Positions 1 to 64,000 of a stretch of 64,000 bases of DNA are shown one piece after another. The stretch covers positions 310,001 through 374,000 of the forward strand of contig NZ_BJWG01000001.1 in assembly GCF_007990245.1 (NCBI RefSeq). Reading direction: 5' to 3'. Within the stretch, counting starts at the first letter, position 1. The number at the start of each line of letters is the position of its first letter. Source of the DNA: Cellulomonas composti. Its GTDB lineage: Bacteria > Actinomycetota > Actinomycetes > Actinomycetales > Cellulomonadaceae. The notes beneath the pieces are model-generated. The model did not search any database and had not been told where the DNA came from. It saw only the letters and a program-made list of their open reading frames with translations. The translations under genes and the position numbers were made by a program.

Positions 1-2629
1 GCTCCCCCGCCGCGGCCATCTGCTCGCGCACGAGCGCCTCGACCTCGTCGCGCTCGCCGGCGGCGACCTCGAGCACCAGCTCGTCGTGCACCTGCAGGAG
101 CATGCGCGAGCCGAGCCCGCGCGTCGCGAGCTGGGCGTCGACGCCCAGCATCGCGAGCTTGATGAGGTCGGCCGCACTGCCCTGGATCGGCGCGTTGAGC
201 GCCATCCGCTCGGCGGCCTCGCGCCGCTGGCGGTTGTCGCTCGTCAGGTCGGGCAGGTAGCGGCGGCGGTCGAGCACGGTCGCGGTGTAGCCGGTCACGC
301 GCGCCTCGTCGACGACGCCCGTCAGGTAGTCGCGGACGCCGCCGAACCGGGAGAAGTAGTCCGACATCAGCGCCGACGCCTCGGACACCTCGATCCCGAG
401 CTGCTGCGAGAGTCCGTACGCCGACAGACCGTACGCCAGGCCGTAGGACATCGCCTTGATCTTGGAGCGCTGCGCCGCGCTCACCTCGTCGGTCGGGACC
501 CCGAACACGCGCGAGCCGACGTACGAGTGCAGGTCCTCGCCCGAGCGGAACGCGTCGATCAGCGCCGCGTCACCCGACAGGTGCGCCATGATCCGCATCT
601 CGATCTGCGAGTAGTCGGCGGTGAGCAGCGTCTCGTACCCGTCCCCGACCACGAACGCGCGCCGGATCTGCCGGCCCGCCTCGGTGCGGATCGGGATGTT
701 CTGCAGGTTCGGGTCCGCCGACGAGAGCCGGCCCGTCGCGGCGATGGTCTGCTGGAACGTCGTGTGGATCCGGCCCGCCGGAGCGACCGACCGCTGCAGA
801 CCCTCGACCGTCTGCCGCAGGCGGATCGCGTCCCGATGCGCGAGCAGGTGCTCGAGGAACGGGTGCTGGGTGCGCGCGAACAGGTCCGTCAGCGCGGCTG
901 CGTCCGTCGTGTAGCCGGTCTTGATCTTCTTGGTGTGCGGCATGCCGAGCTGGTCGAAGAGCACCTCCTGGAGCTGCTTCGGCGAGCCCAGGTTCACCTC
1001 GCGCCCGATCACCGCGTACGCCTCGGCCGCAGCGGCCGACACCTGAGCGTCGAACTCGCGCTCGAGCTGCGTGAGGTAGCCGCGGTCGACCGCGATGCCG
1101 GCGGCCTCCATGCGCACGAGCACGGCCTGCAGCGGCTGCTCGACCTCGAGCAGCAGCCGTGAGCCGCCGCGGTCCGCGACCTCCGCCTCGAGCACGTCCG
1201 CCAGGTCCAGGACGGCCGCGGCGCGCACGGCCGCTCGGCGTTGCTCGTCGGTGCCGTCGAGCTCGAGGTCCAGGGCGCCCTGCGCCCCTGCCTGCGCATC
1301 CTCGGAGCCCAGCTCGCGATGCAGGTAGCCGATCGCCAGGTCCGCGAGGTCGTAGGCCCGCCGGTCGGGCTGGCAGAGGTACGCCGCGAGCTCGGTGTCG
1401 ATCGCGACGCCCGCGAGCGGCAGCCCGCGCCCCGCGAGCGCATGCGCCGCGACCTTGGCGCCGTGCACGGCCTTGCGCGCGTCCTCGTCGGCCAGCCACG
1501 CCGCCAACGCCGACTCGTCCGCCGGACCGATCTCCGCGAGGTCGAGCACGACCGCCTGCCCGCCCGACGTCGCGAGCGCGATGCCCCAGGCGTCGCCTCC
1601 CGCCGGTGCGCCGGACCCGCGCACGTCCACGCCGAGCAGCTCGGCCGTGTGCGTCGCAAGCCAGTCGGCGAGGCCGCCCTCGGACAGCGGCACGACGTCG
1701 AGCGCCGCCGCGGCGACCGCGACCGCCGACGCGCCACCCTCGTCGGGCAGCATCGCGAACAACCGGTCGCGCAGGGTGCGGAACTCGAGCTCGTCGAGGA
1801 TCGCGTGCAGCTGCTCGCGGTCCCACGCCCGCACCCCGAGGTCCTCCGGGCCGAGCGGGAGCTCGAGGTCGACGACCAGCGCGTTCAGTCGTCGGTTGAG
1901 CTGGACCTGCGCGAGGTTCTCCCGCAGCGACTCCCCCGCCTTGCCGGGGATCTGCTCCGCGGCCGCCACGACGCCGTCCAGGCCGTCGTACTGCGTGATC
2001 CACTTCGCGGCCGTCTTGGGCCCGACCCCCGGGACACCCGGCAGGTTGTCGGAGGACTCGCCGACGAGCGCCGCGAGGTCCGGGTAGCGCTCGGGCGGCA
2101 CCCCGTACTTCGCCTCGACCGCCTCGGGCGTCATGCGCGCGAGCTCCGAGACGCCCTTGACGGGGTAGAGCACCGTCACGTCGGGGCGGACGAGCTGGAA
2201 CGCGTCCCTGTCGCCTGAGCAGATCAGCACCTGCATGCCCTGGGCCGACGCCCGGCTCGCGAGCGTCGCGAGGATGTCGTCGGCCTCGTACTGCTCCTTG
2301 GTGAGCACCGGGATGTGCAGCGGCTCGAGCACACGCCGGATGACGTCGACCTGCCCCCGGAACGGTTCGGGCGTCGCGTTCCGGGTGCCCTTGTAGGCCT
2401 CGTACTGCTCGGTGCGGAACGTGGTCCGGCCGAGGTCGAACGCGACGGCCACGTGCGTCGGCTCCTCGTCCCGCAGCAGGTTCGCGAGCATCGACGTGAA
2501 CCCGAACACGGCATTCGTCGGCTGGCCCGACGACGTCGCGAACTTGTCCACCGGCAGCGCGAAGAATGCGCGGTACGCCATCGAGTGCCCGTCGATGAGC
2601 AGGAGTCGGGCTGGCTGTGCGTCGCTCAC
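1..2629 (-). CDS. polA: DNA polymerase I (3' end cut by window edge)
   Basis: Family A polymerase for Okazaki fragment maturation and repair. The GTG start at 2629 begins VSDAQPARLLLIDGHSMAYR, the usual opening of the 5' nuclease domain. About 876 residues are present; the C-terminus lies beyond position 1. Polymerase motif A (DYSQIE) starts near residue 672, the O-helix (R721, K725) follows, and motif C (QVHDELV) is near residue 845-851. The O-helix position equivalent to E. coli Phe762 is Tyr729, which in family A enzymes goes with weak discrimination against dideoxynucleotides. The start is only 19 bp from the divergent thioesterase start, so the two promoters must overlap the opposite gene or be very compact. 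Identity is near certain; whether the central 3'-5' exonuclease domain is active was not assessed. Confidence 0.97.
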   Translation of the reverse strand, partial: MSDAQPARLLLIDGHSMAYRAFFALPVDKFATSSGQPTNAVFGFTSMLANLLRDEEPTHVAVAFDLGRTTFRTEQYEAYKGTRNATPEPFRGQVDVIRRVLEPLHIPVLTKEQYEADDILATLASRASAQGMQVLICSGDRDAFQLVRPDVTVLYPVKGVSELARMTPEAVEAKYGVPPERYPDLAALVGESSDNLPGVPGVGPKTAAKWITQYDGLDGVVAAAEQIPGKAGESLRENLAQVQLNRRLNALVVDLELPLGPEDLGVRAWDREQLHAILDELEFRTLRDRLFAMLPDEGGASAVAVAAAALDVVPLSEGGLADWLATHTAELLGVDVRGSGAPAGGDAWGIALATSGGQAVVLDLAEIGPADESALAAWLADEDARKAVHGAKVAAHALAGRGLPLAGVAIDTELAAYLCQPDRRAYDLADLAIGYLHRELGSEDAQAGAQGALDLELDGTDEQRRAAVRAAAVLDLADVLEAEVADRGGSRLLLEVEQPLQAVLVRMEAAGIAVDRGYLTQLEREFDAQVSAAAAEAYAVIGREVNLGSPKQLQEVLFDQLGMPHTKKIKTGYTTDAAALTDLFARTQHPFLEHLLAHRDAIRLRQTVEGLQRSVAPAGRIHTTFQQTIAATGRLSSADPNLQNIPIRTEAGRQIRRAFVVGDGYETLLTADYSQIEMRIMAHLSGDAALIDAFRSGEDLHSYVGSRVFGVPTDEVSAAQRSKIKAMSYGLAYGLSAYGLSQQLGIEVSEASALMSDYFSRFGGVRDYLTGVVDEARVTGYTATVLDRRRYLPDLTSDNRQRREAAERMALNAPIQGSAADLIKLAMLGVDAQLATRGLGSRMLLQVHDELVLEVAAGERDEVEALVREQMAAAGE

Positions 2630-2648
2630 GGGTGCCAACCTATCTGCC

Positions 2649-3146
2649 ATGTCCGACACACCGGCCGACCGGCCTCAGACGCCCGACCCGACCCCCGCCG
2701 CATCCGACGCCGTTGCACCCGGCTCCTCGCCCACCGGGGTCGCAGCGGCTCCCGGTGCGCTCGACCCGCTCGACACACGCGGAACGCTGCTCGAGCGCCT
2801 CGGCATCGAGATCGTCGAGGTCGGCCCGGCGCGCGCCGTCGGAACGATGCCCGTCGCCGGCAACACGCAGCCGTTCGGCCTCCTGCACGGCGGTGCCAGC
2901 GCCGCGCTCGCGGAGACGCTCGGCTCGTACGCCGCGGTCGCGCACGCCGGTCCCGGGCGGCTGGCCGTCGGGATCGAGCTGAACGCGTCGCACCACCGCG
3001 CGGCACGGTCGGGCGTCGTCACCGGCACCGCGACCGCGCTGCACCTCGGGCGCAGCCTCGCGAGCTACGAGATCATCGTCGAGGACGGCGAGGGACGCCG
3101 CGTGTGCACCGCGAGGTTGACCTGCATGCTGGTCGACGCGATCTGA
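2649..3146 (+). CDS. PaaI-type hotdog-fold thioesterase
   Basis: A 165-residue acyl-CoA thioesterase of the PaaI/MenI hotdog class. Residues 1-45 are a disordered Pro/Ala/Asp-rich leader. The hotdog domain follows, with the family signature [13 protein letters not shown] around residues 78-90 (H80, G81, G82 and acidic E89 as the likely catalytic carboxylate). The ATG at 2649 was chosen because upstream frame lies inside the antisense of polA. It could hydrolyse dihydroxynaphthoyl-CoA (menaquinone) or phenylacetate-type CoA esters; the sequence alone does not decide. Its last 82 bp overlap the convergent GNAT gene on the other strand. Confidence 0.85.
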   Translation: MSDTPADRPQTPDPTPAASDAVAPGSSPTGVAAAPGALDPLDTRGTLLERLGIEIVEVGPARAVGTMPVAGNTQPFGLLHGGASAALAETLGSYAAVAHAGPGRLAVGIELNASHHRAARSGVVTGTATALHLGRSLASYEIIVEDGEGRRVCTARLTCMLVDAI

Positions 3147-3817
3147 TCCTCGGGGACACGCCGCGACTCGCGCGCATGACGTCGCCGCGCGATGAGGTCC
3201 TCGAGACCGCGCGGTGCCGGTCGGCGGGCGCCCGGGGTCGAGCTCGCGAGATCGTGCGCGAGCCGCCGCTGCAGCGCGCTCGTCGTCACCACGCGGTGCG
3301 TGGCCGCGGACGTGAACCCGAGCCGCGCGAGGAAGCGCTGCATCCCGCGCGCACCCGGCAGCGGTGAGGAGAACAGCTCGCACGCACCGCGCGCCTCGGC
3401 CTCGTTCGCCGCCAGGCCGAGCAGCACGTGCCCCAGGCCTCGCCGGCGCGCGCTCCCGACGACGTAGAGCGCCTCGATCACGATCGCGCTCGCATCCGTG
3501 AACAGGCTGGGCCCGACGAGGCGCGCGAGCAGGAAACCTGCCGGCTGGTCGTCCACGAACCCGACGAGCACGATGCCGGTGTCTGCGACGAGCGATCCGA
3601 GCTGACGTCGCAGTCGCTCCGCATCGTCGGTGCACACCTGGGAGCCGACCGAGGCCTCCTGGCGCGCCGCGAGGCACAGCTCGACGAGCGCCGCCATGTC
3701 GTCTGGCTGGGCAGCTCGGGCCTGAACTCCGGGTCGCACGGTGAAACCTCCGGCGGACGAGGGGGATCCGGACGAGGTGACGACACCGCTGCCCACGGTG
3801 GCGCCGAGGTCGATCAT
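3065..3817 (-). CDS. GNAT-family N-acetyltransferase
   Basis: A 250-residue protein with one GNAT domain at about residues 30-175. The acetyl-CoA pyrophosphate-binding loop is visible as RRRGLG (124-129), preceded by the beta-4 strand IEALYVVGSA. The first 28 residues are Ser/Gly-rich. The C-terminal tail from about residue 185 is Arg/Pro-rich and its last ~27 codons are antisense to the end of the thioesterase gene, so this tail may be a recent extension. The ATG at 3817 opens the frame; the liv promoter region lies upstream on the other strand. The substrate cannot be inferred. Confidence 0.8.
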   Translation of the reverse strand: MIDLGATVGSGVVTSSGSPSSAGGFTVRPGVQARAAQPDDMAALVELCLAARQEASVGSQVCTDDAERLRRQLGSLVADTGIVLVGFVDDQPAGFLLARLVGPSLFTDASAIVIEALYVVGSARRRGLGHVLLGLAANEAEARGACELFSSPLPGARGMQRFLARLGFTSAATHRVVTTSALQRRLAHDLASSTPGARRPAPRGLEDLIARRRHARESRRVPEDQIASTSMQVNLAVHTRRPSPSSTMIS

Positions 3818-3902
3818 GGCCCAGCGCGGGGGCCCTGCCTAGTCCTGATCATGCGTCCAGTCGGACGACACGCGTCCGGGGACTGTGCGCGGCGAAACGA
3901 TA

Positions 3903-3928
3903 CCGACACAATCACTTCCTAGTGTCGG
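3903..3928. promoter_or_regulatory. 7-bp dyad in the GNAT/livH divergent region
   Basis: Perfect inverted repeat ccgacac (3903-3909) and gtgtcgg (3922-3928) with a 12-nt AT-richer spacer, in the 238-bp gap between divergent genes. It has the geometry of an operator for a dimeric regulator, or it may form a hairpin at the start of the liv transcript. The cognate protein is unknown. Confidence 0.4.
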
Positions 3929-3941
3929 CCCAGCCCCGGAC

Positions 3942-3969
3942 CGTACTGCGCGGTACGACGGCGTACCGC
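3942..3969 (+). promoter_or_regulatory. Mutually exclusive hairpins in the livH leader
   Basis: Two stems share bases 3953-3956. The first pairs cgtac 3942-3946 with gtacg 3953-3957. The second pairs gcggtac 3950-3956 with gtaccgc 3963-3969. They cannot form together, which is the layout of an attenuator or simple RNA switch. They are followed by a C-rich, G-poor stretch (about 3970-4038) resembling a Rho-loading segment, then the ribosome binding site at about 4044-4049. No leader peptide was identified. Confidence 0.3.
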
Positions 3970-4055
3970 AGCACACCGCACGACCACCCGCAGCACCCCC
4001 GCAGCACCCCGCACCACACCCGCACCAGCCCCGCACCATCGGACGGAGGTCCTCG

Positions 4056-5462
4056 GTGAGCGCACCTGGCCACACCGGACGAGCGGCGCCCACGCGCCCG
4101 CTCGTCGCCGGCCTGGCCCTGGCCATCCTCACGCTGCTCGCGATCCTGGCCATGCCAGGGCCGGCACACGCCGCCACGGCGCCGTGCCAGGTCGACGCGA
4201 GCACCGCGTGCATCGGCGGCACCATCAAGACCGCGGCGGGCGAACCCGCTGCCGGTGTGGTGCTGACGATCGAGGGCGAGGGACAGACCGTGCAGGCGAC
4301 GTCGGACGCGGACGGGAGGTGGTCGGCGGCGGTCACCGCGGCGGGCGACTACACGATCACGCTCGACACGACGACGCTGCCCCCGGGCGAGACGCTGCGC
4401 AACCCCGCGGCCAACCCCCGCACGGTGAGCGTCACGCTGAACGCGCAGTTCGGGGCCTTGTTCCCGCTCGGCGAACCCGGCGCGGCAGGTCCGACGACGA
4501 GCCCGACGGACGGTTCGACCTCGGGGTCGACGACCGGACCCGGCACGACGACGCCCGACGACGACTCAGGGTCCGGCATCACCGCCGCACGCGTGTGGCA
4601 GCAGTTCGCGAACGGCCTGATCTTCGGCCTGCTGCTCGCGCTCGCGTCGGTCGGGCTCTCGCTCGTCTACGGCACGACCGGGCTCAGCAGCTTCAGCCAC
4701 GGTGAGCAGGTCACGCTCGGCGCGATCCTCGCCTACGTGTTCGTCCAGCAGCTCGGGCAGCCGCTGTGGCTCGCCACGGTGCTCGCCGTGCTCGTCGGCG
4801 CCGCGAGCGGCTGGGCGCAGGACTGGGGCATCTGGCACAAGCTGCGCAAGCACCACATCGGGCTCACGCAGCAGATGATCGTCACGATCGGCCTGTCCAT
4901 GGTGCTGCAGTACCTGTTCCAGTTCCTCTTCGGCGGAGGCCGCCTCAGGATCGTGACGAGCAACCCCGTCCCGGTGCAGATCGGACCGGTGGTGCTCTCG
5001 CGCGAGAGCATCGTGTCGGCTGTCATCTCGATCGTCGTGCTCGCGTGCGTCTCGGTGTTCCTCATCTACACCCGGACCGGGCGGGCCACCCGCGCCGTCT
5101 CCGACAACCCCGCGCTCGCCTCCGCGTCCGGTATCGGCGTGGAGCGGATCATCCGGGTCGTCTGGACGGGGTCCGCCGGCCTGGCGGCCCTCGGTGGCGT
5201 GTTCATGGGTCTGTACTTCCAGGCCACGTACTGGAACATGGGCGGCACCGTCCTGCTCCTGATGTTCGCCGCGGTCACGCTCGGCGGTCTCGGCACCGCC
5301 TGGGGCGCGCTCGTCGGCTCGATGGTCATCGGCGTGGTCGCCGAGATGTCGAGCCTGGTCATCCCGTCGGACGTCAAGTTCGCCGGGGCGCTGTTCATCC
5401 TGATCCTCGTGCTCCTCGTCCGGCCGCAGGGCATCCTGGGCCGCCGGGACCGGATCGGCTGA
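4056..5462 (+). CDS. livH: Branched-chain amino acid ABC permease LivH with N-terminal exported beta-domain
   Basis: Inner-membrane subunit of a branched-chain amino acid (HAAT-type) importer, 468 residues from the GTG at 4056, which sits 6 nt after a good ggagg. Residues 14-38 form a signal-like hydrophobic segment ending in PAHAA. Residues about 40-135 resemble a carboxypeptidase-regulatory or Cna-B-like beta-sandwich (TIKTAAGEPAAGVVLTIEGE, with a DADGRW turn). Residues about 140-170 are a Ser/Thr/Gly/Pro linker. The LivH permease itself covers about 172-468 with the usual run of membrane helices and the C-terminal VRPQGILGRR. Most LivH proteins are about 290-300 residues, so the first 170 are an addition predicted to face outside. 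First gene of livHMGF. Confidence 0.92.
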   Translation: MSAPGHTGRAAPTRPLVAGLALAILTLLAILAMPGPAHAATAPCQVDASTACIGGTIKTAAGEPAAGVVLTIEGEGQTVQATSDADGRWSAAVTAAGDYTITLDTTTLPPGETLRNPAANPRTVSVTLNAQFGALFPLGEPGAAGPTTSPTDGSTSGSTTGPGTTTPDDDSGSGITAARVWQQFANGLIFGLLLALASVGLSLVYGTTGLSSFSHGEQVTLGAILAYVFVQQLGQPLWLATVLAVLVGAASGWAQDWGIWHKLRKHHIGLTQQMIVTIGLSMVLQYLFQFLFGGGRLRIVTSNPVPVQIGPVVLSRESIVSAVISIVVLACVSVFLIYTRTGRATRAVSDNPALASASGIGVERIIRVVWTGSAGLAALGGVFMGLYFQATYWNMGGTVLLLMFAAVTLGGLGTAWGALVGSMVIGVVAEMSSLVIPSDVKFAGALFILILVLLVRPQGILGRRDRIG

Positions 5463-5472
5463 GGGGGACGAC

Positions 5473-6459
5473 ATGGACTGGATCCGCATCCTCACCAACG
5501 CCGCCGGCGAGATCTTCGCCCCGGCCACGGCCGCGTACGCGCTGGCCGCCATCGGGCTGAACATCCACTTCGGCATGACCGGGCTCCTCAACTTCGGCCA
5601 GGCCGGGTTCGTGCTGCTCGGTGCGTACTCCTACGGGATCTCCGCGATCGCGGGCTGGCCGTTCTGGGCCTCGATCCTCGCGGCCATCGGTTCGGCGCTC
5701 GTGTTCGGCGTCCTGCTCGGCATCCCCACGCTCAAGCTGCGCGGCGACTACCTGTCGATCGTGACGATCGCGGCCGCCGAGATCGTCAGACTCGTCAGTC
5801 GCACGACCTCACTGACGTGGCTCACGGGCGGCAACTCCGGGCTCACGAAGGGCGACGGGTACAAGGACTCCTTCGAGGCGCTGTGCCCGTTCCCCCAGGG
5901 CACCACCGCCATCGGCCCGTGGGAGTACGACAACTGCCTCTCGAGCAGCTGGTGGCTGCGCGTGTGCGCGTGGTCGGCCGTCGCGATCGGCTGCTTCCTC
6001 GTCTGGCTCTGGATGCGCAGCCCGTGGGGTCGCGTGCTCAAGGGCATCCGCGAGGACGAGGACGCCGTTCGGGCCCTCGGCAAGAACGTCTACTCGTACA
6101 AGATGCAGGCGCTCGTCCTCGGCGGCATCGGCGGTGCGATCGCGGGCATCTTCTACACGATGCCGAGCTCGATCCAGGCCGATGCCATGGGCCGCACGAT
6201 GACGTTCAACATCTGGACCGTGCTGCTGCTCGGCGGCGCCGCGACCGTCTTCGGTCCGGTGCTCGGGTCCGTGCTGCTGTGGACCGTGTTCATGCTCGTC
6301 AAGAGCGTGCTGCGGGACATGGACCTCGGGTTCATCACCCCCACGCAGTCCGAGTCCTTCAGCTGGATGCTCGTCGGCATGACCCTCATGCTGCTGGTCA
6401 TCTTCCGACCACAAGGCATCCTGGGCGACAAGAAGGAGCTGGCGATCGATGTCCGCTGA
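5473..6459 (+). CDS. livM: Branched-chain amino acid ABC permease LivM
   Basis: Second membrane subunit, 328 residues, ATG at 5473 preceded by gaggggg. It has the LivM pattern of many hydrophobic helices, the cytoplasmic coupling stretch WGRVLKGIREDEDAVRALGK before residue 205, and the C-terminal signature FRPQGILGDKKEL. It begins 10 bp after livH and overlaps livG by 11 bp, so it is certainly in the same operon. An insertion of about 40 residues with three cysteines, near residue 130-165, lies between membrane segments and probably faces outside. Confidence 0.95.
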   Translation: MDWIRILTNAAGEIFAPATAAYALAAIGLNIHFGMTGLLNFGQAGFVLLGAYSYGISAIAGWPFWASILAAIGSALVFGVLLGIPTLKLRGDYLSIVTIAAAEIVRLVSRTTSLTWLTGGNSGLTKGDGYKDSFEALCPFPQGTTAIGPWEYDNCLSSSWWLRVCAWSAVAIGCFLVWLWMRSPWGRVLKGIREDEDAVRALGKNVYSYKMQALVLGGIGGAIAGIFYTMPSSIQADAMGRTMTFNIWTVLLLGGAATVFGPVLGSVLLWTVFMLVKSVLRDMDLGFITPTQSESFSWMLVGMTLMLLVIFRPQGILGDKKELAIDVR

Positions 6460-7390
6460 GACCTCCCGCCCGCCGGGCGACGCGCGCGCAGCCGTCGCCC
6501 GGGCCCTCGCGGACGTACCGCGCGAGCCGGGTTCGGCCAAGCCCGACCCGATCATCGTGGCCGACAAGGTGAGCCGGACGTTCGGCGGCATCAACGCCGT
6601 CGAGGTGGAGCACCTCGAGGTGCAGCGCGGCGCGATCACGGCCCTCATCGGCCCCAACGGCGCCGGCAAGACGACGCTGTTCAACCTGCTGACCGGCTTC
6701 GACCGGGCGGACACGGGCACGTGGTCGTTCGAGGACAGGTCGGTGTCGGGCAAGTCCGCGGCGTACATGGCCTCGCTCGGCATGGTCCGCACGTTCCAGC
6801 TCACCAAGGCGCTGTCGCGCATGACGGTGATCGACAACATGCGCCTCGGCGCGACCGGCCAGAAGGGCGAGAACGTCTTCACATCGCTCCTGCCCTGGCT
6901 CTGGCGCCGGCAGGAGGAGGAGCTGACCGTACGGGCCGACGAGCTGCTCGCCCGGTTCAAGCTCGACACCAAGCGCCAGGACTTCGCCGGCAGCCTCTCG
7001 GGCGGTCAGCGCAAGCTCCTCGAGATGGCCCGCGCGCTCATGACCCGCCCGACGATGGTGATGCTCGACGAGCCCATGGCGGGCGTGAACCCCGCGCTGA
7101 CCCAGTCGCTTCTCGGGCACATCCAGGGCCTGCGCGACGAGGGGATGACCGTGCTGTTCGTCGAGCACGACATGCACATGGTCCGGCACATCTCCGACTG
7201 GGTCGTCGTGATGTCCGAGGGCCGCATCGTCGCCGAGGGGCCGCCGACGACGATCATGCAGGACCAGGCGGTCGTCGACGCGTACCTCGGCGCGCACCAC
7301 GACACCGACCTCGGGGACGACGCACTCCTCGAGGAGGACGTGGTCGAGCAGTACGAGGCCGAGGCCGAGGCCGAGGAGGCGACGCAGTGA
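6449..7390 (+). CDS. livG: Branched-chain amino acid ABC transporter ATPase LivG
   Basis: Cytoplasmic ATPase, 313 residues. Walker A GPNGAGKTT is at 68-76, the ABC signature LSGGQ near 188, Walker B MVMLDEP just after, and the switch histidine in VEHDMHMV. The first 35 residues form an extra Arg/Ala/Pro-rich leader, and the tail (about 285-313) is strongly acidic (DLGDDALLEEDVVEQYEAEA). The start overlaps livM by 11 bp and the stop overlaps livF by 4 bp (GTGA), indicating translational coupling. Confidence 0.95.
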   Translation: MSAETSRPPGDARAAVARALADVPREPGSAKPDPIIVADKVSRTFGGINAVEVEHLEVQRGAITALIGPNGAGKTTLFNLLTGFDRADTGTWSFEDRSVSGKSAAYMASLGMVRTFQLTKALSRMTVIDNMRLGATGQKGENVFTSLLPWLWRRQEEELTVRADELLARFKLDTKRQDFAGSLSGGQRKLLEMARALMTRPTMVMLDEPMAGVNPALTQSLLGHIQGLRDEGMTVLFVEHDMHMVRHISDWVVVMSEGRIVAEGPPTTIMQDQAVVDAYLGAHHDTDLGDDALLEEDVVEQYEAEAEAEEATQ

Positions 7391-8190
7391 CCACCACGAC
7401 GAACGCGACCGAGACACACCGCGGCGCACCGCAGGGCGAGCCGCTGCTCGCCGCGACCGACATCGTCGCCGGCTACCTACCGGGCGTCGACATCCTCGGC
7501 GGCTGCAACCTCGTGCTGCACCCCGGCGAACTGGTGGGCATCATCGGACCGAACGGCGCCGGCAAGTCGACGCTGCTCAAGGCCCTGTTCGGCCTCGTGC
7601 CCGTGCGCTCCGGCACCGTGACCCTCGGCGGAGAGGACATCACCAACCACCGCGCGGACCGTCTCGTGAAGCGCGGGGTCGGCTTCGTGCCGCAGACCAA
7701 CAACGTGTTCCCCTCGCTGACCATCGAGGAGAACCTGCAGATGGGGATCTTCCAGGACCCCAAGCAGTTCGGGCGCCGGTTCGAGTTCGTCACCGACATC
7801 TTCCCGGCGCTCGCGGAGCGTCGGCGCCAGCGGGCCGGCTCGCTGTCCGGTGGTGAGCGTCAGATGGTCGCGATGGCGCGCGCGCTCATGATGGACCCGT
7901 CCGTGCTGCTGCTCGACGAGCCGTCGGCCGGGCTGTCGCCCGTACGGCAGGACGAGGCCTTCCTGCGCACGCGCAAGATCAACAAGGCGGGCGTCTCGAT
8001 CGTCATCGTCGAGCAGAACGCACGTCGCTGCCTGCAGATCTGCAACCGCGCATACGTGCTCGACCAGGGGCGCAACGCGTACTCCGGGCCGGGCCGTGAG
8101 CTCATGAACGACCCCAAGGTCATCGAGCTCTACCTCGGCACGCTGGCGACCGACGTCGAGGCCGCCGACAAGGCCCATCCCGAGGCCTGA
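7387..8190 (+). CDS. livF: Branched-chain amino acid ABC transporter ATPase LivF
   Basis: Partner ATPase to LivG, 267 residues from the GTG at 7387 that overlaps the livG stop. Walker A GPNGAGKST is at 54-62, followed by the Q-loop FVPQTNNVF, signature LSGGERQM, Walker B VLLLDEPSAG and VEQNARR in place of the switch histidine region, as is normal in LivF. The first ~20 residues are a Thr/Gly-rich leader. It ends the livHMGF operon at a strong hairpin. Confidence 0.95.
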   Translation: MTTTTNATETHRGAPQGEPLLAATDIVAGYLPGVDILGGCNLVLHPGELVGIIGPNGAGKSTLLKALFGLVPVRSGTVTLGGEDITNHRADRLVKRGVGFVPQTNNVFPSLTIEENLQMGIFQDPKQFGRRFEFVTDIFPALAERRRQRAGSLSGGERQMVAMARALMMDPSVLLLDEPSAGLSPVRQDEAFLRTRKINKAGVSIVIVEQNARRCLQICNRAYVLDQGRNAYSGPGRELMNDPKVIELYLGTLATDVEAADKAHPEA

Positions 8191-8203
8191 TCCTCTCGTC
8201 GAC

Positions 8204-8253
8204 ACATACGTCGGCCCCGGTCGGTCACCAGGACCGCCGGGGCCGACGTATGT
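8204..8253. terminator. Bidirectional hairpin between livF and livK
   Basis: Perfect 17-bp inverted repeat: acatacgtcggccccgg (8204-8220) and its complement at 8237-8253. The loop can form a further 5-bp stem (8222-8226 with 8232-8236). It lies 13 bp after the livF stop and 14 bp beyond the livK stop, so it can end both convergent transcripts. There is no U-tract, as is common in actinobacteria. Confidence 0.85.
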
Positions 8254-8267
8254 CGGGTCAGGTCAGG

Positions 8268-9560
8268 TCACTCGACCGCGCCCTCGACCGCCTTCACCCA
8301 CGTGAACTTGTTGTCGTCACCGGCCGAGAAGATGCCGATGAACGCCGACGACGGGTCGTTGTCCGCGTTGAACGGACCAGCACCCGAGACGGCCTCGTAG
8401 TCGATGTTCTCGCCTGCTGCGAGAAGGTCGGCGCACTCCTTGAAGCCGGTGCACTTCTCGCCACCGTCCGCACCGGAGACCGCCGCGAGGTTCGCCTGGA
8501 CGGTCTCGCCGTCGGTGTCGCCACCCTTGACCGCCGCCAGCGCGATGAGAATCGCCGCGTCGTACGACTCCGGGCCGTAGGAGAAGTCGGTGAGGTCGGG
8601 GTCGACCTCCTTCATCCGTGCCTGGAACTCGTCGGACGGGAAGGCGCCGGGCACGGTGCCCTGCGTCGTCCACGCCGCGAGCGTGCCGGCGTCGAAGTCC
8701 GCCGAGTAGTCCGCGACGTTGCCGTCGACCATGTACAGGCGGCCCTTGAAGCCCGCCCCGACCAGCAGCGGCACGATCGACTTCGTCTGCTCGAACGCGA
8801 TCAGCGCGATCGCGTCCGGAGCACCGCCGTTGTTCGACGTCATGATGGCCGTCACGGCGTCGCCGTACGGGCCGTCGGTCGCGAACTCCTGGCCGGTCTT
8901 GCCGTACGTGACGGTGCCGCCGGCACCCTCGACCGTCGCCTGGACGACGTCACGCAGCGAGGTCCCGTACTCCTCGTTGAACACGAGGAAGCCGAGGTTC
9001 TCGACACCGTCGTTGATGATGAGGTTGCCGAGCGCGTTGCCCTGGACGGTGTCCGGGGGTGCGGTCCGGAAGTAGAACGGGCTGTAGCCGGACAGCGTGG
9101 TGGCGGTGTTGGCGGGCGAGAACATCACGACCTTCGAGTTCGTGATGTCGTCGATGACGAGCTTCGTCACGCTGGACGACGCGGCGCCGATGACGGCCGC
9201 GACGTTCTTGCTCTTGAGATCGGTCCACGACTGCGGAGCGACGTCGGCGTGGTCCGCGTCGGACGAGTCCGCGTGGTTCACCTGGACGTCCTGACCGCCC
9301 ACGCCACCGGCCTCGTTGATCTCCTTGACGGCGAGGTCGACGCCCGCGATCTCGGGCGGGCCGAGGAAGGCGAGCGAACCCGTCTGGGGAAGCAGCGTGC
9401 CGAGGATCAGGGGGTCACCGCTGCCCCCGGTGTCGGAGGTGGAACCGGACGTGGCGGTCTCGTCGTCGCCGGGGGTGTCGTCGGACGAGCATGCCGTGAG
9501 TGCGAGCGCGACGACCGCCGCGACCGCAGCGGCTCGAACCGCGTGGTGCCTACGAACCAT
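8268..9560 (-). CDS. livK: Branched-chain amino acid ABC substrate-binding lipoprotein LivK
   Basis: Extracellular ligand-binding protein, 430 residues. The signal peptide ends in the lipobox LTAC (Cys24 lipidated), then comes a Ser/Thr/Gly/Asp-rich tether to about residue 48, then a periplasmic-binding-protein type I fold of the Leu/Ile/Val family (ILGTLLPQTGSLAFLGPPEI; EINEAGGVGGQDV). ATG at 9560 with ggagagg 9 nt upstream. It must serve the LivHMGF transporter but lies on the opposite strand, convergent with it, so its expression is separately controlled. The leader contains an 8-bp hairpin. Confidence 0.93.
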   Translation of the reverse strand: MVRRHHAVRAAAVAAVVALALTACSSDDTPGDDETATSGSTSDTGGSGDPLILGTLLPQTGSLAFLGPPEIAGVDLAVKEINEAGGVGGQDVQVNHADSSDADHADVAPQSWTDLKSKNVAAVIGAASSSVTKLVIDDITNSKVVMFSPANTATTLSGYSPFYFRTAPPDTVQGNALGNLIINDGVENLGFLVFNEEYGTSLRDVVQATVEGAGGTVTYGKTGQEFATDGPYGDAVTAIMTSNNGGAPDAIALIAFEQTKSIVPLLVGAGFKGRLYMVDGNVADYSADFDAGTLAAWTTQGTVPGAFPSDEFQARMKEVDPDLTDFSYGPESYDAAILIALAAVKGGDTDGETVQANLAAVSGADGGEKCTGFKECADLLAAGENIDYEAVSGAGPFNADNDPSSAFIGIFSAGDDNKFTWVKAVEGAVE

Positions 9561-9591
9561 GGCGTACTACCTCTCCGTGAAGGTTGCGTCA

Positions 9592-9614
9592 GCTCGCCGA
9601 CGACGCCGGCGAGC
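9592..9614 (-). promoter_or_regulatory. Hairpin in the livK 5' leader
   Basis: Inverted repeat gctcgccg (9592-9599) and cggcgagc (9607-9614), loop of 7, about 32-54 nt before the livK ATG. It could be an operator half-site pair or an mRNA element. The remaining gap up to 9788 is less GC-rich around 9640-9660 (gttttgttaacc) and probably holds the livK promoter; no clear hexamers are assigned. Confidence 0.35.
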
Positions 9615-9788
9615 AGACAACGTGACGCGACGGTAACCATGTTTTGTTAACCGGATGTAGCCGCCAAGGTGCGTCGCCACTTCGTTGTCGAGTTGTGATG
9701 AACTCGCAGGTGGCCGAACCGGCGCCGAAACGGTGTCCGCAGGGCGGGACGGCTCGTCCCACGAGGCTGGATCGACGGGGGTGGACGG

Positions 9789-10550
9789 ATGCGGTTCGTC
9801 ACCTTCAACGCGCTGCACGGTCTCCACCCGGGTGACCCGGGACCGGACCCGGACGCCTGGCCCTTCGCCGTCGCGAGCCTGCAGGCGGACGTCCTCGCGC
9901 TCCAGGAGGTGGACCGAAGGCAGGTCCGCTCGGGCGGCGTGGACATGACCGCAGTCGCCGCCCAGGCCGCGGACCTGCCGCACTGGCGGTTCGCGCCGGT
10001 GATGCTCGGGCGCCCCGGCCGGTGGCGGGACGCCGGTCCCGACGACGACGCAGCCGCGCCCGCGCACGGCATCGCCCTGCTGAGCCGCTACCCGGTCTCG
10101 AGCTGGACGACGATTGCGCTGCCCGGCGGTCCCCGCCGGACGTGGGTGCGATCGCCGGATCACCTGCTCCCCCGCGTGCGCCGTGACCGGCCGCGCTGCG
10201 CGCTCGTCGCACGCGTCGCGTCCCCCGCGGGCGACCTCACCGTCGTCGCGACGCACCTGACGCCGCTGCGGGGCCAGAACGTCGCGCAGCTGCGCGCGCT
10301 GGTGGACGCGTGCGCCGCACTGCCCCGCCCGCTGGTGGTCCTCGGTGACCTGAACCTCGGCCCGGCCACCGCGCGGTCCGTCACCGGCTGGAGTGCCGCC
10401 GCGACCGCCGGCACGTTCCCCGCCGACGATCCCCACGCCCAGGTCGACCACGTCCTCGTCGACGGGCCGCTGCGCGCCGACGGCGCTCAGGCGCGCGCGA
10501 CCGGGCTGAGCGACCACCGCGCGCTCGTCGTCGACCTCACGCGGACGTGA
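9789..10550 (+). CDS. Endonuclease/exonuclease/phosphatase (EEP) family protein
   Basis: A 253-residue metal-dependent phosphohydrolase of the EEP fold (DNase I, sphingomyelinase and inositol phosphatase relatives). Diagnostic motifs appear in order: TFNALHG (5-11), ALQEVD with metal-ligand E40, HGIALLSRYP, THLTPLRGQN, LGDLNLGPA and the C-terminal LSDHRALVVD carrying the catalytic Asp-His pair. No signal peptide, so a cytoplasmic enzyme is likely. The ATG follows acggggg. Substrate is not predictable from sequence. Downstream, convergent pdtaR ends 19 bp away. Confidence 0.85.
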   Translation: MRFVTFNALHGLHPGDPGPDPDAWPFAVASLQADVLALQEVDRRQVRSGGVDMTAVAAQAADLPHWRFAPVMLGRPGRWRDAGPDDDAAAPAHGIALLSRYPVSSWTTIALPGGPRRTWVRSPDHLLPRVRRDRPRCALVARVASPAGDLTVVATHLTPLRGQNVAQLRALVDACAALPRPLVVLGDLNLGPATARSVTGWSAAATAGTFPADDPHAQVDHVLVDGPLRADGAQARATGLSDHRALVVDLTRT

Positions 10551-10569
10551 GAGCCGAACCGGACAACGG

Positions 10570-11232
10570 TCAGGAACCGCCGCCGACCTGCTCGATCACG
10601 GCGTCGGCGACCTCGCGCATCGTGAGGCGACGGTCCATCGACGTCTTCTGGATCCACCGGAACGACTCCGGCTCCGAGAGGCCCATCTTCGACATCAGCA
10701 GGCCCTTGGCCCGGTCGACCCGCTTGCGGGTCTCGAACCGCTCGGCCATGTCGGCGACCTCGGACTCGAGCGCGCTGATCTGCGCGTACCGGGAGATCGC
10801 GATCTCGACGGCCGGCAGCAGGTCCGCGGGGCTGAACGGCTTGACCACGTAGGCCATCGCGCCCGCGTCACGCGCGCGCTCGACGAGCTCGGTCTGCGAG
10901 AACGCCGTCAGCAGCACGACCGGCGCGAGGTGCGCCTTGCCGATCCGCTCCGCGGCGGAGATACCGTCGAGGACGGGCATCTTCACGTCCATCACGACGA
11001 CGTCGGGCTTGAGCTCGGTCGCGAGCGCGACCGCCTGCTCGCCGTCACCGGCCTCGCCTACGACGTCGAACCCCGCGTCGCGCAGCGTCTCCACGACGTC
11101 CATGCGGATGAGGGCTTCGTCCTCGGCGACCACCGCGCGGCGCGCGGCGCGCGGCGCCACGGGTGCGGGCGGCGCGGCCGCGGTGAGGTCGAGCTCGTCG
11201 GAGGTCGACTGGGGGGTGGCGTCCTTGGTCAC
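10570..11232 (-). CDS. pdtaR: ANTAR-domain response regulator, PdtaR-like
   Basis: Two-component output protein of 220 residues that binds RNA to prevent transcription termination. After a flexible leader (1-30) comes the receiver domain: acidic pocket EDE (37-39), phospho-acceptor Asp82 in MDVKMP, Thr in LLTAF, Lys in VVKPF. A coiled-coil linker (ALESEVADMAERFETRKR) leads into the ANTAR domain (KGLLMSKMGLSEPESFRWIQ). The GTG at 11232 was preferred to an upstream start at 11292 because the extra residues look non-coding; its ribosome site is weak, so a leaderless start is possible. No PdtaS kinase gene lies in the window. Position near polA resembles Rv1626 (from memory). Confidence 0.9.
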   Translation of the reverse strand: MTKDATPQSTSDELDLTAAAPPAPVAPRAARRAVVAEDEALIRMDVVETLRDAGFDVVGEAGDGEQAVALATELKPDVVVMDVKMPVLDGISAAERIGKAHLAPVVLLTAFSQTELVERARDAGAMAYVVKPFSPADLLPAVEIAISRYAQISALESEVADMAERFETRKRVDRAKGLLMSKMGLSEPESFRWIQKTSMDRRLTMREVADAVIEQVGGGS

Positions 11233-11346
11233 GGGGACAGCGTAGTGCGCACGGTCCCCCGGTCCGCAGCCCACGCCGGTGTGAGGCCGCACACGGCCCG
11301 CGGACCGGGCGCCACCACCCCTGTGCGGCCACTATCCTGGCGCCTG

Positions 11347-11419
11347 GCCCCGGTAGCCCAACGGCAGAGGCAATCGGCTCAAACCCGATCCAGTGCGGGT
11401 TCGAATCCCGCCCGGGGCA
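11347..11419 (+). tRNA. tRNA-Leu (anticodon CAA) with short variable arm
   Basis: A full 73-nt cloverleaf. The acceptor stem gccccgg (11347-11353) pairs with ccggggc (11412-11418) and the discriminator is A11419. The D-stem gcc/ggc closes a loop with gg. The anticodon stem atcgg (11373-11377) pairs with ccgat (11385-11389). The loop ctcaaac gives anticodon CAA at 11380-11382, reading UUG (Leu). The T-arm is gcggg-ttcgaat-cccgc (11395-11411). No CCA is encoded. The variable loop (11390-11394) is only 5 nt, whereas bacterial leucine tRNAs normally carry a long variable stem. The molecule is sound as a tRNA; its amino acid identity is less certain. Confidence 0.85.
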
Positions 11420-11509
11420 CAGCATCGCTGCAGCGCACGACGAACGTCACGGTCACCGTCGCCACCGCGACGTCGGGCGCGCAGTCGTGAACGTGTGAGA
11501 GACGACCGC

Positions 11510-12352
11510 TCAGCCGAGCACGCCGGCGAGGGCGGCGTCCATCGCGGCGAGCGGCGCCGGGCGACCCGTCATCAGGCGCACCTGCTCCGCGGCCTGGTGC
11601 AGCAGCATCCGCTCGCCGCCCACGGCGACGCCGCCCAGCGCGGTCCACGCCGCCTGCAGCGCGGTGGGACACGGGTCGTAGGCGACGTCGAGCAGCACGC
11701 CCGCGGGTCGCGCCGTGAGAGCCAGCGCCAGCTCGTCGGCGGCGTGCGGCGGGAGCGTGGACACGACGACGTCCGCGCGAGGGATCGTCGTCGCGGCCTC
11801 GTCGAGCCGGCGCAGCTCGACCGTGACGCCCATGCGATGAGCCGCCCGCAGCAACCCGCCCGCACGGCCCGCCGAGCGCACCAGGACGACCGGCGTGGTG
11901 CAGCCCAGCTCGGCGAGCGCCGCCAGGGTCGACGACGCGGTCGCGCCGGCGCCGAGCACGACCGCCGAACGCGCCGGGGCGGTACCCAGCCCCTCACGCA
12001 GCGCGGCGACCAGGCCGTGCACGTCCGTGTTCGCGCCGACCAGGACGCGTCCGGCACCGGCGGACTGCAGCAGGACGGTGTTCACCGCCCCGACCACGCC
12101 GGCGAGCGGCTCGACGTGGTCGAGCAGCGGCAGCACGGCGTGCTTGAGCGGCATCGTCAGGCTCAGCCCGGCCCACTGCGGGCCGAGCGTCGCGACGAAC
12201 GACGCCAGCCCGTCCTCGGCGACGTCGACCGCGTCGTAGGCCCAGTCGTCGAGGCCGAGCGCGGCGTAGGCGGCGCGGTGCAGCGCGGGTGACAACGAGT
12301 GCGCGATCGGGTGGCCGAGCACGGCCGCCCGGTGCGCGACCGGTTCGCTCAC
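11510..12352 (-). CDS. aroE: Shikimate dehydrogenase
   Basis: NADP-dependent reduction of 3-dehydroshikimate to shikimate, aromatic amino acid pathway; 280 residues. Substrate pocket HSLSPALH (18-25), catalytic Lys70 in LTMPLKHAV, catalytic Asp110 in GANTDVHG, dinucleotide loop VLGAGATASS and the C-terminal QAAEQVRLMTG that packs on the active site. The GTG at 12352 overlaps the stop of mltG by 4 bp (GTGA), so it is co-translated as the last gene of the alaS-ruvX-mltG-aroE run, an order familiar in actinobacteria. Confidence 0.93.
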   Translation of the reverse strand: MSEPVAHRAAVLGHPIAHSLSPALHRAAYAALGLDDWAYDAVDVAEDGLASFVATLGPQWAGLSLTMPLKHAVLPLLDHVEPLAGVVGAVNTVLLQSAGAGRVLVGANTDVHGLVAALREGLGTAPARSAVVLGAGATASSTLAALAELGCTTPVVLVRSAGRAGGLLRAAHRMGVTVELRRLDEAATTIPRADVVVSTLPPHAADELALALTARPAGVLLDVAYDPCPTALQAAWTALGGVAVGGERMLLHQAAEQVRLMTGRPAPLAAMDAALAGVLG

Positions 12353-13503
12353 TCGTTCTCCGCGGCCCAGTCCTGGTAGCGCGCCTTGCACTCCAGGAAC
12401 TCGTCCTCGGTCACCTGGAACTCCGTCTTGCCGTTGTCCGGGCTCGGCGTGCACCACCACATCCAGTCGCCGTCCGCGGGGTGCAGCACTGCGTCGATCG
12501 AGGCGGTACCCGGCGACGCGATGGGTGTGGGCGGCAGCCCGGTGTGCACGCGCAGGTTGAACGGGTTGCTCTCGTCCTGCAGCGCGGCCTTCGTGAGCTC
12601 CTCACCCGGTGCCAGTCCGTAGCGCACCGCGGCGTCGATCCCGAGGGTCCAGTTGTCAGCCAGCCGGTTCTCGATCGCGCGCGCCATCGTCGGCCGGTCC
12701 TCGTCGAGCTTGGCCTCGCGCTCGATGAGCGACGCCTTGTTCAGGACCGTCTCCCACTGGTCCTGGGCGACGCCCTTCTCCGTGAGCACCTGGACGGTCT
12801 TGGCGGTCATCTGTGACAGCAGGCTCACCGCGGTCTCGTCGGGCTGCACGGAGTACGTCGCGGGGAACAGCCACCCCTCGACCTCGCCGCCGGCCTCGGC
12901 GGGCAGCCCGATCGTGTCGGGAGCGTCGATCGCGGCCTGCAGGTCGGCCTCGGGGATGTCGGTCTTCTCGGCGACGCGCGCGACGATCTGCGCGGCCGTC
13001 AGGCCCTCGGCGATCGTCACCTTCGACTCGATCTTGCTCGCGGGGTTGAGCAGCGACAGGACCGCATCGCTCGCGGGCATCCCGAGCAGCAGCTGGTAGG
13101 TGCCCGGCTGGATCCCGACCGCGTCAGGGTTGGCGGAGTACGCGTCGGCGAACACGCCCGCGGACGCGACGACACCCGCGTCGGCGAGCGTCGCGCCGAT
13201 CGCCGCTCCCGAGTCACCCTCGTTGACCACGACGGTCACGCTGCCGTGCCCGGGGCCGGGGAAGTCGGTCGGCGACGCCGAGGCGGTGCCGCCGCTCCAG
13301 TTCTGGAGCATCGAGAAGACGAGGTAACCCGCGCCGAGCACGACGACGAGCAGGATCGCCACGACCCAGAACGAGCGGCGTCGACGACGCCGCTTCTCCC
13401 GCGCGACCGAGCCGCGCTCGCGCGAGCTGCGGGCACGGCTCGGTGCCGGCTCCTGCGGGACGTCGCTACGTTCTGGTGCCCACCAGTCGGTCTGGTTGCT
13501 CAC
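12349..13503 (-). CDS. mltG: Endolytic murein transglycosylase MltG
   Basis: Membrane-anchored lytic transglycosylase that cleaves nascent glycan strands; 384 residues. Cytoplasmic basic segment (residues 22-44, very Arg-rich), one membrane helix (45-64), then the extracellular YceG domain. The active-site motif ASLIEREA (257-264) keeps both acidic positions E261 and E263. Other family blocks are EGWLFPATY (209-217) and the C-terminal ADGDWMWW. GTG at 13503. It lies 70 bp downstream of a paralogue, so the two are a tandem duplication. Confidence 0.93.
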   Translation of the reverse strand: MSNQTDWWAPERSDVPQEPAPSRARSSRERGSVAREKRRRRRRSFWVVAILLVVVLGAGYLVFSMLQNWSGGTASASPTDFPGPGHGSVTVVVNEGDSGAAIGATLADAGVVASAGVFADAYSANPDAVGIQPGTYQLLLGMPASDAVLSLLNPASKIESKVTIAEGLTAAQIVARVAEKTDIPEADLQAAIDAPDTIGLPAEAGGEVEGWLFPATYSVQPDETAVSLLSQMTAKTVQVLTEKGVAQDQWETVLNKASLIEREAKLDEDRPTMARAIENRLADNWTLGIDAAVRYGLAPGEELTKAALQDESNPFNLRVHTGLPPTPIASPGTASIDAVLHPADGDWMWWCTPSPDNGKTEFQVTEDEFLECKARYQDWAAENE

Positions 13504-13573
13504 GGCTGCCTCTCTCGAGTCGTCGTGGGGGACGGCGCCGTCGCGGCCACCGTTCGTCGGGTAGGGATACGCA

Positions 13574-14788
13574 TCACTGTCCGTTGTCCGCCTGCCAGGC
13601 GCGCAGCTCGGCGTCGTACGTCTGGAACTCGTCGAAGGTCGAGGCGTACTTGGTCTCGCCGGTCTCGGGGTTCACGGTCACCCACCACACCCAGTCGCCG
13701 TCCGCGGGGTTCGCGACGGCGGCGATGGAGGACTGCGACGGCGTGGTGATCGCCGTCGGCGGCAGGCCGAACCGGACGAAGGTGTTGTACGCGTTGTCCG
13801 GGTCCATCGTCTGCTCGGTCGTGACCGGCTCGCTCGAGCCGAGCCCGTAGGCGACGGCGGCCTCGACGCTCAACGGCTGCTCCCTGTCGAGCCGGTTGAG
13901 CAGGACGCGCGCCACCATCGGGCGCTGGTCCTCCGGGACGGCGATGGTCTCGAGCAGGGATGCGAGCACGATGGTCGACGACCACTCGTCCGCCGGGACG
14001 CCGGCGTCGCGCAGCGCGTCCGCCGTGCGGCCGGTCATCAGAGTGAGCACCTGGGCAGCGGTCGCATCCGTCGGCACGTCGTAGGTGCCGGGGAACAGCC
14101 AGCCCTCGAGGTGCCCCTCGGCCTCGTGCGGCAACCCGAACGCTTCCGGATCGGCGGCGGCCGCCTGCAGGTCGGCGAGCGGGATCATGGTCTTCTCGCT
14201 GATCCGGGCGAGCGTCTGCACCGCCGTGAGCCCCGCGGGGATCGTCAGACGCAGCGACGCGAGGTTGGCGGGATCGAGCAGCGCGGCGGCGGCGTCGGCC
14301 GCGGGCATCTCGGCCTGCAGCCGGTACGTGCCGGGCTGGGCCACCGCTCCGGCGGCCGCATAGGCGTCGACGAAGACATCCGCATCTGCGACGACGCCCG
14401 CGGTCACGAGCGAATCGCCGAGCGTCTGCGCGGAGTCCTTCGCGCGCACCGTCACGAGCACCTCACCGTGCCCGGGGCCCGCGAAGTCGGTGACGACGGT
14501 CTCGGCGACCGTCGGGACGGCGGCCTCCTCGTCCCCGCCCAGCAGCGATGCGATCACGTAGGCGGCCCCCGCACACAGCCCGACGACGACGAGCACGACG
14601 AGCACGAGGCGCCGCCGCCGTTCCCGACGCTCGTGCGACTCGCGTGCGCGGTAGGCGGAGCGCCCGGCGGCGGCCGGGTCGACGCCGGCGGCGCGACCTG
14701 ACGGCGCGGTGGCGGGGTCGACGTCGGTCGGCATCACTTCGCCCTCTCCCGTCCGTCCGGTACGCCACTGCGTCTGGCTGCTACTCAC
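13574..14788 (-). CDS. MltG/YceG-like paralogue with altered active-site motif
   Basis: Tandem paralogue of mltG, 404 residues, same architecture: Arg-rich cytoplasmic part, one membrane helix at about 61-80, extracellular YceG domain. The GTG at 14788 was chosen because the reading then begins VSSSQTQWRTG, parallel to MSNQTDWW of the neighbour, and it overlaps the ruvX stop by 8 bp. The conserved motif reads ASLLETIA (276-283): the first Glu (E280) is kept but the second acidic residue is Ile282. EGWLFPGTY and ADGDWVWW are retained. It may be a weaker enzyme, a regulator of MltG or a specialised form. Confidence 0.88.
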   Translation of the reverse strand: MSSSQTQWRTGRTGEGEVMPTDVDPATAPSGRAAGVDPAAAGRSAYRARESHERRERRRRLVLVVLVVVGLCAGAAYVIASLLGGDEEAAVPTVAETVVTDFAGPGHGEVLVTVRAKDSAQTLGDSLVTAGVVADADVFVDAYAAAGAVAQPGTYRLQAEMPAADAAAALLDPANLASLRLTIPAGLTAVQTLARISEKTMIPLADLQAAAADPEAFGLPHEAEGHLEGWLFPGTYDVPTDATAAQVLTLMTGRTADALRDAGVPADEWSSTIVLASLLETIAVPEDQRPMVARVLLNRLDREQPLSVEAAVAYGLGSSEPVTTEQTMDPDNAYNTFVRFGLPPTAITTPSQSSIAAVANPADGDWVWWVTVNPETGETKYASTFDEFQTYDAELRAWQADNGQ

Positions 14789-15362
14789 CTGTCCGTTCGT
14801 CCTTGTCGTCCGACTCGCCCACAGCCCCCTGGCGCGCGGACCCGGAGCGTGCGGACGGGTCGCCGTCGACCCGTTCACCTGGGCGTCGTCCCGACGACCG
14901 CTCCGCGTCAAGCGCGTACTGCAGGATCACCACTGCGGCGGCCTGGTCGACCACCTGCCGGTGCCGGCGCCCGGACCGTCCGGACTCCGTGAGCGCTCGA
15001 TGTGCGGACACCGTGCTCATCCGCTCATCGACCAAACGCACCTGGATCGGTGCGACGGCGTGCGCCAGTACGCCAGCGTACGCGCGTACACCGTGCGCAG
15101 AGGCGCCTTCCGTCCCACTGAGGTGGCGCGGTAGACCGACGTACACACACTCCGCACATCGCTCGCGCGCCTCGTGCACGATCCTGGCGATGTCACTGGG
15201 CATCTGTCCAGGACGTGTCCGCGACGTGTCGCGCGCGAGAGTCTCGACCGGGGTCGCGACGAGGCCGTCCGGGTCGCTGGAGGCCAGCCCGACCCGGACG
15301 GTTCCGACGTCGACCGCGAGCCGCGCCCCGCGCACGACCTCGTCGTGCGAGTCCGCGCGCAT
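14781..15362 (-). CDS. ruvX: YqgF/RuvX-type resolvase-like nuclease
   Basis: RNase H-fold protein of 193 residues of the YqgF family (putative Holliday junction resolvase; in some bacteria a pre-16S rRNA nuclease). N-terminal ARLAVDVGTVRVGLASSD carries the first catalytic Asp; VYVGLPRHLSG and VRLVDERMSTVSAH carry the others, with the final Asp in VVDQAAAVVILQ. The last ~45 residues form a polar, charged tail not present in short homologues. The ATG shares one base with the alaS stop (TGATG), typical coupling. Confidence 0.9.
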   Translation of the reverse strand: MRADSHDEVVRGARLAVDVGTVRVGLASSDPDGLVATPVETLARDTSRTRPGQMPSDIARIVHEARERCAECVYVGLPRHLSGTEGASAHGVRAYAGVLAHAVAPIQVRLVDERMSTVSAHRALTESGRSGRRHRQVVDQAAAVVILQYALDAERSSGRRPGERVDGDPSARSGSARQGAVGESDDKDERTGE

Positions 15363-18073
15363 CAGGCGCGCAGCGCCGCGACGATCGCCTCGAGCGCCTC
15401 GCCGAGGCGGGCCGCGTCGGTACCGCCGCCCTGGGCCAGGTCGTCCTTGCCGCCACCGCCGCCGCCCAGCACCTGGGACGCGGTGCGCACGAGCGCCCCC
15501 GCCTGGCGACCCGCCGCGCGTGCCGCGGCGTTGGTCGCGACGACGACGACCGGACGACCCTTGGCGACACCGCCGACCGCGACGACCGCGGGCGCCGACT
15601 CACCGAGCCGCGAACGCACGTCGAGCACGAGGGTGCGCAGGTCGTCGGGCGCCTGCTCCCCCGCGTCGAACGTGACGACGCGCGTGCCGGCCACGTCCTG
15701 CGCACCGCCCGCGAGCGTGCCGGCGGCCGCGAGCACCTGCGCCTGACGCAGCGCCGCGAGCTCCTTCTCCGACTCCTTGAGCTTGGTCATCAGGCCGGAC
15801 ACGCGCTCCGCGAGCTCGTCGGGTCGCGCCCCGAGCAGACCCGAGAGCTGCCCGACGAGCGCGCGCTCCTTGGCCTGGTACCCGTACGCACCCGCGCCGA
15901 CGAGCGCGTCGACGCGCCGCACGCCCGAACCGATCGCCGACTCGGACAGCAGCGTCACCAGACCCAGCTCACCCGAGCGCCGCACGTGCGTGCCCGCGCA
16001 CAGCTCGAGCGACCAGTCGCCGCCGATCGACACGACGCGCACCTCGTTGCCGTACTTCTCGCCGAACAGCGCCATCGCGCCCATCGCACGCGCCTCGTCG
16101 ATCGGCTTGATCGAGTCGGTCACCTCGAGGTCGTCCTGCAGACGCTCGTTGACGCGCGCCTCGATCTCCGCGACGACCGTCGCGGGCGTGGCCGACGGCG
16201 AGCGGAAGTCGAACCGCAGGCGGCTCGGCGCGTTGAGCGAACCGGCCTGAGTCGCGCTCTCGCCGATCGACTCGTGCAGCGCCTTGTGCACGAGGTGCGT
16301 CGCCGTGTGCGCCCGCGCGATCGCCTGCCTGCGCGCGGTGTCGATCGACGCGGTTCCCGGGTCGCCGAGCGCGACCGTGCCGTCGACCAGCCGGCCGTGG
16401 TGCACCGAGAGCCCCTTGACGTGCGCCTGCACGTCGTCGACCTCGATGCGTGCGCCGCTGTCGAGCACGATCGTGCCCGTGTCGGCCTGCTGGCCGCCCG
16501 CCTCCGCGTAGAACGGGGTGACGTCGAGCACCACCTCGACGTCCGCGGGCGCGGACGCGGCGGGCGCGGGCACGCCGTCGACGAGCAGCCCGACGACCGT
16601 CGAGCGCGCGGTCGCGTCGGTGTACCCGACGAACGTGACCGGCTTCGCGCTGGAGGCCGCGAGCGTCGCGTGCAGGTCCTGGTACGCCGAGACGTCGGCG
16701 CGACCCGCGCGCTTGGCGAGCGCGTCCGCCCGGGCGCGCGAGCGCTGCTCGGCCATCAGCGCGCGGAACGCCTCGCGGTCCACGTCGACGCCGTGCTCCT
16801 CCGCCATCTCGAGCGTCAGGTCGATCGGGAACCCGTACGTGTCGTGCAGCGCGAACGCGTCCGCACCCGAGAGCACCGGCCGATCCGAGGTCGTGCCCGA
16901 CGACGACACGGGGACACCCGCCGCCTTCGCGCCCGCGACCGCGGTGTCGAGGATCGTCGTGCCGGCCGCGAGCGTGCGCCGGAACGTCTCCTCCTCGGCG
17001 TACGCGACCTGGCTGATCCGCTCGAAGTCGCGTGCGAGCTCGGGGTAGGACGCGCTCATCGCGTCGCGGCTCAGCGGCAGCAGGACGGGCAGCGACAGGT
17101 CCTCGACGCCGAGCAGGCGCATCGCCCGGATCGAGCGGCGCAGCAGCCGGCGCAGCACGTAACCCCGGCCCTCGTTGGACGGCGTGACGCCGTCGCCCAT
17201 GAGCATCAGGCCCGAGCGCACGTGGTCCGCCACGACGCGCATGCGCACGTCGTCGTCCCGGTCCGCGCCGTACCGCCTTCCGGACAGCTCGACCGCGCCG
17301 TCGATCACCGGGCGCACCTCGTCGATCTCGTACAGGTTGTCGACGCCCTGCAGCAGGTACGCCACGCGCTCGAGGCCCATGCCGGTGTCGATGTTCTTCT
17401 GCTTGAGCTCGCCGAGGATCGGGAACGACTCCTTGGTGCCGCCGTTGTCCCGCTCGTACTGCATGAACACGAGGTTCCAGATCTCGAGGTAGCGGTCCTC
17501 GTCGACGACCGGTCCGCCCGGTGCGCCGTACTGCGGGCCCCGGTCGACGTAGATCTCCGAGCACGGACCCGCGGGTCCACGCGCACCCGTCGACCAGAAG
17601 TTGTCGGTCATGCCACGGCGCTGGATGCGCTCGTCGGGCAGGCCGGCGATCCGCTTCCAGAGCGCCGCCGCCTCGTCGTCGTCGTGGAAGACCGTCACCC
17701 AGATCGAGTCGGGGTCGAAACCGTAGCCGCCGTCCGCCTGGCTGCCCGTGACGAGCTCCCACGCGTAGGTGATCGCACCTTCCTTGAAGTAGTCACCGAA
17801 CGAGAAGTTGCCGTTCATCTGGAAGAACGTGCCGTGCCGGGTCGTCTTGCCGACCTCGTCGATGTCGAGCGTGCGCACGCACTTCTGGACGCTCGTCGCG
17901 CGCGGCCACGGCGGAGTCTGCTCACCGAGCATGTACGGGATGAACGGCACCATGCCCGCGATGACGAACAGCGTCGACGGGTCGGGCGAGATGAGCGGCG
18001 CAGACGGCACCACGGCGTGGTCGCGCGCGGAGAAGTAGTCGAGCCAGCGCTGGCGGATCTCGGCGGTACGCAT
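15362..18073 (-). CDS. alaS: Alanyl-tRNA synthetase
   Basis: Charges tRNA-Ala; 903 residues, a normal length. The N-terminal class II catalytic domain begins [19 protein letters not shown] and includes [12 protein letters not shown] and [17 protein letters not shown]. The editing domain has the zinc ligands HTATH (THLVHKAL follows) and [13 protein letters not shown] (Cys..His). A coiled C-Ala domain ends the protein. The ATG at 18073 was chosen by homology; it has gagga just upstream. First gene of a translationally linked chain alaS-ruvX-mltG-like. Confidence 0.97.
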
Positions 18074-18114
18074 GATGTCCTCGTGGTGACGGGCCCGGTC
18101 GGGCTGTGGTTCCG

Positions 18115-18167
18115 CGGCGCTCGCGCGCCGCTCTACGGTGCAACGGCGCTCGCGCGCCGGTCTACAG
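18115..18167. repeat. Two 24-bp direct repeats with internal dyad upstream of alaS
   Basis: Two near-identical copies of cggcgctcgcgcgccg followed by ctctacgg or gtctacag occupy 18115-18138 and 18144-18167 (29-bp period). Each contains the self-complementary core ggcgc-tcgc-gcgcc, so each could form a small stem in the 119-bp gap before alaS. They may act as tandem operator sites or transcript hairpins. Confidence 0.6.
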
Positions 18168-18192
18168 GATTCGTCCGACTCCCCGGTGGGTG

Positions 18193-18558
18193 TCAGAAGA
18201 AGGATGCCTCGCCGTCGTCGTCGGGGTCCTCCAGGGGGCCCGCCCAGTCGGCCGGCACGCGTGGCGCGCGGGCTCGGGACAGGCCGTCGCGCAGGTCCGC
18301 CACGTGCTGCTCGCGGTTCGCGCGAACCTCTTCGACGTCCACGTCCCCGACGAGAGCCGCCCGCAGCTCGGTCTCCCGCTCGGACATGCCGGCGAGGAAC
18401 TCGCGCCGCGCGGACGTGAAGGCGTGCGTGACGCGCGACGCCCCGTCGACCACGTCCGTGGTCCCGGCGGGCAGGTACTCCTCGGCGATCTGGCGGCCCT
18501 TGCGGATCACGACGACCGTCACGGCGACGCCGACGCCGATCCAGAACAGGCGGCGCAT
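18193..18558 (-). CDS. Small membrane protein, DUF6167-like
   Basis: A 121-residue protein with a single N-terminal hydrophobic segment ([20 protein letters not shown]) followed by a cytoplasmic charged region and an acidic tail ([11 protein letters not shown]). It matches my memory of the actinobacterial DUF6167 family found next to alaS; function unknown. Its ATG shares one base with the stop of the DUF948 gene, so the pair is co-translated and probably forms a membrane complex or shares a process. Confidence 0.75.
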
Positions 18559-18929
18559 CAGCGGCCCTTGCGCACGACACCCTCGGCGAAGCCGCCGAGC
18601 GCGCGACGCACGCCGTAGGAGAACGCCGCGACCTTGACCATCGGGCCACCCACCGTCGCGGAGAACAGCGCAGTGAGCGCCGAGACGTTCTCGGAGACCT
18701 GGGCCGCCGCGGTCGTGACCGTGTCGATGTTCTCGAGCTGCGCGTTCGACGACGCGACGAGCTGCGCGGTCTCGTCGAGCACCGGGACCGTGTGGTCCGT
18801 GAGCTCCTTGACCGAGTCGCGCGTGCTGTCGAGCACCCGTCCCAGCTTGACCAGCGGGAGGGCCAGGAAGCCCACCAGCAGGACGAAGGCCAGTGCGGCG
18901 ATCAGCCCCGCGACATCTGAGACCGTCAC
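18558..18929 (-). CDS. DUF948-family membrane protein
   Basis: A 123-residue protein: one N-terminal membrane helix ([20 protein letters not shown], residues about 9-28), then a long heptad-like amphipathic region typical of DUF948. The region between rpsD and alaS commonly carries this gene in actinobacteria. Function unknown; a role at the envelope is inferred from topology only. GTG/ATG start at 18929 with ggaaggga upstream. Confidence 0.8.
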
Positions 18930-19006
18930 CGGCGCTCCCTTCCTCGGCTCCGCGCTCGAACGCTGCTCACCCTACTGCCCTCGCCGCGGGCGATCCCCGT
19001 GACGAC

Positions 19007-19043
19007 GGACGCCCCGCCGGCGACGAGCGCGGGCGGGGCGTCC
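19007..19043 (-). terminator. Hairpin terminator after rpsD
   Basis: Perfect 12-bp stem ggacgccccgcc (19007-19018) with ggcggggcgtcc (19032-19043), 13-nt loop, 37 bp beyond the rpsD stop and before the DUF948 gene. GC-rich stem without U-tract. Confidence 0.75.
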
Positions 19044-19080
19044 GGGCCACGGTCCAGGGACCGCGGCAGAGTGTGTCAGG

Positions 19081-19707
19081 TCAGCGGGCGTAGTACTCGA
19101 CGACCAGCTGGACCTCGCACGTCACCGGGATCTCGGCGCGCTTGGGTGCGCGCACGAGCACCGACGACAGCTTCTCGAGCTGCACGTCGAGGTAGCCCGG
19201 GACGGCCGGCAGGACGTCGCGGTGCGCGCCCGCGGCGGCGACCTGGAACGGCGTCGTCGCCTGGCTCTTCGGCTTCACCTGGATGGTCTGGCCCGGCTTC
19301 ACGCGGAACGACGGGCGGTCCACGATCTTGCCGTCGACGAGCAGGTGGCGGTGCGTGACCGCCTGGCGCGCCTGCAGGATCGTGCGGGCGAAGCCCGAAC
19401 GCAGCACGAGCGCGTCCAGACGGGTCTCGAGGTTCTCGACGAGCGCCTCACCGGTCAGCCCCGGGGCCTTGCGGGCGTCCTCGTACGCACGGGCGAGCTG
19501 CTTCTCGCGCAGCGCGTACTGGGCGCGCAGACGCTGCTTCTCGCGCAGCCGGACCGCGTAGTCCGACTCGGTGCGACGACGCGCACGGCCGTGCTCGCCG
19601 GGCGGGTAGGGGCGCTTCTCGAAGTGCTTGACGGCCTTGGGCGTCAGGGCCAGGCCGAGTGCGCGGCTCAGGCGAACCTGGCGGCGCGAACGGGTCACAC
19701 TGGTCAC
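19081..19707 (-). CDS. rpsD: 30S ribosomal protein S4
   Basis: Primary 16S rRNA-binding protein of the small subunit body, 208 residues. It starts VTSVTRSRRQVRLSRALG, has the family block HFEKRPYPPGEHG, and an S4 RNA-binding domain at about 97-160 (RLDALVLRSGFARTILQARQ). The N-terminal zinc-binding cysteines of the C+ form are absent, so this is the zinc-free type. The GTG at 19707 has aggaag 7 nt upstream, which settles the start over the longer frame. It stands alone, not in the alpha operon, as in Streptomyces (memory). Confidence 0.95.
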   Translation of the reverse strand: MTSVTRSRRQVRLSRALGLALTPKAVKHFEKRPYPPGEHGRARRRTESDYAVRLREKQRLRAQYALREKQLARAYEDARKAPGLTGEALVENLETRLDALVLRSGFARTILQARQAVTHRHLLVDGKIVDRPSFRVKPGQTIQVKPKSQATTPFQVAAAGAHRDVLPAVPGYLDVQLEKLSSVLVRAPKRAEIPVTCEVQLVVEYYAR

Positions 19708-19904
19708 AGCGGTACTTCCTGTCGTGTCGATGACGTCACACCCACGTGCGGACGGTCGTCCGGAGGGCGTGGGGCCGACCATTCACGGCGTCGGACCGGA
19801 GTCGGACGCCCGGCTAGGGCCCCAGGAGCGCGCACGGCGCAGAACACCGCGCGCGACCGTCCTACCTTACCGGCCCGGGCGGGGATCACCGAATCCGGTC
19901 GAGC

Positions 19905-21272
19905 TCACCCCTCGAGGACCTCGCGGATGCGCGTCAGTCGCTCGGTGACCTGCCGCTCGAACCCGCGGTCCGTCGGCTCGTAGTAGTGCGTGCCCGCGAG
20001 CTCGTCGGGCAGGTACTGCTGGGCGGCGATCCCGTGCGGCTCGTCGTGCGCGTAGACGTACTGCCGGCCGTGCCCGAGCCGCTCGGCGCCCGGGTAGTGC
20101 GCGTCGCGCAGGTGGGCCGGGACGGTCCCGATGCGCCCGGCCCGCACGTCGGCCAGCGCACGGTCGATGCCCAGGTAGGCCGCGTTGGACTTGGGCGCCG
20201 TGGCCAGGTGCACGACCGCCTCGGCGAGCACGATGCGCGCCTCGGGCATGCCGATGAGCTGGACGGCCTGCGCCGCGGCCACGGCCGTCTGCAACGCGCT
20301 CGGGTCCGCCATGCCGACGTCCTCCGCCGCCGAGATGACGATGCGCCGCGCGACGAACCGCGGGTCCTCCCCCGCCGCCAGCATGCGGGCCAGGTAGTGC
20401 AGCGCCGCATCCACGTCCGAGCCCCGGACCGACTTGATGAACGCGCTGATCACGTCGTAGTGCTGGTCCCCGTCGCGGTCGTAGCGCACCGCAGCCACGT
20501 CGATCGCGCGCTCGACGGTCGCGAGGTCGACCGGCACCGGGCCGGCGGCACCGGGATGCGCGGAGAGTGCGGCACCGGCCGCCGCCTCCAGGATCGTGAG
20601 CGCCTTGCGCGCATCACCGCCCGCGAGCCGCAGCAGGTGGTCCAGCGCGTCCGCCGCGAGCTCGACCGCTCCACCGAGCCCGCGCTCGTCGACGACCGCC
20701 CGTTCGACGAGCCCGCGCACCTCGGCGGTCTCCAGCGGCCGCAGCGTGAGCAGCAGCGAACGCGACAGCAGCGGCGAGTTGACCGAGAAGGACGGGTTCT
20801 CGGTGGTCGCCGCGACGAGCGTCACCCACCGGTTCTCGACGCTCGGCAGCAGCGCGTCCTGCTGCGCCTTGGTGAAGCGGTGCACCTCGTCGATGAACAG
20901 CACCGTCTCGACGCCGCCCGTCGCGAGCGAGCGCCGCGCGGCGTCGACGACCGCGCGCACGTCCTTGACCCCCGCCGTCACGGCCGACAGCTCGACGAAC
21001 CGGCGCCCCGAGGTCGACGCGACCAGGTAGGCCAAGGTCGTCTTGCCCGTACCCGGCGGGCCCCACAGCACCACCGAGGTGGGCGCCGCGCGCCGCGCGT
21101 CCTCCCCCGCGGGCTCGACCAGCCGGCGCAGCGGCGAGCCCGCGACGAGCAGGTGCGCCTGACCCGCCACCTCGTCGAGCGTGCGTGGTCGCATCCGCAC
21201 GGCCAGCGGGGCGCCGGCACCGGCGGCGGGCAGACCCTGCTCCCCCTGGGTCGCGACGTCGAACAGGTCCAT
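19905..21272 (-). CDS. rarA: Replication-associated recombination protein RarA (MgsA)
   Basis: AAA+ ATPase acting at stalled forks, 455 residues. Walker [14 protein letters not shown] is near residues 70-82, Walker [12 protein letters not shown], sensor 1 AATTENPSF, and the tetramerisation and C-terminal MgsA domain follows ([20 protein letters not shown]). The ATG at 21272 begins MDLFDVATQ; upstream codons in the longer frame look non-coding. Length and motifs are normal for the family. The 197-bp gap to rpsD holds the rpsD promoter and nothing else I could identify. Confidence 0.95.
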
Positions 21273-21430
21273 GGCGTGCAGAGTACGTCCGGCCACCGAC
21301 GCGGACGCGCACCGCGAGCCCGACGACGGGACCCGGAGGCTCCCCGGCGGCCTGCCACCGGCACCCTCGGCGCCGTCCTGGTTCACCCGGGCGGTCGAAG
21401 GTGTGCGCGCGGGCGCCGCGACCTGCGACG

Positions 21431-23674
21431 ATGACGCTCGTGTTCGCCCGCCTCGGTCGCATCGTCGCGCACCACCCGCGCTCCACCGTCGTCGTCTGGC
21501 TCGTGCTCACCGTCGCGGGCTACGCGCTCGCGGTGCTCGGTGTGCACGGTGAGTCGCTGTTCGACCGGCTCAGCACGGGCGAGCCCGGCGTCCCCGGCTC
21601 GGAGAGCACGCACGGGCGTGAGCTGCTCACCGACGGCTCCGAGTCCGGGCCGTCGCTCACGCTCGCGCTCAGCTCGGTCGACCCGTCCGACCCGGACGTC
21701 GCCCTCGCGTTCGCGCCCTCCCGCAGCGACCTCGCCGCCATCCCCGACGTCGAGTCGGTGATCGACCCGCTCGCGCTCCCGGACGGGGCCGCGAACCCTG
21801 CGGCGGCGCCCCTGGTGGCGACGGACGGCGACGGCTTCCTCGTCGTCGTCACGATCGAACCCGGGCTCACCGACGACGCGCGCTCCGAAGCGCTGGCCGC
21901 GGTCGAGGCGCGCATGGCGACGGTCCCCGACGACCTGGCGGACGCGGCCCCCGACGTGACCGGGCTGATCGGCGGGCCGACCCTGATCGTCGGCGAGATC
22001 ACCTCGCAGGTGGAACAGGACCTGCGGACCGGCGAGGCGATCGCGCTGCCGATCGCCCTGCTCATCATGATCCTGGTGTTCGGCGGCTTCCTCGCCGCCG
22101 CGATGCCGATGGCCGGAGCGATCGCGTCGATCGCCGCCGGCCTGGCCACCGTGCTCGGGCTGTCGTACGTGATGGACATCGACGCGTCCGTGGTCAACGT
22201 CGTGACCGTGCTCGGGCTCGGGCTGTCGATCGACTACGGCCTGCTGATCGTGTCCAGGTTCCGCGAGGAGCTGCACCGGCTCGTCGACGACGACGAGGGG
22301 CGCTCCGCGCGACGGCGACGCGGCGACGGTGCGGTGCTCACCGCGGTCGAGCGCACCATGGCGACCGCGGGGCGCACGGTGGCGTTCTCCGCGGTGACCG
22401 TCGCGATCTCGATCTCGTCGCTGCTCGTCTTCACGCCCGAGATCCTGCGCGCGATCGGCGCCGCCGGGTGCGCCGTGATCCTCATCGCGGTCCTGACCGC
22501 GCTGACCCTGGTGCCCGCGCTGCTCACGCTCGCCGGGCGTCGGCTCGCGAAGCCGTCGGTGCTCTCGCGCGTGCCCGGTCTGCGCTGGGTGCTGGCCCGC
22601 ACGGCCGACGTGGACACCGAGGAGGGCCGGTTCTCGCAGCTCACCGGACGCGTGCAGCGCCACCCCTGGTGGGTCATGGGCGGCGCGCTCGCCGTGCTCG
22701 GTGTCATGGCGATCCCGCTCGCGCACCTCGAGCTGCGCATCTCCGGCACCGAGCTGCTGCCCGCCGACAGCGCACAGCGCGAGTTCGTCGACCTGCTGGC
22801 CGACCAGTACCCGCTGTCGACGACCGCGCCCGTCGTCATCGTGGCCGAGACCTCGCTCGACGAGGCGACGGCGTGGGCGGTCGAGCTCGAGAGCCTCGAC
22901 GACGTCGCGTCGGTCGACCCGCCCGCGGCCGACGGCTCCTACGTGACCATCGGCGTGCGACCCGACACCGACGACCCGGGCGGCGAGGTCGCGCGCGGCG
23001 TCGTCGAGGAGATCCGGGCGCTCGATCCCGGGTTCCCGACGTGGGTCACCGGTCAGGCCGCAGCGCAGATCGACTTCACCGCAGCGCTCGCGGACGGCGC
23101 GCTCTGGGCGGCACTGATCGTCGGCCTCGCGACGTTCGCGCTGCTGTTCCTCATGACCGGCTCGGTGGTCATCCCGATCAAGGCGCTGCTCACCAACGTC
23201 GTCTCGCTCGCCGCCTCGCTCGGCGTGCTGGTCTGGGTGTTCCAGGACGGCCACCTCGAGGACCTGCTCGGGTTCACGTCGACCGGCGGCATCGAGACCT
23301 ACGTGATCGCGCTGGTCATCGCGTTCGCGTTCGGTCTCGCCATGGACTACGAGGTCTTCCTGCTCTCCCGCATCAAGGAGCTGCACGACGCGGGCCGCCC
23401 CACCGACGAGGCGGTCCGGCTCGGCCTGCAGCGCTCGGGCCGGATCATCACGTCCGCCGCGGCGATCATCATCGTCGTGTTCTCGGGCTTCGTCGCGGGC
23501 GAGCTGCTCGTCATCAAGGAGGTCGGGTTCGCGCTCGCGGTGGCCGTCCTCATCGACGCGACGATCGTGCGGCTGCTGCTCGTGCCCGCGACGATGACGG
23601 TCCTGAACGACCTGAACTGGTGGGCGCCTGCGTGGATGCGGCGCATCTACGACCGGCTCGAGCTCACCCACTGA
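21431..23674 (+). CDS. MMPL-family (RND-type) membrane transporter
   Basis: Polytopic exporter of 747 residues with two homologous halves. Each half has a lone N-terminal helix, an extracellular loop of about 130-170 residues, and a cluster of five helices. The first half carries [21 protein letters not shown] and the second [20 protein letters not shown], the conserved Asp-Tyr motif of proton-driven MMPL/RND pumps. It ends shortly after the last helix. Substrates of relatives are lipids or envelope glycolipids; the one here is unknown. Probably in one transcript with the three small membrane proteins downstream. Confidence 0.92.
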
Positions 23675-23712
23675 GCGCATCCGCACCCGCGCCGACCGAG
23701 AGGAGACCGACT

Positions 23713-24063
23713 GTGGCGTCACGCCTCACGCGTCCGCGGCGCATCGTCGTCGCCACCCTCGTCAGCGCGGTGGTGCTCGGGAGCTTCGCGTGGCTCGTGC
23801 TCCTGCTCGTCGAGATCACCGGCGCGTTCGCGGCACTGGCGCTCACGTGCGTCGCCGTCCTGATCTGGATCGCGCCCCGCTGGCTCCTGCCCCTGCTCCA
23901 CCCGGCCGAGCCGGCGTCGTACGTCGCGTTCGTCCCGGCTCTGTGGCGCTGGGCGCTGCGGGACGACCGCGCCGTCCTCCCGCAGCCGCCCGGCGGCGCC
24001 GACGAGCCCGCGCGACGGCACCCCGCGTTCGACGACGCCGCCGAGCCGCCACGGCGGTGGTGA
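23713..24063 (+). CDS. Small membrane protein A with C-terminal PPRRW
   Basis: A 116-residue protein from the GTG at 23713 (aggag 8 nt upstream). Two adjacent hydrophobic segments (about 12-30 and 35-52) form a helical hairpin, followed by a cytoplasmic tail ending AEPPRRW. Unknown function. It lies 38 bp after the MMPL gene. Its last five residues recur in the next gene and in altered form in the third. Confidence 0.75.
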   Translation: MASRLTRPRRIVVATLVSAVVLGSFAWLVLLLVEITGAFAALALTCVAVLIWIAPRWLLPLLHPAEPASYVAFVPALWRWALRDDRAVLPQPPGGADEPARRHPAFDDAAEPPRRW

Positions 24064-24130
24064 CGGACCACCCCCGCGGCCACCCGAACGGGTGTGTCGG
24101 TCGGCGCACGTGATGTGGTGGGGTGGTGCG

Positions 24131-24436
24131 ATGCACCAGGGGGAACCTGGCACCACGTCGCTGCGCGTGCGGCGCTGGGTCGCCGTCGCGCTGACGGTGT
24201 TCACGCTGCTCAACCTCGCGAGCACGCTCGCGATCCTCGCCGGCGCGCAGACCGCGCTCGCCGGCGTGTGGTTCGTCGGCTCGATCCTCACGATCGTCCT
24301 GTGCTTCGCGACCTGGCGCGCCTGGGGATGGGTGCGCGAGGCCGTGCCGCAGCAACCGTTCGAGATCCCGGACGAGCCGGGGCGCCGGCACACCTCGCTC
24401 GGCACCGAGGGCTACGAACCGCCGAGGCGCTGGTGA
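24131..24436 (+). CDS. Small membrane protein B with C-terminal PPRRW
   Basis: A 101-residue protein with two hydrophobic segments (about 16-36 and 43-60) and a polar tail ending YEPPRRW. The ATG at 24131 is my choice; an ATG at 24113 is possible and neither has a strong ribosome site. Its stop overlaps the next start (GTGA). Same size, topology and end signature as its upstream neighbour. Confidence 0.7.
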   Translation: MHQGEPGTTSLRVRRWVAVALTVFTLLNLASTLAILAGAQTALAGVWFVGSILTIVLCFATWRAWGWVREAVPQQPFEIPDEPGRRHTSLGTEGYEPPRRW

Positions 24437-24747
24437 ACCGCCCGGTCGGCGTGCGCTTCGATGCGCGCTACATCGTGCGGCTGACCGTCGCCGTGCTCGT
24501 GACGGCGACGGTCGTCCTCGGTGCCGCGGGCGTGCTGTACGCGACCGCGGGCGGCCCGGGTGGCGTGCTCGGCGTGCTGTTCCAGCTGTGCCTGCTCGCG
24601 GCGGTGGTGGTGGTCGCGCGCGTGACGTGGCGCTGGGCGCTGCGCGCACGCCCGAGGATGACGGAGCTGCCTCCGATCCACGGACCCGAGCTCCCCCGGC
24701 ACACGCGGCTGAGCGACCCGACCCAACCGCCACCGTCGCGCTGGTGA
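24433..24747 (+). CDS. Small membrane protein C with C-terminal PPSRW
   Basis: A 104-residue protein from the GTG at 24433 overlapping the previous stop by 4 bp. Two hydrophobic segments (about 14-36 and 43-60), then a basic and proline-rich tail ending TQPPPSRW, a variant of the PPRRW end of the two preceding proteins. Function unknown; the three plus the MMPL gene look like one unit. Ends 7 bp before a convergent GNAT gene. Confidence 0.72.
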   Translation: MNRPVGVRFDARYIVRLTVAVLVTATVVLGAAGVLYATAGGPGGVLGVLFQLCLLAAVVVVARVTWRWALRARPRMTELPPIHGPELPRHTRLSDPTQPPPSRW

Positions 24748-24754
24748 GCCGGCG

Positions 24755-25528
24755 TCAGGTCGGGGGCCGGTCCGCGCCCTGCGGGCCGTACGAGTCGAAC
24801 CGCGCCTCGCACCGGTAGCCGAGCCGCTCGTAGATCCGGCGGGCGTCGTGGTTGTCCGCGTACATCCCGAGCGACACCCACGACGCGCCGGCGCCGAGCC
24901 CGGCCCGGGTCGCCGCCACCGTCAGCGCGGCGCCCCAGCCCCGGCGTCGCGCCGGCGCCCGCACCGCGAGGCCGTGCAGGTGCCACGAGCGGTCCTGCGG
25001 GCGCTCACCGCCCTGTGCGTTCGCACCGATCACCCCGAGCAGCTGCCCGTCCTCGCGCACGCCGAACCACGCCAGCTCGTGCGCGCCGCCCGGGTCCGCC
25101 GAGGACGTCGGGTTCGCGGCGGTCAGGCACGCACGGATCGCCTCGGCATCCGCGACGGGGTCGAGCTGCTCGACGGACCGGCCGCCCGCGCCCTCGTCGG
25201 GAACGGCGGCGGTCGCGAACCAGTCCCACGACGAGAACGGCGCGAGCCCCAGCGCCGCGAGCACCGCAGGTGCGGGATCGCTGCCGCGGGGGACGCTCAT
25301 CCACCCGTGCGGCTGACCCGCGCGACGCGTCGCGAGGTCCACCACGAGCGCACGCACCACTGCCGGGTCGCCGCGACCGACCACGGTCGGCCGGTCCGAC
25401 CGATCGACGACCAGCACCACGCCGCGATCGTCGCCGAGCACCTCGATCGGCCGCCAGGCGCGGGCCTCGGACCGCAGCAGGCGGTCCGCGCGCCACCGCG
25501 GCGGCAGCAGGTCGAACGCCGACGTCAC
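24755..25528 (-). CDS. GNAT-family N-acetyltransferase (possible double GNAT)
   Basis: A 257-residue protein. The C-terminal GNAT domain (about 115-250) has [22 protein letters not shown], with the acetyl-CoA loop RRRGWG, and the late block [15 protein letters not shown]. The N-terminal ~110 residues may be a degenerate second GNAT domain. The GTG at 25528 overlaps the aspS stop by 4 bp (GTGA), so it is translated from the aspS message. Substrate unknown. Confidence 0.82.
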
Positions 25529-27324
25529 GGCGCGGGCGTCTCCTGCGGCGTCGTCTCCTGCGGCTTCGACTCCTTCGGCTTGGCGTCGACGCCCGCCTCC
25601 CGGCGCTGCTCCGGCGTGATCGGCGCGGGCGCCTGGGTCAGCGGGTCGTAGCCACCGCCCGACTTCGGGAACGCGATGACCTCGCGGATCGACTCGGCAC
25701 CCGTGAGCAGCGCGACGATCCGGTCCCAGCCGAACGCGATCCCGCCGTGCGGCGGCGCGCCGAACTGGAACGCGTCGAGCAGGAAGCCGAACTTCTCCTG
25801 CGCCTCGTCGGGTCCGATGCCCATGACCTCGAACACGCGCTGCTGCACGTCGCGACGGTGGATACGGATCGAGCCGCCACCGATCTCGTTGCCGTTGCAG
25901 ACGATGTCGTACGCGTAGGCCAGCGCCTCGCCCGGCGACTCCTCGAAGCGGTCGATCCACTCGGGCGTCGGCGACGTGAACGCGTGGTGCACGGCCGTCC
26001 ACGCACCGCCGCCGACCGCCACGTCGTCGTCCTCGCCCGTGGGCTTGAACAGCGGCGCGTCGACGACCCAGAGGAACGACCACGTGCTCTCGTCGATCAG
26101 ACCCCCGCGGCGACCGATCTCCAGTCGTGCGGCACCCAGCAGTGCGCGCGCCTCGCTCTGGCGGCCCGCCGCGAAGAAGATCGCGTCGCCCGGCTGCGCG
26201 CCGGTCGCGGCGGCCAGCCCGGCGCGCTCGTCGTCGGTGATGTTCTTGGCGACCGGCCCGGCGAGCTCGCCGTCCTCGCCGACCGTGACGTACGCGAGGC
26301 CCCTGGCGCCGCGCTGCTTGGCCCACTCCTGCCACGCGTCGAAGCCGCGACGCGGGGTGGCGGCGCCGCCCGGCTGCACCACCGCGCCGACGTACGGCGC
26401 CTGGAACACGCGGAACGGCGTGCCGGCGAAGTAGGTCGTGAGGTCGACGAGCTCGAGACCGAACCGCAGGTCCGGCTTGTCGGTGCCGTACTTCTCCATC
26501 GCCTCGGCGAACGTCATGCGCCGGATCGGCGTCGGGATCTCGACGTCGACCAGGTGCCACAGCGCGACCAGCACCTGCTCGGCGAGCGCGATGACGTCGT
26601 CCTGCTCGACGAAGCTCATCTCGACGTCGAGCTGCGTGAACTCGGGCTGCCGGTCCGCGCGGAAGTCCTCGTCGCGGTAGCAGCGGGCGATCTGGTAGTA
26701 CCGCTCGAGCCCCGCGACCATGAGGAGCTGCTTGAACAGCTGCGGCGACTGCGGCAGCGCGTACCAGCTGCCGGGCGACAGCCGCGCGGGCACCAGGAAG
26801 TCGCGCGCGCCCTCGGGGGTGGAACGCGTCAGCGTCGGCGTCTCGACCTCGACGAAGTCGTTCGCCTCGAGGACCGCACGCGCAGCCTGGCTCACCTGCG
26901 AACGCAGCCGGATCGCACGCGCGGGCGCGGGCCGGCGCAGGTCGAGGTAGCGGTACTTGAGGCGTGCCTCCTCGCCGACCTGCTCGTCGAGCGCGGAGGA
27001 GACCTGGAACGGCAGCGGCGCCGACTCGTTGAGCACCACTACCTCGGTCGCGACGACCTCGATCTCACCGGTCGCGAGGTTCGGGTTCTCGTTGCCCTCC
27101 GGCCGACGACCGACCTCGCCCGTCACCTGCAGCACGTACTCCGCGCGCAGGCCGTGCGCGACCGCCTCGTCGCGCACGACGACCTGGGCGATGCCCGACG
27201 CGTCCCGCAGGTCGACGAACGCGACCCCGCCGTGATCGCGCCGGCGGTCCACCCAGCCCGTGAGGGTGACGGTGGTGCCGAGGTGCTCGGCCCGCAGCGA
27301 GCCGGCGGTGTGGGTGCGCAGCAC
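25525..27324 (-). CDS. aspS: Aspartyl-tRNA synthetase
   Basis: Class II synthetase of 599 residues with an OB-fold anticodon-binding domain ([19 protein letters not shown]), catalytic domain (motif 2 [20 protein letters not shown]), a bacterial GAD insertion and motif 3 ([14 protein letters not shown]). The GTG at 27324 has aagga 6-7 nt upstream, which settles it against the longer frame. The last ~35 residues form a Lys/Pro/Thr/Glu-rich tail ([18 protein letters not shown]) beyond the usual end. Whether it also charges tRNA-Asn depends on the presence of gatCAB elsewhere. Confidence 0.96.
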
Positions 27325-27461
27325 GGAAGATCCTTCGAGTCGGGGTCGCGCCCGGACGGGCACCGCGTCGATCATAGTTGCGACCGCGCCGCGGGCCCGA
27401 CCCCATTCCTCGGCATCCGGCCGCGGTGGTCGCAAGCCGCGGCGGAAAGAAGCCGGGGTGG

Positions 27462-28520
27462 TCAGAACAGGCCCGGTTGCAAGGTGGCCGCGGGTTCGGG
27501 GGTCTCGCCGGGGCGCCGGGCCCAGCGTCGCTCGACGTCGTCGGACCGGGGTTGCGCACGGCGCCCGTCCAGGCCGTGGTGCGCGAGCAGCGGGCGCACG
27601 CGCGCGGTCAACCAGTCGCGGTAGGGCCGGTGCGGGTACGAGCCGCCGCCGTAGACCCGGCCGTAGCCCGCGAGCAGGTCCGGCCGCTCACGTTCGAGCC
27701 ACGCCAGGAACCACTCCCGCGCGCCCGGCCGTAGGTGCAGCGCGAGCACGGTCGCCCGCTGCGCACCCGCCTCGGCCAACGCGGCGAGCAGACGGTCGAG
27801 GTGGTCGACCGAGTCGGTGAGCCACGGCAGCACAGGAGCGACCATGACGTGCACCGGCAGCCCGGCGTCCCGCACCGCCCGGACGAGCTCGAGACGAGCG
27901 CGGGCGCTGGGTGTCCCCGGCTCGAGCCGCTGCTGCAGGTCGTCGTCGAGCACGGCGATCGAGACACCGATCGAGACCGGGACCTCGTCCGCGGCGGCGG
28001 CGAGCACGGGCAGGTCACGGCGCAGCAGGGTGCCCTTGGTCAGCACCGACAACGGCGTCCCCGACGACGCCAGCGCGCCGATCACGCCCGGCATCAGCGC
28101 GTAGCGGCCCTCGGCCCGCTGGTACGGGTCGGTGTTGGTGCCGAGCGCCACGTGCTCGCGCACCCACGAGGGCCGTTCCACCTCGGCGCGCAGCACCTCG
28201 GCGACGTTGGTCTTGACGACGATCTGCGTGTCGAAGTCACGGCCGGCGTCGAGGTCGAGGTACCGGTGGGTGCCGCGGGCGAAGCAGTAGACGCATCGGT
28301 GCAGGCAGCCGCGCATCGGGTTCACGGTCCAGCGGAACGGCACCTGCGACGCCGCCGGCACGTGCGAGAGCGCCGACCGCGCGAGCACCTCGTGGAACGT
28401 CACGCCCGCGAACTCGGGCGTACGCACCGTGCGCACGAGCCCGGCCAGCGCAGGGCTCCCGAGGGACAGGCCCGGCAGCGCGCCGTCGTCGTCCGCGATC
28501 CTCTGCCCGTCCCACCTCAC
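27462..28520 (-). CDS. Radical SAM protein, Rv2578c/SplB-like family
   Basis: A 352-residue radical SAM enzyme. The cluster motif is GCLHRCVYC (Cys72, Cys76, Cys79; CxxxCxxC) in the family context [32 protein letters not shown] and [12 protein letters not shown] mark the Rv2578c family, distantly related to spore photoproduct lyase. The GTG at 28520 is supported by composition; the ribosome site is weak. A perfect LexA-type palindrome lies 10-23 nt upstream, pointing to induction by DNA damage. The reaction is unknown. hisS lies upstream on the same strand. Confidence 0.85.
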
Positions 28521-28529
28521 CCGGGTATT

Positions 28530-28543
28530 CGAACACGTGTTCG
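28530..28543 (-). promoter_or_regulatory. LexA (SOS) box upstream of the radical SAM gene
   Basis: The perfect 14-bp palindrome cgaacacgtgttcg matches every position of the Gram-positive/actinobacterial SOS consensus CGAACRNRYGTTYG. It lies in the 58-bp gap between hisS and the radical SAM start, 10 nt before the GTG, where LexA would block initiation. Confidence 0.85.
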
Positions 28544-28578
28544 CTACTGCGGCAAGCCCGACGAGCCCGCGCGACGGA

Positions 28579-29955
28579 TCAGCCCGCCGGGACGACCCGC
28601 GGCCACAGGTCGTCGGCCGGCGGCGCCCACGTCCGCACGTCGGCGGGCACCTGGTCCCCCGAACGGATGTCCTTGACCTCGTCGGCCTGGCCGCCCGCGT
28701 CGGCCGGACCCGGGAACCAGACGAACGGGATCCCCCGCCGGTCGGCGTGCCGGATCTGCTTGCCGAACTTCGCGGCGGACGGCGCGACCTCGACCGGGAT
28801 CCCCCGCTCGCGCAGCCCCGCGGCGACGGCCTCGGACCGCTCGCGGTCCTCCTCGGAGGACACCGCGACGAGCACGGCCGACGGCACCGAACGCGTCGCC
28901 CGGACCAGCCCCGCGCCGAGCAGTCGCGAGACGAGCCGCGAGACGCCGATCGAGAGCCCGACCCCGGGATAGGTCGTCGTGCCGTCGGACGCGAGCGTGT
29001 CGTAACGCCCGCCCGAGCAGATCGACCCGAGCTGCTCGTGGCCGACGAGCACGGTCTCGTAGACCGAACCCGTGTAGTAGTCGAGCCCGCGCGCGATCTT
29101 GAGGTCGGCCACGACGACGCCGGGTGCGCGGTCCTGCGCCGCCCGGACGAGCTGCCCGAGCTCGGCGAGCCCGATGTCGAGCAGCTCGTGCTGCACGCCG
29201 TACTCGGTCGCGAGCACACGCACGCGATCGACCACGTCCTCGTCGGACCCGCTGATCGACGCGAGCTCGAGGCACGCGGTGGCCTGGTCGAGCGTCGCGC
29301 CCGCCTCCTCCTCGAGGAGGCCGACGACAGAGTCGCCGCCGATCTTGTCGAGCTTGTCGATCGTGCGCAGCACGGCCTCGACGTCGGTGAGCCCGAGCCC
29401 GCGGTAGAAGCCCTCGGCGACCTTGCGATTGTTCACCAGGATGCGCACCGGCGGCAGGCCGATCTCGCGCAGCGCCGCGAACGCGGACGCCATCACCAGC
29501 GGCAGCTCGACCTCGACGTGGTACGGCAGCTCGCCCGCGCCCACCACGTCGATGTCCGCCTGCACGAACTCCCGGAACCGGCCGTCCTGCGGCCGCTCAC
29601 CACGCCAGACCTTCTGGATCTGGTAGCGGCGGAACGGGAAGGCCAGGTGCCCCGCGTTCTCGAGCACGTAGCGCGCGAACGGCACAGTGAGGTCGAAGTG
29701 CAGACCGAGCTGGCCGCCGGCCTGGCCGCGCTCCGGCGCGTCCGGGTCCTCCTGCAGCCGGCGCAGGACGTACACCTCCTTGGAGGTCTCGCCCTTGCGC
29801 AGCAGCTGGTCGAGCGGCTCGACCGCTCGCGTCTCGATGCCCGCGAAGCCGTGCAGCTCGAACGTCCGCCGCAGCACGTCGAGCACGTGCTGCTCGACGA
29901 TCCTGCCTTCGGGCAGCCACTCGGGGAATCCGGACAGAGGTGTCGGTCGCGCCAT
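28579..29955 (-). CDS. hisS: Histidyl-tRNA synthetase
   Basis: Class II synthetase, 458 residues, ATG at 29955. It opens ARPTPLSGFPEWLPEGRIVE; motif 2 is FRRYQIQKVWRGERPQDGRFREF; the histidine-binding blocks are KIARGLDYYTGSVYE and GGRYDTLASDGTTTYPGVGL; the anticodon-binding domain covers about 345-440. The long motif 2 loop and opening resemble the actinobacterial/eukaryote-like HisRS type. Its upstream neighbour on the same strand is an MBL hydrolase, 65 bp away. Confidence 0.95.
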   Translation of the reverse strand: MARPTPLSGFPEWLPEGRIVEQHVLDVLRRTFELHGFAGIETRAVEPLDQLLRKGETSKEVYVLRRLQEDPDAPERGQAGGQLGLHFDLTVPFARYVLENAGHLAFPFRRYQIQKVWRGERPQDGRFREFVQADIDVVGAGELPYHVEVELPLVMASAFAALREIGLPPVRILVNNRKVAEGFYRGLGLTDVEAVLRTIDKLDKIGGDSVVGLLEEEAGATLDQATACLELASISGSDEDVVDRVRVLATEYGVQHELLDIGLAELGQLVRAAQDRAPGVVVADLKIARGLDYYTGSVYETVLVGHEQLGSICSGGRYDTLASDGTTTYPGVGLSIGVSRLVSRLLGAGLVRATRSVPSAVLVAVSSEEDRERSEAVAAGLRERGIPVEVAPSAAKFGKQIRHADRRGIPFVWFPGPADAGGQADEVKDIRSGDQVPADVRTWAPPADDLWPRVVPAG

Positions 29956-30020
29956 GGTGTGATCCTGCCATCTGGTCGGAGCCCGTCGGGGGCTCGGGTC
30001 GGCTCTGTGGACGGCGTGGG

Positions 30021-30734
30021 TCAGCGCCCGACGAGGTAGGGGTTGGTCGCCAGCTCCGTCGCCACGTCGCTCGTCGGACCGTGACCGGGCACGACGACGA
30101 GCGCAGGGTCGAGCGTGGCGACGACCTCGCGCAGCGTGCGGGCCATCTCGTCGCCGTCGCCGCCGGGCAGGTCCGTCCGTCCGATCGTCCCCGCGAACAG
30201 CACGTCGCCGGTGAGCACGAGCGGCCCGACGAGGTAGAGCGTCGACCCCTGCGTATGGCCGGGCGCATGCCGCGCGACCAGGTCCCACCCGGGGACGGGC
30301 GCGAGCTCGTCGTCGCGCCCGCCGCCCACCGAGCCGAACGTCTCGACGTCCGTCGGCACCCGGTAGGTCGTCGGATCGGCGCCCGCGGCGCGCAGCGCCT
30401 GCGCGAGCGGCCCGTCCGGGTCGTGCGGACGCCCGCCGAGCGCACCGAGCGTGCCGAACGGGTCCGCCAGCCGGTAGGCGTCGGCCGCGTGCACCCGGAC
30501 GGGCACCCCGAGCGCACCGCCGACCTCGGCCGCGTCCCAGCAGTGGTCCACGTGCCCGTGCGTGAGCAGCACAGCGACCGGCCGCAGGGCGCGCTCTCGC
30601 ACGAGCGCGACGACGTGCGGTGCGACGAGCGCACCCGGGTCCACGACGACGCACGAACCGTCGGCCGCCACGAGCACCGAGCAGCGCGCACCGAACACCG
30701 GGGAGATCACCGTCAGCACGTCCACGGGAGGCAC
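30021..30734 (-). CDS. MBL-fold metallohydrolase (glyoxalase II-like)
   Basis: A 237-residue metallo-beta-lactamase-fold hydrolase. The metal motif THGHVDH (58-64) is intact, with downstream ligands in APGHTQGSTLY, LTGDVLFAG and VVVPGHGP. Layout resembles glyoxalase II and related thioester hydrolases. The GTG at 30734 is the first codon; GTG at 30725 is an equal alternative since no clear ribosome site is seen. It sits between hisS and a divergent prolyl isomerase, a neighbourhood shared with Streptomyces (from memory). Confidence 0.85.
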   Translation of the reverse strand: MPPVDVLTVISPVFGARCSVLVAADGSCVVVDPGALVAPHVVALVRERALRPVAVLLTHGHVDHCWDAAEVGGALGVPVRVHAADAYRLADPFGTLGALGGRPHDPDGPLAQALRAAGADPTTYRVPTDVETFGSVGGGRDDELAPVPGWDLVARHAPGHTQGSTLYLVGPLVLTGDVLFAGTIGRTDLPGGDGDEMARTLREVVATLDPALVVVPGHGPTSDVATELATNPYLVGR

Positions 30735-30928
30735 CGTAGCCGGGTCGGCCCGGCGCCGGTGGGCGGTTCCGTGACCTGACTGTGACGTCCGAGCGCGCCA
30801 GGGCGTTCGGCACCCTCGCTGGCCTGCCTAGACTGTCCGGGGTCCCGTCGTGCGCAGGAGCAGGGTGGCCGGTCCACCGGACCTCCCGCACACGGGCGCA
30901 AACAGTGGTGCGTCGGCAAGGAGTCGGG

Positions 30929-31723
30929 TTGTCCAGCAAGCGCGAGCGCGAGTACGAGCGCCGCCGTTACGAGAAGCGTCAGGTCCGCGTGGCGAAGGCC
31001 GACATGCGGCGGCACCAGCGTCAGGTGATCGCGACGATCATCGTCGTGGCGATCGTCGCCGTGATCGGTGTCGTCGGGGTCGTCGCGGCGACGTCCGGTG
31101 ACGACACGGCTGCCGGCGACGGTGCGACCAGCACGCCCGTGGTCGATGCCACTGCGCCGGTCACGGCCGAGCCGACGCCCGAGGTGACGCGCGATCCCCT
31201 GACCCCGGACCCCTCGGTCGCCGAGGCCCGCACGTGGACCGGCGACCTGACGCTCAACTCCGGAGACATCGGCATCGAGCTCGACGGCGCCGCCGCGCCG
31301 CAGGCCGTGGCGAACTTCGTCACGCTCGCGCAGCAGGGCTTCTTCGACGGCACGAAGTGCCACCGGCTCACCACCGACGGCATCTACGTGCTGCAGTGCG
31401 GCGACCCGGAGGGCACCGGCGGCGGCGGTCCGGGATACTCGTGGGGCCCGATCGAGAACGCCCCGACAGACGACGTCTACCCCGCCGGGACCATCGCGAT
31501 GGCCCGGGTCGGCAACGACGGCGCCTCGATGGGCTCGCAGTTCTTCCTCGTCTACGAGGACAGCACCATCCCGTCGGACTCGGCGGGCGGCTACACCGTG
31601 TTCGGTCACATCACGTCCGGCTTGGACGTGGTGACGACCATCGCCGACGCGGGCACCGTGGACGGCGCCAGTGATGGCGCCCCGGTGAACGACGTCATCA
31701 TCGAGGGAGTGAAGATCCAGTGA
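30929..31723 (+). CDS. Membrane-anchored cyclophilin-type peptidyl-prolyl isomerase
   Basis: A 264-residue protein. The TTG at 30929 lies 6 nt after aaggag and gives the family start LSSKREREYERRRYEKRQ; the longer upstream frame lacks such support. Basic cytoplasmic head (1-32), one membrane helix (33-54), Asp/Thr/Ala linker to about 105, then an extracellular cyclophilin domain (NFVTLAQQGFFDGTKCHRLT; MGSQFFLVYEDS; GYTVFGHITSG). The catalytic Arg of typical cyclophilins (FHR) falls at KCHR. Its stop overlaps the next start (GTGA). Confidence 0.9.
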   Translation: MSSKREREYERRRYEKRQVRVAKADMRRHQRQVIATIIVVAIVAVIGVVGVVAATSGDDTAAGDGATSTPVVDATAPVTAEPTPEVTRDPLTPDPSVAEARTWTGDLTLNSGDIGIELDGAAAPQAVANFVTLAQQGFFDGTKCHRLTTDGIYVLQCGDPEGTGGGGPGYSWGPIENAPTDDVYPAGTIAMARVGNDGASMGSQFFLVYEDSTIPSDSAGGYTVFGHITSGLDVVTTIADAGTVDGASDGAPVNDVIIEGVKIQ

Positions 31724-33759
31724 CGCAGACCCCGGACCCCACCGCGGTTCCCGAGCCGACCGACACTCCCCCGCTCGACGACGCGACGACCCCCGCCGCC
31801 GAGGCGGATGTCACCGAGGCGGATGTCACCGAGCCGGTCGCCGACGAGACGCCCTCCGACGAGACGCCCTCCGACGAGACCCTTCCGGACGAGACGCCCG
31901 CGGACGAGACGCCCGCTGACGACGCAGTCGCCGATGCGGTAGTCGCCGACGAGACGCCCGCGGACGACGCAGTCGCCGACGACGTTGCTCCCGAGCCGGT
32001 CGTCGAAGAGGCAGCCGTCGAGGAGCAGGTCGTCGAGGAGCAGGTCGTCGAGACGCCCGCCGACGAGGCTCTCGCCGATGACGACGTCGCAGGGACCGTC
32101 ACCGACGAGACGGCGACGACCGACGCCGCTCCCGCCGACGAGGCCTCTGCCGAGGCCGCTCCCGCCGACGAGGCTCCTGCCGACGTCGCTCCTGCCGACG
32201 AGGCTCCTGCCGACGAGGCTCCCGCCGACGAGGCTCCTGCCGACGAGGCCCCTGCCGAGGCCGCTCCCGCCGACGAGGCTCCTGCCGACGTCGCTCCTGC
32301 CGACGTCGCTCCCGCCGAGGTCGGTCACGACGAGAGCGCCGCGGAGGTTGCGCCGACGCCCGCGCCGCGACCCGGTCCGCGACCGTCGCCCGCGAGCATC
32401 GGTCCGCGGCCCGTCCCGCGACCGCCTGTCACGCCGGCGGCCGGGCCTGTCGCGCCGACCGCACCGGCACCGGCACCCGCGCCCCCTGTCGACGCCGCCG
32501 AGGCCGCGCTCGCCGCGACGTTCGGTTCGGTCGACGAGGACGGCACCGTGCATGTGCGCGAGGCCGCGGGCGACCGCGTCGTCGGACAGTACCCGGGTGC
32601 GACCGCGGAGGAGGCGCTCGCGCTCTACGTGCGGCGGTTCCTGGACCTGCAGGCCAAGGTCACGGTCTTCGAGGCCCGGCTCGGCGCGACCGACCTCGCC
32701 GTCAAGGAGATCGACCAGACGCTCGCACGCCTCACCGAGGAGCTCGCGGAGCCGGCCGCCGTCGGCGACCTCGACGGCCTGCGGGCCCGGCTCGAGGCGC
32801 TGCACGAGGTCGCCGCCGAGCGACGCGCCCAGGCCGAGGCGGCCCGTCAGGCTGCTCGTCAGGCTGCGGTCGAGTCCCGCACGGCGATCGTCGAGCAGGC
32901 CGAGCGGATCGCCGGCACGGACCCGTCCCGTATCCAGTGGCGTCCCGCCGGCGAGCAGCTGCGGGTCCTCCTCGACGAGTGGAAGGAGGCCCAGCGCAGC
33001 GGACCGCGCCTGGACCGCCCCACCGAGGAGTCGCTGTGGAAGCGGTTCAGCCACGCTCGCACGACGTTCGACCGTGAGCGACGGCACTTCTTCGCCGAGC
33101 TCGAGGCACGCAACGCGGACGCCAAGGTGGTCAAGGAGAAGCTCGTCGCCGAGGCGGAGCGCCTGCAGTCCAGCACCGACTGGGGCGCGACGGCCGGTAC
33201 CTTCCGCGACCTCATGACGCAGTGGAAGTCGGCCGGCCGCGCGAGCCGCTCGGACGACGACGCCCTGTGGGCTCGGTTCCGTGCCGCCCAGGACGCGTTC
33301 TTTGCCGCCCGGGACGCGCAGAACGCGGCGACCGACGCCGAGTTCTCCGCGAACCTGCAGGTCAAGGAAGCGCTGCTGGTCGAGGCGGAGGCGCTGGTCC
33401 CGATCCGCGACCTCGCGGCTGCCAAGCAGGCGATCCGTGGCATCCAGGACCGTTGGGAGTCGGCGGGCAAGGTGCCGCGGGGCGACATCCAGCGCGTCGA
33501 GGCCCGCCTGCGCGTGGTGGAGACCGCGATTCGTGACGCGGAGCAGTCGCAGTGGTCGCGGTCGAACCCGGAGACGCGGGCGCGTGCCGAGGGCGCCGCT
33601 GCGCAGCTCGAGCAGGCGATCGTGGCGCTCGAGGCCGACCTCGCCAAGGCGAAGGCGGCCGGTGACAAGCGCAAGGTCGCCGACGCGCAGGCCGCACTCG
33701 ACGCGCGGCGGTCGTGGCTCGAGCAGGTGCAGCGCGCGGCGTCGGACGCCCGGGGCTGA
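31720..33759 (+). CDS. DUF349 protein with long acidic repeat region
   Basis: A 679-residue protein. Residues about 1-210 are low-complexity: tandem D-E-T-P-x and A-D-E-A-P repeats, strongly acidic and disordered. A Pro/Arg-rich stretch (PAPRPGPRPSPASIGPRPVP) spans about 205-240 and a Pro/Ala linker follows to about 255. The rest is helical with several DUF349 modules (WRPAGEQLRVLLDEWKEAQR; ATAGTFRDLMTQWKSAGR; ESAGKVPRGDIQRVEARLR). DUF349 proteins are widespread in actinobacteria; their role is not established. Start GTG overlaps the previous stop by 4 bp. Confidence 0.85.
   Translation: MTQTPDPTAVPEPTDTPPLDDATTPAAEADVTEADVTEPVADETPSDETPSDETLPDETPADETPADDAVADAVVADETPADDAVADDVAPEPVVEEAAVEEQVVEEQVVETPADEALADDDVAGTVTDETATTDAAPADEASAEAAPADEAPADVAPADEAPADEAPADEAPADEAPAEAAPADEAPADVAPADVAPAEVGHDESAAEVAPTPAPRPGPRPSPASIGPRPVPRPPVTPAAGPVAPTAPAPAPAPPVDAAEAALAATFGSVDEDGTVHVREAAGDRVVGQYPGATAEEALALYVRRFLDLQAKVTVFEARLGATDLAVKEIDQTLARLTEELAEPAAVGDLDGLRARLEALHEVAAERRAQAEAARQAARQAAVESRTAIVEQAERIAGTDPSRIQWRPAGEQLRVLLDEWKEAQRSGPRLDRPTEESLWKRFSHARTTFDRERRHFFAELEARNADAKVVKEKLVAEAERLQSSTDWGATAGTFRDLMTQWKSAGRASRSDDDALWARFRAAQDAFFAARDAQNAATDAEFSANLQVKEALLVEAEALVPIRDLAAAKQAIRGIQDRWESAGKVPRGDIQRVEARLRVVETAIRDAEQSQWSRSNPETRARAEGAAAQLEQAIVALEADLAKAKAAGDKRKVADAQAALDARRSWLEQVQRAASDARG
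31840..32340. repeat. In-frame minisatellite encoding acidic ADEAP/DETP repeats
   Basis: Roughly 15-bp units such as gctcctgccgacgag are repeated with small variations (clearest at 32145-32320, where gccgacgaggctcc recurs many times), all in frame with the DUF349 gene. Earlier units (31840-31970) are gacgagacgccc variants. A length-variable coding repeat, not a CRISPR: there are no unique spacers. Confidence 0.8.
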
Positions 33760-33825
33760 CCCCGCCCGTCCACAGACGCACGACGACCCGGACGGGATCG
33801 TCACCGGCTCCGGCATCCTGGGGCG

Positions 33826-34434
33826 GTGACGGTCCCGTTCTCGTCTGCACGTCGGTCCGCCCCGGTGGCGGGCCCGTCCGTCGCGCGGTCGCTGCTTCCA
33901 GCGATCCCCGAGCTCGAGCGTCTCGTCAGCCGCTCCGGCGTCGGCGGACCTGCCTGGAGCGGCATGGTGCGCGACGGTGCGCTCACGCCCCTGTGGGGCG
34001 GGACGGCGATCCGCGGCGATGCCGAAGCCGGCCCCACCGACCGGGCGCATGCGATCGCGCACCTGCTCCCCCGGCGCGGCGTCGTCGGACGGGCATCGGC
34101 AGTCTGGGTGCACGCGGGCGGCCCGCCCCCGGTGCGCGTGGACGTCCTGCTCCCGGTCGGCAGCCGACGCCCGTACGAGCATCCCGACCGTCGCTGCGCG
34201 GAGACGCTGCTGCCGGCCGAGGACCTCGACCGCGTGGGGGACGTCGCCGTCACGAACCTCGTCCGCACCGCGGTGGACGTCGCACGCTGGCTCGAGCCGG
34301 ACGTCGCGCACGAGCACCTGCGCCGGCTCGTCGTGCACGGGCTCGACCTCGCGGCGGCGCGCACGCTGCTGGAGACGTTCTCCGGCCGACGACGAGCGCG
34401 CCTCGCCCGCGAGGTGCTCGACACGGTCGCGTGA
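33826..34434 (+). CDS. Solo AbiEi-like protein (uncertain)
   Basis: A 202-residue cytoplasmic protein. It resembles the actinobacterial relatives of AbiEi antitoxins: an N-terminal winged-helix-like part (SRSGVGGPAWSGMVRDGALT), a central HLLPRRGVVGRASAVWVHAG block and a later GDVAVTNLVRTAVDVAR block. No AbiEii nucleotidyltransferase-toxin lies beside it. Usual relatives are longer and may carry a C-terminal endonuclease-like domain, absent here. GTG at 33826. Family assignment is from pattern memory only. Confidence 0.6.
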   Translation: MTVPFSSARRSAPVAGPSVARSLLPAIPELERLVSRSGVGGPAWSGMVRDGALTPLWGGTAIRGDAEAGPTDRAHAIAHLLPRRGVVGRASAVWVHAGGPPPVRVDVLLPVGSRRPYEHPDRRCAETLLPAEDLDRVGDVAVTNLVRTAVDVARWLEPDVAHEHLRRLVVHGLDLAAARTLLETFSGRRRARLAREVLDTVA

Positions 34435-34479
34435 CGGGCGGAGACGGGCGGGACAGGGTCTGCGCCGGTCAGAGACGGA

Positions 34480-36846
34480 TCAGAGCCGTCGCGGCGCGTG
34501 GTCCTCGGCGCGGGCGCCGGTGATCCGGTACACGTCGAACACGCCCTCGACCTTGCGGACCGCGGCCAGCACGGACGCCAGGTGCGAGGGCTCGGCCATC
34601 TCGAAGACGAACCGCGACATCGCGACCCGGTCGCGCGACGTCGAGACGGACGCCGAGAGGATGTTGACGTGGTGGTCCGACAGCACGCGCGTCACGTCCG
34701 ACAGCAGCCGGGACCGGTCGAGAGCCTCGACCTGGATCTGGACCAGGAACAGCGACGACGAGCTCTGGCTCCACTCCACCTCGACCAGCCGCTCCGGCTG
34801 CGACCGCAGCTGGTCGACGTTGACGCAGTCCCTGCGGTGCACGCTCACCCCGGCGCCGCGGGTGACGAAGCCGACGATCTCGTCGCCGGGTACAGGCGTA
34901 CAGCACTTCGCGAGCTTGACCCAGATGTCGCCGACACCCTTGACGACGATCCCGGGGTCTCCCGTGCGCACGCGGCGCGCGGCGGGCCCGGGACGGGCGA
35001 CCTCGGAGAGCGTCTCCTCGGCACCGGTCTCGCCGCCGAGCGCCTGCACGAGACGCTGGACGACCGCGGCCGCGGAGACCTGACCGTCACCGACCGCCGC
35101 GTACAGGCCCGAGACGTCGGAGTGCCGCAGCTCGCTCGCGACGGCAAGCAGAGCCTCGTGCGAGAGCAACCGCTGGATCGGCAGGTTCTGCTTGCGCATC
35201 GCCTTCGCGATCGCGTCCTTGCCGTGCTCGATCGCCTCCTCGCGGCGCTCCTTGGAGAACCACTGGCGGACCTTGTTGCGCGCGCGAGGGCTCTTGACGA
35301 AGCCCAGCCAGTCACGACTCGGGCCCGCCGTCTCGGACTTCGAGGTCAGCACGTCGACGACGTCGCCGTTCTCGAGCGTCGAGTCGAGCGGGACGAGCCG
35401 CCCGTTGACACGGGCACCCATCGTGCGGTGCCCGACCTCGGTGTGCACCGCGTACGCGAAGTCGACCGGTGTCGAACCCTGCGGCAGCGCCATCACGTCG
35501 CCCTTGGGCGTGAATACGTACACCTCGGAGCCGGCGATCTCGAACCGCAGCGAGTCGAGGAACTCGCCCGGGTCCGCGGTCTCCTTCTGCCAGTCCACGA
35601 GCTGGCGCAGCCAGGCCATGTCGTTGCCTGCGGCGTCGGTCGTCGTGCTCTTGGCGCTCTCCTTGTACTTCCAGTGCGCCGCGACGCCGTACTCCGCACG
35701 TCGGTGCATGTCGTGCGTCCGGATCTGGATCTCGACGGGCTTGCCGCCGGGCCCGATCACCGTCGTGTGCAACGACTGGTAGAGGTTGAACTTCGGCATC
35801 GCGATGTAGTCCTTGAACCGGCCGGGCACCGGGTTCCATCGCGCGTGCAGCGCGCCGAGCGCGCCGTAGCAGTCCCGCACCGAGTCGACGAGGACCCGCA
35901 CGCCGACCAGGTCGTAGATGTCGGCGAAGTCGCGGCCGCGCACGATCATCTTCTGGTAGATCGAGTAGTAGTGCTTCGGCCGCCCGGTGACGGTCGCCTT
36001 GATCTTCGCGCCGCGCAGGTCCGCACCGACCTGCTCGCGGACCACCGCGAGGTACTCCTCGCGCGCCGGGGCCCGCTCCGCCACCAGGTGCACGATCTCG
36101 TCGTAGACCTTCGGGTAGAGCGTCGCGAACGACAGGTCCTCGAGCTCCCACTTGATGGTGTTCATGCCGAGCCGGTGCGCGAGCGGCGCGTAGATCTCGA
36201 GCGTCTCGCGCGCCTTCTTCTCCGACGACGCGGCCGACACGAACCGCCAGGTCCGCGCGTTGTGCAGCCGGTCGGCGAGCTTGATCACGAGCACCCGGAT
36301 GTCCCGGGCCATCGCGACGACCATCTTGCGCACGGTCTCGGCCTGCGCCGCGTCCCCGTAGGTCACCTTGTCGAGCTTCGTCACGCCGTCGACGAGCATC
36401 GCGACCTCGGGGCCGAACTCCCGCCGGAGCTGGTCGAGCGAGTAGTCCGTGTCCTCGACCGTGTCGTGCAGGAGCGCAGCGACGAGCGTCGAAGGCGTCA
36501 TACCCAGCTCGGCGAGGATCGTCGCGACCGCGACCGGGTGCGTGATGTACGGGTCGCCGCTCTTGCGCAGCTGGCCGCGGTGCGCCCGCTCGGCGACGAC
36601 GTACGCGCGCTCGAGATCGGACAGGTCGACCTTGGGGTGGTTGGTACGGACCGCCTGGAGCACGGGCTCGAGCGCGGGATACGCGGGCCCGCGCGCGCCG
36701 AAGCGCGAGAGCCGCGAACGGCGACTCCCCGACTGCTCGACGACCGGCTGCTCGACGGCCGACAGCTCACCGGTCGACGGCTCACCGTTCGACGGTGCGG
36801 AGTCGCCGACGTCGTCGGCCTTGCCGGTGGCGACGTTCTCGGCCAA
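34480..36846 (-). CDS. rel: Bifunctional (p)ppGpp synthetase/hydrolase Rel
   Basis: Long RelA/SpoT homologue, 788 residues. After a disordered 50-residue leader comes the HD hydrolase domain (metal motif HDTVED at 127-132). The synthetase domain has [13 protein letters not shown] and [19 protein letters not shown] ([20 protein letters not shown]), the Cys-containing conserved domain ([14 protein letters not shown]) and C-terminal ACT complete it. All hydrolase and synthetase signatures are intact, so both activities are expected. The start is a TTG at 36846 with a G-rich site (gagaggggg) upstream. Followed upstream by apt and secF, the standard actinobacterial order. Confidence 0.96.
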
Positions 36847-36940
36847 CCGTCCCCCTCTCGCGTGACGTGCGCACGAGTCTACGACCGCGAGAGGGTCCGT
36901 CCGACGCCGGAGCCTTCGGGGCGGCCCGGTCCGCAGGGCC

Positions 36941-37474
36941 TCAGTGGACGGTGATCAGCGCGTCGACCCGGCGCCCGTCGAGCACGCCACGGCCACCGAG
37001 CCCGACGAGCTCGAGCAGGAACGCCAGCCCGGCGACCTGTGCTCCGCACCGCTCCAGGAGCGTCACGGTGGCGGCAGCGGTACCGCCCGTGGCGAGCACG
37101 TCGTCGACGACGAGCACGCGCGCACCCGGCGGGATCGTCGCGGCGTGCACCTCGACGGTCGCCGAACCGTACTCGAGGTCGTAGGTCTGGGACGCCGTCG
37201 GCGCGGGCAGCTTGCCGGCCTTGCGGACCGGTAGCAGCCCGACGCCGAGCGCGGCCGCGACCGGCGCCGCGAGGAGGAAGCCACGCGCCTCCATGCCGGC
37301 GACGAGGTCGACCTCGCCCGCGGTCTGCACGAGCGCGTCGACCACGTCCCCGAAAGCCGGACCGTCGGCAAGCAGCGGCGTGATGTCCCGGAACAGCACA
37401 CCCGGCTGGGGGTAGTCCGGAACGAGCCTGACGAGCTCGTCCACGCGCCGCGCGGCTGGCCCGGACAGGCTCAT
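36941..37474 (-). CDS. apt: Adenine phosphoribosyltransferase
   Basis: Purine salvage enzyme, adenine + PRPP to AMP; 177 residues. PRPP-binding motif [14 protein letters not shown] at 120-133, flexible-loop region [19 protein letters not shown] at 85-103, and [17 protein letters not shown] at 37474 overlaps the secF stop by 4 bp (ATGA). The adjacency with rel is conserved in many actinobacteria. Confidence 0.95.
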
Positions 37475-38568
37475 CGCGGCTTGTTCCGCTTCGGCTGTGC
37501 CGCCTGGCCCTGGTGGGAGCCCGGCCGCAGCTGACCGGCCGGCCGCACTCCCGACCCCGCGGCGATCGCCTCGGAATCGGGCGCGTCGACCAGGCCCGCG
37601 GCACGCGCGGCCAGCACCTTCTGCGTGTGCGCCTTGATCTTGGGCTCACGCTCACGCAGCGTGACCTCGATCGGCGTCGCGATGAAGACCGACGAGAACG
37701 TGCCGATGAGCATGCCGACGAACAGCGCGAGCGCGATGTCGCGCAGCGTGCCCGCGCCGAGCACGACCGCACCGACGAACAGGATCGCGCCGACGGGGAG
37801 CAGTGCCACGACCGACGTGTTGATCGACCGCACGAGCGTCTGATTGACCGCGAGGTTCGCCTTCTCGGCGTACGTGAAGCGCGTCTGGTCGAGCGCGTCC
37901 GCGGTGTTCTCGCGCACCTTGTCGAAGACCACGACCGTGTCGTAGATCGAGTACCCGAGGATCGTCAGGAAGCCGATCACCGTCGCCGGGGTCACCTCCC
38001 AGCCGATGCCCGCGTACACGCCGACGGTGATCACGAGGTCGTGCGCGAGCGCGACCAGTGCGGCGACCGCCATGCGCCAGTTGCGGAAGTACAGCGTCAT
38101 CACGAGCGAGACGAAGACGAGGAAGACGCCGATACCCGTGATCGCCTTGCGCGAGACGTCCGCGCCCCACGTCGGGCCGACGAACTGGCGCGACACCTCG
38201 GAGCCCGGGAAGGCGGCCTCGAGCGCGTCGGCGACCTCCTTGCCCTCCTCGTCGGTGAGCTCGGCCGTCTGGACGCGCATCGAGTCGTCGCCCAGGTTCG
38301 TCACCTCGGGGGACTCCCCGGGGGCGACGCTCTGGACGGTGTCGATGGCCTTCTGCTGGTCGCGTTCGCCCTCGACGCCGGCGATGACGAACTCGGTGCC
38401 GCCGCGGAACTCGATGCCCGGGTTCAGTCCCGGCTTGACCAGCAGGAACGCCGATGCGACGAGCAGGACGGCGGAGATGAGGTACCAGACCCGACGGCGG
38501 CCGACGATGTCGTACGAACGCCGACCGGTGTACAGGTCGTTGCCCCACTGGGCGAATCCGGCGGCCAT
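37471..38568 (-). CDS. secF: Protein translocase subunit SecF
   Basis: RND-like accessory subunit of the Sec translocon, 365 residues, six membrane helices with a large first extracellular loop (about 45-140). GIEFRGGTEFVI and YSIYDTVVVFDKVREN are the SecF signatures. The C-terminal ~55 residues (basic, ending QPKRNKPR) extend into the cytoplasm. The ATG shares one base with the secD stop (TGATG). Confidence 0.96.
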   Translation of the reverse strand: MAAGFAQWGNDLYTGRRSYDIVGRRRVWYLISAVLLVASAFLLVKPGLNPGIEFRGGTEFVIAGVEGERDQQKAIDTVQSVAPGESPEVTNLGDDSMRVQTAELTDEEGKEVADALEAAFPGSEVSRQFVGPTWGADVSRKAITGIGVFLVFVSLVMTLYFRNWRMAVAALVALAHDLVITVGVYAGIGWEVTPATVIGFLTILGYSIYDTVVVFDKVRENTADALDQTRFTYAEKANLAVNQTLVRSINTSVVALLPVGAILFVGAVVLGAGTLRDIALALFVGMLIGTFSSVFIATPIEVTLREREPKIKAHTQKVLAARAAGLVDAPDSEAIAAGSGVRPAGQLRPGSHQGQAAQPKRNKPR

Positions 38569-40625
38569 CAGTGCTCGCTCCCCTCGGCGCGACCGTCCTG
38601 CGGCGCGTCCGTCACGTCCTGCACGTCGTCGACCGTGTCGTCCGGTGGCGAACCGTACGGCTCGCTCTCGGCGGCTTGCGCCGCGCGCTCGGCGGCGCGT
38701 CGCTCCGCGATCGTCATGCCGCTCGTCGCCGCACTCGCGCCCGCCGCACCCGTCGAGCCGGTGCCGACCGGACCGGTGGCCTTGCCGGCGGTCCGGGTCG
38801 CCTTCGTCGAGGTGCCCGCTGCCGCGCCGACGAGGGCGTCCTGCGGCTCACGCTCGCCCTGGACCACCTTGCCCCGACCGACGTACCGCACCGGGGCGGG
38901 TGCCCCGAGCCGGCGCGGGTCGAGACCGGAGGCCGGGTGCCCGTTCCCGAAGAACCGGGTGCGGGAGATCAGCTCCATCACCGGGTGGGTGAACAGGAAG
39001 ACCACGACGACGTCGATGATCGTCGTCAGACCGAGCGTGTAGGCGAAGCCGCGCACGCCGCCGACCGCCAGGAAGTACAGCACGATGGCGGCGAGCAGGT
39101 TGACGGTGTCGGACGCCAGGATCGTGCGCTTGGCGCGGTCCCAGCCGCGTTCGACGGACCCGGTGAGGTCACGCCCGTCACGCAGCTCGTCGCGGACACG
39201 CTCGAAGTAGACGATGAACGAGTCGGCGGTGATACCGATGGCGACGATCAGACCGGCGACGCCTGCCAACGAGAGTCGATACCCGTTGCCCGGCAGGAAC
39301 GGCAGCAGCGAGTGCGAGAGCGCCGTGATCAGCCCGTAGGTGAGGATGCCGGCGACCGAGAGCGAGCCGACCGTCAGAAGACCGAGGGTGCGGTACTGGA
39401 GCATCGAGTACACGACGACGAGCACGAGACCGATGAGGCCGGCGAGCAGACCCATCGCGAGCTGCTCGGAGCCGATCGTCGCGGAGATCTCCTGCTCGCT
39501 CTGCACCTCGAACGTCAGCGGCAGCGAGCCGTAGTTGAGCTGGTTCGCGAGCGCGGCCGCGCTCGCCTGCGTGAACGTGCCCGAGATCTGCGCGCGTCCG
39601 TCCGGGATCGTGTCGGAGACGCTGGGCGCCGAGATCACGAGCCCGTCGAGCACCATCGCGAACTGGTTCTGCGGCGAGGACAGCTCGGCGAGCCGGGTCG
39701 TGACGTCCGCGAACTGGTCGGCGCCCTTGGAGGTGAACTCCATGTCGACGACCCAGCGGTTGCCCACCGCGCCGTTGGCGAGAGTCTCGAGGCCGGAGCT
39801 GGCCGAGTCGATCTCGGTGCCGGCGATCTCGACCGGGCCCAGGATGAACTTGGCGGTCCCGTCCTTGTCGCACGCGACGAACGCCTCGTCGGCCACGCCC
39901 GGCTCGCCGCCCGTGAGGTTCGCCGGGTCCGTGCAGTCGAGCTCGTCGTACTGCTGCTGCACCTCGTCGGTGATCCAGTAGCTCGCGTCGCTCGCGCTCG
40001 ACGGCTCCGACGGCCGAGCGGCCTCCGTGGCCGTGGGCGTCGGGGTCGGCTCGGCCGACGCCTCCGCGGTGGGCTCGGCGGTGGGCTCGGCGGTCGCCTC
40101 GGCCGTCGCGTCCGGCGCGGGCGCGGCCGCGGCGTCGGCCGACGGCTGCACCGACGGCTCGGCACTGGGCTCGGTCGTCGGGTCCGCGGTCGCCTCGGCG
40201 GTCGGGTCCGCCGTGGGCTCGACCGCGGTCGGAGCGCCGTAGACGAGCACGGGACGGAAGTCCATGTGCGCGGATCGACGCACGAGGTCCAGCGTCTCCT
40301 CGCTCGGCGTGCCCGGCAGCGCGACGACGATGTTGTTGCCGCCCTGGCTCGAGATCTCGGCCTCGGCGACACCCGAACCGTCGACGCGCTGGCGGATGAT
40401 GTTGATCGCCTGGTCGATGTCCTTGGACGTCACCTCGGAACCGTCGGTCGCGACCGGCGTGAGGATGATCTGCGTGCCGCCCTCGAGGTCGAGGGCCAGG
40501 TTCGGCGTCCAGCTCGCGTCACCGAACTTCACGTTCAGTGCGATCAGCCCGTACAGGGCGACGATGATCGCGCCGAGCGCGACGAGCGAGCGCACCGGGC
40601 GACGGCGGCGTGTGGGTGGGGCCAA
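38568..40625 (-). CDS. secD: Protein translocase subunit SecD with long Pro/Thr/Ala-rich insert
   Basis: SecD, 685 residues, using proton force to drive export. First helix at about 12-32, P1 extracellular domain, membrane cluster (about 375-560) with GLIVAIGITADSFIVYFER. Between HMDFRPVLVYG and SYWITDEVQQQY (about residues 128-215) lies a low-complexity PTAEPTAEATA-type insert within the P1 loop. The C-terminal ~100 residues are also a disordered cytoplasmic tail. The TTG at 40625 is the most upstream plausible start, before the basic MAPPTRRRRPVR. Confidence 0.94.
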   Translation of the reverse strand: MAPPTRRRRPVRSLVALGAIIVALYGLIALNVKFGDASWTPNLALDLEGGTQIILTPVATDGSEVTSKDIDQAINIIRQRVDGSGVAEAEISSQGGNNIVVALPGTPSEETLDLVRRSAHMDFRPVLVYGAPTAVEPTADPTAEATADPTTEPSAEPSVQPSADAAAAPAPDATAEATAEPTAEPTAEASAEPTPTPTATEAARPSEPSSASDASYWITDEVQQQYDELDCTDPANLTGGEPGVADEAFVACDKDGTAKFILGPVEIAGTEIDSASSGLETLANGAVGNRWVVDMEFTSKGADQFADVTTRLAELSSPQNQFAMVLDGLVISAPSVSDTIPDGRAQISGTFTQASAAALANQLNYGSLPLTFEVQSEQEISATIGSEQLAMGLLAGLIGLVLVVVYSMLQYRTLGLLTVGSLSVAGILTYGLITALSHSLLPFLPGNGYRLSLAGVAGLIVAIGITADSFIVYFERVRDELRDGRDLTGSVERGWDRAKRTILASDTVNLLAAIVLYFLAVGGVRGFAYTLGLTTIIDVVVVFLFTHPVMELISRTRFFGNGHPASGLDPRRLGAPAPVRYVGRGKVVQGEREPQDALVGAAAGTSTKATRTAGKATGPVGTGSTGAAGASAATSGMTIAERRAAERAAQAAESEPYGSPPDDTVDDVQDVTDAPQDGRAEGSEH

Positions 40626-40710
40626 CGGAGTGTCTTCTCTCGTGCGCGCTCAGGCCGCCGACGCGACCGGAGCGGGTCAGGACCCGAGGAATGCCCCGGG
40701 CCCGCGGGGG

Positions 40711-41187
40711 CTACTTCGTGTCGTCGTCGTCCTTGCGTGCCGGCGGCAGCGACGACAGGTCGTCCGGCACGTCGATCACGGCGTCGTTGGCGCGCGCGAT
40801 GCGCTCGGCCTCGCTCACCGCGGGGTCCTCGTCGTCGCCGTCGACGACCTCGTCCTCCAGCTCGACCGGAGGCTCGATCTTCTTGAGGATGGCCTGACGC
40901 ACCCAGCGCGTGCGCGGCCCACCCGGCGAGGACTCGAGCGTGATCGACTCGTCGTCGACCTCGACGATCGTGCCGTACATGCCCGAGCCGGTCATGACGT
41001 CGTCACCCGGCACCAGGTTGTTGCGGAACTCGGAGGTCTTCGCCTGCTGCTTGCGCGAGCGCCGGGACATGAACCAGAACGCCCCGAAAGCAAGCGCGAG
41101 GAGGGCGATCATGGTGAAGTTGCTGCCGCCGCCGGTGCTCGACGAGGCATCGTCGGCGGCCGCGAGCACGGCACTGAGCTCAGTCAC
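40711..41187 (-). CDS. yajC: Preprotein translocase accessory subunit YajC
   Basis: A 158-residue single-span protein. Helix at about 25-40 (MIALLALAFGAFWFMSRRSRKQ) followed by the YajC domain (FRNNLVPGDDVMTGSGMYGTIVEVDD), then an acidic tail of about 55 residues that is longer than in E. coli YajC. GTG at 41187. Partners SecD and SecF follow immediately. Confidence 0.93.
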   Translation of the reverse strand: MTELSAVLAAADDASSSTGGGSNFTMIALLALAFGAFWFMSRRSRKQQAKTSEFRNNLVPGDDVMTGSGMYGTIVEVDDESITLESSPGGPRTRWVRQAILKKIEPPVELEDEVVDGDDEDPAVSEAERIARANDAVIDVPDDLSSLPPARKDDDDTK

Positions 41188-41231
41188 AAGTAGTCCTTCG
41201 AAGGTGAACGTGTCCGCCGCAGTCTAGGCGC

Positions 41232-41245
41232 AGCGGCTAGCCGCT
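41232..41245. terminator. Palindrome between ruvB and yajC
   Basis: Perfect 14-bp palindrome agcggctagccgct in the 104-bp gap after the ruvB stop and before the yajC start. It may be a short terminator hairpin or an operator; the stem is small. Confidence 0.3.
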
Positions 41246-41291
41246 CCAACGCACCCTCGTTCGGCGTGGTTCCCGCGGGGCGCGGCACGGC

Positions 41292-42398
41292 TCAGGCGAA
41301 CAGTGTCCCGGGGTCGTGCGGCGGCGTCAGGCCGAGGTGCGACCAGGCTGCGGGCAGCGCGACCCGTCCCCGTGGCGTGCGTCCGATCAGGCCCTCACGC
41401 ACGAGGAACGGCTCGGCGACGGTCTCCACCGTCTCGGGCTCCTCGCCGACCGCGACCGCGAGCGTCGTCAGCCCGACGGGCCCACCACCGAAGCGCGTGC
41501 ACAGCGCGGCGAGCACACCGCGATCGAGCCGGTCCAGGCCGCGCTCGTCGACCTCGTAGACCTCGAGAGCCGCGCGCGCGGCGGCCAGCGTGAGCCGCCC
41601 GTCCCCGCGCACCTGCGCCCAGTCCCGCACGCGACGCAGCAGACGGTTCGCGATGCGGGGCGTGCCGCGCGACCGGCCCGCGATCTCGCTCGCGGCGGCC
41701 CCGGCGAGCTGCACGTCGAGCAGCCCCGCCGAGCGCAGCAGCACCTGCTCGAGCTCGTCGGACGAGTAGAAGTCGAGGTGGCCCGTGAAGCCGAACCGGT
41801 CACGCAGCGGCGCGGGGAGCAGGCCGGCACGAGTCGTCGCGCCGACGACGGTGAACGGCGGCAGTGCCAGCGGGATCGCGCTCGCTCCCGCGCCCTTGCC
41901 GACCATGACGTCGACCCGGAAGTCCTCCATCGCCACGTACAGCAGCTCCTCGGCCGGCCGCGCGATGCGGTGGATCTCGTCGAGGAAGAGCACCTCGCCC
42001 TCCTCGAGCGAGGACAGGACCGCCGCGAGGTCGCCCGCGTGCTGGATCGCCGGGCCGCTGGTCACGCGCAGTGACGCCCCGAGCTCGGCCGCGATGATCA
42101 TCGCGAGCGTCGTCTTGCCCAGGCCAGGCGGACCCGACAGCAGCACGTGGTCCGGCGCCCGGCCGCGCATCCGGGCCGCCTGCAGCACCACCGAGAGCTG
42201 TTCGCGCACCACCCGCTGACCGACGAACTCGCCGAGCCTGCGCGGTCGCAGCGCCGCCTCCGCCGCGCGTTCCAGGTCGTCCGCGCCGGGCCGCACGAGC
42301 GACTCGGCCGGGAACCGTTCGGTCACGAGCGACTCCTCGCGCGGGTCCGCCGCGTCACGCTCGTCCGCGTCCTGGCCGCTGCTCCGGCGGTCAGCCAC
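41292..42398 (-). CDS. ruvB: Holliday junction branch migration helicase RuvB
   Basis: AAA+ motor of RuvAB, 368 residues from the GTG at 42398. Walker [14 protein letters not shown], Walker [10 protein letters not shown], sensor 1 VVGATTRAG, arginine finger region [14 protein letters not shown] and C-terminal winged helix. The start chosen overlaps the ruvA stop by 8 bp; GTG at 42407 is possible, and a GTG at 42323 (VTERFPAES) would give the more usual ~343-residue protein. The first 25-55 residues are therefore uncertain. Confidence 0.95.
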
Positions 42399-43011
42399 GA
42401 CCACCACCGAGCGTCCGCAGCGCCGCACGCAGCACGCCGGCGACCTCGTCGGGACCGACCGGCCCCTCGGTACCCGCCAGCACGGTCGTCACGGCGTCGT
42501 CCGCGGCCTTGGCGTTCCAGCCGAGCCCGACGAGAGCGTCGACCACCTGCTGTCGACGGTCGTCGCCCGGCCCGGAGACCGTACCCGAGCCGCCGGCCAC
42601 CGCGCGCACCGGAGCCCCGAGCCGGTCGCGCAGCTCGAGCACGATGCGCTGCGCGCCCTTGCGGCCGATGCCGGGCACGCGCTCGAGCGCCTTGAGGTCC
42701 TCGTCGGCGACCGCGCGACGCAGCTCCTCGGGTGCGTGGACCGCGAGCATCGCGAGGGCGAGCCGCGGCCCGACGCCGCTGACGGTCTGGACGGTCTCGA
42801 ACACCTCGCGCTCGTCGTCGTCCGTGAAGCCGAACAGCGTCAGCGAGTCCTCGCGCACGACCAGCGACGTGTGCAGGGTCGCGCGTTGCCCGACCCGCAG
42901 GTGGGCGAGCGTCCCCGGCGTCGCGTGCACCAGCATCCCGACACCGCCGACGTCCACGACGGCCGCGTCCAGCCGCACCGCGAGCACCGTGCCCTGCACC
43001 GACGCGATCAA
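42391..43011 (-). CDS. ruvA: Holliday junction DNA-binding protein RuvA
   Basis: Four-way-junction binding subunit, 206 residues. The TTG at 43011 is preceded by aggaggt at 5-nt spacing, an ideal ribosome site, and gives the family start [15 protein letters not shown]. Helix-hairpin-helix motifs appear as [14 protein letters not shown] and [17 protein letters not shown]; the C-terminal RuvB-contact domain follows. Confidence 0.95.
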
Positions 43012-43117
43012 CGCGCACCTCCTCGTCGTCCGGACGCCTCGTCGTCCAGGACGCCACCCTGCCACACATCCGAACACGCGTACGACGACACGCCCAGCTA
43101 TCGCTTGCCGCGGGACG

Positions 43118-43678
43118 TCAGCGCCGCGAGGCCTGCTCCGCCGCCGCCCAGGCGCGCTGTGCGGCGGTCATCGATTCGGGTGGGCGCTGCGGTGAGCCCA
43201 GCGCACCCGCCGGGCGCCACAGGTGGCAGATCGCCAGCGCGAGCGCGTCGGCCGCGTCGGCGGGCCGGGGCAGCTCGTCGAGCTGCAGGAGCCGCGCCAC
43301 CATCGTCTGGACCTGCGCCTTGTCGGCGCGCCCGTTGCCCGTGACCGCGGCCTTCACCTCGGAGGGCGTGTGCAGCGCGACGGGGATGCGACGACGAGCG
43401 GCGGCGACCATGGCGAGCCCGGCGACCTGCGCCGTACCCATCACGGTGCGGACGTTGTGCTGGGCGAACACCCGCTCGACGGCAACCGTGTCGGGCGCGT
43501 GCTCCTCGAGCGTCTCCTCGATCCGCCGCAAGATGAGCAGCAGTCGCTGGTCGACGTCGAGCGACGGGTCCGAACGAGCCACGTCGACGTCGACGAGGCG
43601 CACCCGTCGGCCGGGCAGGCCGTCCACGACGCCCAGACCGCACCGGGTCAGGCCGGGGTCGACTCCGAGCACGCGCAC
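43118..43678 (-). CDS. ruvC: Holliday junction resolvase RuvC
   Basis: RNase H-fold junction endonuclease of 186 residues. Catalytic acidic residues are visible in [12 protein letters not shown] (Asp7), [11 protein letters not shown] (Glu near 68), and the C-terminal [12 protein letters not shown] pair. The C-terminal ~20 residues are a variable tail. The gene lies 106 bp upstream of ruvA in the same direction. Confidence 0.95.
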
Positions 43679-43747
43679 CTGCGCATCGTCGCACCCGCTC
43701 GTCGGCGCACGGCGGCGACCCGCCGCCTCCGCCCCTGCCGGGCCGCG

Positions 43748-44503
43748 TCAGTCGTCCTCGAGCTCCGCCATGACCTCGTCGGACGCGTCGAAGTTGGCGT
43801 AGACGTTCTGCACGTCGTCGCTGTCCTCGAGCGCGTCGATGAGCCGCAGGATCTTGCGCGCGCCGTCGGCGTCGACCTCGATCTGCGTGGCCGGCCAGAA
43901 CACGACGTCGGCCGAGTCGTACTCGATCCCCGCCTCCTGCAGCGACGTGCGCACGGGCACCAGGTCGGTCGCCTCGCTCAGCACCTCGAAGGCCTCGCCG
44001 AGGTCGTTGACCTCCTCGCCGCCCGCCTCGAGCACGGCCTCCATGACCGCGTCCTCATCGGTGCCCTCCTTCGGGACGATCACGACGCCCTTGCGGGAGA
44101 ACAGGTACGACACCGAACCCGGGTCGGCCATCTGGCCACCGTTGCGCGTGAACGCGACGCGTACGTCGGAGGCCGCGCGGTTGCGGTTGTCCGTGAGGCA
44201 CTCGACCAGCACCGCGACGCCGCCGGGGCCGTAGCCCTCGTACATGATCGTCGAGTAGTCGGCGCCGCCGGCCTCCTGGCCGGAGCCACGCTTGACCGCG
44301 CGGTTGATGTTGTCGATCGGGACCGAGTTCTTCTTGGCCTTCTGCACGGCGTCGAAGAGCGTCGGGTTGCCCGCGAGGTCACCGCCGCCCGTGCGGGCGG
44401 CGACCTCGATGTTCTTGATCAGCTTCGCGAAGAGCTTGCTCCGCTTGGCGTCGACGACGGCCTTCTTGTGCTTGGTGGTGGCCCACTTGGAGTGACCCGA
44501 CAT
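43748..44503 (-). CDS. yebC: YebC/PmpR-family translation or transcription factor
   Basis: A 251-residue protein that starts [20 protein letters not shown], the unmistakable YebC opening, followed by [20 protein letters not shown] and [19 protein letters not shown]. Members act on transcription or relieve ribosome stalling at proline stretches; which applies here is not known. It sits between pdxT and ruvC as in other actinobacteria. Confidence 0.95.
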
Positions 44504-44559
44504 CGGCTAGCTGCTCCCGGCTCTTCCAGCCGCTCCCGCGGACGTCCTCGGGGACGCCC

Positions 44560-45165
44560 TCACGAACGATCTTGACCAACGATCTCGACGAACAGTCGGT
44601 GCACCCGGGTGTCCCCCGTGACCTCCGGATGGAACGAGGTCACGAGCAACGGTCCCTGGCGGACCGCGACGATCCTACCGGCGGCCGGTCCACCCTCGAC
44701 GCGACCGACGACGCGCGCGGCCGGTCCGACCTCCTCGACCCAGGGTGCGCGGATGAACACCGCGTGCAGCGGGCCGTCCTCGATCCCTTCGATGCTCAGG
44801 TCGGTCTCGAACGAGTCGACCTGCCGCCCGAACGCGTTGCGGCGCACGGTCACGTCGATGCCGCCGAGCGTGCGCTGACCCTCGATCGCGCCCTCCACCC
44901 GGTCGGCGAGCAGGATCATCCCGGCGCACGAGCCGTACGCCGGCAGCCCCGCGCGCAGGCGCTCACGCAGCGGTTCGTACAGGTCGAACGCACGCAGCAG
45001 CTTGTCGATCGTCGACGACTCGCCCCCCGGCAGGACCAGCCCGTCCACCGCGTCGAGCTCGCTGCGGCGGCGTACCGGCACGGCGTGAGCACCGACGGCC
45101 TCGAGCGCACGGACGTGCTCGCGCACGTCCCCCTGCAGGGCGAGGACTCCGATCGTGGGGGGCAC
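44560..45165 (-). CDS. pdxT: Pyridoxal 5'-phosphate synthase glutaminase subunit
   Basis: Class I glutaminase supplying ammonia to PdxS; 201 residues. [12 protein letters not shown] at the start, PGGESSTI, nucleophile Cys80 in YGSCAGM, and the His-Glu dyad in [13 protein letters not shown] at 45165. Unlike many genomes, the partner pdxS is not adjacent but 3.2 kb away, beyond three unrelated genes. Confidence 0.95.
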
Positions 45166-45221
45166 CGGGTCATCCTACGAGTGGCGCGGGTGCCGATCGA
45201 CGAGCGGTCCGCCGAGCGCGT

Positions 45222-46406
45222 TCAGCGAGCCGCGGCTGCCAGCGCCGCCGACCCGGTACCCGGGCGCACCTCGTCGGCCAGTCGCGTCAGGCCCTCCTCG
45301 AGCGCGGCCCGCGGGGCGGCCAGGCTCACGCGCACCATGCCGCCGGCCGCAGGCCCGAACGTCGCACCCGGCGCGACGGCCACGTGCCGGCGCACGAGCA
45401 GCTCACGCGCGAACCGGTCCGTGTCCTGCGTCCCGACGTCCACCATCAGGTAGAACGCACCGTCCGGCTCGACGAGACGCACGCCTCGCGAGCGCAGCAG
45501 CTTCACGGCCGCGTCGCGGCGGTCCCAGTAGGACTCGACCGCGTCGTGCACCCACTCCTGCGGTCCGGTGAGCGCCGCGAGGGCGGCGTGCTGGCCGATG
45601 GTCGACGGGCACGCCACGGTGGCCTCCGCGAGGCGCCCGAGGTGCTCGACGACACCCGCGTCGGGCACGACGACGTAGCCCGTGCGCCACCCGGTCATCG
45701 CGTACGTCTTGGACATCGTGTGGAAGGTCAGGACGCGGCCGTCGGTGTCGAACGTCGCGGCGGGCGTGTGCGGCACGCCGAACGTGATGGCCTCGTAGCA
45801 CTCGTCCGCCAGCACCCACAGGTCGTGGCGACGCGCGACGTCGACCAGCGCCTCGATCACCTCGGGCGGGTACACGGCCCCCGTCGGGTTGTTGGGCGAG
45901 CACACGACGATCGCGCGCGTGCGCGGCCCGATCGCCGCCTCGACCTCGCGCGGGTCTGGTACGAAGCCTGCGTCCGCACGGGTCGGGTAGGTGCCCGCGT
46001 GCACGGCGGCCGCGACCGCGGCCATCTCCCAGTTCGGGAACTTCGGGTCCGGCAGCAGCACCTCGTCGCCGGGTCCGAGCAGCGTCGCGAGCGACATGGC
46101 CAGACCGTGCATCGCGCCGTGCGTCACGACGACGTGCCCGGGGTCCACCGCGAGGCCGGTGCGGCGTGCGATCCGCGCCGCCGCGACCTCGCGCAGGTCG
46201 GCCCGCCCCTGGCTCGATGAGTATCCCGCCTCCCCGCGCGCCACCGCCGCGGCGACGGCGTCGACGACGTGCGCGGGCACCCGCGCGTCGGGCTCGCCGA
46301 TCTCCAGGTGGATCGCGTCGGGATCGTGCAGTGCCAGCTCCATCACGGCGCGGATGCCGGAACGCGGGATGTCGCGGACGGGAGAAGTCGGTGAGACTCG
46401 GGCCAT
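45222..46406 (-). CDS. Class I/II pyridoxal-phosphate aminotransferase
   Basis: Fold-type I aminotransferase of 394 residues. The PLP-binding Lys is in FHTMSKTYAMTGWRTGY, with VCSPNNPTGAVY and ADECYEAITF upstream and an Arg in GGMVRVSLA for substrate carboxylate. The specific amino acid is not evident; aspartate or kynurenine-type aminotransferases are candidates given the divergent kynureninase gene. ATG at 46406; the 120-bp gap to kynU must hold both promoters. Confidence 0.88.
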   Translation of the reverse strand: MARVSPTSPVRDIPRSGIRAVMELALHDPDAIHLEIGEPDARVPAHVVDAVAAAVARGEAGYSSSQGRADLREVAAARIARRTGLAVDPGHVVVTHGAMHGLAMSLATLLGPGDEVLLPDPKFPNWEMAAVAAAVHAGTYPTRADAGFVPDPREVEAAIGPRTRAIVVCSPNNPTGAVYPPEVIEALVDVARRHDLWVLADECYEAITFGVPHTPAATFDTDGRVLTFHTMSKTYAMTGWRTGYVVVPDAGVVEHLGRLAEATVACPSTIGQHAALAALTGPQEWVHDAVESYWDRRDAAVKLLRSRGVRLVEPDGAFYLMVDVGTQDTDRFARELLVRRHVAVAPGATFGPAAGGMVRVSLAAPRAALEEGLTRLADEVRPGTGSAALAAAAR

Positions 46407-46526
46407 CCCGCGACGCTATCGCGCCGAGGTGACGGGATGTTACTGGTCGGTACGCACGTTCTCCCGCCGCGCGGGTCCGTCGTCGGGCACGATGGACGGA
46501 CGTGCACGGGACCCGAGGAGCGGTGG

Positions 46527-47756
46527 ATGGACGAGCTCGACCGGACGGCCCGAGCGCTCGACGCCGAGCACGCGGCGACCGACCTGCGCGCGAGGTTCGA
46601 GCTCCCCCCGGACGTGGTGTACCTCGACGGCAACTCGCTCGGCCCGCTCGCGCGCGGGGTGGGCGATGCGGTCGCGCGCGTGGTCGAGCAGGAGTGGGGC
46701 CGCGGGCTCGTCGGGTCCTGGAACGACGCCGGCTGGTGGGAGGCGCCGCTGCGCGTCGGCGACCGGATCGGTCGGCTCGTCGGCGCCGCGCCCGGTCAGG
46801 TCGCCGTCGGCGACTCGACCTCGGTCCGGCTCTACCAGTCGCTGCACGCGGCCGCCGCGCTGCGCCCGGGCCGGCGGACCGTGCTCGCGGACCCCTCCTC
46901 CTTCCCCACCGACCTGTACGTCCTGGCGTCCGTCGCGCGGCAGGTCGGGTGGCAGATCGCGCTCCTGTCGCCCGACGACGTGCCCGCGCGCCTGAGCGGC
47001 TCCGACGACGTCGCGGCGGTCGTCCTGTCGCACGTCGACTACCGCACCGGCCGGCTCTGGGACCTGCCGGGCGTCACGGCCGCCGCGCACGCGGCCGGGG
47101 CGGTCACGGTCTGGGACCTGTGCCACTCCGCGGGAGCGGTGCCGGTCGACCTCGACGAGCACGGCGTCGACCTGGCCGTGGGCTGCACGTACAAGTACCT
47201 CAACGGCGGTCCCGGCGCGCCGGCGTTCGGCTACGTCGCGCACCGGCACCAGGACGCCTTCGCGAACGTGCTCGCGGGCTGGACCGGGCACGCCGACCCG
47301 TTCGCGATGAGCGGCACCTACGTGCCGGCGCCCGGCGTCGCGCGGGCTCGGGTCGGGACGCCGCCGATCCTGTCGCTCGCCGCGCTCGACGCCGCGCTCG
47401 TCGTGCTCGACGACGTCGACGTGCGCGCGGTGCGGCGACGGTCGTCGTCCCTGACGGCGTTCCTGCGGGCGTGCCTCGAGGCTCTCGTCCCGGGGACGCG
47501 GTTCGCGTCACCGGCCGACGACGATCGGCGCGGCTCGCAGGTCAGCGTGCGGCACGACGAGGCCTGGGGCATCGTGCGGGCGCTGGCGGCCCGCGGGGTC
47601 GTCGGCGACCACCGCCCCGGCATCGCCAGGCTCGGCGTCGGCGCGCCCTACCTGACCCACGCGGACATGCTCACCGCCGCGCGGACCTTCGAGGCCGTGC
47701 TCGCGGGTGGCGAGCATCGCGCCGCCGAGCACCGCGTGCGTCCGACGGTCACCTGA
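46527..47756 (+). CDS. kynU: Kynureninase
   Basis: PLP enzyme hydrolysing kynurenine to anthranilate and alanine; 409 residues from the ATG at 46527 with gaggag 6 nt upstream. PLP Lys in GCTYKYLNGGPGAPAF, Asp-His cofactor contacts in TVWDLCHSAGA, and the family opening VVYLDGNSLGPL. C-terminal LRLGV-like block appears as IARLGVGAPYLTHAD. No kynA (tryptophan dioxygenase) or kynB is in the window. Confidence 0.88.
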   Translation: MDELDRTARALDAEHAATDLRARFELPPDVVYLDGNSLGPLARGVGDAVARVVEQEWGRGLVGSWNDAGWWEAPLRVGDRIGRLVGAAPGQVAVGDSTSVRLYQSLHAAAALRPGRRTVLADPSSFPTDLYVLASVARQVGWQIALLSPDDVPARLSGSDDVAAVVLSHVDYRTGRLWDLPGVTAAAHAAGAVTVWDLCHSAGAVPVDLDEHGVDLAVGCTYKYLNGGPGAPAFGYVAHRHQDAFANVLAGWTGHADPFAMSGTYVPAPGVARARVGTPPILSLAALDAALVVLDDVDVRAVRRRSSSLTAFLRACLEALVPGTRFASPADDDRRGSQVSVRHDEAWGIVRALAARGVVGDHRPGIARLGVGAPYLTHADMLTAARTFEAVLAGGEHRAAEHRVRPTVT

Positions 47757-47781
47757 CCGCCTGACGCGTCCGGTCGACGCC

Positions 47782-47806
47782 GTGACGCCGCGGCGTCCGG
47801 CGTCAC
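47782..47806. terminator. Hairpin between convergent kynU and NUDIX gene
   Basis: 9-bp stem gtgacgccg (47782-47790) with cggcgtcac (47798-47806), 7-nt loop. It lies 26 bp after kynU and overlaps the final codons of the NUDIX gene, so it can serve both directions. Confidence 0.6.
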
Positions 47807-48384
47807 TCGCGCGCGAGCCCCAGGTGCCGCACGGCGCCGTCCCACCCGGGCAGCAGGTCGGCGACCAGCCCGACGAGGCCCTCCGGGAAGACCTCGATCT
47901 CGACGCCCGCGAGCTCGGGCAGCGACCACCACCGCAGCTCGTCGATGACGTCCTGCTCGAGCATGGTCCAGCCCGCGCGGTCCTCGCCGACGAACGACGC
48001 GGCCGCGACCCTGGCCAGGAAGATCTCCTCGTCCTGGCGGCAGTGCTCGAACGCGAAGTCGAAGATCGCGGACCGGGTCAGCACCGGGCCCAGCACGCCG
48101 TCGCGGTCCAGCTCGATGCCGGCCTCCTCGCGGACCTCACGGACCGCGGCGTCCAGGGCGCTCTCGCCCGTGTCGATCCCGCCGCCGATCGTGAACCACC
48201 ACGACCGTTCGGGCTGGTCGACGTCGTGGCCGCGGATGAGCAGCACACGGTCGTGCTCGTCGAGCAGGATGACGCGCGCGGCGCGGCGGAACAGCATCCC
48301 GTCCGCGCCGCGCCGCCACTCGTCCCCGAGGGCGTGCACAGGCCCGCCGCCCTCGTCGGACGTACGGGGGTGCTCCCCGGTCAC
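47803..48384 (-). CDS. NUDIX hydrolase
   Basis: A 193-residue NUDIX-family pyrophosphohydrolase. The box is complete: [23 protein letters not shown] with REVREE metal ligands near residues 82-87. Substrate (nucleotide sugar, dinucleotide or oxidised nucleotide) not predictable. GTG at 48384 overlaps the pdxS stop by 4 bp, so it is translated from the pdxS message. Confidence 0.88.
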
Positions 48385-49307
48385 CAGCCCCGCTCGGCCA
48401 GCCGGTGCGGCACCGGCACGTCGTCGACGTTGATGCCGACCATCGCCTCGCCGAGCCCGCGTGACACGTTCGCGAGGACCTCGGGGTCGTCGTAGAAGGT
48501 CGTCGCCTTGACGATCGCGGCGGCGCGCTCGGCCGGGTTGCCCGACTTGAAGATGCCCGAGCCGACGAACACGCCCTCGGCACCGAGCTGCATCATCATC
48601 GCCGCGTCCGCGGGCGTCGCGATGCCACCGGCCGTGAACAGCACGACGGGGAGCTTGCCGGCCTCGGCGACCTCCTTGACCAGGTCGTACGGCGCCTGCA
48701 GCTCCTTTGCCGCGAGGTACAGCTCGTCCTCCGGGAGGGACTGGAGCCGGCGGATCTCGTCGCGCAGCGTGCGCATGTGCGTGGTCGCGTTCGAGACGTC
48801 GCCCGTGCCGGCCTCACCCTTGGAGCGGATCATCGCGGCACCCTCGGTGATGCGCCGCAGCGCCTCGCCCAGGTTCGTCGCACCGCACACGAACGGCACG
48901 GTGAAGGCCCACTTGTCGATGTGGTGCGCGTAGTCCGCGGGCGTGAGCACCTCGGACTCGTCGACGTAGTCGACGCCGAGCGCCTGCAGCACCTGCGCCT
49001 CGACGAAGTGGCCGATGCGCGCCTTGGCCATCACGGGGATCGAGACGGCCTCGATGATGCCGTCGATCAGGTCGGGGTCGCTCATGCGTGCGACGCCGCC
49101 CTGCGCGCGGATGTCGGCGGGGACGCGCTCGAGGGCCATGACGGCCACGGCGCCCGCGTCCTCCGCGATCTTGGCCTGCTCGGCCGTGACGACGTCCATG
49201 ATGACGCCGCCCTTGAGCATCTCGGCCATGCCGCGCTTCACACGCGCGGTCCCGATGACGCCGGCGGCGTCGCTCGTCGCGGTGGGCTGGCTGTTCTCGC
49301 TGGTCAC
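48381..49307 (-). CDS. pdxS: Pyridoxal 5'-phosphate synthase subunit PdxS
   Basis: TIM-barrel synthase making PLP from ribose 5-phosphate, glyceraldehyde 3-phosphate and ammonia; 308 residues. [21 protein letters not shown] opens the barrel; [16 protein letters not shown] carries an active-site Lys, and [13 protein letters not shown] the phosphate site. The GTG at 49307 follows gagg. Works with pdxT at 44560-45165, so the two subunits are encoded in separate transcripts here. Confidence 0.96.
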
Positions 49308-49411
49308 GTCGAGCCTCGCAGATCGTGGTGCGGATGGGTGGGGTCCGGCCACGGTGCGCGGCCCGGACCGGGTCATCGTAGACCGCGCGGCGGGCGGTCC
49401 TCGGTGACGTC

Positions 49412-50113
49412 TCAGGCCCGCACGCCGGGCCGGCCGAGCGCCTCGGGCCACTCGTCGTCGAGCTCGAGCGTGCGCGGTTCGGGTGCGTGCCCGGCGAGCC
49501 GCAGCATGCGCACCATCGGCTTGCGCCGGACGCGCTGCGTCTGCAGCACGGCCTCGTTGTGGAACCGCCGCGCGAGCTGCACGCGGTACCAGGACGCGCC
49601 GAGGTCGTCGAGCAGCTCCTCGCCGACCGGGTCCTCGCGCAGCTCCGCGATCTCGTCGACGTCGTCGAGGACGGCCCGCAGGGTCGCCGAGAGCTCGCTC
49701 TCGGCCGCGCTGCGGGACTCGGCGGCACGGACCGCGGCCCGTGCGGCGTCCGCGCCGGGCCCGACGAGCTGCGGTGCGGACAGTGCGCGCTCACGCGGGT
49801 CGCGTGGGTCGGCCAGGAGCAGGACGAGCAGGTCGTCGGGCATGTCGCGCGGCAGCTCGGTGCCCGCACCGCCCGAGGCCAGCGCGGTCCAGGCCGCCTC
49901 CCCGACGAGCACCGAGCTCACGGGGTCGAGCTGACCGGACGTCGCGAGTGCCGCGGCCGCGGTCGCGCGGTGCACGAGCTGGCTGTCGACGACGCTGCGC
50001 GACGCGCCCACCTTGCGGTGCAGCCGGTCGAGCCGCGAGGCGACGAGCCAGAGCCACCACGTCGCGAGCCCGACCACGGCTGCGACGACGACCGCGATCT
50101 CGGACCAGGTCAT
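49412..50113 (-). CDS. Membrane-anchored conserved protein, LemA-like layout
   Basis: A 233-residue protein with one N-terminal helix ([22 protein letters not shown], about 5-26) and a cytoplasmic helical domain ([20 protein letters not shown]) reminiscent of LemA, interrupted by an acidic segment. It ends the thrS-HIT-pgsA-patA-pimA chain, overlapping the pimA stop by 4 bp (ATGA). Function unknown; the operon suggests a link with envelope lipid synthesis. Confidence 0.75.
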
Positions 50114-51330
50114 CGGCTCTCCCCCGCACGCCGACGCAGCTCGAACAGACGTGCCCCGCGCAGCGACGAGGGGTCCTCGCCGACCGGTGCGTGCCTGCCG
50201 GCGACGGCCATCTCGTAGACCGCGAGCACCTGGTCGGTCACCGCCGACCAGTCGTACTGCCGCACCACGTCCGACGCATGGCGCACCATCGCCGCGCGGC
50301 GCTCCGGGTCGCGCAGCAGCGCCACCAGCGTCCGGGCGAGGTCGGCCTCGTCCCCGGTGCGGAACAGCGCGCCCGCCGCGCCGTCGTCGAGCACGCGGGA
50401 GAACGCGCCGAGGTCGCTCGCCACGACGGCGGCGCCCGCGCTCATCGCCTCGACGAGCACGATGCCGAAGCTCTCGCCGCCGGTCTGCGGCGCGATGTAG
50501 GCGTCGACCGACGAGAGCAGCCGCGCCTTGTCGTCGTCGGACAGCCCACCCAGGAACTCGACGGACCCGGCGCGCTCGCCCAGGAGCTCGCGTGCGTCGT
50601 CCGGTCCGGTCTCACCGCGTCCCGCGATCAGGAAGCGCGTCCCGGGGATCGCATCGAGCACCGCGGGCACGGCCGCCAGGAGCACCTGCAGGCCCTTGCG
50701 CGGCTCGTCGAGACGTCCGAGGAACGCGACCGTCGGGGCGTTCGGCGTCCCCGTCCAGCGCTCGTCGGGCTGCGCGTCGGCGAACGTGTCGACATAGACG
50801 CCGTTCGGGATCACGACCGCGTCGCCACCCAGGTGGTCGACGAGCGTGCGGCGCGCATCCTCGGAGACCGCGATGCGCGCGGAGATCTTCTCGAGCGACT
50901 GCCTCACGAGCGGGTAGGCGACCTGCAGCGAGCGGGACCGCTCGAACGCCGTGTGGAACGTCGCGACGACCGGGCCGTCCGCGATCCACAGCGCGAGTGC
51001 CGACGGGCTCGGGGTGACCGGTTCGTGCACGTGGACGACGTCGAACGCGCCGGAGGCGACCCACTTGCGGGTCCGCGCCGCGGTCACGGGTCCGAACGTG
51101 AGGCGCGCGACCGCGCCGTTGTACCGGACCGGCACGGCCCGGCCCGCCGACGTCAGGTACTCCGGCACAGGAGTGTCGTCGTCGGCCGGGGCCAGGACCG
51201 AGACCACGTGCCCGCGAGCGAGCAGCTCCGCGGCGAGGTCGCGAACGTGGAACTGCACCCCGCCGGGCACGTCGAACGAGTACGGGCACACGATCCCGAC
51301 GCGCAGCGGCCGGTTCGCGACGGTGCTCAT
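50110..51330 (-). CDS. pimA: Phosphatidylinositol alpha-mannosyltransferase PimA
   Basis: GT-B (GT4) glycosyltransferase of 406 residues adding the first mannose to phosphatidylinositol. VGIVCPYSFDVPGGVQFHVRDLA carries the membrane/acceptor-site Gly-rich loop, VHVHEPVTPS the His region, FLGRLDEPRKGLQVLL and the C-terminal nucleotide site SFGIVLVEAMSAG complete the fold. The setting beside PIP synthase and PatA supports the assignment. ATG at 51330 overlaps the patA stop (ATGA). Confidence 0.92.
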   Translation of the reverse strand: MSTVANRPLRVGIVCPYSFDVPGGVQFHVRDLAAELLARGHVVSVLAPADDDTPVPEYLTSAGRAVPVRYNGAVARLTFGPVTAARTRKWVASGAFDVVHVHEPVTPSPSALALWIADGPVVATFHTAFERSRSLQVAYPLVRQSLEKISARIAVSEDARRTLVDHLGGDAVVIPNGVYVDTFADAQPDERWTGTPNAPTVAFLGRLDEPRKGLQVLLAAVPAVLDAIPGTRFLIAGRGETGPDDARELLGERAGSVEFLGGLSDDDKARLLSSVDAYIAPQTGGESFGIVLVEAMSAGAAVVASDLGAFSRVLDDGAAGALFRTGDEADLARTLVALLRDPERRAAMVRHASDVVRQYDWSAVTDQVLAVYEMAVAGRHAPVGEDPSSLRGARLFELRRRAGESR

Positions 51331-52352
51331 GCGCCCCTCACGTCCTCGTCACCGACAGTGGCGTCGACAGTGGCGTCGGCAGGGGCCTCGGCAGGGGCTT
51401 CGGCCGTGGCTGCCGCGCGCAGCGCGGCGTCACGCGCGCGGTCGAGGTCGTCGACGAACACCCGCTGCAGCATGTGCCAGTCCTGCGGCCGCGCGTGGAT
51501 CGCCTCTGCGAGGACGTCGAGCCAGGCCTGCGTGATCGCACGCACGCGGTCGGCGCGCGGCACGTCGTCCGCCACCTCGGGCACCGGGATGAAGTCGATC
51601 CGGATCCCCCACGGCGAGCCGGCGGCGCGCCGACGCGCCCCATGGAGCCGCTCGTAGGTGATCGCGGTCGCGAACAGGGGTGCTCCCGTGCTCACCGCAA
51701 GAGCGGCCGGCCCCGCAGCGACCCGCGCTCGGTGCCCGAACAGGTCCACCTCGACGCCGCGTGCCGTCAGGTCGCGATCGGCCAGCAGCGGCAGCAGGCC
51801 CGGACCGCTGCGCGCGACGCGCACGAGGTCCCGGAACACGTCGCCGTCGCCGAGCGCGAGGATGCGTAGACCCAGCCCCTCGCGCAGCCGCAGGAAGTCC
51901 TGGAAGACCTCCTCCGGCTCGAGGCGCTCGGCGACCGTCGTGACGGGCGCGATGTGGCGCGTCGCCCAGGCGCCCGCGAGGTCCCAGTTGCCCATGTGCC
52001 CGAGCGCGAGCAGCGCGGTCCGGCCGGCGTCGGTGTGGACGCGCAGTGCCTCGAGACCCGTCGCCCGCACACGCGCGTCGATCTGCGCCTCGGTCAGCGA
52101 CCCGAGCGTGAAGGTCTCGCCGAAGTACCGCACGTAGGACCGCATGCCGGCGCGGCTCAGGCGGCGCACGTCGCCGCGCGAGAGCTCGGGGCGCACGCGC
52201 GCGAGGTTCACCTCGAGGCGTCGCACGCCGGTGCCATGCAGGAGCCACGCGGCGTCCGCACCGACGTTGCACAGGCCCCGGACGAACGCGCCCGGCAGCC
52301 GCGGCGCGACCCGCCAGGCCAGCCCGTACAGGCGACCGGCATCGAGGCTCAC
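51327..52352 (-). CDS. patA: Phosphatidylinositol mannoside acyltransferase PatA
   Basis: Lauroyl-acyltransferase-like enzyme of 341 residues that acylates phosphatidylinositol mannosides at the membrane. The catalytic HX4D motif is HMGNWD, followed by LLADRDLTARGVEVDLFGH. The GTG at 52352 overlaps the pgsA stop (GTGA), selecting this start over the much longer open frame. The last ~35 residues are an Ala/Pro/Asp-rich tail with TVDATV-type repeats. Confidence 0.9.
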   Translation of the reverse strand: MSLDAGRLYGLAWRVAPRLPGAFVRGLCNVGADAAWLLHGTGVRRLEVNLARVRPELSRGDVRRLSRAGMRSYVRYFGETFTLGSLTEAQIDARVRATGLEALRVHTDAGRTALLALGHMGNWDLAGAWATRHIAPVTTVAERLEPEEVFQDFLRLREGLGLRILALGDGDVFRDLVRVARSGPGLLPLLADRDLTARGVEVDLFGHRARVAAGPAALAVSTGAPLFATAITYERLHGARRRAAGSPWGIRIDFIPVPEVADDVPRADRVRAITQAWLDVLAEAIHARPQDWHMLQRVFVDDLDRARDAALRAAATAEAPAEAPADATVDATVGDEDVRGA

Positions 52353-52963
52353 GAGGTCCGCTCCAGCTCCCTGGCCTGGCGCCGCACCGTGGCCATCCGC
52401 TGCCCGACCGTCACGATCGACGCGAGCGCGAGCACGACGAGCACGACCGTGAGCACCGTCACCGGCAACCCGAACGCGACGAGGGCGGTCGCGACGAGCA
52501 CGAGCACGAGCCGGTCCGCGCGTTCGGCGATCCCGACGGCCGCGGTCATCCCGAGGCCCTCCGCGCGGGCGCGGGCGTACGGCACGAACGAGCCGATCGC
52601 GAGGCACGCGAGCGCCAGGGTGCCGGTCAGGTGGTCGTCGCCCTCGCCGTAGAACCAGAGCACCAGTCCGGCGAAGATCGCGGCGTCGGAGAAGCGGTCG
52701 AGCGTCGAGTCGAGGAACGCGCCCCAGGGCCCGCTGCGGCCCGCCGTCCGCGCCATCACGCCGTCGAGCGAGTCCGTGAGCACGAAGAACGAGATGACCA
52801 ACGTCCCGAGCAACAGGTGGCCCGTCGGGAACGCCCACAGTGCGGTGACGACGACGACGAGCGTGCCCGTGATCGTCACGGCGTCGGGCGAGACCCCCAG
52901 TCGCAGCAGAAGCTTGGCCACCGGAGTGAAGATCCGGGTCATCAGGCCGCGCAGTCGGTTCAC
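52349..52963 (-). CDS. pgsA: Phosphatidylinositol phosphate synthase (CDP-alcohol phosphatidyltransferase)
   Basis: Integral membrane enzyme of 204 residues joining CDP-diacylglycerol and inositol 1-phosphate. The CDP-alcohol signature is complete: DSLDGVMARTAGRSGPWG then AFLDSTLDRFSD (DGxxARx8GxxxDxxxD). Six hydrophobic segments. Neighbours PatA and PimA use its product, favouring inositol-phosphate over glycerophosphate as substrate. GTG at 52963 overlaps the HIT gene stop (GTGA). Confidence 0.9.
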   Translation of the reverse strand: MNRLRGLMTRIFTPVAKLLLRLGVSPDAVTITGTLVVVVTALWAFPTGHLLLGTLVISFFVLTDSLDGVMARTAGRSGPWGAFLDSTLDRFSDAAIFAGLVLWFYGEGDDHLTGTLALACLAIGSFVPYARARAEGLGMTAAVGIAERADRLVLVLVATALVAFGLPVTVLTVVLVVLALASIVTVGQRMATVRRQARELERTS

Positions 52964-53601
52964 GGAGCGATCATCCCCCCGTCGTCGGGTCCGGTGGGCC
53001 AACCGGCGGCGAGCCGAGCCCGCGTGTCCGCCAGGAGCTCGGGCAGCGCGCGCGTGCGTGCGATCACGGGCAGGAAGTTCGCGTCGCCGTTCCAGCGCGG
53101 CACGACGTGCTGGTGCAGGTGCGCGGCGATCCCGGCACCCGCGACGTCGCCCTGGTTCATGCCGAGGTTGAACCCGTGCGGGTGCGACACCTCGCGCAGC
53201 ACGCGCATCGCCGTGCGCGTGAGGGTCGCGACCTCCGCGACCTCCTCGTCGGTCAGGTCCGTGTAGTCCGCGACGTGCCGGTAGGGGCACACCAGCAGGT
53301 GGCCCGAGTTGTACGGGTAGAGATTGAGCGCGACGAACGCGACGCCGCCGCGCGCGACGACGAGCCCCTCCTCGTCGGGAAGCGACGGGATGCGGCAGAA
53401 CGGGCAGCCGGGTCCGGCCGCGTCGTCCGAGGGCTTGTTCTCGCCCTCGATGTACACCATCCGGTGCGGGGTCCACAGCCGCTGCAGCCCGTCGGGCTCG
53501 CCGACGAGCAGGCGCGCGTCGACCAGCTCGGGGCCCGCATCGGGCACGGCGGTCTCGTCGGGCACGGCTGTCTCGTCGGGCACGGCTGTCGCGTCGGGCA
53601 C
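52960..53601 (-). CDS. HIT-family hydrolase/AP4A phosphorylase-like
   Basis: A 213-residue histidine-triad protein: HLHQHVVPRW is the active site, with CPFCRIPS (zinc-like CxxC) and YPYNSGHLLVCPYRH. The N-terminus contains the triplicated AVPDET/AVPDAG unit, and each repeat carries its own GTG codon, so the true start could be any of them. Begins 3 bp after thrS. Nucleotide substrates are likely (family knowledge). Confidence 0.9.
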   Translation of the reverse strand: MPDATAVPDETAVPDETAVPDAGPELVDARLLVGEPDGLQRLWTPHRMVYIEGENKPSDDAAGPGCPFCRIPSLPDEEGLVVARGGVAFVALNLYPYNSGHLLVCPYRHVADYTDLTDEEVAEVATLTRTAMRVLREVSHPHGFNLGMNQGDVAGAGIAAHLHQHVVPRWNGDANFLPVIARTRALPELLADTRARLAAGWPTGPDDGGMIAP

Positions 53602-53604
53602 GGC

Positions 53605-55620
53605 TCAGACCTGCGCGTGCTCGCGGACCGCGGCGACGATCCGCTCGACCGCCTCGGCGACCGGCACGCCATTGTCCTGGCGCCCGTCGCGGTACCGGAA
53701 CGACACCGCACCCGCGTCGGCGTCCTCGCCGCCGGCGATGAGCACGAACGGCACCTTCTGGGTGCTCGCGTTGCGGATCTTCTTGGCGAACCGGTCGTCG
53801 GAGCGGTCCACCTCGGCACGGATGCCCTGTGCCCGCAGCTGGGCGACGACATCGTCGAGATACGGCTCGAACGGCTCGGCGACCGGGACCGCGAGCACCT
53901 GCACGGGCGCGAGCCACGCCGGGAAGGCGCCCGCATAGTGCTCGGTGAGCACCGCGAAGAACCGCTCGATCGAGCCGAACAGCGCGCGGTGGATCATCAC
54001 GGGCCGCTGTCGCGAGCCGTCGGAGGCGGTGTACTCGAGCTCGAACAGCTCGGGCAGGTTGAAGTCGAGCTGGATCGTCGACATCTGCCAGGTACGGCCG
54101 ATCGCGTCCTTGGCCTGCACCGAGATCTTCGGGCCGTAGAACGCGGCGCCGCCCGGGTCGGGAACCAGGTCGAGGCCGGACTCCGTCGCCACCTGGCGCA
54201 GCGTCTCGGTCGCCTCCTCCCAGATCGCGTCGTCGCCGACGGACTTGTCCGGGTTCTTCGTCGAGAGCTCGAGGTAGAAGTCGTCGAGTCCGTAGTCCTT
54301 GAGCAGCTCCAGGACGAAGGTGAGCAGGCTCGCCAGCTCGTCCTTCATCTGGTCCTTGGTGCAGTAGATGTGCGCGTCGTCCTGCGTGAACCCGCGCGCG
54401 CGGGTCATCCCGTGCACCACGCCGGACTTCTCGTACCGGTACACCGTGCCGAACTCGAACAGCCGCAACGGCAGCTCGCGGTAGGAGCGCCCGCGCGAGC
54501 GGTAGATGAGGTTGTGCATCGGGCAGTTCATCGGCTTGAGGTAGTAGTTCTGCCCCTGCCGCTTGATGTTGCCCTGCTCGTCGCGCTCCTCGTCGAGCTG
54601 CATCGGGGGGTACATGCCGTCCGCGTACCAGCTCAGGTGCTGGCTGATCTGGTAGAGCCGCTCCTTGGTGATGTGCGGGGTGTTGACGAAGTCGTAGCCG
54701 GCCTGCACGTGGCGCTTGCGGCTGTACTCCTCCATCTCCATGCGCACGATCCCGCCCTTGGGGTGGAACACGGCCAGGCCCGAGCCGATCTCGTCGGGGA
54801 ACGAGAACAGGTCCAGCTCGCTGCCCAGGCGGCGGTGGTCGCGGCGCTCGGCCTCGGCGACGCGCTCGAGGTACGCCTTGAGCTCGTCCTTGGTCGGCCA
54901 CGCGGTGCCGTAGACGCGCTGGAGCTGCGGGTTCTTCTCGCTGCCGCGCCAGTAGGCCGCCGCGGAGCGGGTGAGCTGGAAGCCGTTGCCGATCAGGCGG
55001 GTGCTGGGCAGGTGCGGGCCACGGCACAGGTCCTGCCAGACCACGGCCTCACTCTCGCGGCCCGCGCCGCGCACGTTCTGGTACATCGACAGGCCGCCGA
55101 GTCCGACCTCGACGCTCGCGCCGTCCGTCGAGCCCGCGTCGCCCTTGAGGCCGACGAGCTCGAGCTTGTACGGCTCGGCCGCCAGGATCTCGCGCGCCTG
55201 CGCCTCCGTGACGTCCCACCGGCGGAAGGTCTGGCCCTCCTTGACGATGCGGCCCATCACCTTCTCGAGCGCGCGCAGGTCGTCCGGGGTGAACGGGGTC
55301 TCGACGTCGAAGTCGTAGTAGAAGCCGTCGGTGATGGGCGGGCCGATGCCGAGCCGCGCCTGCGGGTTCAGCTCCTGCACCGCCTGCGCGAGCACGTGGG
55401 CCGCGCTGTGGCGCAGGACCGCGAGCCCGTCCGGCTCGTGGATGCTGACGGGCTCGACGACGGCGGCGTCGGCCGGGATCTCGAGGTGCAGGTCCCGCAG
55501 CTCACCGTCCACGCGGACGACGACGACGTCGCGGCGGTCACCGAACAGGTCGGTGCCCGTCGTGCCCGGCTCCACCGTGGTCGCGGTTCCGTCGACGGTG
55601 AGGGCGATGAGCTCGGGCAC
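53605..55620 (-). CDS. thrS: Threonyl-tRNA synthetase
   Basis: Class II synthetase of 671 residues: TGS domain (1-65), editing domain with [11 protein letters not shown] (HxxxH), catalytic core with [15 protein letters not shown] and [22 protein letters not shown], and the anticodon domain from about 560. An insert of about 35 residues ([20 protein letters not shown]) enlarges the editing domain, which I associate with actinobacterial ThrRS. GTG at 55620 with ggaagg about 8 nt upstream. Confidence 0.96.
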
Positions 55621-55648
55621 GGGGAGGACCTTCCGGCGTCGTGGAGGC

Positions 55649-55679
55649 GTCCGCCGCGCGGCGGACCCGATCGATGCTA
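55649..55679 (-). promoter_or_regulatory. Candidate thrS promoter -10 and leader palindrome
   Basis: On the minus strand TAGCAT (55674-55679) fits a TANNNT -10 element about 55 nt before the thrS start. Just after it the transcript would contain the perfect 18-bp palindrome gtccgccgcgcggcggac (55649-55666), a strong hairpin. No T-box specifier or T-box core sequence was found. Confidence 0.35.
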
Positions 55680-55765
55680 CCGGCGCCGCCGCACCCGGAC
55701 CGACGGGAGTCGGCGCAGGTCGCCGGTCCGGCCGGCATCGCCGGTGCACCCTCGTCGGGTACGAC

Positions 55766-55799
55766 GAAGGCCGTCCCGGTGAGCTCCGGAACGGCCTTC
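55766..55799 (-). terminator. Hairpin terminator downstream of tRNA-Val
   Basis: 9-bp stem gaaggccgt (55766-55774) with acggccttc (55791-55799), extended by an inner ccgg/ccgg stem. It begins 5 nt past the tRNA 3' end on the minus strand. Confidence 0.7.
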
Positions 55800-55804
55800 T
55801 GGTG

Positions 55805-55876
55805 TGGGCGATACTGGGTTCGAACCAGCGACCTCCTCGGTGTGAACGAGGCGCTCTACCACTGAGCCAATCGCCC
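55805..55876 (-). tRNA. tRNA-Val (anticodon CAC)
   Basis: A 72-nt cloverleaf on the minus strand: acceptor GGGCGAT/ATCGCCC, D-arm with GGCTCAGTGGTAGAGC, anticodon stem CCTCG/CGAGG with loop TTCACAC (CAC, Val GTG codon), T-loop TTCGAAC, discriminator A. CCA is not encoded. Confidence 0.95.
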
Positions 55877-55907
55877 GCGGCACCGCCCGTGGGCGCTGCT
55901 GCGGAGG

Positions 55908-55913
55908 ATGTTA
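55908..55913 (-). promoter_or_regulatory. Candidate -10 element for tRNA-Val
   Basis: TAACAT on the minus strand, 32-37 nt before the tRNA 5' end, with TTCGGA 18 nt further upstream as a poor -35. The rest of the gap to 56139 holds the divergent ssgB-like gene promoter; nothing else was recognised. Confidence 0.4.
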
Positions 55914-56139
55914 CCCGGACCCGTCCGGGAATCCGAAACCGGACAGCACGTACGCTTGCGCCCGAGCGCCGCGTACGACACTCTTTCGGGACGAGTTCGT
56001 CGCCTCAGGCACGGGTGCTGCCACCTGATCGTTCACCCGCTCGGCGTCCGCCCGGGTGAACCTGTGCGAGAGACCGATCCAATCGGGCATCGGGCTGCCA
56101 TGATGGGACTAATAGCCCTTGAACGGAACGGAGGACCCG

Positions 56140-56568
56140 ATGACGCATTCGTCCTATGACGTCGTCGAGGTCGTCGCCATGCAGCTGATCGGAAGCGATG
56201 CCAGCGTCGTCCCGGTGAGCGCTGAGCTGTCCTTCCGCAATTCCGACCCGTACACGGTGCGCGCGGTCTTCACCGGCCCGCACACCATGTCGACCTGGCT
56301 CATCGGCCGCGAGCTGCTCTCCATGGGCATGCACGCCACCGCGGATGCTCCGGCCGGAAGCGGTGACGTCCAGGTGTGGCGTGACGAAGACCCCGACTAT
56401 GCGCTGGTCTCGCTCAGTGGTGTGGAGGGCAGCGCCCTCCTGGCCGCTCCGAGCGAGCCGCTGGTGCGATTCCTTGCCGGCACCGAGGCCCTGGTCCCCC
56501 TCGGTTCGGAGAGCGATCGCATGGAAGCCGAGATCACCGCTCTCATCGCGGCGCTGCTCACGGCCTGA
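56140..56568 (+). CDS. ssgB: SsgA/SsgB-family cell division regulator
   Basis: A 142-residue SsgA-like protein. The pattern VSAELSFRNSDPYTVRAVFT, RELLSMGMHA, GSGDVQVWRDEDPDYALVSLSGVEGSALL and PSEPLVRFLAGTEALVPLG follows the family closely. In Streptomyces SsgB recruits FtsZ to sporulation septa; what it does in a presumably non-sporulating relative is unclear. ATG at 56140 with ggagg upstream. Its location beyond thrS agrees with my memory of Streptomyces. Confidence 0.85.
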   Translation: MTHSSYDVVEVVAMQLIGSDASVVPVSAELSFRNSDPYTVRAVFTGPHTMSTWLIGRELLSMGMHATADAPAGSGDVQVWRDEDPDYALVSLSGVEGSALLAAPSEPLVRFLAGTEALVPLGSESDRMEAEITALIAALLTA

Positions 56569-56649
56569 TTTCTCATCCACACGGCCGGTTCCGTCAACGT
56601 CGACGGGGCCGGTCGTCGTCGTTTCTCCGCCCACGCACCGCACGGCGCC

Positions 56650-57528
56650 TCACGGGTCGACGTCGAGCGCCTGCCGTCGGGCGAACAGGTCACGTGCGGC
56701 CTGGCACAGCTCGCCCACCGGCACCGCTCGCTCGTCGAGCGCCACGACGGGCGTGACGTTGCGGATCGAACCGGTCGTCGCGAGGTGGGCGCGACCGGCC
56801 GCGACGTCGTCGAGCACGTCGTAGCGCAGCTCACCCGGCTCGGCCTCCCGCACCGGAAGTCCTTCGGCCGCGCCCCACTCGAGCAGGAGCTCGCGCGTGA
56901 TCCCGGCCAGGCAGCCGCTCGTCAGGTGCGGCGTGAGGAGCTCGCCACCGCGCTCGACGAACACGTTGGCGCCGGTCCCCTCGCACAGCTCGCCCACCGT
57001 GTTGGCGAGCAGCGCCTCGTCGGCCCCGCGCCGGTGCGCATAGGCGAGCGCGACGACGTTCTCGGCGTAGGACGTCGTCTTGAGCCCCGCGACCGCCGAG
57101 CGCTCGTTGCGCACCCACGGCACCCGGACGACCCGTCCCACGTCCGCCCGGGTCGCCGGGCCTGCGAGAACGACGAGCGTGCCCGGACGGTCCCCGTCGT
57201 CGTCGCGGTTCGAGCCCAACGGCCCGGGCCCGGCGGTGAACGTGATGCGCACCCGGCCCGCGGTCGGGGCGAAGGCGAGGACCTCGTCGACGGCGGTCCG
57301 CACCGCGCCGTCGTCGGGCGGGACGAGTCCGAGCCCGCGCGCCGAGATCGCGAGGCGGCGCAGATGCCGCGTCAGGGCGAACGCCGCGCCCTGCACGACG
57401 CCGCACGTCTCGAACACACCGTCGCCGACCGTCAGGCCGTGGTCCACGCCGCTGACCAGGGCGTCCGTCGGGCCGTGCAGCCGGCCGTCGGCCCAGATCA
57501 CCACGCCCGTGGGGTCGATCGCGCTCAT
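56650..57528 (-). CDS. pabC: Aminodeoxychorismate lyase (fold-type IV PLP enzyme)
   Basis: A 292-residue fold-type IV PLP enzyme. PLP Lys in VAGLKTTSYAENVVAL; GVFETCGVVQGAAFALTRHL and GELCEGTGANVFVERGGEL are family blocks. Sequence alone does not separate it from branched-chain or D-amino acid aminotransferases, but it starts 4 bp downstream of pabB, so 4-aminobenzoate formation for folate is likely. ATG at 57528. Confidence 0.85.
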   Translation of the reverse strand: MSAIDPTGVVIWADGRLHGPTDALVSGVDHGLTVGDGVFETCGVVQGAAFALTRHLRRLAISARGLGLVPPDDGAVRTAVDEVLAFAPTAGRVRITFTAGPGPLGSNRDDDGDRPGTLVVLAGPATRADVGRVVRVPWVRNERSAVAGLKTTSYAENVVALAYAHRRGADEALLANTVGELCEGTGANVFVERGGELLTPHLTSGCLAGITRELLLEWGAAEGLPVREAEPGELRYDVLDDVAAGRAHLATTGSIRNVTPVVALDERAVPVGELCQAARDLFARRQALDVDP

Positions 57529-57532
57529 GCGC

Positions 57533-58888
57533 TCAGTGTGCCCGTGCGCGCGAGGCGAGCGCGACGAGACGCGCGGCCTTCAGCTCGGTCTCGTCCCACT
57601 CGGCCTGCGCGTCACTCCCCCAGGTGATGCCCGCGCCCGTGCCGAACCGCAGCGTCCCGGACCCGTCGGCCCGGCCGTCGTCGTCAGAGGTCCAGACGAA
57701 CGTGCGGATGCCGACCGCCAGGCGCGCGCGGGTCCGCCCGTCGTCGGCCACGTGCACCCAGCCCACCGCGCCGCAGTACGGCCCGCGGTCCACCGGCTCG
57801 AGCTCGCGGATGATCCGCAGCGCCGACGACTTCGGTGCGCCCGAGACGGAGCCCGGTGGGTAGGTGGCGTCCAGGATCGCCGCCCAGCCGCGCTCGTCGT
57901 CGCGGACGTGCTGCGCGAGGCGGCCCTGGACGGTCGAGACGAGGTGCACCAGTCCGGGGTGCTGCTCGCGCGCCAGCAGGCTCGTGACCTCGACCGTGCC
58001 GGGCTCGCACACGTGCTGCAGGTCGTTGCGCACCAGGTCCGTGATCATGACGTTCTCGGCGACGTCCTTGGCGCTCAGCCCGTCCGGGGTGCGGGCCGTG
58101 CCCTTGATCGGCGACGAGGTCAGCACGTCGCCGTCGAGCTCGAGGAAGAGCTCCGGCGACGCCGAGACGACCCACACGGGCGCGACGTCGTCGGAAGGCG
58201 CGACGTCGTCCGAAGGCGGGACGTCGTCGGAAGGAGGGACGTCGTCGGAAGGAGGGACGTCGCCTACGGGCACGACGTCGTCGGAAGGCGGGACGTCGCC
58301 TGCGGGCGAGACGTCGTCTGCGGGCGAGACATTGGCGGCGGGCGATACGGCCGAGCCAGGCACGTGCACGTACCCCGCGAGGGGTGCCGGGTTGCCGGCC
58401 GCGAGGACCTCGGCCAACGCGCGCGCGTCAGGCTCGGCGTCGGCGGTTCCCAGCGGCGCCGACAGGATCCGGCAGAGGTTGGCCTGGTAGACGTCGCCCT
58501 CGCGGATGCGCGCGCGCACGGCCGCGACGGCGGCGACGTACTCGTCCCGCCCGAGCGACGACGTCCAGCCCCCGGCGTCCGGCCCCCGCCACCCCGAGGC
58601 GGCCCCGCGCTCGGCCGCGTCGGCCCCGCTCGCGGCCGTCGCGCGCGTGGCCGTCGAGGGCGCCGCACGCGCCAGGTCGCCACCTGCCGGCGCCGCACGC
58701 GCCGGCTCCGTGTCTGCCGTCGCGAAGCGCCATGCGCGCACTTCGCCCTCGAACGTCCCGACGAGGACCCACCACCCCGGCGTGCGCAGCCGCTGGGGCT
58801 CGGTGACCACGTCGACCGACTCGAGCACACCCTCGAGCCGCACGTCACCGAACCACGCGGATCCTGGTCGGACGCGGGGCTCAGGCAC
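57533..58888 (-). CDS. pabB: Aminodeoxychorismate synthase component I, interrupted by repeat insert
   Basis: Chorismate-binding enzyme of 451 residues. The catalytic C-terminal part is intact: VSASPELFLELDGDVLTSSP, PIKGTARTPDG, AENVMITDLVRNDL, PPGSVSGAPK and FGTGAGITW. The N-terminal part is short and has an Ala/Thr/Arg-rich linker (about 65-105). At about residues 182-235, between AGYVHVPGSA and WVVSASPELF, lies a tandem repeat DVPPSD-type insert encoded by 18-bp units. GTG at 58888 is chosen because upstream frame is non-coding. Pairs with pabC downstream. Confidence 0.88.
   Translation of the reverse strand: MPEPRVRPGSAWFGDVRLEGVLESVDVVTEPQRLRTPGWWVLVGTFEGEVRAWRFATADTEPARAAPAGGDLARAAPSTATRATAASGADAAERGAASGWRGPDAGGWTSSLGRDEYVAAVAAVRARIREGDVYQANLCRILSAPLGTADAEPDARALAEVLAAGNPAPLAGYVHVPGSAVSPAANVSPADDVSPAGDVPPSDDVVPVGDVPPSDDVPPSDDVPPSDDVAPSDDVAPVWVVSASPELFLELDGDVLTSSPIKGTARTPDGLSAKDVAENVMITDLVRNDLQHVCEPGTVEVTSLLAREQHPGLVHLVSTVQGRLAQHVRDDERGWAAILDATYPPGSVSGAPKSSALRIIRELEPVDRGPYCGAVGWVHVADDGRTRARLAVGIRTFVWTSDDDGRADGSGTLRFGTGAGITWGSDAQAEWDETELKAARLVALASRARAH
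58184..58345. repeat. 18-bp minisatellite inside pabB
   Basis: Nine tandem 18-bp units, eight beginning gacgtcg and the ninth degenerate (gacattgg). Units 3 and 4 are identical (gacgtcgtcggaaggagg). Since 18 is divisible by 3, copy changes keep the frame and add or remove six residues of the type D-V-P-P-S-D. Confidence 0.92.
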
Positions 58889-58968
58889 CCGCCCACGGTA
58901 GTGCCCGCCCACGGTAGTGCCCGCCACGACGCCGCCCCGAACCGTCCGACGAGCGGCCCGGTGTCGCG

Positions 58969-59142
58969 CTACAGGGCCAGCCCGTGCGCGAAGCGGAACA
59001 GCGGGTCGGCAGTGTCGAACGGCGCGTCGTGACACGACGCCGCGACCGCGCGGACGTGGTCGATCACCTCGAACGGGAAGTCCAGCGAGCCGCGTGGAAG
59101 GAGTTCTCGAACACGGTCGCCCGCTGCTCGTGGGGCCTCGAT
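58969..59142 (-). pseudogene. Coding-like remnant directly behind the DUF222-HNH stop
   Basis: Reading on in the same frame past the TAG of the DUF222 gene gives 58 codons ending in another TAG at 58969-58971. The last ~45 codons read FPFEVIDHVRAVAASCHD, then APFDTADPLFRFAHGLAL, with the strong G/C third-position bias of real genes, and no good start. It may be the tail of a lost gene. The gap to pabB (58889-58968) shows nothing else but a duplicated ccgcccacggtagtg. Confidence 0.35.
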
Positions 59143-60723
59143 CTAGAACGGCGGCTCGTCGGGTGGAGCGAGCGCCGGCGGGCGCCGGAACTCACCGCCG
59201 TGCTCGCCGCGGACGGCCTCGGGCGCCGCCAGCACCGACTGCGGGTGCATCGCGTACGTGATCCCGCCCGCTGACGTCCAGACGACGGCACCCGATCGCG
59301 CGTCCCTGCGTACCCGCCAGCGCCCCTCGGTCTTGAGGTCGTGGTGACGCTTGCAGGCCGCGTGGAGGTTCGTCAGGGTGGTCGGCCCGCGGCCCGTGCG
59401 GGCGTCGAACGGCTCGATGTGGTCGAGCTCGGACGCGCCCGCGGGCTGGGCGCAGCCGGGGAACGTGCACGTGCGGTCGCGCGCGATGACCGTGCCCGTG
59501 AGATCGGCGCCGGGCCGGTAGGTCGTCCGGCCGCGCTCGAGGAGCGGTCCGTTACGCCCGTCGGTGAGCACCCGCCGCCACGTGCCGTCCGCGGCGATCT
59601 GCCGCGCGAGGCCGGCCGGGATCGGTCCGTAGCCGCTCAGGTAGGCGGGCGCGTCGTCGAGGCCGAGCAGCGTCTCGGCCGCCACGGTCACCTCGATGTG
59701 CGGTCGCACGCGGTGCCGCGCCGGCAGCGGCGAGCCGCAGGGCAGCAGTCCGGTCTCGGCGATCGTCGCGAAGATCGAGGTGAAGGTGTCGGCCCGCCGC
59801 TGGTCCTTCGTCCGCGGGTCGTCGGCGCTCGTCGCGTCCGCGGCGGCGTCCAGCACGGCACGCAGGACCATGGCGTCCTGTGCAGGCAGGTAGGCGCTCA
59901 CCCACGCCATGCTGTCCGGCTTCCAGTCGATGCTCACGTGCCGTTTCGCGACCTCGGCGACCGCGCGCTTCTCGGCGGACGCCGGATCGGCCGCGAGCAC
60001 CTCGCGGCGCACGAAGCGCCGCAGCTTCGTCGTCGTGAGGCCGCACGCGAACGTCGCGGCCGCCTCGACGATGCGTGAGACCGTCTCCGCGCGCGACTCG
60101 CGGTCGCCGTCCCAGTCGCTCGCCGGGGTGAGCGAGGCCACCTCGTCGATCACGATGTCGATCTTGCGGGCGTCGATCCGACCGTCCCGAAGAGCCCGGT
60201 CCAGCGCCGGGTGCTCGGCCAGCGACTCGGCGCGCACCAGGAGGCTCTCGGCGGTCGTCGTCGTCAACGCCAGGGCGGCGGCAAGCTCCGCCGGAAGCGC
60301 CGACATCACCCCACCCAGGCGACGCGCCCCGAGCTCGCGTACGAGCGTGGCCTGCTCGGCCATCGCACCCCCGATCACCTGCTGCCAGCCCACCACCATC
60401 GCCAGCAGGTCGGTGTCCGACGCGCTCGACACGTTCCGGCCACCCAGCGACCCCACGAGCGTGGGCACGTCGGCGCCCTCCCTCGGGTACGCGACCGACC
60501 CGTCGGGCCAGGCGCTCGCCACGAACCCGGCCGGGGCTCCCGGCGGCAGCTCGGGCACCACCGACGCTGCGGACCGGGTGCGGGCGGCGGACGCAGCAGA
60601 CTCGGCGGAGGCAGCAGGCTCGGCGGACGCGACGTAGCTGGCAGACGTGGGCTGGACAGCGGCACGTGCCGAGCCGCCACCGGCCGTCCCGTCGGACCTG
60701 CCCGACGTGCGCGTCATCTCCAT
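59143..60723 (-). CDS. DUF222-HNH endonuclease domain protein (13E12-type)
   Basis: A 526-residue protein. After an Ala/Ser-rich disordered leader (about 1-60), the DUF222 domain covers about 95-360 (AEQATLVRELGARRLGGV; LPAQDAMVLRAVLDAAADA). The HNH nuclease domain near 440-490 has CTFPGCAQPAGASELDHIEPF and NLHAACKRHHDLK, with zinc-type cysteines and the catalytic His intact. Related to REP13E12 proteins of mycobacteria, often multicopy. The ATG at 60723 directly abuts a LexA-like box, leaving no room for a ribosome site, so a leaderless message or the in-frame ATG at 60717 is likely. Confidence 0.87.
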   Translation of the reverse strand: MEMTRTSGRSDGTAGGGSARAAVQPTSASYVASAEPAASAESAASAARTRSAASVVPELPPGAPAGFVASAWPDGSVAYPREGADVPTLVGSLGGRNVSSASDTDLLAMVVGWQQVIGGAMAEQATLVRELGARRLGGVMSALPAELAAALALTTTTAESLLVRAESLAEHPALDRALRDGRIDARKIDIVIDEVASLTPASDWDGDRESRAETVSRIVEAAATFACGLTTTKLRRFVRREVLAADPASAEKRAVAEVAKRHVSIDWKPDSMAWVSAYLPAQDAMVLRAVLDAAADATSADDPRTKDQRRADTFTSIFATIAETGLLPCGSPLPARHRVRPHIEVTVAAETLLGLDDAPAYLSGYGPIPAGLARQIAADGTWRRVLTDGRNGPLLERGRTTYRPGADLTGTVIARDRTCTFPGCAQPAGASELDHIEPFDARTGRGPTTLTNLHAACKRHHDLKTEGRWRVRRDARSGAVVWTSAGGITYAMHPQSVLAAPEAVRGEHGGEFRRPPALAPPDEPPF

Positions 60724-60737
60724 CGAACAAGTGTTTC
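60724..60737 (-). promoter_or_regulatory. LexA-like box abutting the DUF222-HNH start codon
   Basis: On the plus strand cgaacaagtgtttc matches 13 of 14 positions of CGAACRNRYGTTYG (last base C instead of G). It occupies the 14 nt immediately before the ATG, where LexA would cover the start of a leaderless transcript. Confidence 0.65.
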
Positions 60738-60894
60738 ATCGACCACTGACACGCGGCCTCCGGCTCGACCGCCCGCGACGCGAGGCTCCGTGCGGGCGGA
60801 TCGGCCGCCGCCCGGGCACTACGTTCGAGCCATGCTGCTGCGACCGGACCCGCCTGGCCTGAGCGCGCCGTGAATCGGCCACGACGCGATCCCG

Positions 60895-61003
60895 CGCAGG
60901 CAGGGCTCGGGCAGGCAGAGCGCCCGCAGGCCGGGCTCGGGCAGGCCGGGCTCGGGCGGGCAGAGCGCCCGCGGGCAGGGCTTGGGCCGACGGGGCTCGG
61001 GGG
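60895..61003. repeat. GC-rich degenerate tandem repeats before the flavoprotein gene
   Basis: About 110 bp built from variants of gggctcgggcaggc and gcagagcgcccgc. The pair gggctcggg(c)gggcagagcgcccgc recurs with a 45-bp period (around 60904 and 60949). The tract runs up to the start region of the flavoprotein gene; with the LexA-like box it fills most of the 286-bp gap. No open reading frame of merit. Confidence 0.7.
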
Positions 61004-61009
61004 TGGGGC

Positions 61010-62269
61010 GTGAGTCGCGCGGGTACGGGGCGGTCGGCGATCGTCGTCGGCGCGGGGCCGGCCGGGCTGATCGCGGCCGAGACGCTCGCGCGCGCGGGGG
61101 TGTCGGTGACCGTGCTCGACCGGATGCCGTCGCCCGGACGCAAGTTCCTGCTCGCGGGCCACGGCGGCCTCAACCTCACGCACTCGGAGCCGCGCGAACG
61201 CTTCCTGAGCCGGTACGGCCCGTCGGCGGACCGGCTCGCGCCGATGCTGGACGTGTTCGGCCCCGACGACCTCCGGGCGTGGTGCACGGGCCTCGGCGAG
61301 GCGACGTTCGTCGGGACGAGCGGGCGCGTGTTCCCGCAGGCGTTCCGCGCGAACCCGCTGTTCCGCGCGTGGTTGCGTCGGCTCGACGAGCTCGGCGTGA
61401 CGCTGCGGACGCGGCAGCGCTGGGTGGGCTGGTCCGACGACGGCGCGCTGCGGTTCATGGACGCCGCGGGCGACGAGCACGAGGTCCGGGCCGACGCGAC
61501 GGTGCTCGCGCTCGGCGGCGCGTCCTGGCCACGGCTCGGGTCGGACGGGACCTGGGCGGCGACCCTCGACGCACGAGGCGTCGCGGTGACACGTTTGCGG
61601 GCGGCGAACGTCGGGGTGCGCGTCGACTGGACTGCGCGGCACGCGGAGCGGTTCGCGGGGGTTCCGCTGAAGTCCGTCGCGCTGTCGGTGGCGGGCGAGC
61701 CCGGCTCGGTGCGCGGTGACGCCATGGTCACGGCGACGGGCCTGGAGGGCGGCCCCGTCTACGCGCTCGGCGTGCCGATCCGCAGCGCCCTCGACGCCGG
61801 ACGGTGCGTCCTGCACGTCGACCTGCGCCCGGACCTCGGGGCCGACGAGGTCGCGCGGCGGCTCGCCGTCCGCCGGCCACGGGACTCCGGCTCGTCGTGG
61901 CTGCGCCGCACGCTCGGTCTCGACCCGGTCGCGATCTCGCTCGTGCGCGAGGCCGGCGGCGGCGCGCTGCCCGACGACCCCACGACGACGGCCGAGCTCG
62001 TCCGGGCCGTCCCGGTCGTCGTGACCGCGACGATGCCGATCGACCGCGCGATCTCGACCGCCGGCGGCGTGGCCTGGGACGAGGTCGACGCGTCGTTGAT
62101 GCTGCGGCGCCTGCCGGGCACGTTCGTCGCGGGCGAGATGATCGACTGGGAGGCGCCCACGGGCGGCTACCTGCTGCAGGCGTCGTTCGCCACGGGCGTG
62201 GTCGCGGCACGTGGCGTGCTCGCGTGGCTCGGCGTGTCGCCGCCCTCGTCGTCGGAGGGTCGGTCGTGA
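61010..62269 (+). CDS. BaiN/HI0933-like FAD-dependent flavoprotein (TIGR03862-type)
   Basis: A 419-residue two-dinucleotide-fold flavoprotein. FAD-binding VVGAGPAGLIAAETLARAG near residues 12-30, then SPGRKFLLAGHGGLNLTHSE, a hallmark of the HI0933/YhiN family, and the C-terminal GTFVAGEMIDWEAPTGGYLLQ that closes the FAD site. The physiological reaction is unknown for most members. GTG at 61010 preceded by ggggtgggg. It lies 29 bp upstream of the fusion gene in the same direction. Confidence 0.88.
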   Translation: MSRAGTGRSAIVVGAGPAGLIAAETLARAGVSVTVLDRMPSPGRKFLLAGHGGLNLTHSEPRERFLSRYGPSADRLAPMLDVFGPDDLRAWCTGLGEATFVGTSGRVFPQAFRANPLFRAWLRRLDELGVTLRTRQRWVGWSDDGALRFMDAAGDEHEVRADATVLALGGASWPRLGSDGTWAATLDARGVAVTRLRAANVGVRVDWTARHAERFAGVPLKSVALSVAGEPGSVRGDAMVTATGLEGGPVYALGVPIRSALDAGRCVLHVDLRPDLGADEVARRLAVRRPRDSGSSWLRRTLGLDPVAISLVREAGGGALPDDPTTTAELVRAVPVVVTATMPIDRAISTAGGVAWDEVDASLMLRRLPGTFVAGEMIDWEAPTGGYLLQASFATGVVAARGVLAWLGVSPPSSSEGRS

Positions 62270-62298
62270 CGCGCGACGACATACGGCAGGCTGCGCTC

Positions 62299-64000
62299 AT
62301 GCACTACGTCGGCGTCGACCTCGCCTGGGGCGACCGCAAGCCCACCGGGCTGGCGGTCCTCGACGACGCCGGCCGCCTGGTGCACGTGTCCGCGGCGCGC
62401 ACCGACGACGAGATCGCCGAGCGGCTCGCGCCGTACGTGGCGGGCGCATGCCTCGTCGCGATCGACGCGCCGCTCATCGTCACCAACGCGACCGGGAACC
62501 GCCCCGCCGAGGCTGCGCTGAACAAGGACTTCGCGCGGTTCGACGCCGGCGCGCACCCGTCGAACACCGGCAAGCCGGAGCTGCGCGAGCGCCCCCGGGG
62601 CGCGCGCATCGCGGCGCGGCTGGGGCTCGACATGGATCCACGGTCGGGGCGCGCTCGTCGGGCGATCGAGGTCTACCCGCACCCCGCGACCGTCGCGCTC
62701 TTCCGGCTCGGCCGGACGCTCAAGTACAAGAACAAGTCCGGCCGCAGCCTCGCGCAGCTGCGCGCGGAGCTGATCGTGCTGCTCGACCTGCTCGAGGGCC
62801 TGCGCGACGCCGAGCTGCCGTTGGTGGTGGACCCTCCGGACCCCGCGGGCCCGACGAGCTGGCAGGCGTTGCGCCGCGCGGTCGAGGAGGCGGGCCGCAA
62901 GAGCGAGCTGCGGGTGGTGGAGGACCAGGTCGACGCCGTGGTCTGCGCCTACATCGCCCTGGTCGCGCACCGCGCACCCGAGCGCACGACGACGTACGGC
63001 GACTTCGAGACCGGCTACATCGTGACCCCCACGCTGCCCGAGGGCCTCACGCCGAGCCCGCGGCCGGCCCGGCCCGTCGCACCGGTCCGCCCCGCCGCGG
63101 ACGACGCGGTGCGTGAGTACACCGCGCTGCACCCCGAGCTGGTGCGGGCCGCCGATGCGCTCGTCCGGCTGGTGACCTCGATCCTCGACGACGCCGGCAT
63201 CAACTACCTCACGGTGACGGGCCGGGCGAAGTCCGTGACGTCCTTCGCCGTCAAGGCCACCCGCGAGGTCGACGGCCGCCCGGTCTTCCCCGACCCGGTG
63301 CGCGACATCACCGACCAGATCGGCGTGCGGGTCATCACCTACGTGCACAGCGACGTCCGGGCGGTCGCCGAGCTCCTGCACGACCAGCTCGTCGTGCACG
63401 ACGACCGCGACCTGGGCGAGGAGACGGCCAGCGAGGGCCGCTTCGGGTACGCCAGCCGCCACCTGCAGGTCAGCCTCGACGAGCCGGCGGCGACGCAGCC
63501 CGGCAACGAGCTGCTGCGCGGCCGGCAGTCCCAGGTCCAGATCCGCACCGTGCTGCAGCACGCCTGGGCCGAGTTCGAGCACGACATCCGCTACAAGGGC
63601 ACCATCCCCGACGAGCAGTCGTCCGACTTCGACCGCCGCTTCACGCTCGCCGCGGGGCTGCTCGAGCTCGCGGACCGGGAGTTCTCGACGATCCGCGACC
63701 GGCTCCGGACCGGTGCGACCGGGCCGATCCTCGAGCCGCACGACGACGACCCCCGCATCACGCCGCGCGACCTGGCGGCGTTCCTGGCCGGCCAGTACGC
63801 CGACGCGGGCTGGTCGCGCACCGACCGCTACGCGTGGATCTCGGGGCTGCTGCTCGAGCTGGGCATCACGTCGCTGTCCGAGCTGAGCGACACGCTGCGC
63901 GAGGTCGACGCGGACGCGCTGACGCAGCGCATGACGTACCGCTACCCGCCCGGTGCGGTCAGGCGGCTCGACGACGCGCTGCTGCACGTCTTCGGCGACA
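62299..64000 (+). CDS. DUF429-RelA/SpoT synthetase fusion protein (3' end beyond window)
   Basis: One uninterrupted frame of at least 567 codons from the ATG at 62299, still open at the window end. Residues 1 to about 245 form a DUF429 domain (predicted RNase H-like): MHYVGVDLAWGDRKPTGLAV, AIDAPL (54-59), EVYPHP (124-129), VEDQVDAVVCAY (207-218). Residues about 246-272 are a Pro/Ala/Arg linker. From about 275 a complete alarmone synthetase domain follows: TGRAKS (307-312), RDITDQIGVR (335-344), FGYASRH (382-388), QIRTVLQHAWAEFEH (414-428) and RYKG (431-434). There is no HD hydrolase domain before it. The QHAWAEFEHD form resembles small synthetase and ToxSAS-type proteins. No antitoxin is visible within the window; rel at 34480-36846 is separate. 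Confidence 0.85.
   Translation, partial: MHYVGVDLAWGDRKPTGLAVLDDAGRLVHVSAARTDDEIAERLAPYVAGACLVAIDAPLIVTNATGNRPAEAALNKDFARFDAGAHPSNTGKPELRERPRGARIAARLGLDMDPRSGRARRAIEVYPHPATVALFRLGRTLKYKNKSGRSLAQLRAELIVLLDLLEGLRDAELPLVVDPPDPAGPTSWQALRRAVEEAGRKSELRVVEDQVDAVVCAYIALVAHRAPERTTTYGDFETGYIVTPTLPEGLTPSPRPARPVAPVRPAADDAVREYTALHPELVRAADALVRLVTSILDDAGINYLTVTGRAKSVTSFAVKATREVDGRPVFPDPVRDITDQIGVRVITYVHSDVRAVAELLHDQLVVHDDRDLGEETASEGRFGYASRHLQVSLDEPAATQPGNELLRGRQSQVQIRTVLQHAWAEFEHDIRYKGTIPDEQSSDFDRRFTLAAGLLELADREFSTIRDRLRTGATGPILEPHDDDPRITPRDLAAFLAGQYADAGWSRTDRYAWISGLLLELGITSLSELSDTLREVDADALTQRMTYRYPPGAVRRLDDALLHVFGD

Follow-up and report, generated by a model that had tools for sequence, protein, structure and literature searches.

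Can a tRNA with a leucine anticodon and no long variable arm serve as a leucine tRNA in a bacterium? The question is raised by a gene in a 64,000-nucleotide stretch of the Cellulomonas composti genome, which was analysed at its full length and is called the window here. ARAGORN predicts a tRNA-Leu(CAA) at 11347-11420 (+), and positions 11347-11419 match the Rfam family RF00005 with 58.4 bits (E 4.7e-10) against a gathering score of 29, which excludes a chance match. The 3' CCA is absent from the gene. Its parts are the following:

11347..11419, + strand: short-arm (type I) tRNA-Leu, anticodon CAA, positions 1-73 (ARAGORN, Rfam, long-arm model R1)
11356..11371, + strand: D arm GCCCAACGGCAGAGGC with a 3-bp stem (sequence; feature counts in 158 short-arm and 40 long-arm tRNA-Leu)
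11380..11382, + strand: anticodon CAA, predicted to read UUG (ARAGORN; loop CUCAAAC at 11378-11384)
11390..11394, + strand: variable loop CCAGU, 5 nt (sequence)
11419..11419, + strand: discriminator A73 (A73 in 158/158 short-arm and 40/40 long-arm tRNA-Leu)

The acceptor stem has 7 bp and the anticodon and T stems have 5 bp each. In the D arm, which carries A14, A15, G18G19, C20 and A20a, the stem is made of G10:C25, C11:G24 and C12:G23, and C13 lies unpaired opposite A22; A15 (11361) faces U48 (11394) as the Levitt pair. A first-pass annotation of this DNA had described a CAA tRNA with a 5-nt variable loop and discriminator A, and these points stand; its remark that all stems pair has to be corrected at C13/A22 of the D stem. 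The molecule has the stems and conserved bases of a tRNA cloverleaf, as judged by Rfam and by covariation among 46 short-arm tRNA-Leu (see below), and what it lacks is the long variable arm of the class II shape. We conclude that 11347-11419 is a genuine leucine tRNA, conserved and of an unusual class. ARAGORN also called a tRNA with an odd anticodon (ga) elsewhere in the window, at 57395-57466 (-) within the predicted ORF 56650-57528; since Rfam gave no match there at its gathering score, that call is probably false.

The C. composti assembly (3.54 Mb, 34 contigs, 99.99% complete) contains 44 tRNAs by Rfam search. When ARAGORN was run on these 44 loci, it recognized three long-arm tRNA-Leu, with anticodons CAG, GAG and UAG, which belong to CUN codons only. 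A DNA search added a further leucine tRNA gene:

G000 C6:65333-65403: short-arm tRNA-Leu(UAA) (DNA search; unlisted by the Rfam genome scan)

Because this gene escaped the scan, tRNA counts obtained in that way can be incomplete, and for the same reason we built a model of long-arm tRNA-Leu, R1. The model was trained on 26 long-arm tRNA-Leu, including the three CUN genes of C. composti itself and leaving out the window tRNA. In a first look at the draft assembly, in which 150 of 3717 candidates were scored, R1 gave 94.9, 91.4 and 90.3 bits to the long-arm CAG, GAG and UAG genes, 70.9 bits to the short CAA gene (rank 4), 57.6 bits to the short UAA gene and at most 47.4 bits to all remaining matches, a ranking that is partly circular because the long-arm model contains the anticodon loop. 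The window tRNA scored 93.7 bits under a short-arm model, a value that we set aside as evidence since this tRNA was in the training set and the score arises by construction. The type II tRNA-Leu(CAA) that the first-pass annotation proposed to look for did not appear: Rfam, ARAGORN and R1 found no long-arm tRNA-Leu for UUG or UUA in the draft assembly, and apart from the window tRNA they found no tRNA with a CAA anticodon there. The short-arm CAA and short-arm UAA genes are the entire UUR leucine set found. We propose that these two would read the UUR leucine codons, with the long-arm CAG, GAG and UAG tRNAs reading only CUN. A LeuRS profile search of the genome returned one gene above the family cut-off, at C15:70446-73181, with other matches below.

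In E. coli, A73, A15-U48, G18G19 and A20a are essential for leucine identity and the long arm is unneeded, as given in the accessible part of PMC9976931. With the list taken from that source, the leucine determinants A73, A14, A15:U48, G18G19 and A20a are all present in the window tRNA. From the loci collected we parsed 723 distinct tRNAs, among them 198 with leucine anticodons, which comprise 158 short-arm (variable region of 4-7 nt) and 40 long-arm (11-19 nt) molecules. Besides A73, the two forms have in common A14 (158/158 short, 40/40 long), A15 (156/158, 40/40) and U48 (152/158, 40/40). They differ at base 9, which is A in 134/158 short-arm and G in 40/40 long-arm tRNA-Leu, at pair 12:23 (C:G in 151/158 short, G:C in 40/40 long) and at base 13 (C in 146/158 short, G or A in 39/40 long). 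G15 goes with C48 in L182, L203, L219 and L226. The 15:48 pair is apparently broken in L173, L189, L202 and L216, where the parser perhaps set the T stem one base off; these four were retained in the counts as misses.

Because the search patterns fix A20a, A22 and mostly G23, which biases the counts of these bases in pattern-found loci, counts were split by how each tRNA was found. The 28 short CUN tRNAs, which were not pattern-selected, show A9 in 19, C12:G23 in 23 and C13 in 20, and the 30 short tRNAs found through DNA similarity to the window tRNA show the same features in 29, 30 and 30. Taken jointly, A73, A14, A15:U48 and GGNA occur in 151/158 short-arm, 36/40 long-arm and 37/521 other tRNAs. 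When an unpaired 13/22 is included, which is our own addition taken from the alignment, the counts become 148/158, 36/40 and 4/521; the 28 short CUN tRNAs, not selected by the UUR patterns, have the determinants in 26 cases and the determinants with unpaired 13/22 in 23. A short-loop D-arm signature was seen in 129 tRNAs, all with A73 and a leucine anticodon (UAA 85, CAA 33, UAG 8, GAG 3), and in 0/525 other tRNAs of the parsed loci, many of which were chosen by UUR pattern, the other tRNAs within them not being so chosen. We propose that the single bacterial LeuRS would charge the window tRNA through A73 and the core (A14, A15:U48, G18G19, A20a), for which the long arm would be unneeded.

Conservation across actinobacteria, a check that the first-pass annotation had called for, could be documented. 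A match to the window tRNA is present in 55 of 58 genomes, its own included, i.e. in 54/57 relatives. All 30 loci returned, one being the window's own and 29 coming from relatives, are tRNA-Leu(CAA), and 20 further stretches from relatives gave 17 tRNA-Leu(UAA) and 3 tRNA-Leu(CAA), all short. No match to the window tRNA was obtained in three of the 58 genomes, G038, G040 and G054; the long-arm pattern found a tRNA-Leu(UAA) in G038, a tRNA-Leu(CAA) in G040 and nothing in G054. Across 396 genomes of the phylum, strict patterns found short tRNA-Leu(CAA) in at least 14 and short tRNA-Leu(UAA) in at least 65, and a wider pattern covering short and long forms matched at least 279. The strict patterns give minimum counts: when 25 of the 396 genomes were searched by DNA, 11 gave matches, all short tRNA-Leu(CAA), and 9 of these 11 genomes had been overlooked by the strict pattern. 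Short forms for both UUG and UUA occur in G000, G351 and G445 (by pattern) and in G150, G204 and G430 (UAA pattern plus CAA DNA search); the other combinations, with one form long and one short or with both long, are seen in further genomes among the matches listed. The premise of the first-pass annotation that bacterial tRNA-Leu is type II fails for the UUR decoders of many actinobacterial genomes searched. In public records, all 24 named loci have a tRNA-Leu(UAA) at the matched place, including Tessaracoccus, Mumia, Marihabitans and Pseudonocardia, and a Nonomuraea gerenzanensis record has a short tRNA-Leu(CAA). As a separate observation, a single genome, G321, has among the matches listed a short CAA (C1:2228444), a long CAA (C1:2395640) and a short UAA (C1:1811815).

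The window tRNA gene is separated by about 55 bp from a divergently oriented gene:

10570..11292, - strand: response regulator with ANTAR domain, divergent neighbour and conserved landmark of the locus (Pfam)

Its product scores 91.1 bits for Response_reg and 74.1 bits for ANTAR, and we presume that it resembles PdtaR of mycobacteria. The ORFs 12349-13503 and 13574-14911 (-), which we take to be MltG/YceG-like, are adjacent and alike by eye, and a tandem duplication is possible. We examined 64 tRNA-Leu(CAA) loci, about half of them from the genus of the window or near it. An ANTAR regulator lies within 700 bp of the tRNA in 48/64, with 40 short and 8 long tRNAs, and the two genes are divergent in 41 of these 48; among the remaining 16 loci, 13 have no ANTAR regulator in the stretch examined and 3 have it more than 700 bp off. 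Since long- and short-arm tRNA-Leu(CAA) share the ANTAR locus, the short gene is by position an orthologue of the normal tRNA-Leu(CAA). On a tree of the regulators, at least 5 switches between the arm types took place, with 5 changes forced by well-supported branches, and shuffled labels gave a mean of 7.6 changes, 2-3 of 500 shuffles being as low as observed; the tree tool's long-branch warning includes L258, L240, L242 and L243. Both forms are found in one genus (G341 long, G351 short). The two forms of tRNA-Leu(CAA) are alternative occupants of the ANTAR locus and have, very probably, repeatedly replaced each other in Actinobacteria.

How such changes came about bears on the origin of the short form. 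The short pattern is matched by 52 viral contigs, and viral loci contain short tRNA-Leu with all five leucine anticodons, as well as long tRNA-Leu. A DNA match to the window tRNA is present in 49 phage records, and phage Bonray has a short GAG and a short CAA alongside a long CAG. Short tRNA-Leu also occur within tRNA arrays of Cylindrospermum and Mycobacterium talmoniae records. When stems outside the core were compared in 37 chosen genes, identity was 62% between short and long forms within one family (17 pairs) and 71% within the same form across families (302 pairs); for the acceptor stem alone, the values were 55% and 76%. At the level of sequence, these identities make it more likely that a separate short-arm lineage took the place of the long gene than that the arm was simply deleted, but a form-specific constraint could yield the same result. 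We tentatively put forward, as an idea that falls somewhat short of probable, that short-arm tRNA-Leu form a tRNA gene lineage apart, distinct in D arm and core and represented by all five leucine anticodons in phages and arrays. This lineage would have moved into chromosomes and repeatedly displaced the long-arm UUR tRNA-Leu at its native locus, leaving some Actinobacteria to read every UUR codon with class I tRNA-Leu.

The alternative, which concerns origin and is separate from function, is that the short form arose repeatedly by simple arm deletion from the resident long-arm gene. Deletion would agree with the single locus common to both forms, but it has to account for base 9, pair 12:23, base 13 and the acceptor stem shifting together with the arm, and for stems that are less alike between forms within a family than within a form across families; we consider it rather unlikely. 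In tRNA arrays of the cyanobacterium Cylindrospermum (L095:2790-3026, L111:468-543), four CUN tRNA-Leu with short variable regions retain G9 and G12:C23 as found in the long type. Shortening thus seems to happen independently as well, and these genes perhaps represent a second, independent route to short tRNA-Leu.

We next consider what UUG stands for. In 49 window ORFs, predicted by a simple rule, UUG accounts for 37 and UUA for 1 of 1729 leucine codons, which agrees with the remark in the first-pass annotation that UUG is rare; 11 of the 37 UUG fall in two short ORFs that are possibly not genes. For 33 of the 49 ORFs, alignments with relatives from ten genomes were obtained (90 gene-by-genome alignments). 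Eleven window UUG sites yielded 46 codon pairs, which are not independent of each other: UUG 8, CUN 30, UUC 4, GUG 2 and AUC 2, so that CUN stands opposite UUG in 30/38 non-UUG pairs. The reverse count, from UUG in the relatives, is weak, the window codon being CUN in 13/31 non-UUG pairs and UUC in 8. PDB alignments of four proteins, with two or three homologues each, were read by eye, and Leu made up 11/19 of the residues facing seven UUG sites: Ile and Ile at ThrRS codon 428 (in both alignments shown); Leu, Leu and Leu at RelA 359; Leu and Val at RelA 560; Leu, Glu and Met at position 122 of a flavoprotein, Leu, Leu and Thr at its position 196 and Glu, Leu and Thr at 363; and Leu, Leu and Leu at SecD 453. 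Separately, residues ~135-206 of the SecD-like protein (38568-40625, -) aligned with a repetitive protein when PDB was searched, and they look low-complexity.

These exchanges bear on the possibility, also raised in the first-pass annotation, that the window tRNA carries another amino acid and recodes UUG. The type I shape would permit it, and some UUG sites do face non-Leu residues or codons, but the window UUG exchanges mainly with CUN, the determinants are those of leucine, the short-loop D-arm signature goes with leucine anticodons only (UAA, CAA, UAG, GAG) among the 723 tRNAs parsed, and other lineages hold a normal tRNA-Leu(CAA) at the same locus. SerRS and TyrRS depend on a long arm and MetRS, TrpRS and LysRS on their own anticodons, which counts against recoding as well. 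A classifier that ignores the anticodon, with long-arm tRNA-Leu and the other isotypes as its training set and right in 422/558 leave-one-out cases with no false leucine, was undecided for the short-arm family: it called 39 of the 158 short-arm tRNA-Leu leucine and 42 lysine, and it assigned the window tRNA to leucine by 4.1 bits and its UAA partner to lysine. We read this poor recovery of leucine as reflecting the core changes that accompany arm loss, but it is a negative outcome and counts against the leucine reading. We regard recoding as very improbable.

The same annotation had also allowed for a non-translational tRNA. A consensus scan found no promoter or terminator at the window tRNA gene; inspection of the upstream DNA showed one element:

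11333..11338, + strand: TATCCT, a -10-like element that ends 8 nt before the tRNA (by eye)

Elements similar to it lie upstream of L044-L047, again by eye. That the gene is a pseudogene or has a role outside translation, with UUG read by another tRNA, would fit the missing consensus promoter, the rarity of UUG and a short UAA tRNA that could in principle wobble to UUG. However, the stems of the short-arm family are maintained and covary strongly: among 46 aligned short-arm tRNA-Leu that we chose, the window tRNA included, 99.2% of cells are paired, and double-sided changes occur in 15/23 pairs, with 166 such changes against a shuffle mean of 31.6. The match in 54/57 relatives, with tRNA-Leu(CAA) at all 29 of the relatives' loci, and the lack of a second CAA tRNA among those found in the genome likewise speak against such a role, as does the M. 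tuberculosis tRNA-Leu(CAA), listed with 74 bp, which is modified by MiaA in vitro according to the accessible text of PMC9336784. We consider loss of translational function to be highly unlikely. Both alternatives are rejected on the leucine determinants, the CUN exchange, the covariation and the conservation; little speaks for them beyond the undecided classifier and the missing consensus promoter. An allo-tRNA with the 8/4 or 9/3 structure, both named in the accessible part of PMC7609411, is rejected by the 7-bp acceptor and 5-bp T stems.

Another reading in the first-pass annotation, a divergent leucine tRNA, is borne out by the E. coli determinants, the only CAA tRNA found, the locus shared with the long-arm form and the exchange of UUG mostly with CUN. 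Taken together, it is very probable that the window gene would be expressed as a working leucine tRNA of type I shape that reads UUG and is charged by LeuRS, and that the two forms alternate at the ANTAR locus. Most likely, the window tRNA decodes leucine in the ordinary way and lacks an arm for which bacterial LeuRS has no need.

With the long-arm (class II) tRNA-Leu of bacteria such as E. coli, the short form has in common A73, A14, A15:U48, G18G19 and A20a, a 3-bp D stem, an unpaired 13/22, a leucine anticodon and, in other actinobacterial lineages, the same chromosomal locus. Its variable region is shorter, at 4-7 nt against 11-19 nt in the tRNAs counted, and it mostly carries A9, C12:G23 and C13. 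Animal mitochondrial tRNA-Leu(UUR) is likewise a leucine tRNA without a long arm, and it is recognised via A73 and A14 according to the accessible part of PMC9976931. In contrast to it, the window tRNA is chromosomal and bacterial, with a complete G+C-rich cloverleaf and A15:U48, and long-arm CUN tRNA-Leu coexist with it in the C. composti genome. The accessible part of the same 2023 review excludes short tRNA-Leu outside animal mitochondria. A leucine label alone can mislead, since a human short-arm 'tRNA-Leu(CAA)' is a changed tRNA-Met that is probably silent, as stated in the accessible part of PMC8450103.

Short tRNA-Leu genes are already in print, as far as the accessible parts of PMC6582537 and PMC9336784 show. 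PMC6582537 describes one tRNA-Leu(TAG) whose variable loop is short, from a tRNA gene cluster of a mycobacterium; it is actinobacterial like the window tRNA, but there it is an extra copy beside a normal long-loop one, whereas the window tRNA is the only CAA tRNA found. PMC9336784 lists M. tuberculosis leuV (Leu CAA) and leuX (Leu TAA) both with 74 bp, a length that fits the short form, and the 12-nt RNase T1 fragment of the CAA tRNA printed there is found exactly in the short-arm L221-L223; the likeness is one of listed length and fragment, and in the passages on leuV and leuX the missing arm goes unremarked. The accessible part of PMC11541572 singles out tRNA-Leu 2, 3 and 5 as long-looped in M. 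tuberculosis. Our literature search, which left most subscription journals and preprints outside its scope and covered some sources in part, found no statement that actinobacterial UUR leucine tRNAs are type I.

In this bacterial genome, every UUR decoder found is an arm-less leucine tRNA, at a locus that holds the long form in other lineages. The short-arm UUR set amounts to a natural experiment on what the synthetase requires of tRNA-Leu. If our explanation is true, it would bear on software that assigns tRNA isotypes and, in Actinobacteria, on LeuRS inhibitors and tRNA-cleaving toxins, as well as on the use of phage tRNAs and on genetic-code work that relies on the long arm to separate leucine tRNAs from others.
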